Under the pieces are notes generated by a model. That model was given only the letters and a program-made list of their open reading frames with translations. It was not told the DNA's origin and did no database searches. From Armatimonadota bacterium (GTDB taxonomy: Bacteria > Armatimonadota > HRBIN16), in NCBI GenBank assembly GCA_026003175.1, contig BPGT01000005.1, positions 1 through 64,000 of the forward strand: 64,000 nucleotides of DNA, written 5' to 3'. Shown here piece by piece: positions 1 to 64,000 of the stretch (position 1 is the stretch's first letter; each line of letters starts with the position of its first letter). Made by a program: the position numbers and the translations under genes.

Positions 1-399
1 CTCCGGCGAACCGACGGTGGACAGCCTGCCGAACCGCGCTAACGCCGCGTTCACCAGCGTGCCGCTCTCGGCACCGGGCGCGGGGTGCGTGACCATGCCA
101 CGCGGTTTGTTCACCACCGCCAGATGTTCGTCCTCGTACAGCACCTGCAGAGGGATGGGTTCGGGCAGTGGCTCGGCAGGAGGCGGTGCAGGCGGTTCCA
201 GATAGACCTCGTCGCCCGCCTTCAGGCGCACGTTGGGCTTTGCCGCCCTGCCGTTGAGCTCCACCACACCCGCCTCAATCCATCGCTGAATCTGCGCGCG
301 CGACACCTCAGGCAGACGTTGCGCGAGGAACACATCCAGCCGAACACCCTCCTCGGCAGGGGTAGCGTGATACCAGAGCGCATGGGTCGTCTCTTCCAT
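1..399 (-). CDS. RluA-family pseudouridine synthase (N-terminal part)
   Basis: The gene begins at ATG 399 and runs off the left edge, so only about 133 residues are visible. Residues about 10-75 form an S4 RNA-binding domain (a basic helix with SRAQIQRWIEAG, then GDEVYLEPP). The synthase domain then starts with LYEDEHLAVVNKPRGMVTHPAPG, which is typical of the RluD/RluC group that makes pseudouridine in 23S rRNA. The catalytic HRLDxxTSG segment lies outside the window. A weak GGTGAG precedes the start. The exact rRNA target cannot be assigned from this fragment. Confidence 0.85.
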   Translation of the reverse strand, partial: MEETTHALWYHATPAEEGVRLDVFLAQRLPEVSRAQIQRWIEAGVVELNGRAAKPNVRLKAGDEVYLEPPAPPPAEPLPEPIPLQVLYEDEHLAVVNKPRGMVTHPAPGAESGTLVNAALARFGRLSTVGSPE

Positions 400-536
400 C
401 TCACCTGCATTATATCACGCCTCGCCCTTGCCGAGAAGAATCAGCGGCTGCTTGGGAGCCATCCGGCTGGTTGTTGTGCTCCACGCAGGGCAATTGTGCC
501 ATGCTATCCGCTGCTGGTCCTCAACACAACAGCCAG

Positions 537-1889
537 TCACCTCTTGCTGGAGAGGACAAGCCTGTCTTCGCTTACCTGCCCCCTCCACCCCGTCATGCGC
601 TCGATGACGGACAACGGCAAGTATATGCGTGCGCGTATGTTGCGCACAGGATGTGGCAGAACGATCTCCCCATTGTCCGAGAACACCTTGTTGCTTCCAG
701 CCGAAAACCGCCATCGTTTCCCTTGAAACACCACAGACACTTCCCGAAGGGCGGGGTCGTACGCCACCCGCGCAGCAGGCACCCCAAACATCGGGGAACG
801 CAGCCAGCCCACCCAAAGATACACTGCACCTTCTATCTGCAATGGCGGCGGCATCAACAGTTTGGAGACGTCCAGGTCCCCAAAGTATATCTTCATCACG
901 CGTAATTCTGTTCTCTTTGGCCGACTACGCTCGGAACCTCTCTGCACCTTTCCCCCCGCCATTGCGCCCAGCATCTCCTCAAACAGGAACACATCCCCTG
1001 TGTGTGCGTCTACAGCGACAAGGTACCCCTGTCCCGCATGGATTTCAGGTGAGCCTGTGTCCAGCTCGGCTGATACAGGGATGCCCCACAGCAACCGCGA
1101 GGTGCCCATCTCATCGGTGAAGACACCAAGGCCAACATGGTAGGGGGGACTCTCGTCTACTCTTACGGAAATCACACGAGGCATCTGGCTGATGAACTCC
1201 AAAGCGAGCTGGCACGCCTGCTGCTGTGAGAGTGCTGGAACCGTAGAAAGTCCCACAGGCTCGCCGGGGTCTCTCCAGTGGCATTCTGTTACCACGCCCA
1301 GACGCTTGTGAACCCGTATTATCGCCATCCGATTGTGGAGAAGCCCCTGATGGACCACGTGTATCGCCAAATGGCTGTATCCCTCTATTTCGTTTGGCAG
1401 CGCAAGAAAGTTGGGCACCCTCTGCTGGAGAAATTGTAGTGCAATCGTACGCAGCTGGTCACGAGGCAGCCATTCAGAGGAGGATTCTCCCTCTGGATAC
1501 AGGAGCGAGTTCTCGGCATCAGGGTCTATATATCTCCACAGGTGGATAGGTACGATTCCAACGATATACAACTTGCCGAAATTATCTTCAAACAGGTAGG
1601 AAAGTTCGTCTCCTGGGCTCCAGTGGGGGGCATAGAGAGGCCAGGAAGCAGGATCGCGCAACATACCCAGATTATGGGCGGTAACACCTATTAGGCGTAT
1701 TTGCAGACCTGGCGTATTCATCCATTCCAGCAGACGGCGTTCGGCCTCGCTAGGAGATAAGCCGAGCACCATCGTAGTTGGATCATATCGCACATAAGGG
1801 TGCCCACCCTTGTAGTAACGTACCTTGATCTCTGCCGCACTTGCGGCAACCAACAGCGTACAAAGTCCGAGATACACTAGTAAACGCAT
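537..1889 (-). CDS. secreted protein with C-terminal copper-amine-oxidase-N-like domain
   Basis: A 450-residue exported protein. Residues 1-19 are a signal peptide (hydrophobic LLVYLGLCTLLVAAS followed by AAE). The middle contains a PepSY-like pattern ending in YLVAVDAHTGDVFLFEE (about residues 285-303). The last 100 residues resemble the copper amine oxidase N-terminal (stalk) domain common in exported proteins of Gram-positives and Armatimonadota: a predicted beta-rich stretch with repeated V/F pairs and a terminal YLPLSVIERMTGW...RLVLSS. The start is fixed by a perfect AGGAGGTGAG about 5 nt upstream, which overlaps the stop of the preceding gene, so the two are probably cotranscribed. The biochemical function is unknown. 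Confidence 0.75.
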   Translation of the reverse strand: MRLLVYLGLCTLLVAASAAEIKVRYYKGGHPYVRYDPTTMVLGLSPSEAERRLLEWMNTPGLQIRLIGVTAHNLGMLRDPASWPLYAPHWSPGDELSYLFEDNFGKLYIVGIVPIHLWRYIDPDAENSLLYPEGESSSEWLPRDQLRTIALQFLQQRVPNFLALPNEIEGYSHLAIHVVHQGLLHNRMAIIRVHKRLGVVTECHWRDPGEPVGLSTVPALSQQQACQLALEFISQMPRVISVRVDESPPYHVGLGVFTDEMGTSRLLWGIPVSAELDTGSPEIHAGQGYLVAVDAHTGDVFLFEEMLGAMAGGKVQRGSERSRPKRTELRVMKIYFGDLDVSKLLMPPPLQIEGAVYLWVGWLRSPMFGVPAARVAYDPALREVSVVFQGKRWRFSAGSNKVFSDNGEIVLPHPVRNIRARIYLPLSVIERMTGWRGQVSEDRLVLSSKR

Positions 1890-1895
1890 CGCCTC

Positions 1896-2357
1896 TCACC
1901 TCCTAATTAGTGACGGAATAACCTCTTGCTCGTTGTACAGCACCGGAATGTCCACAGGCCCTTTCCACAGACCGGAATGGTGCAGCCGGTTCACTGCATC
2001 CACACCAGCTTGCACCGCCTCGCGATAGTTGAGCGTCCCAGTATCTTTTATTTGATTCACCACGGAATCCCTCAACGCATTGAAGAAAGCGTCACATTCC
2101 GCAACGTATATTTCGCGATCCCACGATACGCGATTGGAAGTACCTTTGCCCCGCAGCACTCCCATGCCGTCTCCCAACTTCCCATCCCATGTCCACGACC
2201 ATGTGCCCGGACGAGCCACGTTCGCAAACTCCTTCACCAGCACCGGGTTCTGGTTGTCACTGCTATCAAATAGCTCCAAACGCACCGGCAGGTACCACTC
2301 TGAGCATGAAGTAACTGCGCGGAAAACCCTATACCGCTCATCTGCTCCGGCTTCCAC
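1896..2357 (-). CDS. C-terminal part of a secreted protein, out of frame with the next ORF
   Basis: This 153-codon frame has no good start of its own (GTG at 2357, no Shine-Dalgarno). It continues the reading of the upstream ORF (2234-2902) if one base is gained or lost near 2320-2330. It contains WSWTWDGKLGDG, which resembles the WDGxxxxG signature of FlgD-like immunoglobulin domains found in extracellular proteins. Its stop TGA lies inside the ribosome-binding site of the 537-1889 gene. I read it as the second half of one broken or frameshifted gene rather than an independent protein. Confidence 0.6.
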   Translation of the reverse strand: MEAGADERYRVFRAVTSCSEWYLPVRLELFDSSDNQNPVLVKEFANVARPGTWSWTWDGKLGDGMGVLRGKGTSNRVSWDREIYVAECDAFFNALRDSVVNQIKDTGTLNYREAVQAGVDAVNRLHHSGLWKGPVDIPVLYNEQEVIPSLIRR

Positions 2358-2902
2358 ACCACGTAAGGGTCGCTTCGGCTGTCTACCAGAAGCAGATTGA
2401 GTGCGTTGAAGGTGAAAGAACCGCTTTCGGTAAAGGTGCGCCGGTCGTTGGGGGGCGGATTACCGGTGGACACGGTGTAACTAACACTAAACTCCACCCG
2501 ATACTGCCCGTTGTGTCTGTCCGAAAGGTTCTGCAGGCTCTCCAGAATGATGGCGTTGCTCTGAGGGTCGCCCGGATAGCGCGCGCTGCTGACCTGAAAC
2601 TGGAGGTTGCTTGGCGTCACCGCGTGCGCGCTGGTCTGCTCAGTGAGGGTAGCAGAGGTAGCGCTGGCGTTTAGGATATAACCGCTCTGGGGCTGCACGA
2701 CCAGACGGAGAGTGAACCATCCGCCGATAGTGGCTCCCTCTTGTGCGGTTGCAGGCTGGTTGGCGTATCCGTGGGGATACCACACGATGTACATCCTGAC
2801 CGAAGCGCGCGCATTCGCAAGGCACAGCAGGGCGAGGGTGGTTAGTACCCCCCGTGTGAGTAGCAAAAGCAAGTGTTTCTCTGGTTTGCTCCTTTCGCTC
2901 AC
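2234..2902 (-). CDS. N-terminal part of a secreted protein (frameshifted)
   Basis: A 222-codon frame with a signal-peptide-like N-terminus (HLLLLLTRGVLTTLALLCLANARA), then a Ser/Thr/Asn-rich body that looks like an extracellular beta-sandwich protein. The last 40 residues (after about 2325) become Cys/Arg-rich and unlike the rest, while the overlapping frame 1896-2357 becomes protein-like at the same point. The transition sits at a GGGTTTTCC run on the coding strand. The start is uncertain: GTG at 2902 lacks a clear ribosome-binding site. Function is not recognisable. Confidence 0.6.
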   Translation of the reverse strand: MSERSKPEKHLLLLLTRGVLTTLALLCLANARASVRMYIVWYPHGYANQPATAQEGATIGGWFTLRLVVQPQSGYILNASATSATLTEQTSAHAVTPSNLQFQVSSARYPGDPQSNAIILESLQNLSDRHNGQYRVEFSVSYTVSTGNPPPNDRRTFTESGSFTFNALNLLLVDSRSDPYVVWKPEQMSGIGFSAQLLHAQSGTCRCVWSYLIAVTTRTRCW

Positions 2903-2948
2903 GAGGGGTGTGTAACTACTTGCACGTTAACATCTTTTGCACAAAACG

Positions 2949-3725
2949 TCAAGACATTCGTGCGACCTTTTCCGAAAATTTCGCCCGCACCCATCCCGTG
3001 CCGCCAAGCAGCACCATCAGGATGCTTATCCACTGCGCATCGGAAAGCCCCAGAGCCAGTACCGTAGAGGTTGCCCCAACGCGCCAGAACTCCACGAGGA
3101 AGCGGTATACGCCGTACAGCGTGATGTATGCCCAGAACACCTTACCGGCAGGATGAGGCGGCTTTTGCATCCGCGCCAGCAGGGCGAAGATGAGCAGGTT
3201 GGAGAGCGAGGCGTAAATCTGCGTGGGGTGGCTGGGTGGAGTGTGTACATGCGGACGGAACGGGTCCTGAAAGGAACACGCCCAGGGCAGGTCGGTGGGC
3301 ACACCGTAACAGCAGCCGCCTAAAAAACAGCCGATGCGCCCCACCGAATAAGCGAGCGCAACACCTGGCGCCAGCACGTCCGCCAGTTGCAGGAAGGGAA
3401 TGCCCTTCCGCTGCGCTAACAACGCTACCGCCAGCCCACCACCGATGACCGCACCGTGAAAGGAGAGACCACCCTCCCAGAAATAGAGCACGCGCCACGG
3501 CTCCTGCGCAAAGTTGTGCCAGTCCAGCGCCACGTACACTACCCTTGCTCCTATTACCCCTGCCAGTGCGGTCAACAACACGAAGTCCAGAATCTGCTCC
3601 GGGTCTATGCGGTAACGTGGAGCCACGCGCATGGACCACCACACCGCCAGCGCGAAGCCAAGCACAATCATCACGCCGTACGAGCGCACTTCTAAAGGAC
3701 CAAGGTGAAACAGCACAGGATGCAT
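2949..3725 (-). CDS. lgt: prolipoprotein diacylglyceryl transferase
   Basis: Lgt transfers a diacylglyceryl group from phosphatidylglycerol to the lipobox cysteine of prolipoproteins in the inner membrane. The protein has about seven hydrophobic segments. Family hallmarks visible are SYGVMIVLGF near the N-terminus, WEGGLSFHGAVIGG, SVGRIGCFLGGCCYG (the Lgt signature around the essential Arg), HPTQIYAS, and a C-terminal YRFLVEFWR. I chose ATG 3725 because GGGAGAAGG sits just upstream; an in-frame codon 27 nt earlier is less likely. Length (258 aa) is normal for the family. Confidence 0.95.
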   Translation of the reverse strand: MHPVLFHLGPLEVRSYGVMIVLGFALAVWWSMRVAPRYRIDPEQILDFVLLTALAGVIGARVVYVALDWHNFAQEPWRVLYFWEGGLSFHGAVIGGGLAVALLAQRKGIPFLQLADVLAPGVALAYSVGRIGCFLGGCCYGVPTDLPWACSFQDPFRPHVHTPPSHPTQIYASLSNLLIFALLARMQKPPHPAGKVFWAYITLYGVYRFLVEFWRVGATSTVLALGLSDAQWISILMVLLGGTGWVRAKFSEKVARMS

Positions 3726-4027
3726 GTACCTTCTCCCTTCTCGCAGACACACCCGTTATCTACGATTATACCAGTATGTGTGTGCCTTACGGAAACTTCC
3801 TCACTGTTATCCAAATATCAGGAGGAATATATCTCTATTTGTCGAAGAGTAAACACAGAGTGATTCAGTCCGGCTCAGGACGGAGGTTGATTCGCCAGTA
3901 GTCTGTCCATCGTCCGTCCTGTAAACAGTTGCATCACGACACAGCCCATTTGTGCTGTGGATTGTCCCGCTCTGGAAAAGGGCAATTTCCCGCCATGTCG
4001 AATGCAGAACGGAGGAGGTGCACATCC
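3726..4027 (+). other. lgt/nitrite reductase intergenic region with two inverted repeats
   Basis: About 300 bases between divergent genes. It holds a 9-bp inverted repeat, CAGGACGGA at 3876-3884 and TCCGTCCTG at 3913-3921, separated by 28 nt. It also has a smaller hairpin, CACAGC 3940-3945 with GCTGTG 3954-3959. These lie 70-150 nt upstream of the nitrite reductase start and could be an operator or leader structure. I see no clear -35/-10 pair. Confidence 0.4.
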
Positions 4028-5530
4028 ATGTTTCACCGCAAGATGATGCTGCTCTCGTCGGCGATGCTGATGGCAATCGCCTGGGCGGTGATGGCGAATG
4101 TGCAGCCAGAAGCCACCCAACCCACTGCAGAAAAGTCGCAAGAACAATGCGCCGATTGTCATGAGGAAGTAGTCAAAGTGCTTCAGCAACATGCGCACGC
4201 AGGGTTGAGCTGCTCGCAATGCCACCCCAACGCGCTGGCTCACCAGAATGCGGACGACCCCACCGAAGTGCTTCCCGTGGTGGATTTCCGCTCCGAGACC
4301 TGCGGTTCGTGCCACAAGTTCCAGTATGAAACCTACTTCACCAGCGAGCCGGGCACCGCAGGCGAGTTCGGCGGCACACCCGCCGATCCAAAAGAGCACC
4401 CGAAAACGAAGGATTTCCCTCTGTATAACAAGATAATCGCCGGGCATGGCTTCACCAAAGAGTACAACGAAGACCGTTCCCACCGCTACATCCTGCGCGA
4501 TCACATTGACATCCAGCGTGGTAAAAACCTTGCCTGTCTGAACTGCAAGTCCACGCAGGTTGCCTACTACTGGGGTAAGGAATGGAAGGGGCTGGAGCTC
4601 ACCACCGATGGCGATGTGGTCGCCAAGTGGCAGGAAGCCATCCAGCGTATCCCCAAAGAGATGCAGGACTACGGCGCGTCCTGCGCGCACTGTCATAATC
4701 CGCACACGGCGCAGCTGCAAATCATCAATAAGGCGCTCCTCAACGCCATCGAGCGACGGGGGGTCAACCCCTACTGGAAAGAGCGCAATGTCAACAGCTT
4801 CGCCAGGGCAGACAAGCAGCAGCAGGAGATACTGGTGTGCGCTCAATGTCATGTGGAGTATGTGTGCGGACCGGGAGCAGACAAGAAGGCACGCTTCGAG
4901 TTCAGCTGGCGCAAGGTGCGCGACCTGCATGACTACTACCTGGAGCGCCACAAATACCAGCAGGACTGGGTGCATTCCATCATCGACGAACCACTCATCA
5001 AGAGCCAGCACCCCGAAACAGAAACGTTCTGGGAGAGCAAGTATGAGCGGGCAGGCGCATCTTGCGTCACCTGCCACATGCCGAAAGTGAACGTGAACGG
5101 ACGATGGCTAACCTCGCACTGGCTGGTATCGCCTCTGCGCTATATCGACAAATACGTGAAGGGCGAGAGGTTAGGGGCATACCCCTGCGCCCAATGTCAT
5201 AACGTCCCGCCCCAGAACCTGCGTGAGCAGGTGTTGCGTGTGCAGCGTCACGTGAACGAGGTGCAGAAGCGCGTACAGCAAGCTCTCAGTGATAGCATCG
5301 ACGCCATCGCTGCAGCAAAACAGGCGAAAGCAGGCGGTAAAACCGTGAACGAGGAGATGCTGCAAAAGGCGGTGCTGCTACACCAGCAGGCGCACGTGCG
5401 CTGGGAGAACCTGGTGGTTTCCGAGAACAGCATGGGCTTTCACAACCCAGAAGAGGTGATGAAGGAGCTGAACGAAGCGATGGACTATGCACGCCAGGCG
5501 CAACTGCTGGCAACGCAGGCAGTGAAATAA
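4028..5530 (+). CDS. octaheme c-type cytochrome nitrite reductase (ONR type)
   Basis: A 500-residue exported multiheme protein that reduces nitrite (six electrons, to ammonia), acting outside the cytoplasmic membrane. A signal segment covers residues about 5-22. Eight heme sites are visible: CXXCH at C41, C62, C92, C219, C271, C346 and C387, and CXXCK at C170-K174. Three N-terminal hemes, then the lysine heme as number four, then four more, is the layout of the octaheme (Thioalkalivibrio ONR) family rather than five-heme NrfA. The Y278-V-C280 pair has the spacing of the Tyr-Cys crosslink of ONR, and Q327-H328 matches the active-site Gln-His. The start is set by GGAGGAG 11 nt upstream of ATG 4028. 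A long helical C-terminus (residues 395-500) follows the last heme. There is no NrfH or electron-donor gene beside it. Confidence 0.9.
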   Translation: MFHRKMMLLSSAMLMAIAWAVMANVQPEATQPTAEKSQEQCADCHEEVVKVLQQHAHAGLSCSQCHPNALAHQNADDPTEVLPVVDFRSETCGSCHKFQYETYFTSEPGTAGEFGGTPADPKEHPKTKDFPLYNKIIAGHGFTKEYNEDRSHRYILRDHIDIQRGKNLACLNCKSTQVAYYWGKEWKGLELTTDGDVVAKWQEAIQRIPKEMQDYGASCAHCHNPHTAQLQIINKALLNAIERRGVNPYWKERNVNSFARADKQQQEILVCAQCHVEYVCGPGADKKARFEFSWRKVRDLHDYYLERHKYQQDWVHSIIDEPLIKSQHPETETFWESKYERAGASCVTCHMPKVNVNGRWLTSHWLVSPLRYIDKYVKGERLGAYPCAQCHNVPPQNLREQVLRVQRHVNEVQKRVQQALSDSIDAIAAAKQAKAGGKTVNEEMLQKAVLLHQQAHVRWENLVVSENSMGFHNPEEVMKELNEAMDYARQAQLLATQAVK

Positions 5531-5535
5531 ATCAC

Positions 5536-5567
5536 GGCGTGGGCAGACCTGCGTGTCTGCCCACGCC
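5536..5567. terminator. bidirectional hairpin between convergent genes
   Basis: GGCGTGGGCAGAC (5536-5548) pairs perfectly with GTCTGCCCACGCC (5555-5567) around a 6-nt loop. It lies between the stops of the nitrite reductase and ilvD. No T-run follows on either side, so it may act as a factor-assisted terminator or an RNA-stabilising end. Confidence 0.6.
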
Positions 5568-5587
5568 CCGCAACGAGCTTCGACAGG

Positions 5588-7273
5588 TTACGGTATCCTC
5601 AACACCGCACCGGTGCTAGCGCTAGTCGCCATCGCAGCGTAGCGACGCAACCAGCCCTCGGGGACGTCGCGTTTCAATGGCTTCCACGTCTGTCGGCGGC
5701 GGTTTAACTCCTCCTCGCTCAGTTTCACCTCCAGACGCCCCTCAGGGATGTTAATAGAGATGATGTCGCCCGTCTGAAGCAAGCCGATGGGACCACCTTC
5801 CGCCGCCTCCGGCGAGACGTGCCCGATACACGCTCCACGTGTGCCGCCGGAGAATCGTCCGTCGGTAATCAACGCCACTTTGTCACCCAAGCCCTGCCCC
5901 ATGATGTAGCTGGTGGGGGCAAGCATCTCCTGCATGCCAGGGCCGCCTTTGGGACCCTCGTAACGAATCACCACTACGTCGCCAGGCTTCACCTTGCCGT
6001 TCAGGATGCCCTCGCACGCTTCTTCCTGGCTTTCAAAGATGACGGCGGGTCCCTCGAACACCAGCATCTTCGGGTCTACGCTGGCGGTCTTCACCACCGC
6101 GCCTTCGGGTGCGAGATTGCCGAACAATACCGTTAGCCCACCCGTCTGCGAGTACGCTCTCTCAACAGGGCGGATGCATTCGGGGTCCAGGATACGCGCG
6201 TCGGCGATGTTCTCGCCTAGCGTTTTGCCCGTCACGGTTAGGCAGTCCAGATGCAGTAGCCCATCCACCCGTGTCAGCTCCTTCAGGATTGCGCTAATGC
6301 CCCCTGCTCTGTCCACGTCTTCGATATGGTAATGACTGCTGGGTGCGACCTTGCAGATGTTGGGCGTGCGTTTCGAAAGCTCGTTGATGCGGTGCAGGTC
6401 GTAATCCACGCCCGCCTCGTGTGCGATAGCCAGCGTGTGCAACAACGTGTTGGTGGAACCGCCCATCGCCATATCCAGTACGAAGGCGTTGTCGATGCTC
6501 TCGCGCGTCACGATGTCGCGCGGTTTGATGTCGCGCCGAATCAGCTCCATGAGCGCAAACGCCGCCTGACGGAACAGCTCCACCCGCGCGGGATTGAGGT
6601 TGTCCCTTGTGCCTGCCAAAATGGTTCCATTGCCGGGCAGCGCCATACCTAGCGCCTCGCACAGGCAGTTCATCGAGTTGGCGGTAAACATACCGGAACA
6701 CGAGCCGCATGTGGGGCACCCGAAATCCTCCAGCACCTTCAGCTGGCGGTCGTCCATTTTTCCCGCTTTGTATGCACCTACCCCCTCGAAGACGGAGATG
6801 AGGTCTACTACCTTGCCGTCGGGGGTCTTGCCCGCCGCCATCGGTCCGCCCGACACGAACACGGTGGGGATGTTCAAGCGCATCGCCGCCATCAGCATAC
6901 CGGGCACAATCTTGTCGCAGTTGGGGATACAAATCATGCCGTCAAAGCAGTGCGCCCGTACCATCGTTTCCACCGAGTCGGCAATCAGCTCGCGGCTGGG
7001 CAAGGAGTACTTCATGCCCGTGTGCCCCATCGCAATGCCATCGTCTACTCCGATGGTGTTGAACTCGAAGGGCACACCGCCTGCCTCGCGTATCGCCTGT
7101 TTGACGATTTCGCCCACCTTGTTCAGGTGCACGTGCCCCGGCACTATCTCCACGAAGGAGTTACACACGGCGATGAAGGGCTTGTCCATGTCCTCATCGC
7201 GCACGCCCGTCGCCTTCAACAGCGCACGGTGTGGCGCACGCTCGAAGCCTTTTTTGATAACGTCACTACGCAT
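5588..7273 (-). CDS. ilvD: dihydroxy-acid dehydratase
   Basis: IlvD dehydrates 2,3-dihydroxy-3-methylbutanoate (and the valerate analogue) in branched-chain amino acid and pantothenate synthesis. At 561 aa it is full length. The iron-sulfur cysteines are visible in [11 protein letters not shown] and in the [16 protein letters not shown] cluster, and the C-terminal family signature GRFSGGTRG is present. The gene starts at ATG 7273 behind GAGAGGTGACC. Upstream of it I see no T-box or other leucine/valine leader. It is a single gene, convergent with the nitrite reductase. Confidence 0.96.
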
Positions 7274-7605
7274 TGGGTCACCTCTCGGCTCTCAGGGTTG
7301 GTGTAGATAAAGGATACCACAATCGGATGGGGTTGCGCAGTACGATACGGCAGGAGTCTCACACTCTGTACAGAAGCGGAAAACACCGGGGAGGTCTCAG
7401 CTGCATGACCACCTTGTTCCGCGACTGGACATCTGGCTGATGAGAGGGTAGGATAAAGAGGCGCCCTATACGAGGAGCGGAGTACTGGCTGATTGCCCCA
7501 GACCGTAAGACGTGTCTGTTCTCCACACCACTTCAGCTTGCATCTGACCGCCGGAATATGCTACACTAAAGAGCCTTCGGGCATACAATCTATCAGGCGG
7601 AGAGC
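7274..7605. other. ilvD/desaturase divergent intergenic region
   Basis: About 330 bases between divergent starts. Apart from the desaturase promoter at 7538-7567, I see no gene, repeat or riboswitch. Confidence 0.5.
7538..7567 (+). promoter_or_regulatory. sigma-70-type promoter of the desaturase gene
   Basis: TTGCAT (7538-7543), an 18-nt spacer, and TACACT (7562-7567), about 38 nt before the desaturase ATG. Both boxes are close to consensus. Confidence 0.5.
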
Positions 7606-8667
7606 ATGCAAACGAGTTCGAATCACCTCAAGCAGCTGGGGATGCAGTTAAAACCCTATACTCGACCGATTGTCTGGCGCAGCATCCTGCAGATATTCAA
7701 CACTTTCCTCCCCTTCTTCTTGCTGTTCTACCTGTCGTACCGGGTTGCGGCACACCACTGGGCGTGGAGCATACCTCTCAACATCCTGGCGGGGCTGTTT
7801 CTGGTGCGCATCTTCATCCTGCAACATGATGCTGGGCACGGCTCTTTCTTCCCCAAACGTGCCGCCAATACGGCACTGGGCTTTGCCTGCAGCATCCTGA
7901 CGATGGTGCCCTACTCCGCATGGCAGTACACGCACGCTATCCACCATTCCACCAGCAGCAATCTAGATAAGCGCGGTGTGGGCGACGTCTATACCATGAC
8001 CTTGCAGGAGTACCTGCACGCAACGCGCTGGCAGCGGTTGCGCTACCGTATCTTTCGCCATCCGCTGGTGCTGTATCTGATAGGTCCGTTTGCGGTGTTC
8101 ATGCTGGGCTATCGAATACCGATGGGCATCTCCCGGAGAAAGCCTGCGCTGTTCCGCAGCGTGATGTACACGAATCTGGGCATCGCTCTGTATCTCATTG
8201 CCATCGTATGGCTGCTCGGCTGGCAAGCAGTGTGGCAGGTGTATCTGCCCATCCAGTACGTGGCAAGCGCAGTGGGGCTGTTCCTGTTCTACGTGCAGCA
8301 CCAGTTCGAGGACGCCTACTGGGAGCGTGATCCGCGCTGGGAATTCCTGCGAGCGGGGCTGGAGGGCGCCTCCTACCTGCGCCTTCCGCGTGTGCTACAG
8401 TGGCTGACGGGCAACATCGGTTTTCACCATATCCATCACCTTGCACCGCGCATCCCGAACTATCTGCTCGAAAAAGCCTATCGCGAGATACCCGCCCTGC
8501 AGATGGCACCCACCCTCAGCCTGAAAGACGCCATCCAGGTTGCTTTCGCTGACCTGCACCTTTACGACGAGGAACGCAAGCATCTGGTGGGGTTCCGCGA
8601 TGCGGCTCGCCTGTTGCGTCAGCGAAAAGCCGAAGCCACACTCAAGCCGCGGGTGAACGAGCCGTAA
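7606..8667 (+). CDS. membrane fatty acid desaturase
   Basis: A 353-residue integral membrane di-iron protein that probably introduces a double bond in acyl chains of membrane lipids. The three histidine boxes are present: H74-DAG-H78, H110-AI-H113-H114, and H274-H275-I-H277-H278. Hydrophobic helices flank them (residues 30-45, 58-72, 93-105, 155-175, 190-220). The pattern fits the FA_desaturase family (omega-6/DesA-like or carotenoid ketolase-like members); the substrate cannot be told. It is a single gene with its own promoter. Confidence 0.85.
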   Translation: MQTSSNHLKQLGMQLKPYTRPIVWRSILQIFNTFLPFFLLFYLSYRVAAHHWAWSIPLNILAGLFLVRIFILQHDAGHGSFFPKRAANTALGFACSILTMVPYSAWQYTHAIHHSTSSNLDKRGVGDVYTMTLQEYLHATRWQRLRYRIFRHPLVLYLIGPFAVFMLGYRIPMGISRRKPALFRSVMYTNLGIALYLIAIVWLLGWQAVWQVYLPIQYVASAVGLFLFYVQHQFEDAYWERDPRWEFLRAGLEGASYLRLPRVLQWLTGNIGFHHIHHLAPRIPNYLLEKAYREIPALQMAPTLSLKDAIQVAFADLHLYDEERKHLVGFRDAARLLRQRKAEATLKPRVNEP

Positions 8668-8882
8668 TGGCAGCCGTAAGATAGACGTTGCTGCTCCTGT
8701 GGTCGCTTGCACATTGGCGGTGTGAAGGGGGTGTATGGAAGATGTAGAAGATCGTTTGCTGGTTGGGGCGAAGGTGATGGTATGAAGGATGTTTGTGTTG
8801 TGGAGCATGGTAGGTTTGTTGAATGTTGGTAGTGGGCATATTGTTGCGTTTGGCTTGGGCAATCTGGGCATAGAGGGGGGGT

Positions 8883-8898
8883 TTTCGAACACCCTCTC
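8883..8898 (+). repeat. 16-bp promoter-proximal repeat, copy 1
   Basis: TTTCGAACACCCTCTC, identical to 26439-26454. In both places it lies 6-7 nt upstream of a TTGACA box. Confidence 0.7.
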
Positions 8899-8904
8899 CT
8901 CCTC

Positions 8905-8934
8905 TTGACAAGCCTTCGCCTTTGTTACTATAAT
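8905..8934 (+). promoter_or_regulatory. promoter in front of the DNA methyltransferase
   Basis: TTGACA (8905-8910), 18-nt spacer, TATAAT (8929-8934): consensus sigma-70 boxes 83 nt upstream of the methyltransferase start. The segment 8890-8970 aligns with 11210-11280 upstream of the heparinase-like gene. Confidence 0.7.
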
Positions 8935-9016
8935 CTACGCTGTAGGAAGGGATTCTCAGTCAACTAGGTAACTCACAACAACATTTCACCTACCCCAAAA
9001 CTAAGAGGATAAACTA

Positions 9017-9952
9017 ATGAACGAAGCAGCAAATAGGCAGAAGGTCTTATTTAATGAGGAAACCCCAGCTGATAGTGCGCATTTAATAGTAGAAGATGGG
9101 GACGAAAAACAAAAATATTCACTTGGTGAAATTAAGAACAAAGTTATTTTGGGCGATACCTTCAAGGTGCTTAAGAAAATCGATGATGAAGTTTTTGATA
9201 TGGTTTTTGTTGACCCTCCTTACTTTCTACAACTGCCAAGCAAAGAGCTTAGGAGATGGAGTGTAAAAACTGTTGTAGAAGGGGTTAATGATACATGGGA
9301 CAAATTCTCTTCATTTCAGGAATACGATGAATTCATACAGAGGCTTCTCACAGAAGTAAAAAGAGTAATGAAACCCTCCGCTACAATATGGGTTATCGCT
9401 ACATATCACAGTATCTTTAGAATAGGAAAAATAATGCAGGATTTGGGCTACTGGATACTTAATGATGTAGTTTGGATAAAGAATAACCCTATGCCGAACT
9501 GGCTGGGCGTACGTTTTACTAACGCCACCGAAACCCTCATTTGGGCAGTCAAGGACAAAAAGTCTAAAAAATATACTTTCAATAAAGAATACGCTAAATC
9601 ATTTGGCATTGGAAAGGTAGGCGCGAATGTTTGGGTTTTGCCTCTTTGTTCGGGTGATGAGAGGCTCAAGGATGAGAAAGGGAAAAAACTCCACTCAACG
9701 CAGAAACCTGTTGAACTCCTCAAAAGAGTCATCTTAACATCGTCAAAAGAAGGAGATTTGGTTTTAGACCCGATGGCTGGAAGTGGAACCACGGGATATG
9801 TTGCTCAAGCGTTAAAAAGAAATTTTGTCATGATAGAAATTAACCCTCAATATGTAAAAGGTATAGAAGAGAGGTTCAAACATCCACTGAAAATAACAGA
9901 TTACCCATTACCAAGTAAAATGTATCATGGATACATGAAGTTAGAAGTGTGA
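9017..9952 (+). CDS. beta-class DNA adenine methyltransferase, HinfI/CcrM-like (GANTC)
   Basis: A 311-residue N6-adenine methyltransferase. The catalytic motif D66PPY comes before the AdoMet-binding motif D251PMAGSGTTG, which is the beta-class order. The stretch WDKF..F.EYD.F, IWVI, RIG.IMQ, WILNDVVW, RF.NA.ET and HSTQKP follows M.HinfI closely as I recall it, so GANTC specificity is the likely reading. The gene is visibly AT-rich with A/T-ending codons, unlike every neighbour outside this island, which suggests horizontal transfer. It is followed by its likely endonuclease partner. The ATG follows an AGAGGA ribosome-binding site. Confidence 0.88.
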   Translation: MNEAANRQKVLFNEETPADSAHLIVEDGDEKQKYSLGEIKNKVILGDTFKVLKKIDDEVFDMVFVDPPYFLQLPSKELRRWSVKTVVEGVNDTWDKFSSFQEYDEFIQRLLTEVKRVMKPSATIWVIATYHSIFRIGKIMQDLGYWILNDVVWIKNNPMPNWLGVRFTNATETLIWAVKDKKSKKYTFNKEYAKSFGIGKVGANVWVLPLCSGDERLKDEKGKKLHSTQKPVELLKRVILTSSKEGDLVLDPMAGSGTTGYVAQALKRNFVMIEINPQYVKGIEERFKHPLKITDYPLPSKMYHGYMKLEV

Positions 9953-10112
9953 AAAGAGGATTGCAAGGAGTGGAGCCGAGAGCTCACTTCAAGTTTACGC
10001 AGCTGCTGTAACATGGGGGTTTGTGAAGTTTTGAGTTTTGTTGAGAAAAAGAACTTGATTATAAGGAGAGACCGAGGTAGGAATGCCAATCTATAAAACT
10101 GGAGGAAGCTAA

Positions 10113-11036
10113 ATGAACTATGAAAAATTCTGCCTAATTCTGAACAAGCACATATTTGCAGATGAGAGGAAAGAGCTGCTCCGTAGAATGGCTGATAGTC
10201 CAGAACGTTTTATAGGATTGTTTAGACCTACAAAACCCGGAGCAAAAGTTATTCAACACCTTCTTCAGTCCCACGAAGTCCGTATGGGTGATGCTCTGGA
10301 GGAAATTATAGAAGAAATACTGAGATTTCTCGGTTTTCAAATTTTGTCCAAAAACATGGTAGATGAAAATGGTGAAACGTTATCACTGGATCAGTATTTC
10401 ACAGATGGGAAGGTATATTTTTTCATTGAGCAAAAGGTAAGAGATGATCACGACTCCACGAAAAAGCGGGGACAGGTCTCTAATTTTGAAACAAAACTTG
10501 AGATTTTGTATAAAAAGCACAGTTCATCACTATTCGGATTTATGTATTTCATAGACCCCGACCTTTCTAAAAACAAAAATTATTATCTTCAGGAATTAGA
10601 GCGGCTTGAAAAATTCTATGGTGTTCAACTCAATCTTTTGTATGGCAAAGAACTGTTTGAATATCTGGGGCACCCTGAAATATGGGATGATATTCTCTCA
10701 TGGCTAAAACAATGGAAAAACAGTTTACCGGATCTACCAGAGATTAATTTTGACACAACACCCAAAGAAAGTTTTGAAGAAATTAGAGATTTGGAATTAA
10801 GAAGTTGGCGAAAAATTTTGGAAAACGAAACGCTATGGGAAGAGGGAATTATGAAAGTGATATTCAGAGAGGGAACCACGTTGCAATTACTACTGGATTT
10901 TTTCAAAAAGCAACATACCCCACCATACGATCATTTAGCAAATATATTAACTAAAAGACTGGAGAAATACTATAGCAACGGAAATACGGGAGCTACGCAG
11001 TTGCAACCAATTCGATCAGATAGCGATCATTCGTGA
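10113..11036 (+). CDS. type II restriction endonuclease, PD-(D/E)XK, HpyAIV-like
   Basis: A 307-residue protein directly downstream of the methyltransferase and equally AT-rich. A PD-(D/E)XK core is visible: D93 in SLDQYF, then E106-Q-K108, followed by VRDDHDSTKKRGQ, which I associate with the HpyAIV family (GANTC). This agrees with the HinfI-like methyltransferase, but the family name is from memory and needs a profile search. The start ATG 10113 is preceded by GGAGGAAG. The last 15 residues are low-complexity and run into GC-rich flanking sequence, so the natural C-terminus may be altered at the island edge. Confidence 0.75.
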   Translation: MNYEKFCLILNKHIFADERKELLRRMADSPERFIGLFRPTKPGAKVIQHLLQSHEVRMGDALEEIIEEILRFLGFQILSKNMVDENGETLSLDQYFTDGKVYFFIEQKVRDDHDSTKKRGQVSNFETKLEILYKKHSSSLFGFMYFIDPDLSKNKNYYLQELERLEKFYGVQLNLLYGKELFEYLGHPEIWDDILSWLKQWKNSLPDLPEINFDTTPKESFEEIRDLELRSWRKILENETLWEEGIMKVIFREGTTLQLLLDFFKKQHTPPYDHLANILTKRLEKYYSNGNTGATQLQPIRSDSDHS

Positions 11037-11327
11037 GCGCTATCTTCGCCTCACACCAACTCATCCCACTCCTCAATCGATGCACCTCTCCCACCCTGCC
11101 TTTCCCGCCGACGGAGAGGGTGAGGGAGGGGAAAGCTCGCAGTGCCAGCAAAAAAACAATGAGGAAGGGGATGTAGTCCAGTTCATCACACTTGGGTGGA
11201 TTCATGTTCACCCTACTCTTGGCAAGCCTCCGTCTTGATGTTATAATCACACTGTAAGAAGGGGGGCGCAGTCAACTGTGCAATTCCTAAATATACTCTA
11301 CCGCGAGACGGTCTAGCGGAGGCACAG
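11037..11327 (+). other. right junction of the restriction-modification island
   Basis: About 290 bases without a gene. It holds an imperfect CTCTCCC/GGGAGAG-type inverted repeat around 11085-11135 that belongs to the hairpin repeat family seen elsewhere, and the second promoter copy at 11219-11247. GC content returns to the host level here. Confidence 0.5.
11219..11247 (+). promoter_or_regulatory. promoter in front of the heparinase-like gene
   Basis: TTGGCA (11219-11224), 17-nt spacer, TATAAT (11242-11247). The surrounding 70 bases match the methyltransferase promoter region in order: CTCTTG-CAAGCCT, TATAAT, CTGTA-GAAGG, CAGTCAACT. Confidence 0.65.
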
Positions 11328-13382
11328 ATGAGCAGGCAATCGCTGCCCGAACATCCTCGGCTGCTTTTCAATCGGCAGGGTATTGAGGCACTGAAGGAGC
11401 GGATAGAACGCTGTGAATGGGCGCAAAAGCGGTGGCGCGTGGTACTGCAAAATGGCGCAGGGTGGCTGAAAGAAGCGATCACCCTGCCCCCACGAGGCGG
11501 AAACTGGTACCACTATTACGCCTGTCCAGAGCACGGCGCGGCTCTGCGCACAGGTGAGCGCATCGGCGAATGGCAGTGGGAGCACATCTGCCCGATAGAC
11601 AACAAGCGTTTCCGCAGCGACCCCAGCCGCCCAGAACAGGACTACGACGGCTGCGTCATCATGAACGTGCACGGACAGCTGGCAAACCGCGTGCGCGATC
11701 TGGGTATTCTGTATCAGGTGACTGGCGACCAGCGGTACGCCCGCAAGGCGGCAGAGATTGCCCTGCAGTATGCGGAACGCTATGCCTCCTATCCCCTGCA
11801 CACCATTCGCGGTGAGGCACGCATCGGCGGCGGCAAAGTGGGTCCGCAAACGCTGGACGAGGCAGTATGGTTGATCCCGATGGCGCAGGGAACAGACCTA
11901 ATTTGGGACACCCTTTCCCCCACCGAGCAGGACCTGCTGGCGAAAAAACTCTTCCTGCCCGCCGCGCGCGAGGTGATTCTACCTCATCAGATGGGCGTAC
12001 ACAACATCCAGTGCTGGAAAAACAGTGCGGTAGGGCTGGCGGGGTTGTTGTTGGGAGAGGAAGAATTGATTCAACAGGCTATCCACCACCCGGAGCGCGG
12101 CTACTGGACGCAGATGCGCAAAGGCGTCACCGCCGATGGCGTGTGGTGGGAAGGCGCGTGGGGTTACCACTTTTACACGCTCTCCTCCCTCTGGCATCTG
12201 ACCGAAGCGGCGCGTAACTGCGGTATAGACCTCTACGGCGAGGAACTGAAGCGTATGTACGACGCTCCTTTCCGCTTCGCCACGCCCAGCCTGCTGCTGC
12301 CTGCCTTCAACGATAGCACGGAGGTGAACCTGCGCTCACAAGCTCCTGCTTACGAGCTCGCCTACGCTCGCTACAAGAACCCTCTGTATGTGCAGCTGCT
12401 TACCACCAGCAACCGCGAGAACGACTACGCACTCTGGTTCGGCGCGGCATCCCTCCCGAAACCGGGCGCGATGCGCTGGAGCAGCGCAAACTACCCCACC
12501 TCCGGGTATGCGATTCTGGCAAAAGGGCGTGGGGAGAAGGCGACCTGGCTATGCCTGAAGTACGGTCCGCATGGCGGCGGACATGGGCATCCTGATAAGC
12601 TACATGTGGAGATGCATGCTGGCGGTGTGTCCGTTGCTGCCGACCCGGGTATGGCACGTTACGGGGTTCCCATCCATGCCAACTGGTATCGCACCACGCT
12701 GGCACATAACACGCTGGTGGTGGACGAAAACGACCAGCAGCCCACCGAGGGCAAGTGCCTGCAGTTCGGCAGTACGAAAGGTGCAGAGTTCGTTGTGGCA
12801 GACGCGGGAGCCATCTACCCCGGCGTGCATTTCATCCGCGCGGTTGCCCTGCTGAGTGAGGAGGTGATAGTTGTGCTGGACTCGGTGCAGTGTGAGGCAG
12901 AGCGTCTTTTGGATGTCGCTCTTCACCTGCAGGGCTCCTGGCACGACCTGCCTGATGGGGCAAAGTGGCAACCTCCTGCCAGGCGCGGTTACAGCTACCT
13001 CAGCGAAGCAACGGTGCGCCCGGTACAGGATGCCATCACGCTGCAGGTTCGCCAGAGCCAGAACAATACACTCACCGCAACGATAGCTAGCGACACTCCC
13101 TTTGAACTGATTACCGCGCTGGGAGTAGGCAGGCACTCGGAAGACCGTGTGCCGATGCTTATCCTGCGCAGGAGAAGCAACACTCTACGGGCAGCATGGG
13201 CGCTCCACCTGAAGGGCAAGCGCATGCAGGTACAGGTATTCCCTCCTGCCGCAGACGGCGGTGGAGCCTTTGCTGTTCAGATTACCCTGCCAGATGGACA
13301 CAAACGCCTGCTCACGCTGAACCCACAGGGCACACCAGGCGGTTCCAGGTGGCGTGTGGAGGGCTATTTGGGGATAATGTAA
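11328..13382 (+). CDS. heparinase II/III-family polysaccharide lyase
   Basis: A 684-residue protein. The N-terminal half is an alpha-helical toroid (PRLLFNRQGIEALKERI, then a predicted helical array to about 340). The C-terminal half has the heparinase II/III-like beta domain with KYGPHGGGHGHPDKLHVEMHAGG, ADPGMARYG and WYRTTLAHNTLVVDE, including the conserved His-rich and Asn-Thr signature. Members cleave uronic-acid-containing polysaccharides; the substrate is unknown. No signal peptide is evident, so it may act on imported oligosaccharides or use an unrecognised export route. It has a separate promoter and no polysaccharide-transport neighbours. Confidence 0.85.
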   Translation: MSRQSLPEHPRLLFNRQGIEALKERIERCEWAQKRWRVVLQNGAGWLKEAITLPPRGGNWYHYYACPEHGAALRTGERIGEWQWEHICPIDNKRFRSDPSRPEQDYDGCVIMNVHGQLANRVRDLGILYQVTGDQRYARKAAEIALQYAERYASYPLHTIRGEARIGGGKVGPQTLDEAVWLIPMAQGTDLIWDTLSPTEQDLLAKKLFLPAAREVILPHQMGVHNIQCWKNSAVGLAGLLLGEEELIQQAIHHPERGYWTQMRKGVTADGVWWEGAWGYHFYTLSSLWHLTEAARNCGIDLYGEELKRMYDAPFRFATPSLLLPAFNDSTEVNLRSQAPAYELAYARYKNPLYVQLLTTSNRENDYALWFGAASLPKPGAMRWSSANYPTSGYAILAKGRGEKATWLCLKYGPHGGGHGHPDKLHVEMHAGGVSVAADPGMARYGVPIHANWYRTTLAHNTLVVDENDQQPTEGKCLQFGSTKGAEFVVADAGAIYPGVHFIRAVALLSEEVIVVLDSVQCEAERLLDVALHLQGSWHDLPDGAKWQPPARRGYSYLSEATVRPVQDAITLQVRQSQNNTLTATIASDTPFELITALGVGRHSEDRVPMLILRRRSNTLRAAWALHLKGKRMQVQVFPPAADGGGAFAVQITLPDGHKRLLTLNPQGTPGGSRWRVEGYLGIM

Positions 13383-13410
13383 CGATTCGCGTGGCTCGTC
13401 GTGACGAACC

Positions 13411-13432
13411 GCTCGGCAGGAGCCTCGCCTCC
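13411..13432 (-). repeat. GCCGAGCC dispersed repeat, copy 1
   Basis: On the minus strand this reads GGCGAGGCTCCTGCCGAGC. Related copies are at 14940-14962, 15037-15060 and 42126-42146. All four are intergenic. Confidence 0.6.
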
Positions 13433-13459
13433 ACTTTGTACCTGAAGACGTGAAGGGAA

Positions 13460-14875
13460 CTACCCCGCTCCCACCAGCTTCTGCATCGCCTCCTTCAGCC
13501 CGTCTAACGTCTGCCCATCATGCGCCTCGATGTAACAGCGTATGAGCGGCTCCGTCCCCGACGGGCGCACCAGCACCCATGCATCTTCCTCCAGCAACAG
13601 TTTCACGCCGTCTATCGGGTTCATGCCCACCACGCGCAGCCCGTTCAGGCTGGCAGGAGGCTGCTCACGGAAGCGGCGCATCAGTTCGCTTTTTACCAAT
13701 TCGTCCACATGCAGGTCGATGCGTTGTGTGTGGTACTCTCCCGTCTGTTGTGACACCTGCGCCAGTGCCCGCTTCAAGGTCACGCCTTCCTTCGCCACCA
13801 TTTCCGCCATCAGCAGGTCGGCAAGGATGCCGTCCTTTTCGGGGATATGCCCGATGATGCTCAGTCCACCGCTCTCCTCGCCGCCGACCAGCGCGCCTGT
13901 TCGCGCCATCGTGCTACCTACCCACTTGAAACCGACAGGTGTCTCGTGTACCGTGATGTTACCATAACTGCGCGCGAGAGCATCTATCTGGTGAGTGGTC
14001 GCCACGGTGCGTACCGCGTGCCCGCGTTCAGGCTGCATCTTGCGCAACAAGTACCACAGCGTGAGCACAATCACCTGGTTAGCGGTCATCATCTCGCCGT
14101 CCGAATCCACCACGCCGAAGCGGTCGGCATCGCCGTCGGTAGACAGACCCAGGTGCGCTCCGGTCTCTCTCACCCGCTCGCTCAAAAGACGTAGGTTCTG
14201 AGGGTTCGGATCGGGCAACGAGCCACCGAAAGCGGGGTTGCGCTCTCCTTTAATCGTTTCCACCTGCGCGCCTACCTCGCGCAGGAAATCGTCCACGTAC
14301 CCTCGCCCTGTCGCGTAGAGCGGGTCAAATACCACCTTCAATCCCGCCAGCGCGCGCGTGTCCAGTAGTTGACTCAGATGCGCAAAGTAGTCGGGACGAG
14401 GGTCTATCTTCTGTTTCAAAGAGGGGTTCCCGCTGCGTTTCACCGACTCAGGATGCTGCAGGCAGTAGGCGATTTGCTCCTCGATGGCATCGGTTGTTTC
14501 CGGCAAGGCGGGATGACAGGTTTCCGGGATGAACTTGATGCCGTTATACTGGGGCGGGTTGTGCGAGGCGGTCAGCATGACCGCACCGGCGAGCCCTTTC
14601 GCACGGATAGTGTACACGGTGACGGGCGTAGGGGTGTCGCGGTCGGTGACCAGCGCGGGGATGCCGTTGGCGGTTAGCACATCGGCAATCAGGTCGGCGA
14701 ACAGGTCGGAAAGCAGGCGGGCATCATAGCCGATGACCACGCCGCGCTCCCAACCGTTGCGCGCTTTCACGTAGTTGGCGATTGCTTGCGCCACGATAGC
14801 CACATTGTCAAAGGTGAACTCGCGCGCCATCACAGCGCGCCAGCCATCGGTGCCGAATTTGATAAGAATGCTCAC
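13460..14875 (-). CDS. phosphoglucomutase/phosphomannomutase family enzyme
   Basis: A 471-residue alpha-D-phosphohexomutase that interconverts hexose 1- and 6-phosphates. Visible hallmarks are FGTDGWR at the N-terminus, the phosphoserine loop TASHNPP with S104, the metal loop STDGDADR, the sugar-binding GGEESGG, and the phosphate-binding RPSGTEPLIRCYIEA at the C-terminus. Whether glucose, mannose or glucosamine phosphate is preferred cannot be read from these motifs. It starts at GTG 14875 behind AGGAGGTAAGG. It is a single gene and ends next to repeat copy 1. Confidence 0.93.
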   Translation of the reverse strand: MSILIKFGTDGWRAVMAREFTFDNVAIVAQAIANYVKARNGWERGVVIGYDARLLSDLFADLIADVLTANGIPALVTDRDTPTPVTVYTIRAKGLAGAVMLTASHNPPQYNGIKFIPETCHPALPETTDAIEEQIAYCLQHPESVKRSGNPSLKQKIDPRPDYFAHLSQLLDTRALAGLKVVFDPLYATGRGYVDDFLREVGAQVETIKGERNPAFGGSLPDPNPQNLRLLSERVRETGAHLGLSTDGDADRFGVVDSDGEMMTANQVIVLTLWYLLRKMQPERGHAVRTVATTHQIDALARSYGNITVHETPVGFKWVGSTMARTGALVGGEESGGLSIIGHIPEKDGILADLLMAEMVAKEGVTLKRALAQVSQQTGEYHTQRIDLHVDELVKSELMRRFREQPPASLNGLRVVGMNPIDGVKLLLEEDAWVLVRPSGTEPLIRCYIEAHDGQTLDGLKEAMQKLVGAG

Positions 14876-15245
14876 TGCTTACCTTACCTCCTGTGTCATG
14901 TTCCGAACAAAATAGTACTCTGTCAAGGCTCAGTTTTCTGGAGGGCAGGCTCCTGCCGAGCCGTTGTTGTTGGCATTCACGGCTAAAGCCGTTCCCTTGC
15001 AAACAAAGCCAGCCTGCGCTGGCTGCTAAACCTTCCGGAAGGCGTGGCTCCTGCCGAGCCTTCTCCTTCCCGCCTGCGGAGAGACGGGGTGGGGCTACTA
15101 CTCTGTCAAGGCTCAATGTTGTGAGAGACCACCCGGCGACTTCCAGTCGCCGGGACAACACCAACATCTTAAGGAAAAGGTTTGACAAAGCACTATACCG
15201 CCGATACGGTAAAGATAAAGCAGTGGCGAGGTATTGCTGACAGCG
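14876..15245. repeat. repeat-rich spacer with short inverted and direct repeats
   Basis: This gene-free stretch holds a 17-bp direct repeat (TACTCTGTCAAGGCTCA at 14916-14932 and 15099-15115), two copies of the GGCTCCTGCCGAGCC motif (14948-14962 and 15046-15060), and small palindromes such as ACGGCTAAAGCCGT and AGCCAGCCTGCGCTGGCT. A further hairpin CCCGGCGACTTCCAGTCGCCGGG lies near 15130. It looks like a compound of dispersed, non-coding repeats rather than a decayed gene. Confidence 0.6.
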
Positions 15246-15497
15246 TTAAGCATGGGCGTTTTCTAAATCGTCAAGTTCCGCCGCAAGGGGGAAAACCTTA
15301 TAGCGATTCAAACTGAGTAAAAACTCAACTCTGGACATTCCCGCAAGCTCAGCAGCCCTTCCAGAGGAAAGTCTGCCCATCTCGTACAGCTTGACAGCCG
15401 CTAAGATACGAATTTCGCGCCCGAGAGTCTCGGCGTCCGTCTTTTCTGCAAGAAGAACCTTGTCTGGTATCTCAATCGTAATTTGCCGAAGAGCCAT
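15246..15497 (-). CDS. UPF0175-family protein, antitoxin-like, orphan
   Basis: An 83-residue protein starting at ATG 15497, just after GGAGGGATGGAG. Longer in-frame extensions to 15737 lack coding character. The N-terminus (RQITIEIPDKVL) and the helix-turn-helix region about 41-65 (GRLSSGRAAELAGMSRVEFLL) match the UPF0175 family, often found as the antitoxin beside a PIN-domain (DUF3368) toxin. No PIN gene follows: the next sequence is the repeat spacer. It could be a solitary regulator or a remnant of a toxin-antitoxin pair. Confidence 0.75.
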   Translation of the reverse strand: MALRQITIEIPDKVLLAEKTDAETLGREIRILAAVKLYEMGRLSSGRAAELAGMSRVEFLLSLNRYKVFPLAAELDDLENAHA

Positions 15498-15705
15498 ATC
15501 TCCATCCCTCCCCTCAGCGACGGAGTCGCTGTCCGCTGCGCACGGTGTCAGACGCACCATCTCAACCCTGCACGTCTCGTCACCTTCACACAACGATTCC
15601 CCCTTCAGGCGAGCCGCCTTACTATCGCCACACTCGTCGCTATTATAACACAAAGGCAGGCAAGATGCGACCGCAACATCAGTTTCTGCAGCCTCTCGAG
15701 TTTGG

Positions 15706-16761
15706 TCACGACGGAGTGTAGCCCTCCGACACCCCATGCCCAGAACGCGGCGGTTTCACCTTCAGCACCTCGTGCGCCGCCTGCAGCACATCCTCTTCTT
15801 TCACTGCGTACAGGTGCTGGTGTATCAATTCCTGTGTTGGGCGCGCCCCTTCGGGCAGCGGCACGGTCAGTGCGCGGTGGCAGTCGTGGTTGTGCGCCCA
15901 CCGCTGGAACTTGTGCGGCGCGAAGATGGCCACCGTTGGCGTACCCAAAGCCACCGCCGCGTGCATCATGCCTGTATCGTTGCCGATGAGCAGGTCTACC
16001 TCTGCCAGCAATGCCAGCGCCTCACGCAGGCTGGTACGCCCCACCATGTTCAGCGCACCGTCTTTGAATGACGCCGCCACCTGTTCCGCCACATCCTGCT
16101 CGTTATTCGCCCCCAGCAGCACTACCTGAAAGCCGTACTCCTTCTGCAGTTGCTGCGCTACCCAGATGAACCCTTCGGTGCGCCAGCGCTTGACGTACGC
16201 ATCGTTCGAGCCAGGTTGTACCAGTAGTATCGGCACGTTCAGGTCGATCCCTTCCAGATCCAAACGATTGCGAATCGCCTCACGCTCTTCAGGGGTCACC
16301 CACAGCTCCATGTGCGTGCCCTGTGCTGGCGCACCGCACGCCTCCGCTACATCCAGCAGGTGCAGAATCTCGTGCTTAGGTGGTTCGTACGGTACTCTCC
16401 TGGTGAGCAAAAAGCCTCTGCCTTCGGTATCAAAGCCCACGCGCTGCGGTATCCGTGCCATAAACGCCAGCACCGCACTGCTGAGCGAACGGTTGAACAG
16501 CACTGCCAGGTCGTAATTCTTCCGGCGCAGCACACGCCACATCTCCAGGTCTACCCTGCGACGTGCAGTGACCGGACGCGCCAGATACTCATGCACATAA
16601 GGACAACCGCGCAGCAGCTCCCCCGCTGCGGGATTAGAAAGCAAAGTCACGTGTGCCTGCGGGTAGCGCGTCGCCAACGCACGCATCGCAGGAACTGCCA
16701 CGATCGTATCGCCTAAGTAGCGGGACTTGGTGACTATCAAGATACGGCTGGGGTCAGACAT
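15706..16761 (-). CDS. glycosyltransferase family 9 (ADP-heptose:LPS heptosyltransferase-like)
   Basis: A 351-residue cytoplasmic GT-B enzyme of the WaaF/WaaC group that adds a sugar to the lipopolysaccharide core. Evidence: ILIVTKSRYLGDTIVAVPAMRAL at the N-terminus, VQPGSNDAYVKRWRTEGFIWVAQ in the middle, and LIGNDTGMMHAAVALGTPTVAIFAP, the nucleotide-sugar binding segment with D/G/H residues. Its start ATG 16761 overlaps the end of the preceding glycosyltransferase by 8 bp, so the two are translationally coupled. Donor sugar is not certain. Confidence 0.88.
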   Translation of the reverse strand: MSDPSRILIVTKSRYLGDTIVAVPAMRALATRYPQAHVTLLSNPAAGELLRGCPYVHEYLARPVTARRRVDLEMWRVLRRKNYDLAVLFNRSLSSAVLAFMARIPQRVGFDTEGRGFLLTRRVPYEPPKHEILHLLDVAEACGAPAQGTHMELWVTPEEREAIRNRLDLEGIDLNVPILLVQPGSNDAYVKRWRTEGFIWVAQQLQKEYGFQVVLLGANNEQDVAEQVAASFKDGALNMVGRTSLREALALLAEVDLLIGNDTGMMHAAVALGTPTVAIFAPHKFQRWAHNHDCHRALTVPLPEGARPTQELIHQHLYAVKEEDVLQAAHEVLKVKPPRSGHGVSEGYTPS

Positions 16762-17836
16762 GGGTTGTTACCTCCGTCAGAGTGCGTTCCAGCGCATGCA
16801 TCAATTCCGAAACCGTGATCATGTCCATACAGTCGGAGTGTTCACGACGAGGCGTGTGCCCATTGCACACCGGACATTCGTGTTTGTGCGTGATCAGTCG
16901 GTGCTCCTGCCCGTATGGCGCGGTGCGCAGATGATTGGTGGGACCGTACAGCCCAATGACCGGTCTCCCCAGAGCCACCGAGATATGCGCGGAGCCGGTA
17001 TCACCACAGAGGTGCACCACGCTCCTGCGCAGGACGGCAGCGAGCTCCTTCAAACTTGTCTTGCCCACCATATCCACAAAAGGTGCAGAGGTACGGGCGC
17101 GGATCTCGTCTGCGAGCGGTCGGTCCGCCTTGCCTCCCACCAGCACCACCGGAATCGGATATTGCCGGTCAATGCGTGTGATAACCTCCGCCCAGCGTTC
17201 GGTGCGCCAGCGTTTGAAGGGTTGACCAGCGGACGGGTTGATGGAGATAAAACCTTCCGGTGGGGAGATGCCCTCTTCTTCCAGCAGGTGACAAACCTTC
17301 TCGTCCGTCTCGGGTGGGATGAACAGCGGAAACTCCACCAGCTCCGTCTGCGCGCCTAAATAGCGTGCTACATCCAGATATTCCTGCACCACGTGCACGC
17401 TGGTCGGTTCCTTCGGTACCACGCGGTTGAACAGCCATGCTCCCTCACGCTGCCAGTGATAGCCCAGGCGCACAGGCGCGCCAGTGAGCCATGCTACCAC
17501 CGCGCTTTTCAATAAACCCTGCAGGTCTATTGCCAGCTGGAAGCGGCGGGAGCGCAACACCCCTATTATCCGACGAGCTTGCTGCCATGTGCGCGGATGC
17601 CAGGCACCGTGTCGCCACGCTTTGCCGGGAATGGTAATCACCTCGTGCAGGTAAGGATTGCCGATGACCATCTCCGCACAACGCTCTTCGACGATCCAGG
17701 TGATTTGCAGGTGGGGGAAACTGCGCTTGAGGGCAGCGGACACAGGCAAAGCGTGTACCACGTCACCGATGGAGCTCAGCTTTACGATAGCAACCCGCTC
17801 GATACGCTGCATATCAACGCGCGGCGCTTGTCGCAT
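16754..17836 (-). CDS. glycosyltransferase family 9 (heptosyltransferase-like)
   Basis: A 360-residue second GT9 enzyme. The N-terminal VAIVKLSSIGDVVHALPVSAALKRSFP and the C-terminal LCGDTGSAHISVALGRPVIGLYGPT are diagnostic for the heptosyltransferase I/II fold. The true start is ATG 17836: CACCGGAGGAGATTC stands directly upstream, and the 44 residues before it in the open frame overlap the acyltransferase gene. The overlap with the acyltransferase is 23 bp. A cysteine pair near the C-terminus (CPVCNG) is common in this subfamily. Confidence 0.88.
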   Translation of the reverse strand: MRQAPRVDMQRIERVAIVKLSSIGDVVHALPVSAALKRSFPHLQITWIVEERCAEMVIGNPYLHEVITIPGKAWRHGAWHPRTWQQARRIIGVLRSRRFQLAIDLQGLLKSAVVAWLTGAPVRLGYHWQREGAWLFNRVVPKEPTSVHVVQEYLDVARYLGAQTELVEFPLFIPPETDEKVCHLLEEEGISPPEGFISINPSAGQPFKRWRTERWAEVITRIDRQYPIPVVLVGGKADRPLADEIRARTSAPFVDMVGKTSLKELAAVLRRSVVHLCGDTGSAHISVALGRPVIGLYGPTNHLRTAPYGQEHRLITHKHECPVCNGHTPRREHSDCMDMITVSELMHALERTLTEVTTHV

Positions 17837-18809
17837 GAATCTCCTCCGGTGGGCGTGTCTTCCAGCGATTATGCAGCCACAGCCACTGCGACGGGTGCTT
17901 TCGTATCTGTTGCTCGATAAGCGCGGTAATGCGCGCCATAATCTCGGCCACGTCACGCTCCTTATCATCCGAGGGCTGAACGACGAAAGGCGGCAGCATT
18001 TCGAATAGATAGGTATTATCCGGCTGGCGTGTGCAGAACACAGGCAACAGAGGCGCGCCGCTGCGCAGAGCGAGCAAAGCAGGACCAGCTACCGTGCCCG
18101 CCAACCTCCCGAAAAAGGGCACGAATACGTCGCCAGCGTTTTGGTCGGGCAGCAATGCCACGAGTTCGTTACGCCTCAACGCCTGCAGAACCGGGCGCAC
18201 CGCTTGCCCCCTTGGAATCACGCGGTACCCCCCGCGCTCACGAATGCGGTTGACCAGTACCGTGGTCGCCGAGTCATCGGCGTCACGTGCCACTACGTTC
18301 AGAACATATCCCTTGCATTGTGTGAGGTATCGCGCGGCAATTTCCCAATTGCCATAATGCGCGGTGATGATAAGCGTGCCCTTACCCTGCTGGAGGCACC
18401 ATTGCAGATGCTCCTCGCCTACCAGGGTCACCATGCGGCGCAAGTCGTCCGGCGACAAACCATCCCCCACTAGAAACTCCATCAGCGATTTGGCGAAATG
18501 AACGAACACCTGCTGCACCAGCTGCCGGCGCTGCTCACCTGAAAGAGAGCCTCCGTACGCCATCTGCAGGTTGCGGTCGGCGATAGTGCGGTATCGACGC
18601 GACAGCCGATATGCCAGCCTTCCCAGCCGCTCGCCCACCCTGTACAGCACGGGCAGTGGCACGCGCTTTGCCAGCTGATGCAATGCCAGCAGCGCCATGC
18701 GCCCGGCAAAGCCACTCAACCGCTTGAGAAGACCGGTTTGCCTTCGCGCTGCCCCCACCAGGCTTACGTCTTTGCCTGCTTTTCTCTGTCGTCCGTTGCC
18801 CCCGTCCAT
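17814..18809 (-). CDS. LpxL/HtrB-family lysophospholipid (lipid A) acyltransferase
   Basis: A 331-residue membrane-associated acyltransferase, probably adding a secondary acyl chain to lipid A. The catalytic HX4E is H151-YGNW-E156 (TAHYGNWE), followed by the RGQAVRPVLQALRRNE, ALLPDQNAG and FFGRLAGTVAGPALLALR regions expected of HtrB/LpxL. I prefer ATG 18809. The 13 residues upstream in the open frame overlap a TATTATAAT box. It heads an operon with the two heptosyltransferase-like genes, which together indicate an LPS-bearing outer membrane. Confidence 0.88.
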   Translation of the reverse strand: MDGGNGRQRKAGKDVSLVGAARRQTGLLKRLSGFAGRMALLALHQLAKRVPLPVLYRVGERLGRLAYRLSRRYRTIADRNLQMAYGGSLSGEQRRQLVQQVFVHFAKSLMEFLVGDGLSPDDLRRMVTLVGEEHLQWCLQQGKGTLIITAHYGNWEIAARYLTQCKGYVLNVVARDADDSATTVLVNRIRERGGYRVIPRGQAVRPVLQALRRNELVALLPDQNAGDVFVPFFGRLAGTVAGPALLALRSGAPLLPVFCTRQPDNTYLFEMLPPFVVQPSDDKERDVAEIMARITALIEQQIRKHPSQWLWLHNRWKTRPPEEIHATSAAR

Positions 18810-18816
18810 TCTGGCT

Positions 18817-18822
18817 ATTATA
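18817..18822 (-). promoter_or_regulatory. -10 box almost abutting the acyltransferase start
   Basis: On the minus strand TATAAT is followed by only 7 nt before ATG 18809. No good -35 box is visible at normal spacing. If it is used, the mRNA would be leaderless or nearly so, which fits the absence of a Shine-Dalgarno sequence. Confidence 0.4.
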
Positions 18823-18918
18823 ATACCCCTGCTGAGGCGAAACGGCAAGGGTAGAGGAGTTCGGAACGTCTGTGACGAAGATAAACCCAGCTACATCTCG
18901 TGAGGAGGAGAGTCTATC

Positions 18919-19566
18919 ATGAAGAAACTGGTGGTGTTGGCCATCTGCGCTGTGTGCGCACTGCCTGCTCTGGCACAAAGCACCTTATTGCCTTCGCGTA
19001 GTGGCACCATCTTCGGTCCCACTGGCTTATTCAGCGTACCGACCGCCGATGTGCTGACCGCACGCAAGTTCCAGATAGGCACGCACTTCGGACGCGACCT
19101 GAGCACCGTAGCGGTAAATGCAGGCTTCGCGAATTTTGTGGAGGTAGGGGTGGCTTATCTGGACCGTGACGATGCCGACAACCGCACCATCGCCAACGCT
19201 AAGGTACAGTTCATCCCGACCGGTTTTGAAAATTTGAAAATCGGCGTAGGGGTGATTGATATCGCGAAGGCGGTGGAGAGAACCGGCTATATCATGGTCA
19301 CGACGCGGGCAAAGGTTCCGCCAGATGTAGAAGACACGATGTCACAGATTATCCTGCATGCGGGTTATGGCACAGGTCTGTTCCGTGAGAAGATTATCGG
19401 CGGCGCAGAGGGTGTGATCGACGGAAAGTGGCGAGTGATTCTGGAGTACGACGGAGATAACGTCAACGGCGGCTTGCGTTACAGCCACGATGAGTACTTG
19501 CGCCTGCAAGCGGGCATCCTGCGCAATCAGCTGTTCTTCAGTGCGGGTTATACGCTGGAGTTCTAG
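18919..19566 (+). CDS. YjbH-like outer-membrane beta-barrel protein
   Basis: A 215-residue exported protein with signal peptide (MKKLVVLAICAVCALPALAQ). FGPTGLFSVPTADVLTARKF resembles the GxTGLxxxPTAxxL opening of the YjbH/exopolysaccharide-associated barrel family. Alternating aromatic/hydrophobic strands follow, and the protein ends in a terminal Phe (SAGYTLEF), typical of BAM substrates. It is much shorter than enterobacterial YjbH. The ribosome-binding site is GAGGAGGAGAG. It is divergent from the LPS operon, consistent with an envelope role. Confidence 0.7.
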   Translation: MKKLVVLAICAVCALPALAQSTLLPSRSGTIFGPTGLFSVPTADVLTARKFQIGTHFGRDLSTVAVNAGFANFVEVGVAYLDRDDADNRTIANAKVQFIPTGFENLKIGVGVIDIAKAVERTGYIMVTTRAKVPPDVEDTMSQIILHAGYGTGLFREKIIGGAEGVIDGKWRVILEYDGDNVNGGLRYSHDEYLRLQAGILRNQLFFSAGYTLEF

Positions 19567-19798
19567 CAGTTGGTCAGCACCGACCATTGTGACGTTGACG
19601 TTCCGATTGGTCCTTGTGCCATTCTGAACGAGGCGAAGAATCTCGCTGTCGCGATGGACTGGGGTGCTTCGCTGGCAATCAGCACGACAGGAAAACATAC
19701 CTATCGTGTCACTCTGAGCGAAGCGAAGAGTCTCCGATCGAGCTACCAGGGGACGCTTCGCCAACGTTCCATATGGCAAAGGAAAAGGAGGTGACATC
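19567..19798 (+). repeat. dispersed GAGCGAAGCGAAGA-type repeats
   Basis: Two related segments, around 19612-19655 (CATTCTGAACGAGGCGAAGAA) and 19708-19735 (CACTCTGAGCGAAGCGAAGA), match the widespread short repeat found between genes in many bacteria. The small open frames across them are artefacts. The last 15 bases hold the AAAGGAGGTGA site of the next gene. Confidence 0.6.
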
Positions 19799-20986
19799 AT
19801 GAGGTTCTTTATGCTCGCTGGCTGCCTGATGCTGTGCATCGCCTGTGTCGCTGCTCTGGGGGCGGGGTTCGAAATTCGCCTGAACGTGCTTACCCAGGGA
19901 GACGCCCCCACCCTTGTTATCGCGAACCTGCCTTCCACAGTGAAAACGAACGAGGTGCGTTTGCTCCTGCTGCCCCGGCGCGTGGAGGTGCCCTGTGATG
20001 TTCGGTTAGCAGATAAAGGCGTCCGTCAGCTGGTGTGGATACATCCGGGAGGTAAACGGGAGTACGTGGTGGAGACAAAAGCTCCTTCCTGTCCCCTGCT
20101 CTGGGAAACGCGGCTGAAGGAGAACGCTCTCGAAATCACTCGTAGTGGGAAACTGGTAGCCGGCTACGTCTTCTCCGGTGCTACTAAACCCTACCTTTAT
20201 CCCATTCACGCCCAAACCGGAGTGCCCATGACTCGCGCCTACCCGATGGAGCAGCGCGAAGGCGAGTCCACCGACCACCCTCATCAACGTTCTTTCTGGT
20301 TCACACACGGTGATGTGAACGGCGTTGATTTCTGGGGTGAAATCGGAGAAAAGGGACGTATCGTGCACCGTGAGTTTTCGGACATCTCTGGCGGGCGCGT
20401 GGGCACGTTCATTATCACACGCAACGAGTGGCGCACTCCGCAGGGGCAGGTGTTATGCACGGATACCCGTGAAGTGTGCGTGTACGACATGGCTGACCTG
20501 CGCATCATTGACTTCACTGTCACCATTCATGCAGGCGACCAGCCGTTGCGCTTCGGCGACACCAAAGAGGGCACTTTCGGTATCCGCATCCCCACCAGCA
20601 TGGAGCAGCGTCACGGTAAAGGCACCATACTGACCGCGGAGGGCAAGCGAGACAGGGAAGCATGGGGCACACGCGCCGTCTGGTGTACATACAGTGGAGA
20701 CGTGGGTGGTGAGATATACAGCATCTCGGTGTTTGATCATCCCGGCAACCCGCACCACCCCACCTACTGGCACGTGCGCGACTACGGGTTGTTTGCTGCC
20801 AACCCGTTCGGCTGGCACGACTTCCAGAACGACCCGAACGTGGATGGCAGTCTCACCGTTCCTGCAGGCGGTCAGATAACGTTCCGCTACCGCACCATCT
20901 TCGCGAAGGGAGCAATACCCGCCGAGAAGCTGAGCGCACTATACGAGGCGTTTGCCACATTGGCGAAGGTGCAGGTGGTTCCATAG
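19799..20986 (+). CDS. DUF6807 (PmoA-like) secreted protein
   Basis: A 395-residue protein with signal peptide (residues 1-22). The C-terminal two thirds match the DUF6807/PmoA family: KPYLYPIHAQTGVPMTRAYPM, DHPHQRSFWFTHGDVNGVDFW, FGIRIPTSM, and HPTYWHVRDYGLFAANPFG. The conserved His/Trp pattern (DHPHQRSFWF) suggests a sugar- or metal-binding beta-sandwich. The family name PmoA is historical and does not mean methane monooxygenase. A paralogue lies at 30438-31580 in a Gfo/Idh/MocA operon, pointing to carbohydrate metabolism. Strong AAAGGAGGTGA site. Confidence 0.8.
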   Translation: MRFFMLAGCLMLCIACVAALGAGFEIRLNVLTQGDAPTLVIANLPSTVKTNEVRLLLLPRRVEVPCDVRLADKGVRQLVWIHPGGKREYVVETKAPSCPLLWETRLKENALEITRSGKLVAGYVFSGATKPYLYPIHAQTGVPMTRAYPMEQREGESTDHPHQRSFWFTHGDVNGVDFWGEIGEKGRIVHREFSDISGGRVGTFIITRNEWRTPQGQVLCTDTREVCVYDMADLRIIDFTVTIHAGDQPLRFGDTKEGTFGIRIPTSMEQRHGKGTILTAEGKRDREAWGTRAVWCTYSGDVGGEIYSISVFDHPGNPHHPTYWHVRDYGLFAANPFGWHDFQNDPNVDGSLTVPAGGQITFRYRTIFAKGAIPAEKLSALYEAFATLAKVQVVP

Positions 20987-21040
20987 TATGTCTGCCTTTC
21001 CAACAGCCAAAATATCAGGTATACTTTGCTTGGAGAAGCA

Positions 21041-21661
21041 ATGGGATGGCAAATCGAGCTCCGGCGGGTGAACAAGGTTTTCGATGAGCGCGTGGTGCTG
21101 CGGGATATATCGGCAACGGTCAACGCCCCCGGAGCGTGGACGATATTGGGACCAAACGGTAGCGGGAAGAGCACCCTGCTTCGTATCATCGCAGGATTAC
21201 TGACCCCTACGCAGGGTGAGGTGCTGTACCTTCACAACGGAGAACGATTAAGCGCGCACCAGCGACGGCAAGCGGTGGGCATGGTCGCTCCCGACATCGC
21301 CCTGTATCGTCCGCTGACCGCTCTGGAAAATCTGCGGTTTTTCGCTAAGGCGCGTGGATTGCCGGTGCGAGATAGCGACCTGCTATGGTGGCTGGAGCGG
21401 GTACAACTTCGCTCACGAGCACATGACCCGGTGTCCGCTTTCTCTACCGGCATGGTACAACGCCTTAAGCTATTGACTGCACTGGTGCACCGCCCACCTG
21501 TGTTGCTGCTGGACGAACCGGGCAGCAACCTGGACGAAACGGGGATGAAGTTCATTCGCGAAACGGTCAGGGAGCAGGCACAACATGGCATCGTTATCAT
21601 CGCCACCAACGACAGTCGAGAGCTGGGCTACGGCGAACCGCTCATCCAGCTGGGTAAGTGA
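21041..21661 (+). CDS. ccmA: heme ABC exporter ATP-binding protein CcmA
   Basis: A 206-residue ABC ATPase opening the cytochrome c maturation operon. Walker A GPNGSGKST (residues 37-45), signature SAFSTGMVQRLKL, Walker B LLLDEPGSNLD. With CcmB it powers release of holo-CcmE from CcmC. I start it at ATG 21041 (GGAG 7 nt upstream), not at the in-frame codon 15 nt before. Its end overlaps ccmB by 77 bp. A TATACT box lies about 20 nt upstream. Confidence 0.88.
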   Translation: MGWQIELRRVNKVFDERVVLRDISATVNAPGAWTILGPNGSGKSTLLRIIAGLLTPTQGEVLYLHNGERLSAHQRRQAVGMVAPDIALYRPLTALENLRFFAKARGLPVRDSDLLWWLERVQLRSRAHDPVSAFSTGMVQRLKLLTALVHRPPVLLLDEPGSNLDETGMKFIRETVREQAQHGIVIIATNDSRELGYGEPLIQLGK

Positions 21662-22319
21662 AGCAGTTGCCGTCTTCGCGAAGGACTGGTTGCTGGAGCT
21701 GCGTACACGGGTCGCGCTGGGCGCGGTGGTACTGTTTGCAGTCACATCGGTCGTGGCGTCGAGCTTTGCTCTTGCGCCGCCTTCGGGCGTGCCTGCTGAA
21801 GTGAAAGCTGCCCTGTTATGGGTGGTGGTTTTCTTTGCAGCGGTAGCGGGTTTATCGCGCGTGTTTGTGGTGGAAGAGGAGACACGCACAGCAGATGCCC
21901 TGAGGCTGGCAGTGTCTCCGGTGGGGGTGTTTGTGGGCAAGCTGGCGTTTAATGCGGTGTTGATGTGGGTTTTGTGCCTTGTGACAGTACCGTTATACCT
22001 GTTACTGCTGGAGGCGCCGGTGCAGAATCTCAGCCTTTTCCTCACGGTGGTGGCGCTGGGCAGTAGCGCACTGGCATGTGCGACGACGGCGGTCGGCGCA
22101 ATTGTCGCCAAAGCCACTACACGAGGAGCATTATTCGGCGTGTTGTCGTTCCCGGTGGCTCTGCCGCCTTTGCTGGTAGCGATTCACGGCACGAAAGCGG
22201 CATGGCTGAGCGCAGGCGCATGGCGTGTAGCGATGGGCGACCTGCAGGTGCTAGTAGGGTTCGTTCTGGTGATTGTGCCAGCCTCTCTGCTGGTGTTCGA
22301 GCACATCTGGAGCGAGTGA
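21585..22319 (+). CDS. ccmB: heme exporter permease CcmB
   Basis: A 244-residue membrane protein with about six hydrophobic segments. The region VFAKDWLLELRTR followed by VALGAVVLFAVTSVVASSFAL, then RVFVVEEETRTADALRLAVSP, is the CcmB pattern. ATG 21585 is the only good start in frame, behind AGGGAG, and it overlaps ccmA by 77 bp, more than usual. The first 25 residues look atypical, so a non-ATG start closer to the ccmA stop cannot be excluded. It ends 2 nt before ccmC. Confidence 0.85.
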   Translation: MASLSSPPTTVESWATANRSSSWVSEAVAVFAKDWLLELRTRVALGAVVLFAVTSVVASSFALAPPSGVPAEVKAALLWVVVFFAAVAGLSRVFVVEEETRTADALRLAVSPVGVFVGKLAFNAVLMWVLCLVTVPLYLLLLEAPVQNLSLFLTVVALGSSALACATTAVGAIVAKATTRGALFGVLSFPVALPPLLVAIHGTKAAWLSAGAWRVAMGDLQVLVGFVLVIVPASLLVFEHIWSE

Positions 22320-22321
22320 CG

Positions 22322-23023
22322 ATGAGCAAAACAGGCAAGATATTCACGGCTATCTGGGTTGCTGGCGTGACGGCTGCCGCCTTTTTATGGCTTCCGCCTG
22401 CTCAGGGGTTCCGCAGCCCTGAAGCCGCGCGTATGGTGGTGTTCCATGTACCCTGCGCCATTCTTACCTTCGTGGCATTTCTCGTCAACGCTGTGTATTC
22501 CTGGCACTATCTGCGTTTGCGCCATCCGTTGGCAGACGCCAAGGCGAACGCAGCAGCAGAGCTGGGAATGCTCTTCGCGGTGCTGGCAACGGTCACGGGC
22601 TCGTTGTTCGCCATGGAGCAGTGGGGCAGTGCGTGGAACTGGGACCCGCGCGAGACCTCTATCGTGATGCTGATGCTGGTATACGCAGCGTATTTCGTGC
22701 TGCGCGGCGCAGTGGAAGAAAAGAGTAAGCGCGCGAGGCTCTCGGCAGCGTACGCGCTACTTGCTTTCCCCGCGATGATCTTCCTTATCTGGATACTGCC
22801 CCGAATTGTGGAATCGTTGCACCCGACAAATACGCTGTTTTCTCGTTCGGGACTGGACCCAAGCTACCGCATCACACTGTGGAGCTTTTTCGCAGGACTA
22901 CTGGCGGTTTTCATCTGGATGTTCCGCCTGAGGCTACGGGTGGAACTAGCGGAGGCAAACTTCCGCCAGCAACACCACCGCGACACGATAACTGAAGTCA
23001 CACTGGCAGGAGAGACACGATGA
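22322..23023 (+). CDS. ccmC: heme-handling protein CcmC
   Basis: A 233-residue membrane protein that loads heme onto CcmE. The tryptophan-rich WWD signature EQWGSAWNWDPRETS lies between hydrophobic helices, with conserved periplasmic-loop histidines (VFHVPCAI and the ESLHPTN loop). Translation starts at ATG 22322, two bases after the ccmB stop. Its stop overlaps the ccmD start (ATGA). Confidence 0.9.
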   Translation: MSKTGKIFTAIWVAGVTAAAFLWLPPAQGFRSPEAARMVVFHVPCAILTFVAFLVNAVYSWHYLRLRHPLADAKANAAAELGMLFAVLATVTGSLFAMEQWGSAWNWDPRETSIVMLMLVYAAYFVLRGAVEEKSKRARLSAAYALLAFPAMIFLIWILPRIVESLHPTNTLFSRSGLDPSYRITLWSFFAGLLAVFIWMFRLRLRVELAEANFRQQHHRDTITEVTLAGETR

Positions 23024-23148
23024 ACCCACTGCTTGCCTATATGATTACCCCCCTGCTGATATGGGCAGGGATATTCGGATACCTGTTTTGGCTGGACATG
23101 CGCTTGCGAGCACTGGAAAAACGTCTGGAAGAGGAGGCACGCCGGTGA
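23020..23148 (+). CDS. ccmD: CcmD-like small membrane protein
   Basis: A 42-residue ORF too short for most gene finders. It has a single hydrophobic helix (residues about 5-25, ITPLLIWAGIFGYLFWLDM) followed by a charged helix RLRALEKRLEEEARR. This is the usual shape of CcmD, which stabilises CcmC-CcmE contacts. It overlaps ccmC by ATGA and ccmE by GTGA, so it is translationally coupled on both sides, strong positional evidence that it is real. Confidence 0.82.
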   Translation: MNPLLAYMITPLLIWAGIFGYLFWLDMRLRALEKRLEEEARR

Positions 23149-23537
23149 AAAAGGCTTATCTTTTCGCTATGGGGTTTATCGCGCTAGGGCTTTTCATGGC
23201 AGGACGCGCGATGATTCAGACCATTGTGCCGTATGTCTCGGTGGCGCAAGCGCGTCAGAGCAACGGCAAAGTGCAGGTAAAAGGCAAACTGGTGCCGGGC
23301 TCTCTGCAAATGGACCCCATCCAGAGGGAGACCCGTTTTATCATAGAAGACGCTCAAGGCGACCGCTTGCCCGTCGTACATCCCAAGCTGGCGCAGGGCA
23401 ACGTGGAACAAGCTACGGAGATTGTGGCCATTGGGCAGATGCAAGGCAACACCTTCGTGGCAGAAAAAATCCTGTATAAGTGCCCCTCTAAGTACCAGGG
23501 CAAACAGATGCAGGAGTATCAGGAGAGCTCACAATGA
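23145..23537 (+). CDS. ccmE: heme chaperone CcmE, CxxxY variant
   Basis: A 130-residue periplasmic heme chaperone with an N-terminal anchor helix (residues 4-28) and an OB-fold body (VQVKGKLVPGSL, RFIIEDAQGDRLPVV, EIVAIGQM, FVAEKILYKCPSKY). The usual heme-binding HxxxY is replaced by C113-PSK-Y117, the Cys form reported for archaea and some delta-proteobacteria. The GTG start overlaps ccmD by 4 bp, and the end overlaps ccmF by ATGA. No ccmG or ccmH gene is nearby, also as expected for the variant system. Confidence 0.9.
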   Translation: MKKAYLFAMGFIALGLFMAGRAMIQTIVPYVSVAQARQSNGKVQVKGKLVPGSLQMDPIQRETRFIIEDAQGDRLPVVHPKLAQGNVEQATEIVAIGQMQGNTFVAEKILYKCPSKYQGKQMQEYQESSQ

Positions 23538-25876
23538 ACGCGGCAGAATGGGGTCGTCTCATTATCTATCTGGGCGCAGCGGGTGCGGTCGCAGCAACGG
23601 TGCTGTTCGCTCTCGCCGCCAAACAGGAACGCTGGCTACTGTGGGCAAGACGGGCTTACGCGCTGGCAGTCTTTAGCGCAGTAGCGGCGTTTGGTATCCT
23701 TATCTCGCTGTGCATGCGTAGCGACTTTCGCGTGGTGTACGTCGCCAATTTCAGCTCCAGTGACCTGCCGTGGTACTACAAACTCTCTTCTGCTTGGGCA
23801 GGACAGGAAGGTAGTTTCCTGCTTTGGGCGTTCTGGACGGCGTTGCTGGGTCTGCTGCTCATCCGTCGCCTGAAACGATACGAACCGCTGACAATGGCGG
23901 TGTACAGCAGTATCCTTGCCTTCCTGATGGCGATACTTACCAAACAATCGCCGTTCCTGCTGTATCCTCCCAGCGAAGTACCCCCTGAAGGCATGGGGCT
24001 GAATCCGCTCTTGCAGAACTACTGGATGGCGATACACCCACCCACCATCTTCATCGGCTTCGCTTCGCTGGCAATCCCCTTCTCCATCGCCGTCGCCGCG
24101 TTGTTGCGCAAGGACTGGGATGGCTGGGCGCAAATTGCCATGCCCTTCGTCATCCTTTGCTGGGTGACGCTGGGCGCAGGGCTGATACTGGGCGGCTACT
24201 GGGCTTACGTGACGCTCGGTTGGGGGGGCTTCTGGGGCTGGGACCCGGTAGAAAACTCCTCGCTGGTGCCTTGGCTGGTCATCACGGGGCTGATGCACGG
24301 GCTGGTCGTCCAGCGCAATCGTGGCGGGCTGCATCGCTCCAACCTGCTTCTGGCGCTGCTGGGTGCGCCTCTGTTCTTCTACGGAACCTACATGACGCGC
24401 AGCGGCGCGCTCGCCGAGTCCTCGGTACATGCTTTTGATGCGCTGGCGAAAGGTGCGTTGGGACTGGTTATCGCCATGTTGCTGACCTACACCGTCGGCG
24501 GATTGGGGCTATGGCTGTTCCGCTTGCGCAGTATCCCGGCAAAGCAGACCGCCGAAGGTGTTCTCTCGCGCGACCTGGCGTTCTCGCTGGGTATCATCGC
24601 GCTGGTGGTGATTGCCGGGTTGACGCTCATCGGAGCCTCTATGCCCATCATCTCCCATCTGGTAACCAAACAAAGCAGCGCAGTGGACACCAGCTACTAT
24701 CACATCGCCAATGCCCCCTTCGCCTACGTGATGTTGCTGTTGCTGGGGCTGGTGCCTTTCCTCAGCTGGCGCAAAGTGGACAACACCGACGTGTTTGTCC
24801 AGCGCATTTCTGCGCCCTGGTACGCTACCCTGGTTATCGGGCTGACAGTCGCCTTCGTCTCATACTTCATGAGGCTGCCTGTGGCTGTGAGCGTTTTCTT
24901 CCTGATGCTTCTGGCGACGTTCACCATCCTGTCTAACGCCATACTGGTATGGCGTCTGGCCAGACGCAGTCCGATGAGCATGGGGGGATACCTCACGCAT
25001 GTGGGCGTAGGGCTGGTGTTGTTGGGCGCGGCAGCCAGCGCGTTCTACGAGCAGAAGGCAGAAGCGGTGTTGACCAACGGCATGACCGCCGAAATGTTCG
25101 GCTTCAAAGTAAGCTACGCAGGTATGACGCACCCTGACGAGGAGATGGGCAAGGACAACGCAGTGCGTCTGAAGTTCGAAAGCCTGAATGACGGCAAGAG
25201 CTTCGAGGCACGCCCCGTTTACTATTTTGACACGCACAACCCAATGCAGCCACGTCGCGTCGCCGAGCCACATATCTACAAACATGCGCTGTACGATATG
25301 TATATCGCTATCGGCAGCGACGGCGGAGGCGTCATCGAGCGAATGCAGGACCCGGGTAAGACGTTGTCCATCCGCCGCGGCGAAACCAAGAAGATGGGCG
25401 AGTATACCATCCACTTCAAGAACTTCCAGATACGGGGTACGATGGGGGGGCCTGACATGAGCATCGGAGCGGTGCTCGATGTAGAATATAAAGGGAAGAA
25501 AACGGAGCTCATACCGGAGGCGGTGCTCGGCAAAGGCTGGAGACCCGCGAAGCTGCCCGGTGGCGGCGAGGTAGCTATCTTCGCCGATGAAATCAATGCA
25601 AACGAACGGCAGGTGATGCTCCATTTCTTTGGAATGCCCGGGCAGATCACCATGCCCGACCATGTTATCGTGCCAGTGGAGGTCAAGCTGAAGCCGCTTA
25701 TCAACCTCGTCTGGCTGGGCACGATACTGATGATGCTGGGTGGCGGCATAGCCATGCGCCGGCGGTTCGCCGAGCTTCGGCAGGAACAGCCACAACCGTC
25801 TGCTACACCGATAGTGCTGGGCAAACAGCCCAAAGCCCGTACGAAACCAGCTCCAGGAGTGACTGGAGGGCATTAG
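23534..25876 (+). CDS. ccmF: cytochrome c heme lyase CcmF
   Basis: A 780-residue polytopic membrane protein that attaches heme to apocytochromes. Seen: SSAWAGQEGSFLLW (about 85-98), NPLLQNYWMAIHPP (157-170), and the WWD signature GWGGFWGWDPVENSSLVPWL (229-248), followed by HGLVVQRNRGG and THVGVGLVLLGAAAS. A soluble domain of about 220 residues (about 510-730) precedes a final helix. It is longer than most CcmF proteins because of the C-terminal tail (RRFAELRQEQ onward). Last ccm gene of the run; panD follows 3 nt later. Confidence 0.93.
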   Translation: MNAAEWGRLIIYLGAAGAVAATVLFALAAKQERWLLWARRAYALAVFSAVAAFGILISLCMRSDFRVVYVANFSSSDLPWYYKLSSAWAGQEGSFLLWAFWTALLGLLLIRRLKRYEPLTMAVYSSILAFLMAILTKQSPFLLYPPSEVPPEGMGLNPLLQNYWMAIHPPTIFIGFASLAIPFSIAVAALLRKDWDGWAQIAMPFVILCWVTLGAGLILGGYWAYVTLGWGGFWGWDPVENSSLVPWLVITGLMHGLVVQRNRGGLHRSNLLLALLGAPLFFYGTYMTRSGALAESSVHAFDALAKGALGLVIAMLLTYTVGGLGLWLFRLRSIPAKQTAEGVLSRDLAFSLGIIALVVIAGLTLIGASMPIISHLVTKQSSAVDTSYYHIANAPFAYVMLLLLGLVPFLSWRKVDNTDVFVQRISAPWYATLVIGLTVAFVSYFMRLPVAVSVFFLMLLATFTILSNAILVWRLARRSPMSMGGYLTHVGVGLVLLGAAASAFYEQKAEAVLTNGMTAEMFGFKVSYAGMTHPDEEMGKDNAVRLKFESLNDGKSFEARPVYYFDTHNPMQPRRVAEPHIYKHALYDMYIAIGSDGGGVIERMQDPGKTLSIRRGETKKMGEYTIHFKNFQIRGTMGGPDMSIGAVLDVEYKGKKTELIPEAVLGKGWRPAKLPGGGEVAIFADEINANERQVMLHFFGMPGQITMPDHVIVPVEVKLKPLINLVWLGTILMMLGGGIAMRRRFAELRQEQPQPSATPIVLGKQPKARTKPAPGVTGGH

Positions 25877-25879
25877 CGG

Positions 25880-26227
25880 ATGGTACTTCGGCAGGTGCTG
25901 AAAAGCAAGATCCATCGAGCGACCATCACCGAGGCGAACGTGGACTACATCGGCAGTATCACTATCGATGCCGACCTGATGGAACGAGTAGACCTGTTGC
26001 CCGGCGAGCTTGTGCATGTGTGGAACCTGACCAACGGCGAGCGGTTCGAAACCTACGCCATCGCAGGTGAGCCGGGCAGCGGGGTTATCTGTATCAACGG
26101 CGCGGCGGCGTTGAAGGTATCGGTGGGACAGAAGGTGATTATCGCCGCCTTTGCGCTGACGGATGAGCCGATAACACCGCGAATTATCCTGGTGGACGAG
26201 AACAACCGCTTTGTGAAATACCTGTAA
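25880..26227 (+). CDS. panD: aspartate 1-decarboxylase
   Basis: PanD makes beta-alanine for pantothenate. It is a pyruvoyl enzyme that cleaves itself at a Gly-Ser bond. Here the site is Y-I-G-S in VDYIGSITID (Gly25-Ser26 region), preceded by LKSKIHRATITEAN and followed by NGERFETYAI and the C-terminal NGAAA. The length (115 aa) is normal. It sits three bases after ccmF, so it is probably cotranscribed although unrelated in function. Confidence 0.96.
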   Translation: MVLRQVLKSKIHRATITEANVDYIGSITIDADLMERVDLLPGELVHVWNLTNGERFETYAIAGEPGSGVICINGAAALKVSVGQKVIIAAFALTDEPITPRIILVDENNRFVKYL

Positions 26228-26438
26228 CAGGAAGGAGATTCTACTGGCGCGTTTACTCAGATGGATGAGGGTGTTCGAGAATTGTTGAGAAGTTGGTTGT
26301 AGCGCAAGGAGAGAGGCGTTCTTGCTATCCCTGCCTTACCTCACCCCCGTCCCCTCTCCTACGAGGAGAGGGGCGTTCCCCCTTCCCTTGCAGGGAAGGG
26401 GGCAAGGGGGTTAGGTTATCTATCCATTCAACCAGCAA

Positions 26439-26454
26439 TTTCGAACACCCTCTC
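26439..26454 (+). repeat. 16-bp promoter-proximal repeat, copy 2
   Basis: TTTCGAACACCCTCTC, identical to 8883-8898, 7 nt upstream of a TTGACA box. Confidence 0.7.
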
Positions 26455-26461
26455 AGATGGA

Positions 26462-26491
26462 TTGACAGAGTTCCTGCTTGTCTGGTAGACT
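26462..26491 (+). promoter_or_regulatory. cstA promoter
   Basis: TTGACA (26462-26467), 18-nt spacer, TAGACT (26486-26491), 35 nt before the TTG start of cstA. Confidence 0.6.
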
Positions 26492-26526
26492 CTTTTCCAC
26501 ACGCCACGTAGAGAGGAGGGGACTCG

Positions 26527-28254
26527 TTGGCTTCTGTCTGGATTGTCTTATCCGTTACGCTTATCCTGTGGATTGCCTATCGTTGGTACGGCACGTTTCT
26601 GGTCAAACAGGTGTTTCGGGTAGATGACAGCCGTGTCACGCCTGCCCACACCCAGCGCGACGACGTGGATTATATCCCTACGCCTGCGCCCGTGCTGTTT
26701 GGGCACCACTTCGCTTCCATAGCTGGCTTAGGTCCCCTACTGGGACCGGCTATCGCTGTGGTGTGGGGATGGCTTCCTGCGCTTATCTGGATTGTGGTGG
26801 GAAGCATCTTCATCGGCGCAGTGCATGATACAGGTTGCCTGGTCGCTTCGGTGCGCAATCGTGCGCGCTCTATCGCCGATGTCACTGCCGATGTGATGGG
26901 GCATCGCGCCCGCACGCTGTTCTTACTGTTCGCCATCTTCGCGCTTTCGCTGGCGATGGGGGTGTTTGTGGTCAACATCTCCATGCTGTTCGCCCCCGGT
27001 GCAGGAGCCACAGAGGGTGGACATGTTCCGCAAGCGGTGCTGCCGAGCGTGATGCTCATCGTGATTGCTTTGGCAGTCGGTGTATTACACTATCGTCTGC
27101 GTCTGTCACTGACTTCACTCACAGCTGCTGCGGTCGCAACCAGTCTGCTCTTCGTCTGGCTGGGGGTAAAGATGCCGTTAACCGCCATAGGAGGCGTTAG
27201 CCTGACCCCCGAGCGATGGACGTATGCCCTCATGGTTTATGCGTTCGCGGCTTCTATACTGCCTGTGTGGCTTCTGTTACAACCGCGCGACTATGTGAAC
27301 TCGTTCCAGCTCTATTTGGGAATGGTACTGCTTTTCATCGGCACGCTCGTGGGCAATCCGCGCATCGTTGCACCTGCGGTAAACACTTCAGCCAGCGGAT
27401 TGCCACCGCTGTTCCCGATGCTGTTTATCACGGTAGCGTGTGGAGCGGTCTCCGGCTTCCACTCACTGGTCGCATCTGGCACTTCCTCCAAGCAGATTGC
27501 CCGCGAGAGCCATGTTCTGCCGGTAGCGTACGGTGGAATGCTGACCGAGGGCTTGCTGGCAACACTCGCGCTGATCGGCGTGGCAGCAGGTATGAGCAGC
27601 GCAGGTGAGTGGGCAACTCGCTATGCCGATTGGAAGTCCGCCGGCACACACGCCCTGGCGAACTTCGTACACGGCGCGGGCGCGATTGTGGCGATGAGCG
27701 GAGTGCCCATCGAGCTGGCAAAGGTATTCGTCGCGACCGTTGCAGTAGGCTTCGCGCTCACCACGCTGGACAGCGGCACACGCCTTATCCGCTACAACGT
27801 GCAGGAGCTGGGTAGAGCGTGGCGGTTATCTATATTGCAGCATCCTCTGGTAGCGACCACCATTGCCGTTGGCTTCATCGGTGGGTTCGCGCTGATGCGC
27901 TCTCCCGACCCCGTGACCGGTCAGATCAAACCGCTGGGTTCCATCCTCTGGCAGCTGTTCGGCACATCCAATCAGTTGCTGGCTGGGTTATCGCTGCTGG
28001 TGGTATCCCTGTATCTGCGCGCACTGGGACGAGCCACTGTCTACACCGCCGCGCCGATGGCGTTCATGCTGGTCGTCACAGTGAGTGCGCTGATATGGAG
28101 CATGGTCGGCTTCTGGAATCAGGGCAATTGGCTGCTCCTAGGGATCGCGGGGGTAATTTTGCTGCTGGCGCTATGGCTGGTCAAAGAGGCGCTGGCAGTG
28201 CAGCGCCAGTATCAACCCGCTCCTGAGCTCTTACAGCCAGCAGGAGGAGAGTGA
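26527..28254 (+). CDS. cstA: carbon starvation protein CstA family transporter
   Basis: A 575-residue polytopic membrane protein of the CstA family, whose members take up peptides or pyruvate during starvation. Matching segments are DDVDYIPTPAPVLFGHHFASIAGLGP, GAVHDTGCLVASVRNRARSIAD, CGAVSGFHSLVASGTSSKQI, and TTLDSGTRLIRYNVQELG. The start is a TTG at 26527 behind GAGAGGAGGGG. It is shorter than E. coli CstA (about 700 aa) but within the range of the compact homologues. It is a single gene with its own promoter. Confidence 0.9.
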   Translation: MASVWIVLSVTLILWIAYRWYGTFLVKQVFRVDDSRVTPAHTQRDDVDYIPTPAPVLFGHHFASIAGLGPLLGPAIAVVWGWLPALIWIVVGSIFIGAVHDTGCLVASVRNRARSIADVTADVMGHRARTLFLLFAIFALSLAMGVFVVNISMLFAPGAGATEGGHVPQAVLPSVMLIVIALAVGVLHYRLRLSLTSLTAAAVATSLLFVWLGVKMPLTAIGGVSLTPERWTYALMVYAFAASILPVWLLLQPRDYVNSFQLYLGMVLLFIGTLVGNPRIVAPAVNTSASGLPPLFPMLFITVACGAVSGFHSLVASGTSSKQIARESHVLPVAYGGMLTEGLLATLALIGVAAGMSSAGEWATRYADWKSAGTHALANFVHGAGAIVAMSGVPIELAKVFVATVAVGFALTTLDSGTRLIRYNVQELGRAWRLSILQHPLVATTIAVGFIGGFALMRSPDPVTGQIKPLGSILWQLFGTSNQLLAGLSLLVVSLYLRALGRATVYTAAPMAFMLVVTVSALIWSMVGFWNQGNWLLLGIAGVILLLALWLVKEALAVQRQYQPAPELLQPAGGE

Positions 28255-28319
28255 TTCTTCCTTACAAATCCAGTATTTTTTACGGCTTTTTCGAAAAAAA
28301 AGAGGCGTAACCCTTGTTT

Positions 28320-28335
28320 TGGTACGAATCTTGCA
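28320..28335 (+). promoter_or_regulatory. sigma-54 promoter of the PEP-CTERM gene
   Basis: TGGTACGAATCTTGCA has the invariant GG (28321-28322) and GC (28333-28334) with ten bases between, and matches TGGCACG-N4-TTGCW at all but one position. Transcription should start near 28345, about 30 nt before ATG 28375. Twenty-one bases are identical at 44470-44490. Confidence 0.8.
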
Positions 28336-28374
28336 CTATAGTAAAGCGGGTATGATATGAAAGGAGGAAGAAGT

Positions 28375-28953
28375 ATGCTTAAAATCAAGGCGGCTGTGAC
28401 GGTTGCAATAACGTGCATAGCAGCGGCACTGCCGGTGCTTGCAGGTAGCCCAATCCCTGAGATTGAGCCTAATAACACCTTTGGCACAGCTCAGCTGATA
28501 GCTCGTTCGTTGTTTACCCCGACCGGTTCTGTAAGCATCCTGGGATCCATATCACCGGGTGATGTGGACTATTTTGAAGTCCCCCTGCTGGCTGGCGACT
28601 TCTTTGCCGCTCAGCTGGTGATAGTGCCTGGTCCACAGGGTAACTCCAGCGTGTTGGGTACGTACGACCCAGGCGCGAGTCTCGTGGCTTACGACCTATT
28701 CGCTCCGAACGTACTAGCCGGGCTCGTGTCTTCCAACGGAGGATGGCGTGTAGCAGTCAGTGGATACCCCGATGTTGGCTCCACTTTCTTAGGCGATGAC
28801 GGTGTTGCTTTCAATGGAACCCATGGGCAAAGCTTCGGCTATTTGCTTACACTTAGCCTGATACCAGTGCCCGAGCCGGGTGGAATACTGGCTCTTGGCA
28901 CGGGCATCGCCGGGCTACTGGGTTATTCGGTGCGGCGCCGCCGCGCTGGCTAG
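28375..28953 (+). CDS. PEP-CTERM sorting-domain secreted protein
   Basis: A 192-residue exported protein with signal peptide (ending PVLAG). It has an NxPxxE-like start of the mature part (PEIEPNNTFGTAQ) with the look of a bacterial pre-peptidase-like beta domain (GDVDYFEVPLLAGDFFAAQL). The C-terminus is a PEP-CTERM tag: VPEPGG, a hydrophobic helix, then RRRR. Such proteins are recognised by an exosortase and placed at the surface with exopolysaccharide. ATG 28375 follows AAAGGAGGAAG; an in-frame ATG 18 nt earlier overlaps that site. It is driven by the sigma-54 promoter at 28320. Confidence 0.85.
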   Translation: MLKIKAAVTVAITCIAAALPVLAGSPIPEIEPNNTFGTAQLIARSLFTPTGSVSILGSISPGDVDYFEVPLLAGDFFAAQLVIVPGPQGNSSVLGTYDPGASLVAYDLFAPNVLAGLVSSNGGWRVAVSGYPDVGSTFLGDDGVAFNGTHGQSFGYLLTLSLIPVPEPGGILALGTGIAGLLGYSVRRRRAG

Positions 28954-28980
28954 TCCCCGCCTGCGCAAGCCTCCTTTTCA

Positions 28981-29008
28981 GACCAGCCTGTCATCCGACG
29001 GGCTGGTC
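28981..29008 (+). terminator. hairpin after the PEP-CTERM gene
   Basis: GACCAGCC (28981-28988) pairs with GGCTGGTC (29001-29008), with a further GTC/GAC pair inside the loop. No strong T-run follows. Confidence 0.5.
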
Positions 29009-29136
29009 CGTCTATTAACAACGCAGATCCCCCTTAGAAATCATTAGCGAGGCAACGCTACCCTGACGTTCCCTGCAAAAGAATGTCAGGGAGGCACGAC
29101 CGATCGATAAAGGAAAGTGCTCAAGGGGCAGAATAA

Positions 29137-30441
29137 CTACGGTAAATACTCCTCCGGAAACTTCCATGGGTGGCGGTACTGCGGTCGTGCCAGATGCTGT
29201 GCCTTGCGATCGCCCTCTATCCGCTCGGTGCGCGGGTTGAAGCGTATGGCTTGTCCCACCTTATACGCCACATTCGCCAGAGTGAGCGCGAGGTCAATGC
29301 GATAATGATACTCCACGCTGCAGCTGGGCTGTTTGCCCGTCTTGATGCAGTCCAGCCATTCTCGCTCGTGTCCAGGGGAAGAAGGGATGCTCTGAGGTGG
29401 CGGTGCAGGGTCTCTCAGCAACTCGCCTTCTGGAACCACCTCGTGCCTGCCGTAGTCCGCGAAAAGCGTGCCGTTCACGCCATGGAAGTATACGCCTAAC
29501 CGTCGTGCGGGCTGTCCGCGCCCAAAGTCAAAACCGAAGCTGTTGCACAGGTTCATCATCCACGTCATGGTAACATTCGGATACTGCCACAGCACCTCCT
29601 GTGTATCGGGCACATCGCCGTCATCACGCAACACAAAGCGACCGCCCGTGCAGTGGGTAACCAGAGGTACTCCCAAGTCCAATGCCCACACAGGCAGGTC
29701 GATAATATGCGGTCCCATGCCCATCGTCCATCCGCCAGAGTAATCCCAGAAGGAGCTGTGGTAGTAGGCATCGGTGACCAGCAGGCGGTTGAACTCGCGC
29801 TTGGGGGCGGGTCCCAGCCACATCTCCCAGTCCAGATCGGCGGGAGGTGGCTCTTTGGATGCATGCCCGATGCCCTGTGGTCCCTGATTCATCACGTTGA
29901 AGGTGCGCACCACGCTGACATGCCCCAGCTTACCGGAGCGGACCCACTCCACCACGCGGCGGAAATTGTCGCTGGCGTGAATCTGCGTGCCAACCTGGGT
30001 AATTACCCTATGCCTGCGCACCGCGTTGCGCACCGCAAGGCTCTCGCTAGGATATAGCGTCATCGGCTTCTGCAGGTAGATATGCTTGCCCTTCTGCGCG
30101 GCATGAATGGCTTGCAGCGCGTGCCAGTGCGGTGGCGTGGCGATAATCACCGCGTCCACCTCGGGGCGTTCCAGCAGCTCGCGGTAGTCGCGATAGCCCC
30201 TTGCGGTCGTCTTAAAAGGCTCCAACGCAGCATCCAGCCTCTGCTTCCATACATCGCACACGGCAGTGACCACCACGTCAGGATACTGGGCGCAGTTGTG
30301 CAGGTTCGCCCTGCCCATCCCTCCCGCGCCGATGAGACCGATCGCAATGCGCTCGCTGGGTGCGGGCTGGCTTCCCCGTCCTATAGCGGTAGCAGAAACT
30401 ACGGTAGGGAAGCCAATCTGCGAACGGGTTGCCTTTCTCAC
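29137..30441 (-). CDS. Gfo/Idh/MocA-family oxidoreductase
   Basis: A 434-residue NAD(P)-dependent sugar or inositol dehydrogenase-like protein. The Rossmann motif is IGLIGAGGMGRANLHN, followed by VCDVW, VDAVIIATPPHWHALQAIHAAQKGKHIYLQKPM, in which the usual EKP is QKP, and a C-terminal domain with GGWTMGMGPHIIDLPVWALD. The N-terminal 30 residues resemble a secretion or Tat-like leader without a clear RR motif, as often seen in planctomycete and armatimonad members. Its GTG start overlaps the DUF6807 stop (GTGA), so the two form an operon for sugar conversion. Confidence 0.85.
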   Translation of the reverse strand: MRKATRSQIGFPTVVSATAIGRGSQPAPSERIAIGLIGAGGMGRANLHNCAQYPDVVVTAVCDVWKQRLDAALEPFKTTARGYRDYRELLERPEVDAVIIATPPHWHALQAIHAAQKGKHIYLQKPMTLYPSESLAVRNAVRRHRVITQVGTQIHASDNFRRVVEWVRSGKLGHVSVVRTFNVMNQGPQGIGHASKEPPPADLDWEMWLGPAPKREFNRLLVTDAYYHSSFWDYSGGWTMGMGPHIIDLPVWALDLGVPLVTHCTGGRFVLRDDGDVPDTQEVLWQYPNVTMTWMMNLCNSFGFDFGRGQPARRLGVYFHGVNGTLFADYGRHEVVPEGELLRDPAPPPQSIPSSPGHEREWLDCIKTGKQPSCSVEYHYRIDLALTLANVAYKVGQAIRFNPRTERIEGDRKAQHLARPQYRHPWKFPEEYLP

Positions 30442-31580
30442 ACCTCGTCACCTCTTTCCATTGCATTATATGCCTGCCACTGCGCCCGCCAGAGGTCGAG
30501 TAGCGGCTCGCTACCCTGCCGAATCCACAGTCGATAGCGCAGTGCCAGCGGTTTACCTGGCTGTAGTTCATATCGCACGCCTGAAGTCGGGAACGTGGGT
30601 TGTATCCAGTGAAGATCGGGGTACTGCACCCATTCTGGCGGATGGTGGGGATTTTGCGCATGCGGGAAGATGAGTAAGCCGCCGACCCTCTGCCCGCCTG
30701 GGAAGATACCGAACGCTCCTGCCCACGCCTGCTTGCCTTCGGCGTGAGAAACAAACTGCTGGTTCTGAATCGCGGAAAGGCGCATGTTCAACCCACCGTA
30801 CAGGTTCGTGCCCCGACGCGCCAGCAATACCGGCTCTTTCAAAGCGGTGATAAAGAAGGCAAGGTCGATACACCGTCCCTCCCCTGTACGACGGTAAGCA
30901 CGGATGCGCGCCCACTCCAGCACAATGGGTTCCCCATTCTCCCATCGCCACACGCTTTCCGCCTCGATTTGCGCGAAAACCGCCCCTTCAGTCACGCGGT
31001 ATCTGCCTGTGGGATAGGTAAATACGCGCTGTAAGGCATGCAGGTCGCCTCGTTCGCCGCGATAGTCCACCTCGGGCCACGCCCAGTAAATTCCCCGGTG
31101 GTGCGGATGGTCTATCGGCCAGTCCTCGCTCATCACCTCACCAGACAGACCGTATAGTGGATGGATATAGTCACTGCGTGGACGTGAGTAGATGCGATTT
31201 TCGGGTGACACCTGCGCATGGCGGTCGGGACGGTCTACCGTCCAGTAGTTGTATTGCAATATCGGACGCCCATCCTCTTCAATCCGTATCTGCCCCGTTG
31301 CGCGGTCACGACGGGCGCGTATCCGAACCCCTGCTGGCGAGGACGCAACTTGCAGAGCTAGTCGCCCGGACAGCCCCGACGGAGGCGTCATCACCCATAC
31401 GGAACCGTCCAGCCATTGCGCCTCTAGAGTTTGCCCCGAACGCCTGTCCACCAGCTGCAATCGCCCCGCCTCTGCTGCTCGCTGAAGCGTTCTGTCGAAA
31501 GGCGGCTCGATGCGCAGCGGAGCCTCCGCCCTGACGCAGGCGGTGAGGTCAGCGGTGTGAACGGAAATCTCCCCGTGCAT
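30438..31580 (-). CDS. DUF6807 (PmoA-like) protein
   Basis: A 380-residue protein, paralogous to 19799-20986. Family features are IYSRPRSDYIHPLYGLSGEVMSEDWPIDHPHHRGIYWAWPEV and LNMRLSAIQNQ, with the NPHHPPEW motif near the C-terminus. Unlike the paralogue it has no signal peptide. Coupling with the Gfo/Idh/MocA gene (GTGA overlap) suggests a role in processing a carbohydrate derivative. The reaction is not known to me. Confidence 0.78.
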   Translation of the reverse strand: MHGEISVHTADLTACVRAEAPLRIEPPFDRTLQRAAEAGRLQLVDRRSGQTLEAQWLDGSVWVMTPPSGLSGRLALQVASSPAGVRIRARRDRATGQIRIEEDGRPILQYNYWTVDRPDRHAQVSPENRIYSRPRSDYIHPLYGLSGEVMSEDWPIDHPHHRGIYWAWPEVDYRGERGDLHALQRVFTYPTGRYRVTEGAVFAQIEAESVWRWENGEPIVLEWARIRAYRRTGEGRCIDLAFFITALKEPVLLARRGTNLYGGLNMRLSAIQNQQFVSHAEGKQAWAGAFGIFPGGQRVGGLLIFPHAQNPHHPPEWVQYPDLHWIQPTFPTSGVRYELQPGKPLALRYRLWIRQGSEPLLDLWRAQWQAYNAMERGDEV

Positions 31581-31654
31581 CGATGCATATGCCTCTACAT
31601 GAACAAAGGGTTTCTCTGCTCGAAGTTCGTTGCACGGGGAGAATATCCTGTTTA

Positions 31655-32542
31655 CTACAATCCCCAGCGTTTACGCGCCTCTTCGATGGACTGTAGTTGC
31701 TCCTTGCCCAGCGCCTCGTGTCCTTTGGGGTTCTCGCCAATCCATCGCTCGTCAGCAGGCTCGTCTGCACGTTGGTAGCGGGTGTCGCAGCTAAGGCGGT
31801 AGGTGTTCGTCGCGTTGTTCAGCGAGCCGTGCAGGGTAAACATGCCGAAGATGACAGCATCGCCCGCTTCGAACTCGGTAGTCAGCCACCGACCGCCGAA
31901 TTTGTCTACCAGTTCTACGGGATCTTTGGAAAACCAACCCTCTATCTTGTCGCGGTCTACGTCTACTCTGCCATAAGTTTGTTTGAGCCGTTCCAGTCGA
32001 TGCGAGCCCTCCAGTATCGCCAGCGGTCCCTTCTCCAGAGGCACGTCGCCCAGCGGCGTCCACATCGTGTACAGGTTGGTGGTACCCCTGCCCATGTATA
32101 CGATGTCGTAATGCGCGCCGGTGAAATCGCCCGTACCCACCGCCCGTAACCATTTGTAGTTGAAAGTAATAGCGGTCGCGCCCAGAAAATCGCTGAAGAA
32201 CTGCATCACCTCGGGAGACTCTACTACTGCCAAAAACTCTGGCGTGTGCGTGACTGCCTTCGCGCCGCCCAGAAATGCTCCCCGCGCGCCTTCTGCAATT
32301 ACTGCCTCATCCAGCGGGTAGCGCGTGTCGATCTGTCCGTTCGCGGCGAGGTTCTCCAGCACTACACGCCGCGCTACCCTCACGCGCTCTGGGTCGTGGA
32401 ATTTGCGAATCAGCAGGTAACCGTCCTCCTCCATGCGCGATCGCAGGGCGTCCATGTTGCCCATCAACGCATTGGCGTCGTGTAACTCACCCAGATACCT
32501 GCCTCCAACCTCCAGTTCGCGGATGCCCATTGTGACCTTCAT
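31655..32542 (-). CDS. phytanoyl-CoA dioxygenase-family protein
   Basis: A 295-residue Fe(II)/2-oxoglutarate oxygenase. The metal triad is H-x-D in GAHYDIVYMG and a distal His in FTLHGSLNN, with the 2-oxoglutarate Arg in YRLSCDTRYQ. The N-terminus (EDGYLLIRKFHDPERVRVARR) is typical of PhyH-like proteins. The substrate is unknown; many bacterial members act on small metabolites or on sugars near Gfo/Idh/MocA genes, as here. GAGG-type site before ATG 32542. Confidence 0.85.
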   Translation of the reverse strand: MKVTMGIRELEVGGRYLGELHDANALMGNMDALRSRMEEDGYLLIRKFHDPERVRVARRVVLENLAANGQIDTRYPLDEAVIAEGARGAFLGGAKAVTHTPEFLAVVESPEVMQFFSDFLGATAITFNYKWLRAVGTGDFTGAHYDIVYMGRGTTNLYTMWTPLGDVPLEKGPLAILEGSHRLERLKQTYGRVDVDRDKIEGWFSKDPVELVDKFGGRWLTTEFEAGDAVIFGMFTLHGSLNNATNTYRLSCDTRYQRADEPADERWIGENPKGHEALGKEQLQSIEEARKRWGL

Positions 32543-32857
32543 CCCTCACACCTCTTTCGCATAGAATCGCTCCAGTAATTATCGTATCTAAAAGGCACTG
32601 ACGAAAGCAAGCAGTGCTTTACCACGCATGATGACTGGGATGTGGGCAGGATAGTGAGCCGACATACCCCACCCAGCCTCCCCACACACGGCGAGGAGCA
32701 TTATTTTTGTCCCCCCGCAAGCGTGGGGACTACAGGGGGCTATGACGGCCCGGACGGAGCCTCGCTCTCCAGCCACGATGCAGAAACCTATCACCAGTGC
32801 CTGTGGAAACGAGCGGACGGTCGGCTCAGGCTGGTGAACAGGTTAAAAGTATCGTCC
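32543..32857. other. non-coding spacer with GC-rich hairpin
   Basis: No gene visible. Around 32713-32732 CCCCCCGCAAGCGTGGGG folds into a short hairpin, next to CTCCCCACACACGGCGAGGAG, which resembles the hairpin repeats elsewhere in the window. Confidence 0.4.
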
Positions 32858-33076
32858 TCACTTTCGCCCGGCGGTTCGGATGCGGTTTTGCTTCGCTCCC
32901 ACCAGCTCCTCACCGTCCACAATAAGAACGGCTTGCTGGGCGCGATTGGTAACCCTCAGGTTGTTCACCACGCCGCCTTCGTGTACCTCGGTGACCGTCA
33001 ACGGATTCGCTTGCAACGCCTCTTCCAGCATGAGGTAATCGGAGGAACCCGCCGCGCCGTCCAGCAGAGGAAACAT
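32858..33076 (-). pseudogene. truncated ARPP-1 domain protein
   Basis: A 72-codon fragment. Its MFPLLDG...DYLMLEEALQ, VTEVHEGG and LIVDGEELVGAKQNR match the N-terminal core of the ARPP-1 domain family, whose members normally continue with more than 150 further residues after GAKQNRxLN. Here the frame ends five residues after GAKQNR, and the usual residues before FPLL are also missing. I interpret it as a decayed gene; the AT-rich 33077-33140 region beyond its start has no ribosome-binding site. Confidence 0.65.
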
Positions 33077-33140
33077 GACATAATATTAAGTAAAATGACA
33101 ATCGCATTCGTGATATTGGCAATTATCAACCGCAAACAAA

Positions 33141-34277
33141 TCAGGTATGCTGTGCCAGAACGGCGACAACGCCCGAATCCGCTCGGTACAGTAGAACCGT
33201 TACCGTCTGCCCTCCCGCGGGTTCCCATTGCCGGGTTAGTTGCTCCGGTGAGATGTCCACTCCGCGCTTTTTGACGATGAGCGAGCCTGCTCGCAGGGCG
33301 CGCAACCGCTCGAACAATCGCTTACGCGAATAGGGGAAGTAATCTATCATCCGATAAGCGCGAGCAAATGGGGTATCTACACGCTGTTTCGCGGTCAGGT
33401 AGGCAATATAGGGGTTCAGCAGATAGCCACCCAGAATCTCCGCCAATTCGGGGAGAAGATGTGCGGCCACCACCGCCGGGTCGGGGTCGTATATCCACTC
33501 CATCGGGGGACATACCGGCGGAGCGGGCGCACCGGTAGCAACCAGTTTGGCTCCTTCGGGCAGTACCAGCGCGCCATGCGAGATGCCTTGCCTGCACTCT
33601 CCGAAAGCCAGCAAGAGTTCCCGACATTCCCCCTCTGCCGAGATGTACTCACGTTCGCAATCCGGTGGTATCAGTGAAGGCTCCAGCGCAGGCGTCGTCT
33701 TCACCAGCGCACCTCGTACACTCCCTGCCAGCCGACACACCGCTTTCCAGTGAGGTTGCCACTTGTCAGGTGATGACGACCGTCTGCCTTCCACACGCCG
33801 CGACGGGTCCATGAACAGAAAGGGAGCTTCTTCCAGCCGCAGGCGCAACAGGTCAGCGTGGATCAGGGAACAATTGTGGGCTGTCTCGTACACCTCCACA
33901 TTGCGTCTGGCGAACCGAACATGGCGTGCATCGCGTTCTACCCCAACGGTTTCCCCACGCCCCGCCAGAGCAATCAGGTCACCTCCGATACCGCAGCCAG
34001 CGTCCACCACCAGCACGCTTCGAGGATAGCGCGAGGCATGATATGCAGCAAGTATCTCAGAGGAGCTTTGTTCCAGACCTTCAGGTGTGAACCACATCTG
34101 CTCCGCGCGGGAAAACTTGCGCTTGGCACGCTGGCGCAGACGAATCTGCTGTACCGCTTGCGAGGCTATCGCTGGAGGGAACTGCTGGCGCAACCAGAGC
34201 AGCAAGCCACTCTCGTCCAGATCCGGGCGCTGCGAGGCATGCCGGACCGCCGCTTCCACATACTCCAGCTTCACCAA
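33141..34277 (-). CDS. class I SAM methyltransferase with THUMP-like C-terminal domain
   Basis: A 378-residue protein. The AdoMet site is VLVVDAGCGIGGDLIALA (about residues 87-104), with VGVERDARHVRFARRN next and FLFMDPSRR (a DPxR motif IV variant). The C-terminal 90 residues (KKRGVDISPEQLTRQW) match the THUMP-like domain found after such methyltransferases. The substrate is unknown, probably RNA. The start is TTG 34277 or GTG 34274, both just after GGGAGGAG and abutting the stop of the upstream gene. Confidence 0.8.
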   Translation of the reverse strand: MVKLEYVEAAVRHASQRPDLDESGLLLWLRQQFPPAIASQAVQQIRLRQRAKRKFSRAEQMWFTPEGLEQSSSEILAAYHASRYPRSVLVVDAGCGIGGDLIALAGRGETVGVERDARHVRFARRNVEVYETAHNCSLIHADLLRLRLEEAPFLFMDPSRRVEGRRSSSPDKWQPHWKAVCRLAGSVRGALVKTTPALEPSLIPPDCEREYISAEGECRELLLAFGECRQGISHGALVLPEGAKLVATGAPAPPVCPPMEWIYDPDPAVVAAHLLPELAEILGGYLLNPYIAYLTAKQRVDTPFARAYRMIDYFPYSRKRLFERLRALRAGSLIVKKRGVDISPEQLTRQWEPAGGQTVTVLLYRADSGVVAVLAQHT

Positions 34278-34739
34278 CTACTCCTCCCGACGGCTTTCCT
34301 GCACTTTCCAGTAAGCGTCTCCTTTGGGAAGCACGAAAAATACCATGACCGCCACGCTGGGAACGGCAAACATCAGGAAGTCCGCCCGCGACGAGCCCAG
34401 AAAGAACAACAGCAACCCAAACACCGCGCATGCTTCGGCGAATGCCAGAGCAATCACCGTGTGCGTCGTGAACTGCTGGGGGGAGGTAAGCTTTCCTGTG
34501 GTAGTAGCGTGTTCTCCGTGTACGCTTAACCGCAGCTGCGCCCACACCACCGCAGCAATCAAACAGGCGATGCCTAGCAGGGTAACCGGCAGACGCATTG
34601 ACTCCAGCCCGGGTGATACTGTTCGCTCATCGCCCCGCTGAATCAAATAAACCAGAACGCCGTACATCACCACCGAACCGATGAAGGCGAATACTATGGT
34701 CGCCCATGTGAGACGGTTAGGACCGGTTCCATGGGTCAT
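34278..34739 (-). CDS. hypothetical membrane protein, four helices
   Basis: A 153-residue protein with four predicted transmembrane segments (about 12-32, 50-67, 95-115, 122-140). No family recognised. It ends directly against the methyltransferase start (TAG then TTG), so the two are probably cotranscribed. It lies downstream of the selenocysteine tRNA on the same strand. Confidence 0.6.
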   Translation of the reverse strand: MTHGTGPNRLTWATIVFAFIGSVVMYGVLVYLIQRGDERTVSPGLESMRLPVTLLGIACLIAAVVWAQLRLSVHGEHATTTGKLTSPQQFTTHTVIALAFAEACAVFGLLLFFLGSSRADFLMFAVPSVAVMVFFVLPKGDAYWKVQESRREE

Positions 34740-34761
34740 TTTCCTTTATGCCTCCGTGAGA

Positions 34762-34861
34762 TGGCGAGAGCGCGTGGGAATCGAACCCACCCGGGACGGG
34801 GGCAACCCACCCCGCAGACAGCTTTGAAGGCTGCGGAGGACACCAGTCCCCATGCGCTCTC
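34762..34861 (-). tRNA. selC: tRNA-Sec (anticodon UCA)
   Basis: The minus strand gives a 100-nt tRNA with an 8-bp acceptor stem (GAGAGCGC with GCGCTCTC), a 6-bp D stem (GGGGAC/GTCCTC) with 4-nt loop, the anticodon loop CTTCAAA (anticodon TCA), a long variable arm (GCGGGG...CCCCCGT), a 5-bp T stem (GTGGG/CCCAC) with TTCGATT, discriminator G and encoded CCA. The 8+5 acceptor/T geometry, long D stem and UCA anticodon are specific to bacterial selenocysteine tRNA and exclude tRNA-Ser. It implies that the genome has SelA/SelB/SelD and at least one selenoprotein, none of which I see in this window. Confidence 0.95.
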
Positions 34862-34864
34862 GCA

Positions 34865-35818
34865 TTAATCTTCCAGCCACAGGCAAACCGCCGCCAGGTC
34901 CTGCGCCCTGTCGCCCAGCTCGGCAGGCACTACCTGCAACACCTCGCGTACCCTGCTCCAGGCGTGCACCTCCAGCGCACGGCGCAGTGGCTCCAGCACC
35001 AGATCGCCCGCTTTGACTGCAATCGTGCCCAGCACCACTCGCTCGGGGTTCAGTATCTGTGCCACGTTGGCGATGCCGATACCCATGTACGTCGCCGCTT
35101 CCGCGAGCACGAACCGCGCAAAGGTATCGCCTTCGCTCGCCGCCTCCACGATGTGTTGGGCGGTCACCTCCTCGGGCGAGGTTCGCTGCCACAAAAGGCT
35201 TTCGGGCGATTCATCCGCCAGCTCCCTCGCACGACGGGCGATGGACGGTCCGGAAGCCAGAGCCTCCAAACACCCTCGTTTGCCGCACCCGCAAAGCGGA
35301 CCGTCCAGCAGCACGGTGGTGTGCCCAATCTCGCCAGCAAGGTCGTTGGCACCACGATAGAGCTTTCCGTCCAGTATCAGCCCACCGCCGATGCCCGTAC
35401 CCCACGTCATGAATACCATATTGCGCGTGCCGCGCCCTGCTCCGAAGCGGTGTTCGGCTAAGGCAGTGGCGTTGGCATCGTTCTCCAGTCGCGTTGGCAG
35501 CCCGAACCGCTCTTCAAAGAGCCGCTTGATGGGTACAGCGTCCCACCCCGGCAAATTAGGCGGCGAGTAAACGACACCCTTCTGGCTGTCCAGCGGTCCT
35601 CCACACGAGATGCCGATACCGCGTACCTGCTCGCGAGATACCCCTTCCATGACTCGCTCGGTCATCTCGAACAGCTGCTGCACAACCGCCTGCCAGCCTT
35701 CGTGCACACGGGTCGGCTGCCACTGCCGTGCGAGGATGTGCCCCTCCACGTCCGCCAGCACGCACGCCACTTTTGTGCCGCCGATATCCACGCCGACGAT
35801 GTAGGGTGCATTTATCAT
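34865..35818 (-). CDS. ROK-family sugar kinase (glucokinase-like)
   Basis: A 317-residue ATP-dependent hexose kinase. N-terminal phosphate loop VGVDIGGTKVACVLAD, catalytic region LENDANATALAEHRFGAGRG with Asp, TWGTGIGGGLI, and the ROK zinc site GH...CGCGKRGCLEALASG. No helix-turn-helix domain, so it is an enzyme rather than a NagC/XylR-type repressor. Glucose is the most common substrate, but N-acetyl sugars are possible. ATG 35818. Confidence 0.9.
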   Translation of the reverse strand: MINAPYIVGVDIGGTKVACVLADVEGHILARQWQPTRVHEGWQAVVQQLFEMTERVMEGVSREQVRGIGISCGGPLDSQKGVVYSPPNLPGWDAVPIKRLFEERFGLPTRLENDANATALAEHRFGAGRGTRNMVFMTWGTGIGGGLILDGKLYRGANDLAGEIGHTTVLLDGPLCGCGKRGCLEALASGPSIARRARELADESPESLLWQRTSPEEVTAQHIVEAASEGDTFARFVLAEAATYMGIGIANVAQILNPERVVLGTIAVKAGDLVLEPLRRALEVHAWSRVREVLQVVPAELGDRAQDLAAVCLWLED

Positions 35819-35820
35819 CG

Positions 35821-36075
35821 CTAACCGGGCTTTTGCTCAGGAAACAGCGACCTGTCTTCCGGTTCGATAATCATGCCGGTTGTTTGCAGCCACGCTGTCG
35901 CTCGCTGTATCTCCTCCACAGAGCCTTCCAGCTCCACATAGGCGTAGCCGCCGTCTTCGGTGAAGTTTGCCCGCTTGACGTTGACCACCACGTTATAATC
36001 TTTGCCCAGCCGCCACAGGAAAGGTTCCTTGACCTGCTCGGCGGTGGCTGTGATGAGCATCCTCAGTTTTGCCAT
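35821..36075 (-). CDS. NIL-domain protein
   Basis: An 84-residue ferredoxin-fold protein starting at ATG 36075 behind GAGGAAGG. Residues 4-75 (LRMLITATAEQVKEPFLWRLGKDYNVVVNVKRANFTEDGGYAYVELEGS split over several strands) match the NIL domain that follows methionine ABC transporter ATPases and also occurs alone. Possibly a small-molecule sensor or a subunit in homocysteine/sulfur metabolism. It ends 3 nt before the ROK kinase start. Confidence 0.75.
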   Translation of the reverse strand: MAKLRMLITATAEQVKEPFLWRLGKDYNVVVNVKRANFTEDGGYAYVELEGSVEEIQRATAWLQTTGMIIEPEDRSLFPEQKPG

Positions 36076-36357
36076 GTGTCCTTCCTCGGTAGCATATCTC
36101 TGCACTGGGTGTCGCCCAGACTGCGGTAGACTGTTCAACGTCGGGATCAGCATTTCCCCTGAGGAGTGCGAACCTCCTAGTGAGCCGAACCATCTCGCCT
36201 TGCCTCTCCACAAGCGGCGAAGGGAACGGCTCGATCCTCCCCAAAACAGAGGTTTAACAGCCTACTAGCCTGTGCACCTCTGCATGATTTCTGCCCTTCC
36301 TGCGACGACTCCTGCAGGAGCAGGATGCTACTGAGACGAAACCGTTATAATGAGATG
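36076..36357. other. divergent intergenic region before the second PEP-CTERM gene
   Basis: No gene is supported. On the minus strand, upstream of the NIL gene, several small hairpins can be drawn (GGAG/CTCC near 36150-36170 and CTGGG/CCCAG near 36107-36121), but I cannot match a known riboswitch. Confidence 0.35.
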
Positions 36358-36373
36358 GGCAAGGAAGTTGCTC
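36357..36373 (+). promoter_or_regulatory. candidate sigma-54 promoter of the second PEP-CTERM gene
   Basis: GGGCAAGGAAGTTGCT: GG at 36358-36359 and GC at 36370-36371 with ten bases between, a full TTGCT -12 box, and a -24 box matching five of seven positions. Weaker than the sites at 28320 and 44470. Confidence 0.5.
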
Positions 36374-36380
36374 GGGGCTA

Positions 36381-36406
36381 CAGTATATGAAAGGAGGCTT
36401 ATACTG
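36381..36406 (+). promoter_or_regulatory. inverted repeat enclosing the ribosome-binding site
   Basis: CAGTATA (36381-36387) and TATACTG (36400-36406) form a perfect 7-bp inverted repeat. The loop holds the AAAGGAGG Shine-Dalgarno, and the second arm ends on the G of the GTG start. Confidence 0.5.
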
Positions 36407-37557
36407 TGCGAAACCGTGAGACTTTATCTCAATCACCCACCAGCCTGCTCCTCTTTCTGTTCACTGTTTGCTGTCTGCTGGCTTATCCGGCAGATGCACA
36501 GCTATACCGGTGGACGGTGATTGACCTGCATCCAGGCGGTGCCCAGCAATCCGCGCTTACCTGTATCTCGGCAAATGGGCAAGTGCAGGGAGGTTGGGCA
36601 TTCTTCCCTGACGGGTACAAAGGCATTGTCTGGTACGGCAGTGTCGGCTCATGGCAGGCATTCCACCCTGCCGGTGCGTCCTCGTCTGCGATCACCGCTC
36701 TGTCCGCAGACGGACATTTCAAGGCAGGCTTTGTCACCGTGAACGGTATCATGCGAGCCAGTATCTGGACAGAAGAGCCAAACAACTGGACAAACCTGAG
36801 CGCATCCCTTAACGGCCACGCATGGGTTCAGGCTATTTCCCTGGATGGGAGCAAACAGGCGGGTACATATACGCCATGGGGCACTGGTCAACGCCAAGGC
36901 GTATTGTGGTCGGGAAGTGAGGCGACGTGGGTAGACCTTCATCCTGCAGGCTTTTACTGGTCAGAGGTGCGAGCGATTTCCGCCGACGGAACGGTGCAGG
37001 CGGGGTTTACCCAGCGTGAATCGAGCGACGGTTATCACGCTACCCTGTGGTTCGGCAATGCGGACAGCCGCCTCGACCTCCATCCGTCAGGAGCGCAGAG
37101 CTCAAAGGTGCTTGCGCTTTCTGCTGACGGAAGCGTGCAAGGCGGTTCGGTAGACTGGAAGGCGGCTTTATGGTTTGGTAGTGCAGGGAGCTGGATATCA
37201 TTGAATCCTTCCGGCGCATCATACTCGGAGGTACTTGGCATGACCGCAGACGGTAGCAAACAGGTCGGAGTGGTAGATGGTTATGCCGCACTGTGGTTTG
37301 GCAGTGCAGACAACTGGCTCAGCTTAGAGTCGGTGCTTCCTGCAGGCTACAGCGCTGCACAGGCAGCGGCGATTACCGAGGTGAACGGAACCCTGTACAT
37401 CGCAGGATCGAGTCTTGCCGCTGGTTCTCCCTACGCACATGGCATACTGTGGATAGGCACACCTGTACCCGAACCCTCCGCCCTGTGCGGGGTAACAATA
37501 CCTTTATCTCTGATGGTGCTGGTTCGTTACCGAAGCAGACGACAGCAGAGGGTTTGA
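36406..37557 (+). CDS. PEP-CTERM protein with tandem extracellular repeats
   Basis: A 383-residue exported protein starting at GTG 36406 after AAAGGAGG. Signal peptide about residues 10-35. The body has about six degenerate repeats of 40-50 residues with the pattern W..LHPSGA..S.V.ALSADGS.QGG....AALWFGSA, suggesting a beta-propeller-like repeat domain. The C-terminus VPEPSA, hydrophobic helix, and RYRSRRQQR is a PEP-CTERM sorting tag. The tag and candidate promoter link it to the gene at 28375. Confidence 0.82.
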   Translation: MRNRETLSQSPTSLLLFLFTVCCLLAYPADAQLYRWTVIDLHPGGAQQSALTCISANGQVQGGWAFFPDGYKGIVWYGSVGSWQAFHPAGASSSAITALSADGHFKAGFVTVNGIMRASIWTEEPNNWTNLSASLNGHAWVQAISLDGSKQAGTYTPWGTGQRQGVLWSGSEATWVDLHPAGFYWSEVRAISADGTVQAGFTQRESSDGYHATLWFGNADSRLDLHPSGAQSSKVLALSADGSVQGGSVDWKAALWFGSAGSWISLNPSGASYSEVLGMTADGSKQVGVVDGYAALWFGSADNWLSLESVLPAGYSAAQAAAITEVNGTLYIAGSSLAAGSPYAHGILWIGTPVPEPSALCGVTIPLSLMVLVRYRSRRQQRV

Positions 37558-37578
37558 CCGGACAGGCGTATCGGGGAT

Positions 37579-37598
37579 TGTCGCGCCGCGGCGCGACA
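37579..37598. repeat. perfect 20-bp GC palindrome
   Basis: TGTCGCGCCGCGGCGCGACA, 22 nt after the stop of the PEP-CTERM gene. It may be a terminator stem without a T-run, or a protein-binding site. The rest of the 200-bp gap to 37766 shows nothing else except the AACAGGAGGAGC site of the next gene. Confidence 0.5.
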
Positions 37599-37765
37599 TC
37601 TACTACGCGAGTGTGCTTCCACGCTTCGAGCCTTCCCATCGCCCTGGCTGCTCAAGACTATGCGTCTGTACGGCTGTGGCGAATGCTCCCTGACAATCAC
37701 TCATCAGGTGCAGGTTACTTACAAAGGGAACACGAATTCTGTTAAAAAATAACAGGAGGAGCACC

Positions 37766-38476
37766 ATGTGGCTGACGATGTTGTTACTGGCAGCTGCGAC
37801 TGCGCAGGCAGATAAACCGATAGAGACTGGTTTCCTGAACAGAACCTACACGAAGGACGGCTTCACCATGCCCTACGTGGTGTACGTGCCGCGCGATTAC
37901 ACACCCACAAAGCAATACCCCGTTATCCTTTTCCTGCATGGGGCGGGCGAGCGCGGCAGCGACGGCTTAAGGCAAACGCAGGTGGGTATCGGTTCAGCGA
38001 TACGCTCATACCCGGAGCGGTTTCCCTGTATCGTGGTCATGCCACAGTGTCCCGCCGACAAGTGGTGGAACGGCGAGGTATTGGAAGCGGCCTACCAGTG
38101 CCTGCAGCAAACGATGAAAGAGTTCTCGTGTGACCTGAAGCGTGTCTATCTGACGGGGTTGTCGATGGGCGGCTTTGGCACATGGGAGTTGCTGGGCAAA
38201 TATCCTGACGCCTTCGCAGCGGCGATACCGATTTGCGGGCGAGGCAACCCCGCCGATGCGGAGAAGATCAAAAACATCCCGATATGGGTGTTTCATGGCG
38301 ACGCCGATACAGTGGTGCCGCCCTCCTTTTCGCGCGAGATGGTGGAAGCCTTGAAGAAGGCAGGGTCCACTGTGGTGAAGTACACCGAGCTGCCTGGCAT
38401 CGGGCATAACTCGTGGGACCCCGCCTACAACAGCGCACAGGTCATTGAGTGGTTGCTGGAACAAAAGAAACCGTAG
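37766..38476 (+). CDS. secreted alpha/beta-hydrolase (esterase/dienelactone hydrolase-like)
   Basis: A 236-residue protein with a short signal peptide (LTMLLLAAATAQA). The alpha/beta hydrolase fold is clear: YPVILFLHGAGERG (oxyanion region), nucleophile elbow GLSMGG with Ser, acid FHGDADTVVPP, and histidine in GIGHNSW. It resembles the carboxylesterase/phospholipase group often secreted with carbohydrate esterases (the LpqC/PHB-depolymerase-like branch). Substrate unknown. Confidence 0.85.
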   Translation: MWLTMLLLAAATAQADKPIETGFLNRTYTKDGFTMPYVVYVPRDYTPTKQYPVILFLHGAGERGSDGLRQTQVGIGSAIRSYPERFPCIVVMPQCPADKWWNGEVLEAAYQCLQQTMKEFSCDLKRVYLTGLSMGGFGTWELLGKYPDAFAAAIPICGRGNPADAEKIKNIPIWVFHGDADTVVPPSFSREMVEALKKAGSTVVKYTELPGIGHNSWDPAYNSAQVIEWLLEQKKP

Positions 38477-38482
38477 CGGTCG

Positions 38483-40357
38483 CTACGTCTCCAGCGTGAA
38501 GTTCATCAGGAACAGCCAGCCACGTGTAAGCAGCTCTGTGACGCTCAGGAACGCGCCATAGACACCGCCTATATACAGGCGTGGATGCCACAGCTTGCCG
38601 CGTTTGAGCAACTGCCAGGCATCCTGCCAGACGGCGCGCGACTGTCCCATGCGCAGGTGCAGATAGGTGAGAAATGCTACCACCTTGGCGATGGCACGCC
38701 TCTGACGCTGCACCTGTGCTTCCTTCGCCTGTGCGACGTTCTCACGCCACTCGGCGGCGCGTTTGGTCAGCCAGGTGGCACGCCATATCTTCTCGAACAT
38801 TAGTAGCAGATTCAGCACTCGCCATGACAAAACGGCAGTATCCTTCGTACGACGCCAAGCGTATGCCAAACGGCTCTCCATGGGGAAAGTGGGGCGTCGT
38901 TCGGTGCGTCCCTTCAGGCGCCAGAAGCCGGTAATCATGGGATGCGCCTCTTCACAGTGCGTCGCGTAGGCATACCAGACGGCGTTCTTAAAGATACCCC
39001 AGTACGATTCCGGCGTCGCCCGGTTGAGCACCTTCGTCAGGTTTTCCACCGAGTAGAACCGCTTCCACGCCTCACGGTAGACGTTGAACCACTCTTCTTT
39101 CGTCATATTCGGATGGTTCTGTGCTGCGTGGAAGCTATCGTACTCATTGAAGTCGGGGCTCATCCACTCGCCGCGTTTGGTCATCTCCAGATGGTCTACC
39201 GAGCCGGGCAGAGGAGTGAGCATAAAGAAGCTCGCCTGGTCGGGCTGAACGACCTCCATCAACATGGTGATGTCCCGACGCACCGACTCCACCGTATCGT
39301 GTGGGAAGCCGATGATGTAGCTGGTGTGCACGGCGATACCATAACGGTGCCACGCCTGGATCATCTCCTCGTAGAAGTTGGTTTTGTTTTGCCCTTTGGA
39401 CGCCGCTTTCAAGTTGTCCGCATTGAGGCTCTCCAGACCGATGAACACCTGCGTGCAGCCCGCCCTTGCCGCCATGTCCACAAAATCGGGGATACGGTAG
39501 GAGGGCACATCCACTTGCATCATGAAGGTAATGCGCATTCCCTCCTGCTCGCGCATGTGGATAAGCCGCTGGAAAATCTCGCGCCACTGCGGGTTGCGAG
39601 ACATATTGTCGTCGGTGAAGAAGTAGTGCTTGATGCGGGGATAGTGCTCGCGAACGTGCTTTTCAATCAGATCGGGAGAGCGGTAGCGCATGAAATTGCC
39701 CTGCACATGAATGATAGTGCAGAAAGAGCACTTGAACACGCACCCACGCGAGGTGTCCATCGTGCCAGCGTAGGGAAGCACGAATCGCTTTGCCACCGAC
39801 TCGTCTACCAGCGGCGCAGCCCACTCTTTTGTCAGGTCTGGCAGATCGCCCAGCCAGTAAACGGATTTCAGATTACCCTTGAGCGCATCGCTCAGCACCT
39901 CTTCGGTACGACCTTCCACCTCGCCTGCAAAGAGGCTGATGCCCTCCTCTCGCAGCTGCTGCAGTTCAGGCGTCAAACCCAGCAGTGCCAGCGAGCCGCT
40001 CACGTGGAACCCACCGATAATCACCATCGCGCCCAGCTTTTTGAAACGACGAGCCAGGTCTACCGCGCGCGGAAACTGATTGGTTTGCACACCCACCAGC
40101 CCCACCAGCGTCGGCACTCCCGGAATACTCCACCTGCGCATCACTTTCTCGGGAACCACCAGCTGAACGGTCTCATCCATCAGATGCACCTCGATAGGTA
40201 TACCCATTTTCTGGGCAGCATCGCGGAACAGACCGTTCAGCGCGTTTAACGTATTGGAGGGCAAAACGCCTCGCACGTGATGAATCACGTAGCCGTCGTC
40301 GTCATACTTGGAAGGCTTTACCAGAATGACGTTCAATGCGGGTAAAATTCGTTCCAT
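38483..40357 (-). CDS. B12-binding radical SAM protein
   Basis: A 624-residue protein. The first 150 residues resemble a cobalamin-binding Rossmann domain (GVPTLVGLVGVQTNQFPRAVDLARRFK, VIIGGFHVS), then the radical SAM cluster motif RGCVFKCSFCTII (CX3CX2C) with IYFTDDN-like strand YFFTDDNMSR, and a helical C-terminus with basic and aromatic segments (WRATWLTKRAAEWRENV) that may touch the membrane. I use ATG 40357 because AGGAGGAAA immediately precedes it. Members methylate or rearrange diverse lipids and antibiotics; the target is not predictable. Confidence 0.85.
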   Translation of the reverse strand: MERILPALNVILVKPSKYDDDGYVIHHVRGVLPSNTLNALNGLFRDAAQKMGIPIEVHLMDETVQLVVPEKVMRRWSIPGVPTLVGLVGVQTNQFPRAVDLARRFKKLGAMVIIGGFHVSGSLALLGLTPELQQLREEGISLFAGEVEGRTEEVLSDALKGNLKSVYWLGDLPDLTKEWAAPLVDESVAKRFVLPYAGTMDTSRGCVFKCSFCTIIHVQGNFMRYRSPDLIEKHVREHYPRIKHYFFTDDNMSRNPQWREIFQRLIHMREQEGMRITFMMQVDVPSYRIPDFVDMAARAGCTQVFIGLESLNADNLKAASKGQNKTNFYEEMIQAWHRYGIAVHTSYIIGFPHDTVESVRRDITMLMEVVQPDQASFFMLTPLPGSVDHLEMTKRGEWMSPDFNEYDSFHAAQNHPNMTKEEWFNVYREAWKRFYSVENLTKVLNRATPESYWGIFKNAVWYAYATHCEEAHPMITGFWRLKGRTERRPTFPMESRLAYAWRRTKDTAVLSWRVLNLLLMFEKIWRATWLTKRAAEWRENVAQAKEAQVQRQRRAIAKVVAFLTYLHLRMGQSRAVWQDAWQLLKRGKLWHPRLYIGGVYGAFLSVTELLTRGWLFLMNFTLET

Positions 40358-40562
40358 TTTCCTCCTGCCTTCTCTCATCCAGCCGATGCGGGGTGTACGA
40401 AACATCCTCCATACACCTCCCATCCCAACATTTTGATTGATTATAAGCGTTTACGCCATAAGAAGTCAAGTGACAATTCGTTTAGTACTGGAAAGTATCC
40501 TGCTTGTACGCAAAAAAACGATACCCTTCCCATGATGTTTGCGACACAGCAAAGCACAAATA

Positions 40563-40593
40563 TTCCCCTCTCCTGCAGTTGCCAGGAGAGGGG
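40563..40593. repeat. CCCCTCTCCTG hairpin downstream of the disulfide oxidoreductase gene
   Basis: TCCCCTCTCCTG pairs with CAGGAGAGGGG. It belongs to the same hairpin family as 26352-26374 and stands 20 nt after the stop of the 40614-41318 gene, where it could serve as a terminator stem. Confidence 0.5.
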
Positions 40594-40613
40594 GCGAGGG
40601 TGCGCCTCTTATT

Positions 40614-41318
40614 CTATGCCTTCACAAGGGCGTTCTCCAGATAGCGCAGAACCATGTTGTCGGGCATTGCCCCTTCGAACTCCACTACTTCATTGATGAC
40701 GGTCTTGGGTACGCCGTACACGTTCCAGTCCTGACTCAGCTGCTCAAATTCCATCGCCTCGATCATCGAACCGCGAATGTTCGGGTTGACGAAGGCGAAC
40801 TGGTGCGCCGTCAGTACCGCACGTGGGCAGTACGGACAGGTTGGTGTGACGAACACCATCATGTCCACCGGTTTATCGATTTTGGTCACCTCATCCAGCA
40901 CCTGCGGTGCCAGGTGGTGATGACCGGTGGAAATCATCAGGATGTCTTCCAGCAGGGTGGCGAACTCGTAGCCCGCCGGAATGCCGTAGAAACGGATGCC
41001 GTAATCTACCTCCTCGCCGTTCTGCAGCCCTGTTAGCACGATAGCGGGTACAAGGTAGCCCTGCCCGTCCTTTTTCAGGTCATACGCCGCAGCGCGCACT
41101 GGGTCGGTGTAGGGGTCTACGAATTCTACCTGTAGTTTATCATTCAGCTCCGCCAGCTCGCTCATCAGCTCGCGCAGCTCCGTGCAGAAGGCGCATTCCC
41201 GTCGCCCCGGCGCTATCAGGTTAGTGGCAGGCGCGAACACTATCATCTTCACCGGGTTGACCATCTCACCCAGCCGCTCGCGCACTGCCGCCTTATCTTT
41301 CTCGGTCAGAATAGCCAT
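40614..41318 (-). CDS. protein disulfide oxidoreductase (two-thioredoxin-fold, PDO family)
   Basis: A 234-residue cytoplasmic protein with two thioredoxin folds. Active sites are C42-AF-C45 (in RECAFCTEL) and C161-PY-C164 (in TPTCPYCPRA), with the cis-Pro in each half (YLVPAIV and YGVPKTV). This two-CXXC family (glutaredoxin-like) is characteristic of thermophilic archaea and bacteria, where it helps form intracellular disulfides, so it supports a thermophilic host. ATG 41318. Confidence 0.9.
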   Translation of the reverse strand: MAILTEKDKAAVRERLGEMVNPVKMIVFAPATNLIAPGRRECAFCTELRELMSELAELNDKLQVEFVDPYTDPVRAAAYDLKKDGQGYLVPAIVLTGLQNGEEVDYGIRFYGIPAGYEFATLLEDILMISTGHHHLAPQVLDEVTKIDKPVDMMVFVTPTCPYCPRAVLTAHQFAFVNPNIRGSMIEAMEFEQLSQDWNVYGVPKTVINEVVEFEGAMPDNMVLRYLENALVKA

Positions 41319-41472
41319 GTTGTGGTTCCCTCCTCTGGCTCAAGTTATTTCCACTGTGTTTGACTCCAATACTTGCTCAATAGATTCACGCCGCAATCAG
41401 GGAACATTTCGCCCGATTCCCTCGTCTACGTGAATGGTAAACAATTCCACCAATCAAGAGGAGGGAGTTCCA

Positions 41473-42039
41473 ATGTCTCGCTTCGCCACGACGCTGGTGC
41501 TGCTGCTATGGAGTCTCCCGCTGTTTGCGCAGGAACCGGCATGCTTCTACCAGAAATGCTATGGCAGTGGGCTGGTGCTGATTACCTCCACCAATCCCAG
41601 CATGGGCGGCACGGTAGAGATGGCTGTGCGCAACATCCTGTGCCCGGAGGGGGTCACTCCTCCTGATGACCCACTGGCGGGTAAGCTGGTCTTCCGCACG
41701 GTGACGCTCGCAGCACCTGGCAGCTGGCCTCCCATCGTGCCGGTAACGGTGGTCATGCACGACGCCGAGCGGTACGCAATGGAGAAGCCGTTTGAGGCAA
41801 CGTTCGGCGGAGCTGCCACCGCGTACATCGGCTTCACGCGCAAGGGCGTCAAGGGCACGCTGGAGGTAACCGTTACGGACTGGCGTGATCCCACCGACGC
41901 GCTGGGACCCAGCATCATGCTGTTCGACACCCTCAAGATGACCTTCGTCCCCGAAAACTCGCCCCTGCCCTACCAGCTGGAGTGGCAGGGTATCGTGTGG
42001 AAGGGAGACCTGATTGTGTTTGAGCGTTGGGGCAGATAA
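41473..42039 (+). CDS. hypothetical exported protein
   Basis: A 188-residue protein from ATG 41473 (GAGGGAG upstream; 13 further in-frame residues before it lack coding character). A signal peptide ends at LPLFAQ. Mature part has predicted beta structure with the pattern MEKPFEATFGG and VTVTDWRDPTD, and four early cysteines (CFYQKCYG and the C of NILCPEG). No family recognised. A strong terminator follows. Confidence 0.65.
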   Translation: MSRFATTLVLLLWSLPLFAQEPACFYQKCYGSGLVLITSTNPSMGGTVEMAVRNILCPEGVTPPDDPLAGKLVFRTVTLAAPGSWPPIVPVTVVMHDAERYAMEKPFEATFGGAATAYIGFTRKGVKGTLEVTVTDWRDPTDALGPSIMLFDTLKMTFVPENSPLPYQLEWQGIVWKGDLIVFERWGR

Positions 42040-42047
42040 GCACTGCC

Positions 42048-42080
42048 AGCCCCCTGCAGGCAAGCCCGCAGGGGGCTTTT
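42048..42080 (+). terminator. intrinsic terminator
   Basis: AGCCCCCTGC (42048-42057) pairs with GCAGGGGGCT (42068-42077), followed by TTT. Confidence 0.85.
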
Positions 42081-42125
42081 GCGTTCTCCTCGTGTGTGAT
42101 AGAATACGATAACAAGATTCGGGGA

Positions 42126-42146
42126 GGGCGAGGCTCCCGCCGAGCC
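42126..42146 (+). repeat. GCCGAGCC dispersed repeat, copy 4
   Basis: GGCGAGGCTCCCGCCGAGCC, related to the copies at 13411-13432, 14940-14962 and 15037-15060. Confidence 0.6.
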
Positions 42147-42196
42147 ATGCGCAACGCCTTTCTCCGTATCTCTCAGGCAGCGAAGGAGCAGAGTCG

Positions 42197-43780
42197 ATGA
42201 AGGAAACCCGTTGTGATGTATTGATTGTGGGCGGGGGAACCGGAGGTTGCGCCGCGGCGATGGCGGCTTCTAGCCTCGGTCTAAAGGTGGTCCTCACCGA
42301 AGAAACCGAATGGATTGGTGGACAATTGACCGCTCAAGCAGTGCCGCCCGATGAACACCCGTGGATTGAAAGTTTTGGCTGTACGGCGCGCTATCGGCAA
42401 TATCGGAATGCGGTACGCCAGTTCTATCGTGAGCACTACCCGCTTACCCTGCAAGCTCGCAGTAACCCGCGCCTGAACCCAGGCGAAGGCTGGGTATCGC
42501 GCCTCTGCCATGAGCCGCGTGTGGGACTGGCGGTGTTGAACACGATGCTGCATTACCCGCGTACTGCCGGGTGGCTAGACGTTCGCCTGCACCGCAAGCC
42601 GATTTCCGCCGAGGTAGAGGGCGACAGGGTGCTTGCAGTCACCGTATGCAACCTGCGCACCGGGGAAGAAGAGGTGATTCAGGCGCGATATGTACTGGAC
42701 GCTACCGAGCTGGGCGACCTGCTGCCGATGACCGGAACCGAGTATGTAGTCGGCGCGGAGTCGCAGGAGCAGACAGGAGAACCACATGCTGTAGCCGGCG
42801 AGCCACAGCCAGATAACGTGCAGGGCATCACCTGGTGTTTCGCCATGGCGTACGACCCCGATGGCGACCACACCATCGAAAAGCCTGCTCAGTACGAACG
42901 CTGGCGTGCATACCAGCCCTCCTTTTGGCCTGACAAACTGCTCAGCTGGTATACCGCCCACCCGATTACGTTGGAGAAGACACGCTGGTTCCTCTTCCCG
43001 CACGAAACCGACAACCCGTACCGCTCTTTGTTCACCTACCGGCGTATCGTATGCAGGCACCATTACCCGCCCGCGCTCGCTCCGCACGAGGTAACTATCG
43101 TGAACTGGCCTCAGAACGACTACTTTGTAGGCACGATTATCGACCAGCCCGAGCAGGTAGTCAAAGAGCGACTGGAAGAGGCACGACAGCTGTCGCTCAG
43201 CCTGCTGTACTGGCTGCAGACGGAAGCGCCTCGCCCTGACGGAGGCGCCGGCTACCCCGGCTTATACCTGCGTCCCGATATCACCGGTACAGATGACGGA
43301 CTGGCAATGTATCCCTACATCCGCGAGTCCCGACGCATTCGTGCGGTGTTCACCGTCACCGAGCATCACGTAGCATCGGAACTGAACCCGGGCGCGGACA
43401 GGGCGAAGCCGTTCGCCGACAGCGTAGGGGTTGGCTGTTACCGAATCGACCTGCACCCCAGCACCAATGGTGCCAACTCCATCGATATCGGTGCACTGCC
43501 GTTCCAGATACCGCTAGGCGCGTTGTTGCCAATACGGATGCGCAACCTGTTGCCCGCCTGCAAGAATATTGGCACCACGCACATCACCAACGGCTGTTTC
43601 CGCCTGCATCCGGTAGAGTGGAACATCGGTGAGGCGGCAGGGTTGCTCACCGCGTTCTGCATCCAGAGAAGCGTGGAGCCCCATCAGGTCAGAGAGGATG
43701 AAAACCTGCTGAGGGAATACCAGAACCTGCTGCGGGCGCAGGGTTTCGAGCTGGACTGGTTGCAGACGCATCCGGTGTAG
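42197..43780 (+). CDS. FAD-dependent oxidoreductase (FAD_oxidored family)
   Basis: A 527-residue flavoprotein. The dinucleotide-binding motif is VLIVGGGTGGCAAAMAASSLG (split by the usual GxGxxG) with TEETEWIGGQLT following, which is the opening of the FAD_oxidored family (PF12831). A central VLDATELGDLLP and a C-terminal LLPACKNIGTTHITNGCFRLHPVEWNIGEAAG (the second FAD-binding segment) are typical. Substrates of the family are poorly known; sugar or alcohol oxidation is suspected. Start ATG 42197 behind AAGGAGC. Confidence 0.85.
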   Translation: MKETRCDVLIVGGGTGGCAAAMAASSLGLKVVLTEETEWIGGQLTAQAVPPDEHPWIESFGCTARYRQYRNAVRQFYREHYPLTLQARSNPRLNPGEGWVSRLCHEPRVGLAVLNTMLHYPRTAGWLDVRLHRKPISAEVEGDRVLAVTVCNLRTGEEEVIQARYVLDATELGDLLPMTGTEYVVGAESQEQTGEPHAVAGEPQPDNVQGITWCFAMAYDPDGDHTIEKPAQYERWRAYQPSFWPDKLLSWYTAHPITLEKTRWFLFPHETDNPYRSLFTYRRIVCRHHYPPALAPHEVTIVNWPQNDYFVGTIIDQPEQVVKERLEEARQLSLSLLYWLQTEAPRPDGGAGYPGLYLRPDITGTDDGLAMYPYIRESRRIRAVFTVTEHHVASELNPGADRAKPFADSVGVGCYRIDLHPSTNGANSIDIGALPFQIPLGALLPIRMRNLLPACKNIGTTHITNGCFRLHPVEWNIGEAAGLLTAFCIQRSVEPHQVREDENLLREYQNLLRAQGFELDWLQTHPV

Positions 43781-43825
43781 TCGCAGGCTTCAGTTACACA
43801 ATCTGAAAACAGAAGGAGCCAGGGG

Positions 43826-44422
43826 ATGGAAATCGTTGCGGTAATACTGGCAGCGGGGGCGTCCACCCGCATGGGGCGACCGAAGATGTTGCTACCGTTC
43901 GGCGATAGCACGGTGATTGAGACGGTCATCAGCAACGTCACCGCCTCGCGAGTAACGCACACGGTGGTGGTGCTGGGCTACGGCTGGACGCAAATCTTCA
44001 GGTTGATAGAACACCTGCCGGTGGAGGTTATCGTCAATCCGCGCCCGGAAAGAGGCATGATATCCTCGGTGCAGTGGGCACTGGCACAGATGAACCAGAG
44101 TGCAGACGGGATGCTGTTCGTGCTCGGCGACCAGCCGTTGATACCCAGCTGGGTGCACGATATACTGATAACCGCTTTCGCCTACCATCCCGAAAGTATT
44201 CTCGTGCCTACGCACGCGGGCAAACGGGGACATCCAGCACTGTTCAGCGCACGCTTTCGTGAGGAGATACTTGACCTGCCAATGGATAAGGGGCTGAACG
44301 CCCTTTTGCACGCGCACCCGGAAGCAGTGTATGAGCTGCCCGTAGACACCGATACCATCTTGCTCCAGATGAACACACCGGAAGAATATCAGCAGATGCT
44401 GGACAGGTTGAGGCAAGCGTGA
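43826..44422 (+). CDS. MocA-like nucleotidyltransferase (molybdenum cofactor cytidylyltransferase family)
   Basis: A 198-residue MobA/MocA-type enzyme. N-terminal LAAGASTRMGRPKMLLPFG is the nucleotide-binding signature. GDQPLIP holds the metal-binding Asp, and GKRGHPALFSARFREEI is the conserved substrate region. MocA adds CMP to molybdopterin, and relatives act in xanthine dehydrogenase maturation. No molybdoenzyme gene adjoins, so the exact role is open. AAGGAGCC site before ATG 43826. Confidence 0.83.
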   Translation: MEIVAVILAAGASTRMGRPKMLLPFGDSTVIETVISNVTASRVTHTVVVLGYGWTQIFRLIEHLPVEVIVNPRPERGMISSVQWALAQMNQSADGMLFVLGDQPLIPSWVHDILITAFAYHPESILVPTHAGKRGHPALFSARFREEILDLPMDKGLNALLHAHPEAVYELPVDTDTILLQMNTPEEYQQMLDRLRQA

Positions 44423-44469
44423 ATACTGCCCCTGTAAAAACAACCTGTTTTCTCAGCTACCCCCGCGAG

Positions 44470-44485
44470 TGGTACGAATCTTGCA
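44470..44485 (+). promoter_or_regulatory. sigma-54 promoter without a protein gene behind it
   Basis: TGGTACGAATCTTGCA, identical to 28320-28335 and flanked by five more identical bases. GG 44471-44472 and GC 44483-44484 are ten bases apart. Expected start of transcription is near 44495. Confidence 0.8.
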
Positions 44486-44494
44486 CTATACCAT

Positions 44495-44633
44495 AGTGCG
44501 CAGGAGTGCGTGAACGAGACATCTGGACACCGAAAACACACGCCGACCCGTCGGCGAAGAGATACCGTCTTTCCGTTCAGACACTCACTCCTTCATTCCT
44601 GCGTTTGCCCCGGCAGCGTCGGGGCGTTTTTTT
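44495..44633 (+). ncRNA. candidate sigma-54-dependent small RNA
   Basis: The about 139-nt segment between the sigma-54 promoter and a strong intrinsic terminator has no convincing reading frame. The one open frame, from GTG 44506, lacks a proper ribosome-binding site and runs through the terminator. It contains a hairpin CGCCGA-CCCG-TCGGCG (near 44541-44556) and ends in the terminator hairpin. A free-standing small RNA is the simplest reading. A leader for the downstream 67-aa gene is less likely because of the terminator and a second promoter. Confidence 0.5.
44607..44633 (+). terminator. intrinsic terminator
   Basis: GCCCCG (44607-44612), 7-nt loop, CGGGGC (44620-44625), then G and seven T. 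Confidence 0.85.
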
Positions 44634-44664
44634 CACCTCTCTGGATTTTTTAACCGATGTGTTG

Positions 44665-44670
44665 TATAAT
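44665..44670 (+). promoter_or_regulatory. -10 box of the 67-aa gene
   Basis: TATAAT preceded by GTTG; no clear -35 box. About 120 nt upstream of ATG 44790. Confidence 0.4.
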
Positions 44671-44789
44671 GTAGATGAAAAACCCGTACGCTCTCAGTGC
44701 ACAAAGGCATTTTTTCGGGAACATTGACAGCTTGCCAGGCGTCTAAAAAGCTGAAGTCGGCGCAGCGACTGCGGGAAAGGAGGTGTAGC

Positions 44790-44993
44790 ATGGAAGCAGA
44801 GCGCCGGGTGTCGCTGTTGTTCCCGCGAAGCTGGCAACTGGTCTCGGTATATGTTCCGGCAAGCGCAGTGGATTACGTCAGGGAGCGTAACATGCAATAC
44901 TGGTTATCCTTATACGAGCGCGACGCGGAACAGGCTCTGCAAATTGGAGAGCGATTGGGATTCGTGGTTCCTCAGAAAGCGGCTTCGTCTTAG
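44790..44993 (+). CDS. small hypothetical protein (67 aa)
   Basis: A 67-residue protein from ATG 44790 with a near-ideal AAAGGAGGTG site, which makes it likely to be translated. It has no signal peptide or cysteines. Predicted beta-strand (RVSLLFPRSWQLVSVYVP) then helix (SAVDYVRERNMQYWLSLYERDAEQALQIGERLGF). Family not recognised. It is an independent unit, bounded by the -10 box at 44665 and a terminator at 45011. Confidence 0.65.
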   Translation: MEAERRVSLLFPRSWQLVSVYVPASAVDYVRERNMQYWLSLYERDAEQALQIGERLGFVVPQKAASS

Positions 44994-45010
44994 GAGAACA
45001 ACAGCATGTA

Positions 45011-45038
45011 AAAGCCCCAAGCGAGTGCTTGGGGCTTT
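45011..45038. terminator. bidirectional intrinsic terminator
   Basis: AAAGCCCCAAGC (45011-45022), loop GAGT, GCTTGGGGCTTT (45027-45038). The stem has A/T tails on both sides and lies between convergent genes. Confidence 0.9.
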
Positions 45039-45082
45039 CTGTTTATCGTCCGCTTCACCTAAGCGGAGGGTCTCTTGGAACC

Positions 45083-45577
45083 TCAACCGGGGCGGAACAC
45101 CGGTGCGGGGTCGTCATCCTCCACAATCTTCGCCGCGGGCACGCCCAAACGTTCCGCTATCATCTGCGAGACCCTGTTCAGCTCCTCGCGATTCCATCCT
45201 GCTGTTTGCCAGAGTATCCTATCACCCGAATCGAGCAGGTACAGGGTAGGCACCGAAACCAGGTCATATGCCACCGTTGCATTGAGCCCTTCGTCCAGCA
45301 CCTGCGGAAACGTGACGTTGCCATACGTGCGGGCATAGCTGGCGGTTGCGCTGGCGTCGTCTTGAGATACGCCCCAAATCTGGAACCCCTTGCCCGCATA
45401 CGCCTGTTGGAACTTCTCAAGATAGGGGTTCGTAAACTGGCATACCGGGCACGAGACTTTGTAAAACACCAGCATCAGCAGACCCTGCTGACGCGCTTCC
45501 GCGGTAGAATACGGTTTGCCATCTACCCCCTGAAAGGTAAAATCCACCGGAGCATCCCCGGCTGTCCGTGTAGCCAT
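45083..45577 (-). CDS. TlpA/peroxiredoxin-like redoxin
   Basis: A 164-residue thioredoxin-fold protein. LLMLVFYKVSCPVCQFTNPYL holds the CXXC (CPVC) site, QIWGVSQDD the second strand, and VSVPTLYLLD the cis-Pro loop. No signal peptide, so it is probably cytoplasmic, unlike CcmG/ResA. It may be a thiol-disulfide reductase or an AhpC/TSA-type peroxiredoxin. AGGAGGTAT site; last gene of the long minus-strand run. Confidence 0.8.
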   Translation of the reverse strand: MATRTAGDAPVDFTFQGVDGKPYSTAEARQQGLLMLVFYKVSCPVCQFTNPYLEKFQQAYAGKGFQIWGVSQDDASATASYARTYGNVTFPQVLDEGLNATVAYDLVSVPTLYLLDSGDRILWQTAGWNREELNRVSQMIAERLGVPAAKIVEDDDPAPVFRPG

Positions 45578-45602
45578 CTACGCATACCTCCTTCCACGCA
45601 GG

Positions 45603-46274
45603 TCATTTACGCACACGTTTTTGCCACTCTGGTGGCAACTCAATCAGTCCATAGATGCAATAAGGCGCGCCCACACGCACCGCCCATGCGGCGTCGCCGT
45701 ACGAATAGTGCCAGAACTCGTCCCGACAATTGCTAAAGCCTGCAGCCAACATCGCTTCCACAAGTATCATACGGTTGCGATGCGCTTCAGGAGTTAACCC
45801 CTCTATCCACGTTGGCGCCGCCTGCCATCCCGTGTAAGGCGAGGTGACGTCCAGCGGCTTGCCACTGGGGGAGAGCAACTGCACGTCTACTGCTCCGCCG
45901 GTACAGTGTCCGGGAGGCGCTTTCTGGTCTACCGGCGCAAAGAAGCGGTTGGTCATCCGGCGCAGGGTAGCATAACTCCATTCGGGATGCTTCTCGCGCA
46001 GCTGGTTGAAGTAACCCTCGTAATGCTCGCGCTGCATCTCCAGAGTACGGTATGCTGTTGTCACTCGCAACTGGTAGCCAGCAGGAAGCAGTTCCTGCGC
46101 ACGGTTCAGCATCTCCGCAACTGTGGCGCGCAGGAACGGGATGCACTTCCGCGCCACACGCACCTTTGGGCAGGCTTTGCGGATGTCCACCAGCGGCTCG
46201 CCACACTCCCGCAGGGGCACCCTGTTTAGCGCAGCGATAGGTTCGGGCGTGCCTTTCTTGCGCCAGTCACTCAT
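45603..46274 (-). CDS. D-alanyl-D-alanine dipeptidase (VanX/DdpX family)
   Basis: A 223-residue zinc peptidase of family M15D that hydrolyses D-Ala-D-Ala. Zinc ligands are in PPGHCTGGAVDVQLL (H and D) and DEFWHYSYGD (catalytic Glu and His), spaced as in VanX. No VanA/VanH genes are present, so a role in D-Ala-D-Ala recycling or cell-wall turnover is more likely than glycopeptide resistance. ATG overlaps the dapF stop (ATGA). Confidence 0.88.
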   Translation of the reverse strand: MSDWRKKGTPEPIAALNRVPLRECGEPLVDIRKACPKVRVARKCIPFLRATVAEMLNRAQELLPAGYQLRVTTAYRTLEMQREHYEGYFNQLREKHPEWSYATLRRMTNRFFAPVDQKAPPGHCTGGAVDVQLLSPSGKPLDVTSPYTGWQAAPTWIEGLTPEAHRNRMILVEAMLAAGFSNCRDEFWHYSYGDAAWAVRVGAPYCIYGLIELPPEWQKRVRK

Positions 46275-47113
46275 ACCTTCACCTCGTCCAAAGGGTAGCA
46301 GCCTTCGTACACCAGCTCAGCAGCACCCGTTAAATAGATGGGATCCCCCGGCCGCCATTCTACATACAGTACACCCCCTGCCGAATGCACCTCTACCGAC
46401 TCACCTGCCAGTCCCTGTAGCTGCGCCGCCACAGCCGCCGCGCAGGCTCCGGTGCCGCAGGCTAAGGTCTCTCCCGCTCCTCGCTCCCAGATTCGCATGC
46501 GCAATCGGGATGGGCTTTCCACCACCGTCCACAGCACGCTGGTGCGCTTCGGGAAAAGAGGATGGTTCTCTATCATTGGGCTGTCGCGCAGGAAACGCTC
46601 GTCATCGGGCAGACTATCCACAAACAGCACGCTATGCGTGGAACCGGTGGAAAGAGCGGTCACTTTTACTGTACCGTGCGGTAGTTCAACCGGCACACCG
46701 ATAGCCGGAGCCTTTTCCGCCAGCACCGGAACCCTGCCCGGCTCGAAGCGAGGCTCACCCAGCTCCACCTGCACCATGCCGTCAGGCAGCAGAGCCACCC
46801 GCTTATCCCCATCGATGGTCTCCACCACAAAGTGGGTATCTGCGGCGACTCCGCGCAGTACCGCCCACTTTGCCACACACCGCAAGCCGTTCCCGCACAT
46901 ATCCTCGGTGCCATCGGGGTTGAACATACGCATTCGCACCGCATGACGGCCGCCGCGCCCGACCACCAGTAATCCGTCTGCACCGATGGCAAACCGCCGC
47001 TGGCACAGATGGCGCGCCAGGTCGGGCAGAGAAAACGCGGAAACCGCTTCCTCTGCCACCACTACAAAGTCGTTACCTACCCCGTGCATTTTGGAGAAAG
47101 GAAGCGCAGGCAT
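46271..47113 (-). CDS. dapF: diaminopimelate epimerase
   Basis: A 280-residue enzyme converting LL- to meso-diaminopimelate for lysine and peptidoglycan. The two catalytic cysteines are seen in EDMCGNGLRC and ETLACGTGACA, with the N-terminal MHGVGNDFVVV and FNPDGTE signatures. Full length. It lies 1-2 bases after ribE, in an operon with vanX-like and rib genes. Confidence 0.95.
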   Translation of the reverse strand: MPALPFSKMHGVGNDFVVVAEEAVSAFSLPDLARHLCQRRFAIGADGLLVVGRGGRHAVRMRMFNPDGTEDMCGNGLRCVAKWAVLRGVAADTHFVVETIDGDKRVALLPDGMVQVELGEPRFEPGRVPVLAEKAPAIGVPVELPHGTVKVTALSTGSTHSVLFVDSLPDDERFLRDSPMIENHPLFPKRTSVLWTVVESPSRLRMRIWERGAGETLACGTGACAAAVAAQLQGLAGESVEVHSAGGVLYVEWRPGDPIYLTGAAELVYEGCYPLDEVKV

Positions 47114-47114
47114 T

Positions 47115-47759
47115 TTACTCTACAAACCCCGCCCGCCTCAGCAGCTCCATGTCTACCCCACCACGTTCCTGCCGATTCTGTAGTAACCTCTCGATATACT
47201 TCGCCAGCATATCGAACTCTACGTTCACCTCCTCGCCCACCTGACGCAAGCCCAGCGTGGTGACCGCGCGAGTGTGTGGAATCAACCACACGTTGAAATC
47301 GCTTGCCCCCACATCCACCACCGTCAGGCTCACGCCGTCTACCGCTACCGAGCCTTTAGGAACCACATAGCGCATCCACTCTTCACCAACGCTTACCACC
47401 ATTATCACGGCGTTACCCTGCGGGACAAGCTGTTGCACCGTGCCGGTAGCGTCCACATGCCCCTGCACAAAGTGCCCACCCATTGCCTCGCCTACGCGCA
47501 GGGCATCTTCCAGATTCACCCTGTCTCCCGGCTTTAGCCTGCCCAGATTACTGCGCCGCAGTGTCTCTTGCACCGCGTCGAACCATAGCCGGCTGCCCGC
47601 TTTATTCACAACGGTCAGGCACACGCCGTTTATCGCCACGCTGTCGCCAACCTGCGCACGAGAGGCTGTTTCGGGCGCGCGTATCGCCAGCCGCGCACCG
47701 TCCGCGCTAACTTCGATACGCTCCACTTCGCCCAGTTCCTTCACGATGCCGGTGAACAC
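47115..47759 (-). CDS. ribE: riboflavin synthase, alpha subunit
   Basis: A 214-residue protein with two lumazine-binding repeats: MFTGIVKELG...VGDSVAINGVCLTV...GRLKPGDRVNLEDAL and GHFVQGHVDATG...GSVAVDGVSLTVVDV...GEEVNVEFDMLAKY. It converts two 6,7-dimethyl-8-ribityllumazine molecules to riboflavin. GTG start 47759 lies within the ribD 3' end (19-bp overlap). ribBA and ribH are not in the window. Confidence 0.95.
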   Translation of the reverse strand: MFTGIVKELGEVERIEVSADGARLAIRAPETASRAQVGDSVAINGVCLTVVNKAGSRLWFDAVQETLRRSNLGRLKPGDRVNLEDALRVGEAMGGHFVQGHVDATGTVQQLVPQGNAVIMVVSVGEEWMRYVVPKGSVAVDGVSLTVVDVGASDFNVWLIPHTRAVTTLGLRQVGEEVNVEFDMLAKYIERLLQNRQERGGVDMELLRRAGFVE

Positions 47760-48871
47760 CCTTCGCTATCCTCCCAAATGGGATACGCTTGCACCATCAT
47801 ATCTTGTCCGACTTTTCTCCAGTATACCCTATCCAGATGCAAGCATTGCTCCACGCAGGAATAGCCTTCCCCCTCCACCGCGGTAGGAGCCTCCCGCCCG
47901 CCGATGATACGCGGAGCATAGAAGAACACCACCTTATCCACCAGCCTCTGTGCGAACAGACTGGCTATCAACGTCCCCCCACCTTCGCACAGCACGCCGG
48001 TTACCCCGCGTTGCGCAAGTGCCTTCATCAGCGCGCAAAGGCTCACACGCCCGTTATCGGTGGGGAGAACTTCTACCTCCACCCCCCGCTCGCGCAAACG
48101 CGCGATTTTATCCGGCGGGGCCAGATCGGTTGTGGCGATAAGTGCTGGGGAATCCTCTACACGCAATACCTGCGCCTCCTCCGGACAGCGCAAACGGCTA
48201 TCCACAACCACCCGCAGACGACGTAGAGGCTCTTTCGGTCGGAGTAAGCGCACCGTCAACAGAGGGTCATCTTTCAACACCGTGCCGATGCCAACCATCA
48301 CCGCATCGTGCCGTGCCCGAAGACGATGCACCAGCCGCCGGGCGGGTTCATCGGTAATCCACCGACTATCGCCCGCGTGTGTGGCGATTTTGCCATCCAG
48401 CGACATTGCCGCCTTGACCGTGACAAAGGGCATCCCTGTGGTGTGGTACTTGACGAAGATCTCGTTCATCTGTCGCGCTTGTTCTTCCAGCACACCCACC
48501 TGTACCTCGATGCCCGCTTCACGCAGCTTTTCAAAGCCTTTGCCCGCCACCTGCGGGTTCGGGTCCTGCATCGCTGCGTACACACACCTGATGCCCGCCT
48601 CAATCAGCGCGTCGGCACAAGGGGGGGTACGCCCCCAGTGGCTACACGGCTCCAGAGTGACGTACAGGGTGGCGCCGCGTGCGTTCTCGCCAGCCCGGCG
48701 CAACGCCTCTATTTCTGCATGGGGCATCCCTGCACGTCGGTGGTACCCTTCACCGACCACACGCCCATCCTTCACAATCACCGCCCCTACCATCGGGTTG
48801 GGAGCGGTGTACCCCCGTCGTGCCAGAGCCAGCGCACGGCGCATGAATATCTCTTCAAGAGGGGTTCTCAT
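47741..48871 (-). CDS. ribD: bifunctional deaminase/reductase RibD
   Basis: A 376-residue riboflavin enzyme. The deaminase domain has HAEIEALRRAG and TLYVTLEPCSHWGRTPPCADALI (zinc His/Cys/Cys), and the reductase domain has PFVTVKAAMSLDGKIATHAGDSRWIT, DAVMVGIGTVLKDDPLLTVR and LCEGGGTLIASLF. I start at ATG 48871; a TTG 27 nt earlier is in frame. Its start overlaps the preceding hypothetical gene. No FMN riboswitch precedes it, which is expected as it lies inside an operon. Confidence 0.93.
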   Translation of the reverse strand: MRTPLEEIFMRRALALARRGYTAPNPMVGAVIVKDGRVVGEGYHRRAGMPHAEIEALRRAGENARGATLYVTLEPCSHWGRTPPCADALIEAGIRCVYAAMQDPNPQVAGKGFEKLREAGIEVQVGVLEEQARQMNEIFVKYHTTGMPFVTVKAAMSLDGKIATHAGDSRWITDEPARRLVHRLRARHDAVMVGIGTVLKDDPLLTVRLLRPKEPLRRLRVVVDSRLRCPEEAQVLRVEDSPALIATTDLAPPDKIARLRERGVEVEVLPTDNGRVSLCALMKALAQRGVTGVLCEGGGTLIASLFAQRLVDKVVFFYAPRIIGGREAPTAVEGEGYSCVEQCLHLDRVYWRKVGQDMMVQAYPIWEDSEGCSPAS

Positions 48872-49253
48872 CGCGTTTGCCGTCAGAGGATGGCGCAACG
48901 GGAGCAGGCGGCTTCCGTATCAGTTCGTCCATCATCTGCCTGTGCTCGCGCAGGTAGCGCTGCAGGGACTCGCGTGCGTCCAGCAGAGCTACCAGCACCA
49001 GCGCCATCACTAACACAAACACCCCAACGGAAAACTGAAGCAGGTGCAGCAGACGTGCGCCACCGCTCGCCTCGCCGGATGGAAGGTAAATAGCCTCTTT
49101 GAACTGCAACACCAACGCCAAAGCCAGTAACAGCGCACAGCCGATGCATCTCAGCATGAACTGCCGACGTGAACTCAAGCCCCTGCGCATCGCCCGCGCT
49201 TCTCGCCACAGGAACACCACCGAAACCACCGCTACCGCCAGTGTCAGCCACAC
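48855..49253 (-). CDS. hypothetical membrane protein
   Basis: A 132-residue protein, GTG start 49253 behind GGAAAGGGTG. Three hydrophobic segments (about 2-16, 34-50, 72-90), then a basic, coiled helix (RESLQRYLREHRQMMDELIRK) and a Pro/Ser-rich tail. No family recognised. It lies between rpe and ribD with overlaps or short gaps, so it is in the operon. Confidence 0.6.
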   Translation of the reverse strand: MWLTLAVAVVSVVFLWREARAMRRGLSSRRQFMLRCIGCALLLALALVLQFKEAIYLPSGEASGGARLLHLLQFSVGVFVLVMALVLVALLDARESLQRYLREHRQMMDELIRKPPAPVAPSSDGKRDENPS

Positions 49254-49259
49254 GCTGCT

Positions 49260-49949
49260 TCACACCCTTTCCTCTGCCTCCCATACCGCCTGACGTAGAT
49301 CCTCAACGCCAGCACGTACCCCCTCAGGATGCCCGAACACCGAGGAACCGGCTACCAGCACCCGCGCCCCAGCCCGTACCACCATCGGCGTGGTGACTCC
49401 GTTGATCCCACCGTCCACCTCCAACCAGGCGTCGCTGCCAGCCTCGTCCAGCATAGCGCGGGCGCGAGCGATTTTACGCAACATCTCGGGGATAAACTCT
49501 TGACCACCGAAGCCGGGGTTGACCGTCATCACCAGCAGCAGGTCGATATCGGGGAGCACGTATTCGATAACGTGCAAAGGAGTTGCCGGGTTGAGCGCAA
49601 CGCCCGCACGCACACCGCACTCTCGAATCTGCGCCAGCGTACGCTGTAAATGCACACACGCCTCCGCGTGCACGGTGATAATATCCGCTCCCGCGCGCGC
49701 AAACTCCTCGACATAGCGTTCGGGCTGAACAATCATCAGGTGCACGTCGAAAAGGGCATCGGAGTGGTGGCGCACCGCCTGCACCGTCTGCGGTCCAAAG
49801 GTGATGTTGGGCACAAACATACCGTCCATGACGTCGAAGTGCAGCAGTTCCGCGCCTGCTTCCCGTGCGGCACGTGCCGCCTGAGCGAAATTCGCGAAGT
49901 CTGCAGAAAGCAAAGAGGGGGCAATCATCACACGAGGTGCGCTACTCAT
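49260..49949 (-). CDS. rpe: ribulose-phosphate 3-epimerase
   Basis: A 229-residue TIM-barrel enzyme of the pentose phosphate pathway. MIAPSLLSADFANF, HFDVMDGMFVPNITFGP (metal-binding His and Asp), HLMIVQPERY, and MTVNPGFGGQEFIPEML are diagnostic, with LEVDGGING near the end. ATG 49949 overlaps the protein kinase stop (ATGA). Pairing of rpe with a PASTA kinase is common in Gram-positives (prpC-prkC-rsgA-rpe), seen here in reduced form. Confidence 0.95.
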   Translation of the reverse strand: MSSAPRVMIAPSLLSADFANFAQAARAAREAGAELLHFDVMDGMFVPNITFGPQTVQAVRHHSDALFDVHLMIVQPERYVEEFARAGADIITVHAEACVHLQRTLAQIRECGVRAGVALNPATPLHVIEYVLPDIDLLLVMTVNPGFGGQEFIPEMLRKIARARAMLDEAGSDAWLEVDGGINGVTTPMVVRAGARVLVAGSSVFGHPEGVRAGVEDLRQAVWEAEERV

Positions 49950-51628
49950 GGGCGTACCTCCTCGTGCACCAGCTGGTTGTTGAAATAGATGCGGAACACG
50001 ACGTTGCGTCCTCGCGCCCGAACGGGAACAATCAGTCGCTCGCCTCCGTAATGCGGCTCATCCAGAACGGTGTACACGCCCAGCACATCCTGCACTTCCA
50101 GACGCACTTGCACCACCTCGTCGGGAGCACCTTTCACCGGAATGACCAGTTCGAAGCCCCGTTCCACCCCCTCTTCGGGCACAGGTAGTGGGGGTGGTCC
50201 CTTGCTAACCACCAGGTCCACCGGTGCGTCCCTGTTTACCCTTTGTCTGGGAGCGGGTGACTGCGAGAGAACCGTGCCTGCAGGGGCGGTGGGATGCGCT
50301 CTCTCCTCAACCTTCCCCACCTGCAAACCCGCCTGCATCAACCTCTGGCGAGCGTCTGCTTCACTCAAACCCTGAACGTTGGGTACCTCTACCGTGCGCG
50401 AGCCTTTGCTTACCCATACCTGTACCGTCGCGCCTGCCTTCACATTCGTTCCAGGTTCAGGTTGCACCAGGTATACCGTTCCCGCTGGAAACTGTTCGTT
50501 GTAATCTTCTTGCCGGATAACCAGATTCAGCCCAGCTTCCTGCGCCAGCCGCCGCGCCTCTACAAGCAGTTTGCCTTGCAAATTGGGCACGGGCACTTCT
50601 TTCACCGGACGGGTTATCCAGAACCACACCACAACGAACGCAACCACTATCAACGCCGCTAGCACTGTCAGCGCACGAAAAGCATAATTGATGAAGCGCA
50701 GCTCCGCGTCTTCGGGCTCCACTCTGCGTGCTTCCTGCACCTGCGAAGCTGGCGCAGTGCTCCCTGGGGCGCGTTCCAGAGGTGACCACGATAACGGCTT
50801 GCCAAAGCGCAGCGCATCGTGTACCGCGCGAAGGTCCTGCAGCATCGCGCTCATGTCGGGATATCGCTGCTCGGGCAGCTTCTGCATCGCCTTCAGCACA
50901 ATACCCTCCACTGCCCGGGGAACGCCGGGGTTTACTGCGCGCGGGCTGGGCGGGGGGTCCTTGGCATGACGCAGCGCTACCGCTACCGGTGTATCTGCAG
51001 GGAAGGGAACCCCTCCAGTAACCATCTCAAACAAGATGACCCCCAGCGCATACACGTCCGCAGCGGGTGTTACCATCCACCCCTCCGAAACCTCCGGAGG
51101 AAGATACGGCGCGGCGCGCGTTAGCCATGCCGTTTGTGCCATTGGCGAAGCCTGGAACGCGGGCAGCAGTCCGAAATCGGTAACCTTAATCAGCCCCTCC
51201 TGAGACACAATGATGTTATGCGGGCGCAAATCGCCATGCGCTATCCCCGCGCGGTGTGCGCTCTCCAACCCTTCTGCCACCGCCAGAGCGATATCGATGG
51301 CTACCGATAACGTAAAAGGAGCCACCCTGCGGATGCGCTCTTTCAGATTGATGCCCCGCACGAACTCGGTAACCAGCACCAGCTGCCCCTCGTGTTCGCC
51401 AACATGCAGGATACGGGCGATACGCGGATGATTGAGAGATGCGGTGGTGGAGAAGCATTGCTTGAGCGCCTGAACCAACGCCGTATCATCGGCAAAGGCG
51501 GGTTGTAACAGCTTCACGGTGACCAGCGCGCTGGTTTCGTGGTCTCTGGCACGGTAGGCGGCGAAGAGGCTTCCTTCCCCCAGCTTTTCCAGCAGCTCGT
51601 ACCGCCCAGCCAGCACCCGGCTAATCAC
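49946..51628 (-). CDS. PASTA-domain serine/threonine protein kinase
   Basis: A 560-residue membrane kinase of the PknB/PrkC type. The kinase domain (1-270) has LGEGSLFAAYRARD, K39, loop H131-G-D133-L-R-P-H-N138, and D151FG. Note the loop reads HGDLRPHN: Gly and Arg replace the usual HRD Arg and catalytic-loop Lys, so activity is plausible but not certain. A transmembrane helix follows (about 313-335), then two PASTA repeats (PVPNLQGK... and VEVPNVQGL...) and a C-terminal beta domain. PASTA domains bind muropeptides. GTG start 51628. Confidence 0.88.
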   Translation of the reverse strand: MISRVLAGRYELLEKLGEGSLFAAYRARDHETSALVTVKLLQPAFADDTALVQALKQCFSTTASLNHPRIARILHVGEHEGQLVLVTEFVRGINLKERIRRVAPFTLSVAIDIALAVAEGLESAHRAGIAHGDLRPHNIIVSQEGLIKVTDFGLLPAFQASPMAQTAWLTRAAPYLPPEVSEGWMVTPAADVYALGVILFEMVTGGVPFPADTPVAVALRHAKDPPPSPRAVNPGVPRAVEGIVLKAMQKLPEQRYPDMSAMLQDLRAVHDALRFGKPLSWSPLERAPGSTAPASQVQEARRVEPEDAELRFINYAFRALTVLAALIVVAFVVVWFWITRPVKEVPVPNLQGKLLVEARRLAQEAGLNLVIRQEDYNEQFPAGTVYLVQPEPGTNVKAGATVQVWVSKGSRTVEVPNVQGLSEADARQRLMQAGLQVGKVEERAHPTAPAGTVLSQSPAPRQRVNRDAPVDLVVSKGPPPLPVPEEGVERGFELVIPVKGAPDEVVQVRLEVQDVLGVYTVLDEPHYGGERLIVPVRARGRNVVFRIYFNNQLVHEEVRP

Positions 51629-51845
51629 GCTTTTTCGCCCCCTTTACCGTCTTCCCGGAAGAGGTCGCGCGACGAGCCAGCAGAACCACTCCACCTATCA
51701 AGCACAGGGCATATGCCTTCTCCAGCACCGACACGCTCACCTCCGACAAGCCATATGGTAATCCCAGGAAGACCATCGCCACCACAGCAACCCACGCTGC
51801 TCCAATAATGTCCAGCACAATCGCCGACAATTGGCTATCTCCCAT
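51621..51845 (-). CDS. small membrane protein (74 aa)
   Basis: Two predicted transmembrane helices (about 10-30 and 42-58) and a basic C-terminal tail (RRATSSGKTVKGAKKRD). ATG 51845 shares bases with the aroB stop (TGATG), and the end overlaps the kinase start by 8 bp, so coupling on both sides supports it. No family recognised. Confidence 0.6.
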   Translation of the reverse strand: MGDSQLSAIVLDIIGAAWVAVVAMVFLGLPYGLSEVSVSVLEKAYALCLIGGVVLLARRATSSGKTVKGAKKRD

Positions 51846-52969
51846 CACATCGCCTCCCGAGGAAACCTTTCGCGATGTACACTCAGTGCGTGCAACACCT
51901 CTTTCTCATTCACCACGAGCGGCAGGCGTGCCTGCCCGATGCGCTCGATCAGCACAAAACGCACTTGCCCATCGCGTGCCTTCTTATCGCGCACCATGAC
52001 AGCAAGCAGCGATTCGAACTCCACCTCACGAGGCAAAGCAACTGGTAAACCGAGAGCACGCAGCGCACGCGCTATCTCTTCCGTCGTTCCAGCGGGGGTG
52101 ACTCCCACCACTTCCCCAACCAGTGCGGCGGATACCATGCCGATAGACACCGCCTCGCCGTGCAGCAAGCGACCGTAGCCCGCTACTGCTTCCAGAGCGT
52201 GTCCAACCGTGTGCCCAAAGTTCAGGATGGCACGAATGCCTTGCTCGGTCTCATCTTCTGAGACGATATTTGCTTTAATCTCGCAGCAGCGATAGATAAT
52301 CCCGGCAAGGTGCGTGCTATATCCTCGCCGCAGACTGTTTGCTTCAGCGTTCACCAGGCGCCACAATGTTTCGTCTGCGATTATACCATACTTCAACACC
52401 TCTGCTAAACCAGCCTTGAAATGACGGCGAGAAAGCGTCTTTAAGGTGTCTGTATCTATCAATACCAGAACAGGCTGATGGAACGCTCCGACCAGATTCT
52501 TGCCCTCGGGCAGGTTGACGCCCGTTTTACCGCCTACACTGGAGTCTACCTGTGCCAGCAGGGTGGTCGGAATCTGCACATAACGCACCCCGCGCAGGTA
52601 GCACGCCGCCACAAACCCTGCCAGGTCGCCGATGACGCCTCCTCCAAGCGCTACCACGAGGCAACGCCTGTCCAGAGCCAGCTGCGCCATCCGCCGAAGC
52701 AAACGGCCGGCGATATCCCACCGCTTCGTGCGCTCGCCCGGAGGAACCGTCAGCAGATGCGCCGGAATGCCTTCTTGCTCCAGAGACTGTTGCAGAGGCT
52801 CTCCGTACCACTCCGCCAGCCGGGGATGGGATACGATAACCACCTGTGAGGGTTGCAAAGCGCGTATACGCTCTGATGCACTCTGCAGCACCCCGGAGCC
52901 GATAACGATGGGGTAGCTGCGCTCACCCAGCTGCACATGAAGATTTAACGGAGAGAAGTTGGTTTCCAT
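51845..52969 (-). CDS. aroB: 3-dehydroquinate synthase
   Basis: A 374-residue NAD-dependent enzyme of the shikimate pathway. GERTKRWDIAGRLL, ALGGGVIGDLAGFVAACYLRGVRYVQIPTTLLAQVDSSVGGKTGVN, RCCEIKANIVSEDETEQGIRAILNFGHTVGHALE, and HGEAVSIGM cover NAD binding and zinc ligands (E, H, H). It overlaps aroK by 25 bp. Together aroK-aroB form a typical pair. Confidence 0.95.
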   Translation of the reverse strand: METNFSPLNLHVQLGERSYPIVIGSGVLQSASERIRALQPSQVVIVSHPRLAEWYGEPLQQSLEQEGIPAHLLTVPPGERTKRWDIAGRLLRRMAQLALDRRCLVVALGGGVIGDLAGFVAACYLRGVRYVQIPTTLLAQVDSSVGGKTGVNLPEGKNLVGAFHQPVLVLIDTDTLKTLSRRHFKAGLAEVLKYGIIADETLWRLVNAEANSLRRGYSTHLAGIIYRCCEIKANIVSEDETEQGIRAILNFGHTVGHALEAVAGYGRLLHGEAVSIGMVSAALVGEVVGVTPAGTTEEIARALRALGLPVALPREVEFESLLAVMVRDKKARDGQVRFVLIERIGQARLPLVVNEKEVLHALSVHRERFPREAM

Positions 52970-53487
52970 GCTTGAAGCAGCTCCTCGATGTGCTGTACCG
53001 CCTCCTCAGGCGAGAGGGCGGAAGTATCCACGCGGATGTCGGCACAGGCATAAGCGACCTCGCGTTCACGCAACAGTCGACGTATCTCCGCCAGCGGGTC
53101 GGGGGCAGAAGCCAGCTTCGGTCGTGTCTGCACAGGCTGAACACGCTGTAAAATCACCTCTGGTTCTGCCGTCAACAACACGATAACCGCATGTCGGCGC
53201 AGGGAGTGCACGTTCTCCGGTCGTGTGGGTACCCCTCCTCCGGTGGCAATAACCAGGTGATGCTGGGTTTCCAAACTGCGCAGAACCTCTGTTTCCTGCT
53301 GACGGAAGTACTCCTCACCGAAACGCTCGAAAATCTGCGCCACGCTACAGCCCACTTTCTCTTCTATCAGCGAATCGGTGTCCACAAATCTCCATCCCCA
53401 CCGCTGCGCCAGCATTTGCCCCAGCAGGCTCTTGCCGGTGCCCATAAATCCGATAAGCGCGACGTTCGGAAGCACGTTGTGTTGCAT
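52945..53487 (-). CDS. aroK: shikimate kinase
   Basis: A 180-residue P-loop kinase. Walker A GFMGTGKSLLGQ, shikimate-binding DTDSLIEEKVG and FRQQETEVLRSL, and ATGGGVPTRPEN. I start at ATG 53487 (MQHNV); the 18 residues before it overlap a GC-rich hairpin. No strong ribosome-binding site is visible, so the start is provisional. It follows the pilus secretin gene. Confidence 0.92.
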   Translation of the reverse strand: MQHNVLPNVALIGFMGTGKSLLGQMLAQRWGWRFVDTDSLIEEKVGCSVAQIFERFGEEYFRQQETEVLRSLETQHHLVIATGGGVPTRPENVHSLRRHAVIVLLTAEPEVILQRVQPVQTRPKLASAPDPLAEIRRLLREREVAYACADIRVDTSALSPEEAVQHIEELLQAWKPTSLR

Positions 53488-53503
53488 AGGCAGACGAGAA
53501 GCG

Positions 53504-53523
53504 CGGGGGTGTTCACCCCCGCG
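53504..53523 (-). terminator. GC-rich hairpin between the secretin gene and aroK
   Basis: GCGGGGGTG (53504-53512) and CACCCCCGC (53515-53523) form a 9-bp stem with a two-base loop. No T-run, so it may attenuate rather than end transcription. Confidence 0.45.
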
Positions 53524-53552
53524 CCGATCCGTAACGAGCAATGGTCGGAACC

Positions 53553-55259
53553 TTAGGGCGTCACGCCTATGGTCGGTGCTCCTGTCTCCTCGAGAATACG
53601 AGGCGTCAGGAAAATCAGCAGTTCGGTGTCATCCTGCGACAGGTTGGTGGAACGGAACAGATGCCCAATCCACGGCAGGTCGCCGAGAATGGGGAACTTC
53701 GCCACCGAGTTGTCCTCGCTGCGCCGGATGAATCCACCTAGCACTACCGTTTGCCCGCTGGGCACACGCCGCGTGGTGAACACCGCCTGGCTGTTGACAA
53801 TGGGGAAGGAGCTGCCATCCGGCGCACGCACCGAACCCGTAATGTCTGACAGCTGCAATGGGATAAACAGGGTGATAGTACCGTCACCATTGATGCGCGG
53901 GGTGACGGTCATCCCGGAAACCACCGGCACGTAGTTCACCTGGCTACCCTGAATCACCTGACCCTGCCCCGGCGTGGTGAACACAGTGGTCACGAAAGGC
54001 ACCTGCGTTTGAACGAGTATCGAGCCCGGCGTGTTGTTCAGAGTAGTGATAAGCGGAGCCTGTATCACACGCCCACGCGCGTTGGACATGGCGGTGCGCA
54101 GTTCCGTAACCAGATTGCCTGCGCTGTAGCGGATGAAAATATTACCACCAGATGCGAAAGTGCCGGGCACGTTGCCCGCTTGCGTGTTCAGCTGTTGTAC
54201 GAGCCAGTCGATGCCGAACTGCTTCACTTCGCTGACCTTCACGGTCACGAATTCCGCTTTAATTTCCACCTGCTTGGGAGCCACGTCCAGCAGGCGGATG
54301 AAGCGGCGGATGTTTTCGATGTCTTCGTCGGTGCCCACCACGATGAGGGAGTTGTCCACGTCCACCGCGATGATGCGTGCCTGGTCACTGAGCTGCACGA
54401 GCTGTCCACCCGCTGCGCCCAGACCACCGACCCCGCCTCCTGGCTGTCCGAAACCGCCACCAACGCCACCGAAACCTCCTGCACCCGGCTGTCCCAGTCC
54501 ACCAACGCCGCCACGATAGCCACCGACCTGTCCGCCGATGCCGTAGCCCAATCCACCCCCAAAGGCGCCGCGTTGGTCAAAGCCAGTGTTGGGGGTGGGT
54601 GTATGCTCGGCAGTGCTGGAGTTATTGGTAGTGGTTGGTGCCGTTGGTGTTTGCTGAGGTGTTGGCAGGATCGGCTGGGGTTGAGTGAGTGGGCGCATAC
54701 CGGGGCGCGTCATATCCATCAGGTGTTCAATCAAGGCGCCGCTGTTGCGAGCCGCCCAGTCCAGCCCAACGATCTCGGGGTCTGCACGCAGTTGCATCAG
54801 AAACTCGCTCGGGTTGATGTACTGCAGTTTCATCTTTTCGGTGCGTACCCGCGCGGGTGCGGGTGCAGGAGCAGGTTCCTGTGGCTGTGTTGTGGCAACC
54901 GTTTCAGGCTCTTTACCCTGCGGTCCGACGATAAACACACCATCTTCAGTGCGACGCACTCGTGCACCCGCCGAGCGTGCCAGATATTCCAGCGCCTTGT
55001 CCAGCGGCATATCCACCAGATTCACGTTCACTCGCGGATAGGGCTTGTCGCTCGGCTCCAGCACGATGCTGGCTCCACTGCGCTGCATCAGCATGTTCAC
55101 CGCATCACGAAACTCTGCTTCAACCAGTGTCAGGCTCACTAACGGCATATTGCCCTGAGCACGTGGGGCACCTGCCGCTGGTAGCGAACCCCATCCACTC
55201 CATACAGCACAAGCCACCACCAATGGTAATGCGACGTTCCGCCATTTACGGAGTGTCAT
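53553..55259 (-). CDS. pilQ: type IV pilus secretin (PilQ-like)
   Basis: A 568-residue outer-membrane secretin with signal peptide. Residues about 40-115 are an STN/N0 domain (VSLTLVEAEFRDAVNMLMQRSG, VNVNLVDMPLDKALEYL). A Pro/Gln/Thr linker and a long Gly-rich insert follow (about 215-285), then an N1-like domain (DNSLIVVGTDEDIENIRRFIRLLDVAPKQVEIKAEFV) and the secretin beta-barrel ending in GQTVVLGGFIRR, GDLPWIGHLFR and ELLIFLTPRIL. The Gly-rich insert is unusual for PilQ. AAAGGAGGAC site before ATG 55259. It is the last gene of the pil cluster. Confidence 0.88.
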   Translation of the reverse strand: MTLRKWRNVALPLVVACAVWSGWGSLPAAGAPRAQGNMPLVSLTLVEAEFRDAVNMLMQRSGASIVLEPSDKPYPRVNVNLVDMPLDKALEYLARSAGARVRRTEDGVFIVGPQGKEPETVATTQPQEPAPAPAPARVRTEKMKLQYINPSEFLMQLRADPEIVGLDWAARNSGALIEHLMDMTRPGMRPLTQPQPILPTPQQTPTAPTTTNNSSTAEHTPTPNTGFDQRGAFGGGLGYGIGGQVGGYRGGVGGLGQPGAGGFGGVGGGFGQPGGGVGGLGAAGGQLVQLSDQARIIAVDVDNSLIVVGTDEDIENIRRFIRLLDVAPKQVEIKAEFVTVKVSEVKQFGIDWLVQQLNTQAGNVPGTFASGGNIFIRYSAGNLVTELRTAMSNARGRVIQAPLITTLNNTPGSILVQTQVPFVTTVFTTPGQGQVIQGSQVNYVPVVSGMTVTPRINGDGTITLFIPLQLSDITGSVRAPDGSSFPIVNSQAVFTTRRVPSGQTVVLGGFIRRSEDNSVAKFPILGDLPWIGHLFRSTNLSQDDTELLIFLTPRILEETGAPTIGVTP

Positions 55260-55342
55260 GAACCTCTGTCCTCCTTTTACTCGTTACAGATCGTTTTGTT
55301 GGTTCACAGCGAGACCCGGCACGGAGCCGGGGGCAAGACGCT

Positions 55343-56098
55343 TTAGAAACCACCGCGTCCACCGCCCCAGCCGCCGCCGAAACCACCACGGTTGAAGCCA
55401 CCGCCCCAACCGCCGCCGAAACCGCCACGGTTGAAGCCACCGCCCCAACCGCCGCCGAAACCGCCGAGGCCTCCGCCGCCCCAGCCGCCGCCGAAGCCAC
55501 CGTAGCCGCCACCGAAGCCACCATAGCCGCCACCGAAGCCACCATAGCCGCCACCGAAGCCACCGTAGCCGCCACCGAAGCCACCATAGCCGCCACCGAA
55601 GCCACCGTAGCCGCCACCGCTATAGGTCCAGCCTGTCTGGTTCAGTGCTACTGCGCCTCCGCCCAGTATCTGGGCAATCGCCAGAGAGTCCAGATGCTGC
55701 AGGGTAATTTTCTCCGTGCGCACCTGAGGTTGCGACGGTTCTTCGGGCTGCTGCAGTTCCTGGGTGCCAGTCTCGTACGTCTCCACCTTGGGCGAGATGA
55801 TGTACACGCCACCATCTACGCGGTAGGTAAGTGGGGGATTGGCGGCACGCAGGATAGTGCGCAAGGCCGTCTCGAAGGTAACGTCCTTCAACGACACGGT
55901 GACGTAGCCCTGCACTACCGACTCGTCCAGTGTGTAGTTGTAGCCGGTAGACCGGAAGAGCAACTTCAAAGCGTCCGCGATGCTGGCGCTTTCCAGGGTG
56001 AGCGTTACTCTGGGGCTGCTGCCCTCTTGTGCCACTGCGGACACCATAGCGCTTGCGAGCACCACAAAGCACGCTGCGATGCGTAAAGCTCGATGCAT
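55343..56098 (-). CDS. STN-domain protein with glycine-rich tandem repeats
   Basis: A 251-residue exported protein with start ATG 56098 after TTTGAGGAGGTC. Signal peptide about 1-24. Residues 30-105 are a secretin-type STN/N0 domain, similar to that of the following gene (VTLTLESASIADALKLLFRSTG, VTVSLKDVTFETALRTILRA). A short N1-like start (VRTEKITLQHLDSLAIAQIL) breaks off into six YGGFGGG repeats and further GGFGGGWGGGFNR repeats. No barrel domain is present. It may be a secretin-related surface or accessory pilus protein, or a secretin remnant with a repeat tail. Located between pilP and pilQ. Confidence 0.7.
   Translation of the reverse strand: MHRALRIAACFVVLASAMVSAVAQEGSSPRVTLTLESASIADALKLLFRSTGYNYTLDESVVQGYVTVSLKDVTFETALRTILRAANPPLTYRVDGGVYIISPKVETYETGTQELQQPEEPSQPQVRTEKITLQHLDSLAIAQILGGGAVALNQTGWTYSGGGYGGFGGGYGGFGGGYGGFGGGYGGFGGGYGGFGGGYGGFGGGWGGGGLGGFGGGWGGGFNRGGFGGGWGGGFNRGGFGGGWGGGRGGF
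55484..55620 (-). repeat. 21-bp in-frame tandem repeat (about six units)
   Basis: The unit (CCGCCACCGAAGCCACCATAG on the plus strand, 21 bp, with variants ending CGTAG) repeats about six times and encodes YGGFGGG. It is likely to vary in copy number between strains. Confidence 0.85.
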
Positions 56099-56207
56099 GA
56101 AGATAGACCTCCTCAAATTGTTTCGCTTACCATTCTGGAATCCCTTCCTCTCTGCGCACTTTTTCGCTACTTAGCGCTAAAGCGGCTTGTAGAAGAGATG
56201 ACTTTGG

Positions 56208-57008
56208 TTAGTATTCTTCCAAAAGTCCTGCACCGCCAGGAGCACCTGGAGGCGCGCCGGGCATTCCACCCGGTACACCCGGTATACCACCACCGTATCC
56301 GGGGAAGGTTCGCTGTACCGGCGTAATCGGGGCACCCAGTTTCACTGTAATCTCCCGGGGCTTTTTGCCCAGGGTTGCGAGTACGACCTGATTGGGTTCG
56401 ATACGTGCCACACGCAGCCCGTCAAGGGTGTCGCCGGGTTTGACCACGCGGGGCAGGTCTCCCTGCGTCTCGATAATTGCTGCGACGCTCTGCCCCCACA
56501 TGATGCCTGCCACCCGGCGGTATGGCTGGGGTGGTAGAACATCTTCCTGTTCCTCTTCTTTCGGCTTATAGGTCGGTATCGGCTGGAGACGCACCGGTGT
56601 CACTACCGATAGTATCGGAGGCTTGCTGATATCTGCTTCCCATGGTAGCGGCTTGAACGGGTCAACACGATACTTCGCTGGCGGCTTACCCTCTTTAGGC
56701 AACTCAGCAACCTGCTGTGTCGCACCTGTACCACCGTACCCTCCCATTGCAGGAGCCCCCCTCGGGCCGCCCATTGGCGTCCCTAAGCCCATGGGGCTTG
56801 GTCCGGTTGGGGTTGGTTGGTCCTCGGGTAAACCACCTGTGGGCATGCCACCGGCAGGGCCGGTTGCGGTTGCACCGGGGGAGGTTGTTTGCTGTTGTCC
56901 ACCGCCTCCCATAAACATGAACACTGCCACCGCGACGATAAGGATTACCGCTACCGCACCACCGATAACGATCGGTTTGTTTTTGGGGTCATTGAGCCAC
57001 TGTTGCAT
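56208..57008 (-). CDS. pilP: PilP-like pilus protein
   Basis: A 266-residue protein. N-terminal membrane anchor (VIGGAVAVILIVAVAVFMFM, 13-32), a Gly/Pro-rich linker (35-110), then a PilP-like domain (KYRVDPFKPLP, LPPQPYRRVAGIMWGQSVAAIIETQGDLPRVVKPGDTL with VARIEPNQVVLA). The end is Gly/Pro-rich (GGGIPGVPGG...). It has no lipobox, unlike proteobacterial PilP. It follows pilO. Assignment rests on domain pattern and gene order. Confidence 0.72.
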   Translation of the reverse strand: MQQWLNDPKNKPIVIGGAVAVILIVAVAVFMFMGGGGQQQTTSPGATATGPAGGMPTGGLPEDQPTPTGPSPMGLGTPMGGPRGAPAMGGYGGTGATQQVAELPKEGKPPAKYRVDPFKPLPWEADISKPPILSVVTPVRLQPIPTYKPKEEEQEDVLPPQPYRRVAGIMWGQSVAAIIETQGDLPRVVKPGDTLDGLRVARIEPNQVVLATLGKKPREITVKLGAPITPVQRTFPGYGGGIPGVPGGMPGAPPGAPGGAGLLEEY

Positions 57009-57025
57009 TGTTCCTCAAGCCTCCT

Positions 57026-57907
57026 TTAGTACTCCTCTGCTCCAGGCGCGCCTGCACCGCCGCCAAGGGCGGGTCCTCCTACTCCGGCTCCACCGCCAGG
57101 TGCACCCATCGGAGGGCGTGCGCCGCCCATCGGCGCGCCGGGCATCATTGCACCACCCGGCACCGGACCCGTCATCGGACCGCCCATCATCGGTGCACCC
57201 ATCATGGCACCCGGCATGCCGCCTCCGAACCTGCCCATTCCTGCCATGCCGCCCATTCCGGGCGCACCGCCTGCAGATGGAAGCATCGCGGCGGGCTTAT
57301 CGTCTTTCGCGCGAGGCAGGATGAATAGCGTCGCCGTATACTGCCCAATAAGCTGGGGGCTCACCCCGCTCAATTGCAGTCCGTCCACCAGCACGAGGCG
57401 CGGAGCGTTGTTCCACCGCTCCACATGACGCAGAATGCTTTCAAAGTCCCCCTGCACCTGAAACGTCCCCAGAGGTACAATCCATATCGGCCAGGGCAGC
57501 TGGTTCGGGTCGGTTGTCGGAATGCCGATCGCAAAGCCTCCCAGGAAGATAACATCCTGCGATTTAGAGACGAAATCCTGCAGAAGCTTTGCAGTTCGCT
57601 CCGGCTCTTTCCAGTAAGCCAGTGCTGCTTTCAGGCGGTCGGTCATATCGATATTGGGCATCTTAGATCGCTCATAGCGCGCCCACTTCAACCGCGCCTC
57701 TTCCACCTCTTTCTTCGCGTCCTCCAGCTGCTTCTTTGCCGCAGGCAGCTGGGCAGCTCGCTGGCTGGCGGCTTCTATCTGGGTATCCAGGTTCTTAATC
57801 TCAGCCTGCGTAGGGCGAATCAGTATGAAGAAGATGCCCGACGCAATTACCGCCGACACCACAATGCCTATCACGATAACATTTTGCAGACTAAGTTTGG
57901 AAAGCAT
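57026..57907 (-). CDS. pilO: PilO-like pilus assembly protein
   Basis: A 293-residue protein: one transmembrane helix (about 10-30), a coiled coil (TQAEIKNLDTQIEAASQRAAQLPAAKKQLEDAKKEVEEARLK, split over two blocks), a ferredoxin-like domain (FQVQGDFESILRHVERWNNAPRLVLVDGLQLSG), and a Gly/Met/Pro-rich tail from about residue 215 to the end. The first three parts are the PilO layout; the tail is not. Confidence 0.75.
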   Translation of the reverse strand: MLSKLSLQNVIVIGIVVSAVIASGIFFILIRPTQAEIKNLDTQIEAASQRAAQLPAAKKQLEDAKKEVEEARLKWARYERSKMPNIDMTDRLKAALAYWKEPERTAKLLQDFVSKSQDVIFLGGFAIGIPTTDPNQLPWPIWIVPLGTFQVQGDFESILRHVERWNNAPRLVLVDGLQLSGVSPQLIGQYTATLFILPRAKDDKPAAMLPSAGGAPGMGGMAGMGRFGGGMPGAMMGAPMMGGPMTGPVPGGAMMPGAPMGGARPPMGAPGGGAGVGGPALGGGAGAPGAEEY

Positions 57908-57922
57908 CCTGCGCCCCTCCTT

Positions 57923-58918
57923 TTATTCTGCCATTGCGCCGCGTCCGCCGCGAGGACCTCCCATTCCACCACCGGGGGCACCCATAGGACCAGCCATCCC
58001 CGGTGCTCGCGGCGCCGTGCCTCCGCCCATGCTCGGCGGGGCACCTATCATCGGACCACCCATACCAGGAGCGCCCATCATCGGTGCACCCATCATGGGA
58101 CCTGGCATGCCGCCTCCGAAGCCGCCCATTCCTGCCATGCCGCCCATGCCACCCATACCGGTCATGCCGGTGCCGCCCAGCGAGGAGATGAGCTGCTGTA
58201 CCAATTGTTGAACCTGGTTTGTCAGGGGCTCACGCAGCGTCGCCACTACATTAAACACCACGCCCTGCGCCGTCTGCTGCTGCCCCGGCTGGCTGACACG
58301 AGTACCAGGCGCGCCCGGCATTCCCGGCAACCCTGTCGGCGCGCCGTAAGGGGCGCCGGTGCCGTAGCCGCCTCCGAAGGGTGGAGCTCCCATGCCGCCA
58401 AAGCCACCCGGACGGGTGGTTGTACCAGCAGTGCCTCCTGCGGTGGTCCAGGAAATGCTCACCCCGGTGAACAGCGGGCACTGCAACATAATCTGCAGGT
58501 AGCGTGCCATCTCATCGAGGTCACGCGTAACCGCCTGTGCTTGCAAGGTCATGCCCTGCGCCACGCCCATGCTACCATAGCGCACGCTGGCGATAGTCCA
58601 GCGCCGCACCTCACGATACAGTTTGGGATACTGCTTGTTGGTGCGGTAGATTTCGTCTACCAGCTGTGCACGGGTCAGCAGCGGAGCCACCATTGCTTTG
58701 GTGTTTGCGGCTTCTTGTTCCGTCTGCTCTACCTGCCTGACGATAGCCTCTTGCTGCTGCAGCTCCTCGGACTTCTGCGACTTGAGGTTAACAAGGCTCA
58801 GCTGCCAGGCGATTAGCCCTCCCGCCAGAGCAATCCACACCACCACAAACACCGCAAACCACGCCCGCTTTTTGCGTGGCTCGTAGATGTTGGGCGGCAA
58901 CAAGTTCAGTTTCAGCAT
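57923..58918 (-). CDS. pilN: PilN-like pilus assembly protein
   Basis: A 331-residue protein: LNLLPPNIYEPRKKR at the N-terminus (the PilN motif that binds PilM), a transmembrane helix (about 20-40), a coiled coil (LQQQEAIVRQVEQTEQEAANTKA), a periplasmic domain (YREVRRWTIASV, VTRDLDEMARYLQIML), and then Gly/Met/Pro-rich tracts interrupted by a short domain (QGVVFNVVATLREPLTNQVQQLVQQL). The inner-membrane platform (PilMNO) is thus complete here. Confidence 0.78.
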   Translation of the reverse strand: MLKLNLLPPNIYEPRKKRAWFAVFVVVWIALAGGLIAWQLSLVNLKSQKSEELQQQEAIVRQVEQTEQEAANTKAMVAPLLTRAQLVDEIYRTNKQYPKLYREVRRWTIASVRYGSMGVAQGMTLQAQAVTRDLDEMARYLQIMLQCPLFTGVSISWTTAGGTAGTTTRPGGFGGMGAPPFGGGYGTGAPYGAPTGLPGMPGAPGTRVSQPGQQQTAQGVVFNVVATLREPLTNQVQQLVQQLISSLGGTGMTGMGGMGGMAGMGGFGGGMPGPMMGAPMMGAPGMGGPMIGAPPSMGGGTAPRAPGMAGPMGAPGGGMGGPRGGRGAMAE

Positions 58919-58940
58919 GATTCACTCCCCCTCCGGTTGC

Positions 58941-59549
58941 TTAGTCAATCATGTCCCGGACTGCCAAGCCAATGGCTACCGTCATCAACGGCGCCACTTC
59001 CTGCAGATACGGCATACTGTATCGGCGTACTAGCGCCTCCTGATGGGTCAACGGGTCGGCGACACTGACCGGTATGCCCAGTTCCTGCGCGAGGAACTTG
59101 TCCAGATTCTTTATACGCGCCGTGCCACCGCACAGCACGATTTCATCGATTCGCGCCCCTTGCACCCGCCCTCGGTAGAACTCCAGCGAGCGGCGCACCT
59201 CCGCCAGGAAGTCTCCCAGAACGGGGGCGATCGCGTCGAATACTTCAATGCGTAACGGGTCGGTTTCCTCCGGCTCCACCGGTGCGGGAGGCGCCGGTTC
59301 TGTCGGTTGTTCCTCCGGCGCGGAAGGCTGTTCCTCCTCTACGTCAAAACTGGGTTCCCCGTAGCCCGCGGAGAAGTCCACCATGCCGGGAGGCGTAGAC
59401 GGCTGCGAGAAATCGATAAGCCCTGTCGGCGCACCGAAGTCGGTGCCGTACGTGGGAGCAGCACCGGATGGACCAAGCCGTTCCAGTAGCACCGCGGCGT
59501 ACTCCCTCTTCAGTTTCTCGGCGTGCGCAAATCGCTCGCGAGGGTCAGT
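58941..59549 (-). CDS. pilM: PilM C-terminal part (frame +1)
   Basis: Continues PilM after a one-base shift at the GGGG run 59550-59553. It contains AHAEKLKREYA (as in other PilM proteins), an acidic/Pro-rich insert, then FLAEVRRSLEFYRG, DEIVLCGGTARIKNLDKFLAQELGIPV, and LMTVAIGLAVRD: the actin-like fold's second half, with the phosphate-2 GG motif. An open frame to 59639 exists but has no start site. Read with the N-terminal part it restores a full-length protein of about 445 residues. Confidence 0.8.
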   Translation of the reverse strand, partial: TDPRERFAHAEKLKREYAAVLLERLGPSGAAPTYGTDFGAPTGLIDFSQPSTPPGMVDFSAGYGEPSFDVEEEQPSAPEEQPTEPAPPAPVEPEETDPLRIEVFDAIAPVLGDFLAEVRRSLEFYRGRVQGARIDEIVLCGGTARIKNLDKFLAQELGIPVSVADPLTHQEALVRRYSMPYLQEVAPLMTVAIGLAVRDMID

Positions 59550-60276
59550 CCCCTCCACGCGGTAAGCCAACGAGGTCGACGATAGCCTGCGTGAAATGGT
59601 TGCCCGCGATAGGAATAGTGCGCGGCAGGCGCAATACACCGCCCCTGAACACTCCCATATCGGTCGCTGTTGCCCCGACGTTTAACAGCACCACCGTCTT
59701 ATCTTGATACTTCTCGGGCTGTAAGCCGATGACGGTGCGTGCGGTCGCCAGCACCTGCACGTCGATTGCCACAGGGTCCAGTTGCGCAGCGAAAAGCGTC
59801 TTCACCACAGCATCCACAACATCTTGCTGCGCCGCGGCGAGCAACACTTCCATATTGGGGTCGTTGGGATCGGCGTCAGGACGTTCAATCACTGCGTAAT
59901 CGGTGACTACATCGCCCTGCGCGGCGAACGGGATATGCCGCTCCACTTCCCATGCCATCGACTTGTCCAGTTCTGCCGGGCTCATCTTGGGCATCTCGAT
60001 CACGCGCACCACCAGCGCGCTTTGCCCCGGGATAGAGGTCACCACCTGCTTCGTAGAGATGCCCGCCTGAGTAAGCAGCTGCTTGATCGCCTCACCGAGC
60101 GCCTGCGGGTCCTGGATATAGCCGCTTTCATCGATGACGCCTTCCGGCGTTGGAGCCACCCCTAGCGCGTTAATCTGCACGCCCTCTTTGCTCGGGCGTA
60201 CCTCCGCCACCTTCATGAAGGTGGTTCCCACATCCAACCCTACTACGGGTCCTGTCGCTTTTCGGGCACGTGCCAT
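59545..60276 (-). CDS. pilM: PilM N-terminal part, ending at a premature TGA
   Basis: Cytoplasmic actin-like ATPase that binds PilN and supports the pilus motor. Visible: VVGLDVGTTFMKVAEV (phosphate-1 loop), IEMPKMSPAELDKSMAWEVERHIPF, TVVLLNVGATATDMGVFRGGVLRLPRTIPIAGNHFTQAI (adenosine and phosphate-2 region). The frame then reaches GLPRGGD and stops at TGA 59545-59547. A +1 shift at the preceding GGGG gives GLPRGG-TDPRERFAHAEKLKREY, which fits the family. ATG 60276 has GGAGGAG upstream. First gene of the pil operon. Confidence 0.85.
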   Translation of the reverse strand: MARARKATGPVVGLDVGTTFMKVAEVRPSKEGVQINALGVAPTPEGVIDESGYIQDPQALGEAIKQLLTQAGISTKQVVTSIPGQSALVVRVIEMPKMSPAELDKSMAWEVERHIPFAAQGDVVTDYAVIERPDADPNDPNMEVLLAAAQQDVVDAVVKTLFAAQLDPVAIDVQVLATARTVIGLQPEKYQDKTVVLLNVGATATDMGVFRGGVLRLPRTIPIAGNHFTQAIVDLVGLPRGGD

Positions 60277-60518
60277 TCCTTAATCTCCTCCTCCCCTGTC
60301 GACCTCATTGTAACAGGTCAGCAGGGGGCTGTCAACGATTTCCTTCTCCATCTCGACGCCACAGAGCACCTTTTTATTTCTTTTCGTCTCGTGCGAACTG
60401 TCCTCCTGCTTGCGCCTTATTTAGACGCTCACACTGTTCTTTTCGTTACACGATACGGGGCACTTTCTCCTGCTTTTCACTTCGGCAAAAACCATATTTT
60501 CTTACGCTTCGCTCTCTG
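60277..60518. other. spacer upstream of the pil operon
   Basis: About 240 bases, pyrimidine-rich on the plus strand. No gene, repeat or clear promoter recognised. It must carry the pil operon promoter on the minus strand. Confidence 0.4.
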
Positions 60519-61328
60519 CTAAAGTGCCATCACCCATCCGTCGTAAGCAACCTCAATCCCGTACGGCTGACAGAAGGCTTCCAGTTCCTCCTGCAGTGGG
60601 CGTCCATTGTGCGAGAAGTGTGTCACAGCCCATCGCGTCTGCGCATGAGCCGTACCCATTGCCAGCAGACGTTCCTGTAGTTTCAGCACGTCGCTCAGCC
60701 CCAGATGGGTATCGTAAGGCGCGTCGACAAACGCTTTGGTACATTCCGCAATCACCCCATCCAGCCGTACGTCAGCCAGATAGCGCCAGGTGGCGTCGCG
60801 ATACCAGCCGGTATCGCACATATACAGCAACGTCTTCACCCCATCAGAAACGATGTAATTAAAGCATTGTTCGTCCTCGCGATGGTGCGCAAGTACCGGA
60901 ATGACAGTGTAACGGTCTATTTCATACGGCGTGAACGGCTGCAATACCTGCACCTCTAGCGCTTTGCGCACTTCGTCGGACGCATGCTGCAGCACACGCA
61001 CGAAATCCTCACTCCCATATATCGACAGGGGCAGGTCGCGATAGGCAAAGCCCGGCAGCAGATAGCCCAGCTCGTGCAGCGCGAGGTGGTCCTCATGGGT
61101 ATGCGTGATGAGCAAGTGTTTCAGGCGAGACAGGTCCAGCCCGTACATCAGCACGTGATGCAGGGTATCCGGCGGCAGGTCAATCTTGAGCGTGTCGTCA
61201 ATAAATATCGAACTGCGCGTACGTAGATTCTTCCCACCGCGCTCTCGCGCGGTTCGACATACCTCGCACCCACAAAATATGCCCGGCACGCCTTCCGCCG
61301 CAGCCGTTCCCAGGAAGAGCACCTTCAC
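60519..61328 (-). CDS. MBL-fold metallo-hydrolase (PhnP/PqqB-like)
   Basis: A 269-residue metallo-beta-lactamase-fold hydrolase. Metal motif THTHEDH (HxHxDH) with VLAHHREDE, CDTGWYRD and HFSHNGRP as later ligands. The N-terminus (FLGTAAAEGVPGIFCGCEVCRTARERGGKNLRTRSS) is like PhnP and PqqB, including the GCxCxxC-type zinc site. Members are phosphodiesterases acting on small cyclic phosphates. No phn or pqq genes accompany it. Confidence 0.85.
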   Translation of the reverse strand: MKVLFLGTAAAEGVPGIFCGCEVCRTARERGGKNLRTRSSIFIDDTLKIDLPPDTLHHVLMYGLDLSRLKHLLITHTHEDHLALHELGYLLPGFAYRDLPLSIYGSEDFVRVLQHASDEVRKALEVQVLQPFTPYEIDRYTVIPVLAHHREDEQCFNYIVSDGVKTLLYMCDTGWYRDATWRYLADVRLDGVIAECTKAFVDAPYDTHLGLSDVLKLQERLLAMGTAHAQTRWAVTHFSHNGRPLQEELEAFCQPYGIEVAYDGWVMAL

Positions 61329-61530
61329 CGATAACCCGTTGCCTCCTCGCCTTGCGTACAGGGTACCCTATTGCCTCATCGAATTGCTCGGTTGCAATCA
61401 TTCGTCGTCGTATTACCGCTTCCCTTCTCGCTCCTTACGTGAGGTTTCGCTCTATGCCTGCCGCCAGCACGGTCGCGCTCCACCACCATCTGGGCGTCGT
61501 TGCGAGCCGCAATCTCCTGCGCCAGACCAA

Positions 61531-61561
61531 CCTCACCCCCGTCCCCTCTCTTACGAGCAGA
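61531..61561 (+). repeat. CTCACCCCCGTCCCCTCTC hairpin repeat, copy 2
   Basis: CCTCACCCCCGTCCCCTCTC at 61531-61550 is identical to 26339-26358. It is followed by an imperfect hairpin arm (GAGCAGAGGGG). Confidence 0.7.
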
Positions 61562-61884
61562 GGGGCGATTCACGAATCACGCTTGACGCACTATGCGTAG
61601 ACATCTCCTTTGCCGAAAGCGTATAATACAGGCGGAGGTGGACAAACCATACGCACCACTCTGCAAAAGGAACCGTTGCGGATGACCTATGGGCAGTTCC
61701 GCGAGTGGACAGGTGAAGAGTGTTGCCGGGCTTTTGTGTGAAAGCCTCATGGTTCACCGCAAAGCAGTTGTCCCGATGCGCTGCACGCGCTGGGTGAGAT
61801 GTTGTCACCGGAGATGAGGCGTCAGCTTCTGCAGAGGCTGATGGGTTCTTAACGAAATATCATCGCGGGGAGAGGAGTATACGG
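61562..61884 (+). other. spacer with a small TGA-interrupted frame
   Basis: Apart from a TATAAT box near 61622-61627, this stretch contains ATG 61682 (AAAAGGAA upstream), 19 codons, an in-frame TGA (61739-61741) and 36 further open codons ending in TAA 61850-61852, whose translation (DALHALGEMLSPEMRRQLLQRL) looks protein-like. It could be a decayed small gene, or a TGA-containing reading frame. Confidence 0.35.
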
Positions 61885-62778
61885 ATGCAACCGATGACAC
61901 GTCGTGAGTTTCTTGGAACCGTGCTGGCAGGGGCGGGAGGGATGCTGCTGGACACGGTCACAGAGGCGCAGCAGAAGCCTCCTGTGCGCTCGCCGACGGA
62001 ACAGGTCACGCTGGGCAAAACGGGTATCAAGGCGTCCTTCGTGGGTATCGGCACGGGGATGCGCGGCTGGATGCGCCAGTCTAATCACACCCGTATGGGC
62101 AAGGAGGCGTTCATCTCGCTGATACAACACGCCTACGAGAACGGCATCACCTTCTTCGATACCGCCGACCTGTACGGCACGCACCCCTTCCTGCGCGATG
62201 CGCTCAAGGGCATCCCGCGCGAGAAGGTGGTCATCCAGAGCAAAATCTGGTTCGGCCGGATGGGTTTACCGGAGCCGGTAACCGATGCCAGGAGCGCGTT
62301 AGACCGCTTCCGCCAGGAACTGGGCACGGACTATATCGATATTGTCCTGCTCCACTGCACCACTTCCCCCACATGGACAGATGACCTGCGCTCGATGCTG
62401 GACGCCCTGGAGGAGGCGCGCCAGAAGAAGATCATCCGTGCGCACGGCACGTCGTGCCATAGCTTGCCCGCGCTCAAAACGTCGCAGGCTTCGCCCTGGG
62501 TGCAGGTGCAGCTGGCTCGCATCAACCATCGGGGCACGGCGATGGACGGCAGACCCGAAGAGATTGCCGAACTGCTGCGCCAGATGCGTGCGGCAGGAAA
62601 AGGCGTTATCGGCATGAAGATTTTCGGGGAGGGCAGGTTTCTCTCTCCGCAGGAGCGCGAAGAAAGCCTGCGCTTTGTGATAGCGCAACGATGCGTGGAC
62701 AGTTTCATTATCGGGTTTGAGAAGCGCGAGCAGATAGATGAAACGCTCGGCATGTTGAAGCAGATCCTGCCAGGATGA
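61885..62778 (+). CDS. aldo/keto reductase, Tat-exported
   Basis: A 297-residue NADPH-type oxidoreductase. The N-terminus TRREFLGTVLAGAGGMLL is a twin-arginine signal. The AKR barrel follows: LGKTGIKASFVGIGTGM, FFDTADLYG (catalytic Asp and Tyr), VVIQSKIWF (Lys), IVLLHC (the usual His is present), and IIGFEKREQIDE (cofactor). Ten bases separate it from the GH51 gene, so a shared transcript for carbohydrate use is likely. ATG 61885 behind GGGGAGAGGAG. Confidence 0.85.
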   Translation: MQPMTRREFLGTVLAGAGGMLLDTVTEAQQKPPVRSPTEQVTLGKTGIKASFVGIGTGMRGWMRQSNHTRMGKEAFISLIQHAYENGITFFDTADLYGTHPFLRDALKGIPREKVVIQSKIWFGRMGLPEPVTDARSALDRFRQELGTDYIDIVLLHCTTSPTWTDDLRSMLDALEEARQKKIIRAHGTSCHSLPALKTSQASPWVQVQLARINHRGTAMDGRPEEIAELLRQMRAAGKGVIGMKIFGEGRFLSPQEREESLRFVIAQRCVDSFIIGFEKREQIDETLGMLKQILPG

Positions 62779-62787
62779 GGAGAAACA

Positions 62788-64000
62788 ATGGAACCGCTGA
62801 TTCGATTCGTGGAGGACAACGCGCCACGCCTGGAGGTGTTTACTGACCAGCGGCGGGAGCAAGCCATCAGCCCCCGTCTTTTCGGCAAGTTCACCGAGCA
62901 TCTCGGGCGCAACGTGTACCACGGCATCTGGGCACAGGTGCTGGTGAACCCCGGTTTTGAGCCGACCCGCTTCTTCCAGTATGGCGGGCGACCGCCTGCG
63001 GAGACCCTGCCGCACCATCTGGCATGGTGGGGTGTGCCGGAGGCGGTAACGCGCCCTCTGTTGCACCGGCTGGAGGCAAGCCTGCGCGAAGGGGTAGCAT
63101 ACGGCTGGATGCGCACTGGCGACGGTGAGGCACGCTATACACTAGACACGGACAGGGTGAACTCCGAAACCTCTCAGCGCATTGAGGTGCGTTCACCTCG
63201 TGCAGGCGTCGCCCAGCCGATATTCCTGCCGCTGCATCGCCAGCGCAGAATGGTGCTCAGTGTGTGGGCGAAGGGCGACGCAGGCAACCTGTATGCCAGC
63301 ATCCGTACCGCTGACGAACGGCGGGTGCTGGCGGAAGGCAGGGTAGGCAAACTCTCGAAGAGCTGGCGGAAGTACACCCTGCGCTTTTCCGTGGATGCAA
63401 CGGGCGTCGAGCGGGGCGAGTTGCTGGTTTTTGCGCTGACCGTCGACGCGCCCGGCGCCGTGTGGATAGACCAGTGCTTTCTCTTTCCCGCCGACAACGT
63501 TAGAGGCTTCGACGTGGATGCGGTCAGGGCTCTGAAGCAAGCGAATCTGCCCCTACTGCGCTTCCCGGGGGGCAACTTCGTCTCCGGCTATCACTGGGAA
63601 GACGGCGTGGGACCAGAAGACGAACGCCCCTTACGCCCCAACCCCGCCTGGCACGATGTGGTGGAATATAACCATGTGGGCACGGATGAGTATATAGCGC
63701 TGTGCAAGGCGGTCGGGTGTGAACCTCTTATCTGCATCAACGCGGGCAACGGCACGCCCGAAGAGGCGGCGCGATGGGTGGAGTACTGCAACGGAAGCAC
63801 CGGCACCCCGCAGGGACGGCGACGCGCCGCTAACGGACACCCCGAACCCTATAACGTACGCTACTGGGAAATCGGCAACGAGCTGTGGGGCGACTGGCAA
63901 ATCGGGCACTGCACCCGCGAAGAGTACGCCGAACGCTACCGCCGCTTCGTGCAGGCGATGAAAGCGGTAGACCCCACCATCGAGGTCATCGCCTGCGGAC
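62788..64000 (+). CDS. alpha-L-arabinofuranosidase, GH51 (partial at the right edge)
   Basis: The 404 visible codons start at ATG 62788 behind GAGGAG. The opening RLFGKFTEHLGRNVYHGIWAQVL is that of GH51 arabinofuranosidases. Residues about 130-230 look like a carbohydrate-binding insert (CBM4-like), and the catalytic barrel then begins with LLRFPGGNFVSGYHWEDGVGP. NEYIAL-type and CINAGNGTPEEAARWVEYCNG precede the acid/base Glu in EIGNELWGDWQ (E365). The nucleophile Glu lies beyond the window. No signal peptide. It releases arabinose from plant or exopolysaccharide oligomers. Confidence 0.92.
   Translation, partial: MEPLIRFVEDNAPRLEVFTDQRREQAISPRLFGKFTEHLGRNVYHGIWAQVLVNPGFEPTRFFQYGGRPPAETLPHHLAWWGVPEAVTRPLLHRLEASLREGVAYGWMRTGDGEARYTLDTDRVNSETSQRIEVRSPRAGVAQPIFLPLHRQRRMVLSVWAKGDAGNLYASIRTADERRVLAEGRVGKLSKSWRKYTLRFSVDATGVERGELLVFALTVDAPGAVWIDQCFLFPADNVRGFDVDAVRALKQANLPLLRFPGGNFVSGYHWEDGVGPEDERPLRPNPAWHDVVEYNHVGTDEYIALCKAVGCEPLICINAGNGTPEEAARWVEYCNGSTGTPQGRRRAANGHPEPYNVRYWEIGNELWGDWQIGHCTREEYAERYRRFVQAMKAVDPTIEVIACG

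Follow-up and report, generated by a model that had tools for sequence, protein, structure and literature searches.

In the 64,000-nucleotide stretch of Armatimonadota DNA analysed here (the window), a putative small RNA gene of ~138 nt lies at 44496..44633 on the forward strand, delineated as a conserved unit with a predicted fold and no conserved ORF. Directly 5' of the RNA is a sigma-54 promoter, TGGTACGAATCTTGCA (44470..44485, +), which carries the -24 GG and -12 GC elements and is kept in all nine homologues; the 5' end of the RNA at ~44496 is predicted, about 12 nt past the -12 GC. The preliminary description had noted the GG-N10-GC arrangement and a 21-base identity with the promoter of a PEP-CTERM gene, and both are correct. 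Specifically, bases 44470-44490 equal 28320-28340 (+), the promoter of the PEP-CTERM gene 28375-28953, with no third copy within the window, and TGGTACGAATCTTGCACTATA has two exact copies in the window, at 28320 and 44470. A stricter pattern, TGGYACGANNNTTGCA, matches 18 times in the home genome versus 0 times for the reversed control, and RpoN itself is encoded there (PF04552, E 8e-35). Downstream of the remaining sigma-54 sites lie genes for PEP-CTERM proteins, S8 proteases, a Wza-like exporter, a cold-shock protein and an exosortase, the names being assigned by eye except those from domain-profile matches. Additionally, three sigma-54-like sites (L061, L064, L067) have near-identical leaders with Rhs/YD-repeat-like ORFs behind them, perhaps recent duplications. 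Elsewhere in the window, a tRNA-Sec gene (34766-34861, minus strand, 72.9 bits) implies the use of selenocysteine.

The unit, from ~44430 to 44640, is present in nine of the ten genomes compared, all from one genus of hot-spring-type Armatimonadota, with homologous stretches in Armatimonadetes bacterium RSWS16, Bacterium HR16 and Chthonomonadia bacterium Ch118, among others. Similarity with the relatives starts at ~44430 and the genes further upstream differ, so the conserved block begins with the promoter region; its first part, just upstream of the promoter (44430..44469, +), is a possible site for the activator or a bending protein. In one relative, a second sigma-54 site (G006:C197:2313-2334, minus strand, L016) sits just upstream of the RNA and points away from it. 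The tenth genome, G009, retains the target sites described below and is without a detectable RNA, 67-aa gene (the downstream neighbour in the window) or peroxiredoxin-like neighbour; as the three are jointly absent, the assembly may have a gap there or the block may have been lost recently. Outside the genus, 111 further genomes of the phylum yielded six weak and partial matches (E 3e-4 to 0.09), two of them just 38-39 nt long, and we did not accept any of the six.

The RNA is predicted to fold stably (44496-44636, -55.6 kcal/mol, z -3.98 against dinucleotide shuffles). Its 5' arm, GCGCAGGAGUG (44498..44508, +), pairs with 44594-44604 in both single-sequence and alignment folds and resembles the ribosome-binding sites of the targets, and an inner helix is formed in the alignment fold by CUGGAC (44523..44528, +) with 44575-44580. 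These helices surround a variable apical hairpin, CGCCGA-CCCG-UCGGCG (44541..44556, +), which is changed on both sides at two pairs in relatives and is deleted in G001. The 3' part contains a near-invariant stretch of 34 nt, UUUCCGUUCAGACACUCACUCCUUCAUUCCUGCG (44570..44603, +), with a single C to U (in G005) among nine genomes, and within it lies the predicted 17-nt seed, GACACUCACUCCUUCAU (44580..44596, +), much of which is base-paired in the predicted fold. The transcript would end at an intrinsic terminator, GCCCCGGC...GUCGGGGC, which consists of a GC hairpin at 44607-44625 and U7 at 44627-44633 (+). The internal hairpin, the GC hairpin with seven T and the stretch lacking a credible ORF had each been noticed from the window alone, and all are borne out here, the last as ~138 nt without a conserved ORF. 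The expectation of conservation with compensatory changes holds in part: promoter and terminator are retained as a pair in nine of the ten genomes, and compensation is restricted to the two pairs of the internal hairpin. Compensatory changes are few and the long-range helices give no covariation signal because the helices and most of the RNA are invariant.

No ORF of at least 8 codons closes inside the transcript of the window, and the ORFs in the RNAs of relatives reach 20 codons at most and are not conserved. A 73-codon GTG frame starting at 44506 passes through the terminator and is broken by indels in relatives. A hidden small protein was ruled out, neither strand holding a conserved frame. 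A known Rfam family was likewise excluded, since no gathering threshold was reached and the best match scored 17.5 bits against a cut-off of 40. The locus thus has the form of a trans-acting sRNA gene, as judged from sequence: a free-standing non-coding unit with its own Rho-independent terminator.

Inspection of the regulon genes, extended through orthologues and genome-wide pattern searches, points to four target genes, at which the seed is complementary to the ribosome-binding site. The exosortase gene (G000:C4:177112-177969; PF09721, E 1e-61; TIGR02602 above the cut-off, with the XrtA cut-off not reached in the profile search) has the ribosome-binding site GAATGAAGGAGTGA, which is exactly complementary to the near-invariant stretch over 14 nt, and contiguous pairing extends over 13-15 nt in all nine genomes, G-U allowed. 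Two genes downstream in the same operon, a gene for a Wzc-like Wzz/tyrosine autokinase (TIGR01007) pairs over 11-13 nt in eight genomes, at a site that overlaps the 3' end of the gene before it. The third target encodes a prepilin-type H-X9-DG protein (G000:C2:884004-884684) and lies behind TGGTACGCTTTTTGC; it pairs over 12-14 nt in seven of eight genomes, the site being lost in G008, and the pairing stops at the AUG. The fourth is a PEP-CTERM gene (G000:C1:508630-509439; PF07589 just below the cut-off, C-terminus VPEPASL) behind TGGCTCA-type sigma-54-like sites, with pairing of 13-17 nt in seven genomes, G-U allowed, and of 17 nt in G001; some relatives have a degenerate -24 element in its promoter (TGTACC in G009, for example). 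All four transcripts begin at sigma-54-like sites, and all four pairing sites cover the Shine-Dalgarno sequence. The exosortase match was noticed ahead of target searching and the other three were found by complement search. The idea that the RNA would match PEP-CTERM ribosome-binding sites is supported for the gene at G000:C1:508630-509439 and fails for the window's own PEP-CTERM gene behind the 28320 promoter, which was discarded as a target with a run of 6 nt; judged by its promoter, the latter would belong to the same regulon as the RNA without being a predicted target. Two further observations concern these searches. In the exosortase leader (L140 ~1505-1600, G000:C4), nearly all nine genomes share a hairpin, ACGGGGCGGTAGACCCCGT, and a GGTTCGC-like stretch; no Rfam family matched above threshold, and these features may amount to a second control element. 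At L201 (G000:C2:365300-367200), a 12-nt seed match, AAGGAGTGAGTGGTATG, precedes a very short or broken frame.

We then compared the complementarity with background. In the home genome, Watson-Crick runs reach 14 nt for the exosortase, 13 for the Wzc-like gene, 14 for the prepilin gene and 11 for the PEP-CTERM gene, versus a maximum of 9 among 170 background genes of the same genome and likewise 9 among the 19 with AAGGAG. The joint run total was reached by none of 20000 composition-keeping shuffles with CUCCUU held fixed, a test that favours the claim, as three of the four targets had been chosen for matching the complement. The stronger argument is evolutionary conservation: across the four target families aligned on the site, the 12-base target block is 95-99% identical, whereas the ten bases upstream are 54-64% identical. 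Most substitutions within the block are A to G, which preserves pairing; G-U-compatible changes that keep the run occur in the exosortase gene of G004, G006 and G008, in the prepilin gene of G003/G009 and, as C-to-U, in the RNA of G005. A conserved seed is therefore complementary to target ribosome-binding sites across species, as in trans-acting sRNAs. Unrestricted duplex energies were uninformative because long bubbled duplexes dominate, and we used contiguous runs and cofolding in their place. Cofolding the full RNA with 90-nt leaders gives gains of -15.0, -11.8 and -10.5 kcal/mol for the exosortase, Wzc-like and prepilin genes, against a background mean of -2.7 kcal/mol; among 56 background genes with a Shine-Dalgarno sequence, the numbers cofolding equally well are 0, 1 and 1, respectively. 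For the PEP-CTERM target, the gain in the home genome is small (-4.0 kcal/mol).

These data bear on the reading that the RNA has some other function, such as binding a protein or serving as a 16S anti-Shine-Dalgarno decoy, and that the matches merely reflect strong Shine-Dalgarno sites. The core does include CUCCUU, the complement of any AAGGAG, and AAGGAGTGA-type ribosome-binding sites are enriched before start codons, with 12 ahead of ATG in the home genome; such sites being common, part of each match is ordinary. However, the complementarity continues for 5-8 nt past the Shine-Dalgarno core, over which it is conserved as the flanks drift, further genes of the RpoN regulon with AAGGAG sites match over just 5-7 nt, and the four targets make up one pathway. 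In galT and bL17, control genes that share the AAGGAGTGA start, the sequence drifts immediately after it. The galT gene of G004 (L211) does carry a 14-nt seed match, AAGGAGTGAGTGTCC, which is not found in G000 or G007 and looks like drift; a chance match of this length means that single-genome matches are insufficient. We therefore regard a decoy or other unrelated function as improbable.

Downstream of the terminator lies a 67-aa gene (44790..44993, +) with no Pfam match, which we judge to be outside the RNA unit; its protein is conserved in the genus, and most genomes hold one or two diverged paralogues. It directly follows the RNA in eight of nine genomes, which would suit a cis-acting leader or attenuator, that is, a sigma-54 transcript that continues past the terminator and whose hairpins control the 67-aa gene. 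The two are not always linked, however, the RNA and the 67-aa gene being on different contigs in G008. Moreover, the terminator is strong, and between it and the 67-aa gene lies TTGTATAATG, conserved in most relatives that have the gene beside the RNA, with a -10-like TATAAT (44665..44670, +) that may belong to a separate sigma-70-type promoter of the 67-aa gene. A leader would also leave the complementarity to other mRNAs unexplained. Given the separation in G008 and the intervening -10-like element, we rejected this reading, to which we grant only a very slight probability. Since the upstream neighbours differ as well, the RNA is an independent unit.

Together, these results make it likely, in our judgement, that the locus encodes a sigma-54-dependent sRNA acting in trans to repress translation within a subset of the RpoN regulon to which it belongs. 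The promoter, the conservation, the terminator, the lack of a conserved ORF and the complementarity with its conservation are established computationally; that the gene is transcribed and that the effect is repressive, like the physiological role and any chaperone, is inferred. The U7 tail is compatible with an Hfq-dependent sRNA. In the proposed circuit, an RpoN activator, assumed to be common to the RNA and its targets, would switch on the RNA together with exosortase, PEP-CTERM, exopolysaccharide and prepilin genes. The 3' stretch of the RNA (core GACACUCACUCCUUCAU) would then pair with the ribosome-binding sites of the exosortase, Wzc-like, prepilin-type and PEP-CTERM mRNAs, cover the Shine-Dalgarno sequence and lower translation, and this repression would depend on CUCACUCCUU in the RNA and the matching leader bases. 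The 5' arm would mimic the target site and partly mask the seed, so that pairing would begin at unpaired seed bases and proceed by strand exchange. Given the promoter class common to the RNA and its targets, an incoherent feed-forward loop is the simplest circuit, and it would cap or delay the sorting of surface proteins and the export of polymers. Members of the regulon whose sites are of the AAAGGAGG type, e.g. the window's PEP-CTERM gene, would escape. The same pairing could in principle have another outcome, the mRNAs sponging the RNA or the pairing stabilising the mRNAs and raising expression, as the sequence does not reveal the direction of the effect and RNA and targets have a common promoter class; yet all four sites cover the Shine-Dalgarno sequence at the start codon, a position from which repression is what established sRNA biology predicts, and we hold such an outcome to be most unlikely.

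The preliminary description had placed a small RNA in the RpoN circuit of the PEP-CTERM proteins and suggested that it might act on surface-protein or exopolysaccharide mRNAs. The former gains support from the conservation of promoter, RNA and terminator as a unit and from the sigma-54-like promoters of the targets, and the latter from the predicted complementarity to the exosortase, Wzc-like, prepilin and PEP-CTERM ribosome-binding sites. The predicted pairing of a near-invariant stretch with the translation start sites of a sorting enzyme and related genes suggests that the RNA probably lowers the surface-protein and exopolysaccharide programme. We see about even chances that an RNA whose own copy of a ribosome-binding site masks its seed forms a post-transcriptional gate on an entire surface pathway, namely the sorting enzyme, a polymer chain-length kinase, a prepilin-type protein and a sorted substrate.

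Sigma-54-dependent sRNAs are established in enteric bacteria, Vibrio and Pseudomonas, as exemplified by Qrr1-5, GlmY/GlmZ and CrcZ. Like the present RNA, these have a free-standing gene with a -24/-12 promoter and a terminator of its own, and the Qrr RNAs pair with the ribosome-binding sites of several mRNAs, as predicted here. The present RNA differs from them in phylum, sequence and targets, and has no Rfam match. In Campylobacter jejuni, the RpoN-dependent sRNA CJnc230 (FlmE) represses translation within its own surface-organelle programme (PMC11187230); it is processed from the flgE mRNA and has flagellar targets, whereas the present RNA has its own sigma-54 promoter and predicted targets in the exosortase pathway. 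For PEP-CTERM genes, control by sigma-54 is established, and the portions of the literature that we drew on describe upstream sigma-54 promoters, a link to exopolysaccharide and floc formation, and the PrsK/PrsR regulon (Haft 2006, PMC1569441; Xia 2023, PMC9850573). As presented in those portions, the PrsK/PrsR system is transcriptional control in Proteobacteria, whereas the layer proposed here would be post-transcriptional and in Armatimonadota.

No small RNA in exosortase/PEP-CTERM control was found in the literature searched. With the kind of regulator established and no Rfam family matched, this points to a new sRNA family whose predicted targets form a new network. With the RNA, its 17-nt seed and four target sites specified, the circuit is directly testable with reporters in a laboratory host, and the analysis illustrates how raw sequence, compared across ten species, can yield an sRNA regulon with no RNA data at hand. 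If true, this would be, as far as the literature searched shows, the first sRNA tied to the control of exosortase/PEP-CTERM systems, which occur in many biofilm- and floc-forming bacteria, and, within the same literature, the first predicted sRNA target network in the Armatimonadota, a scarcely studied phylum.
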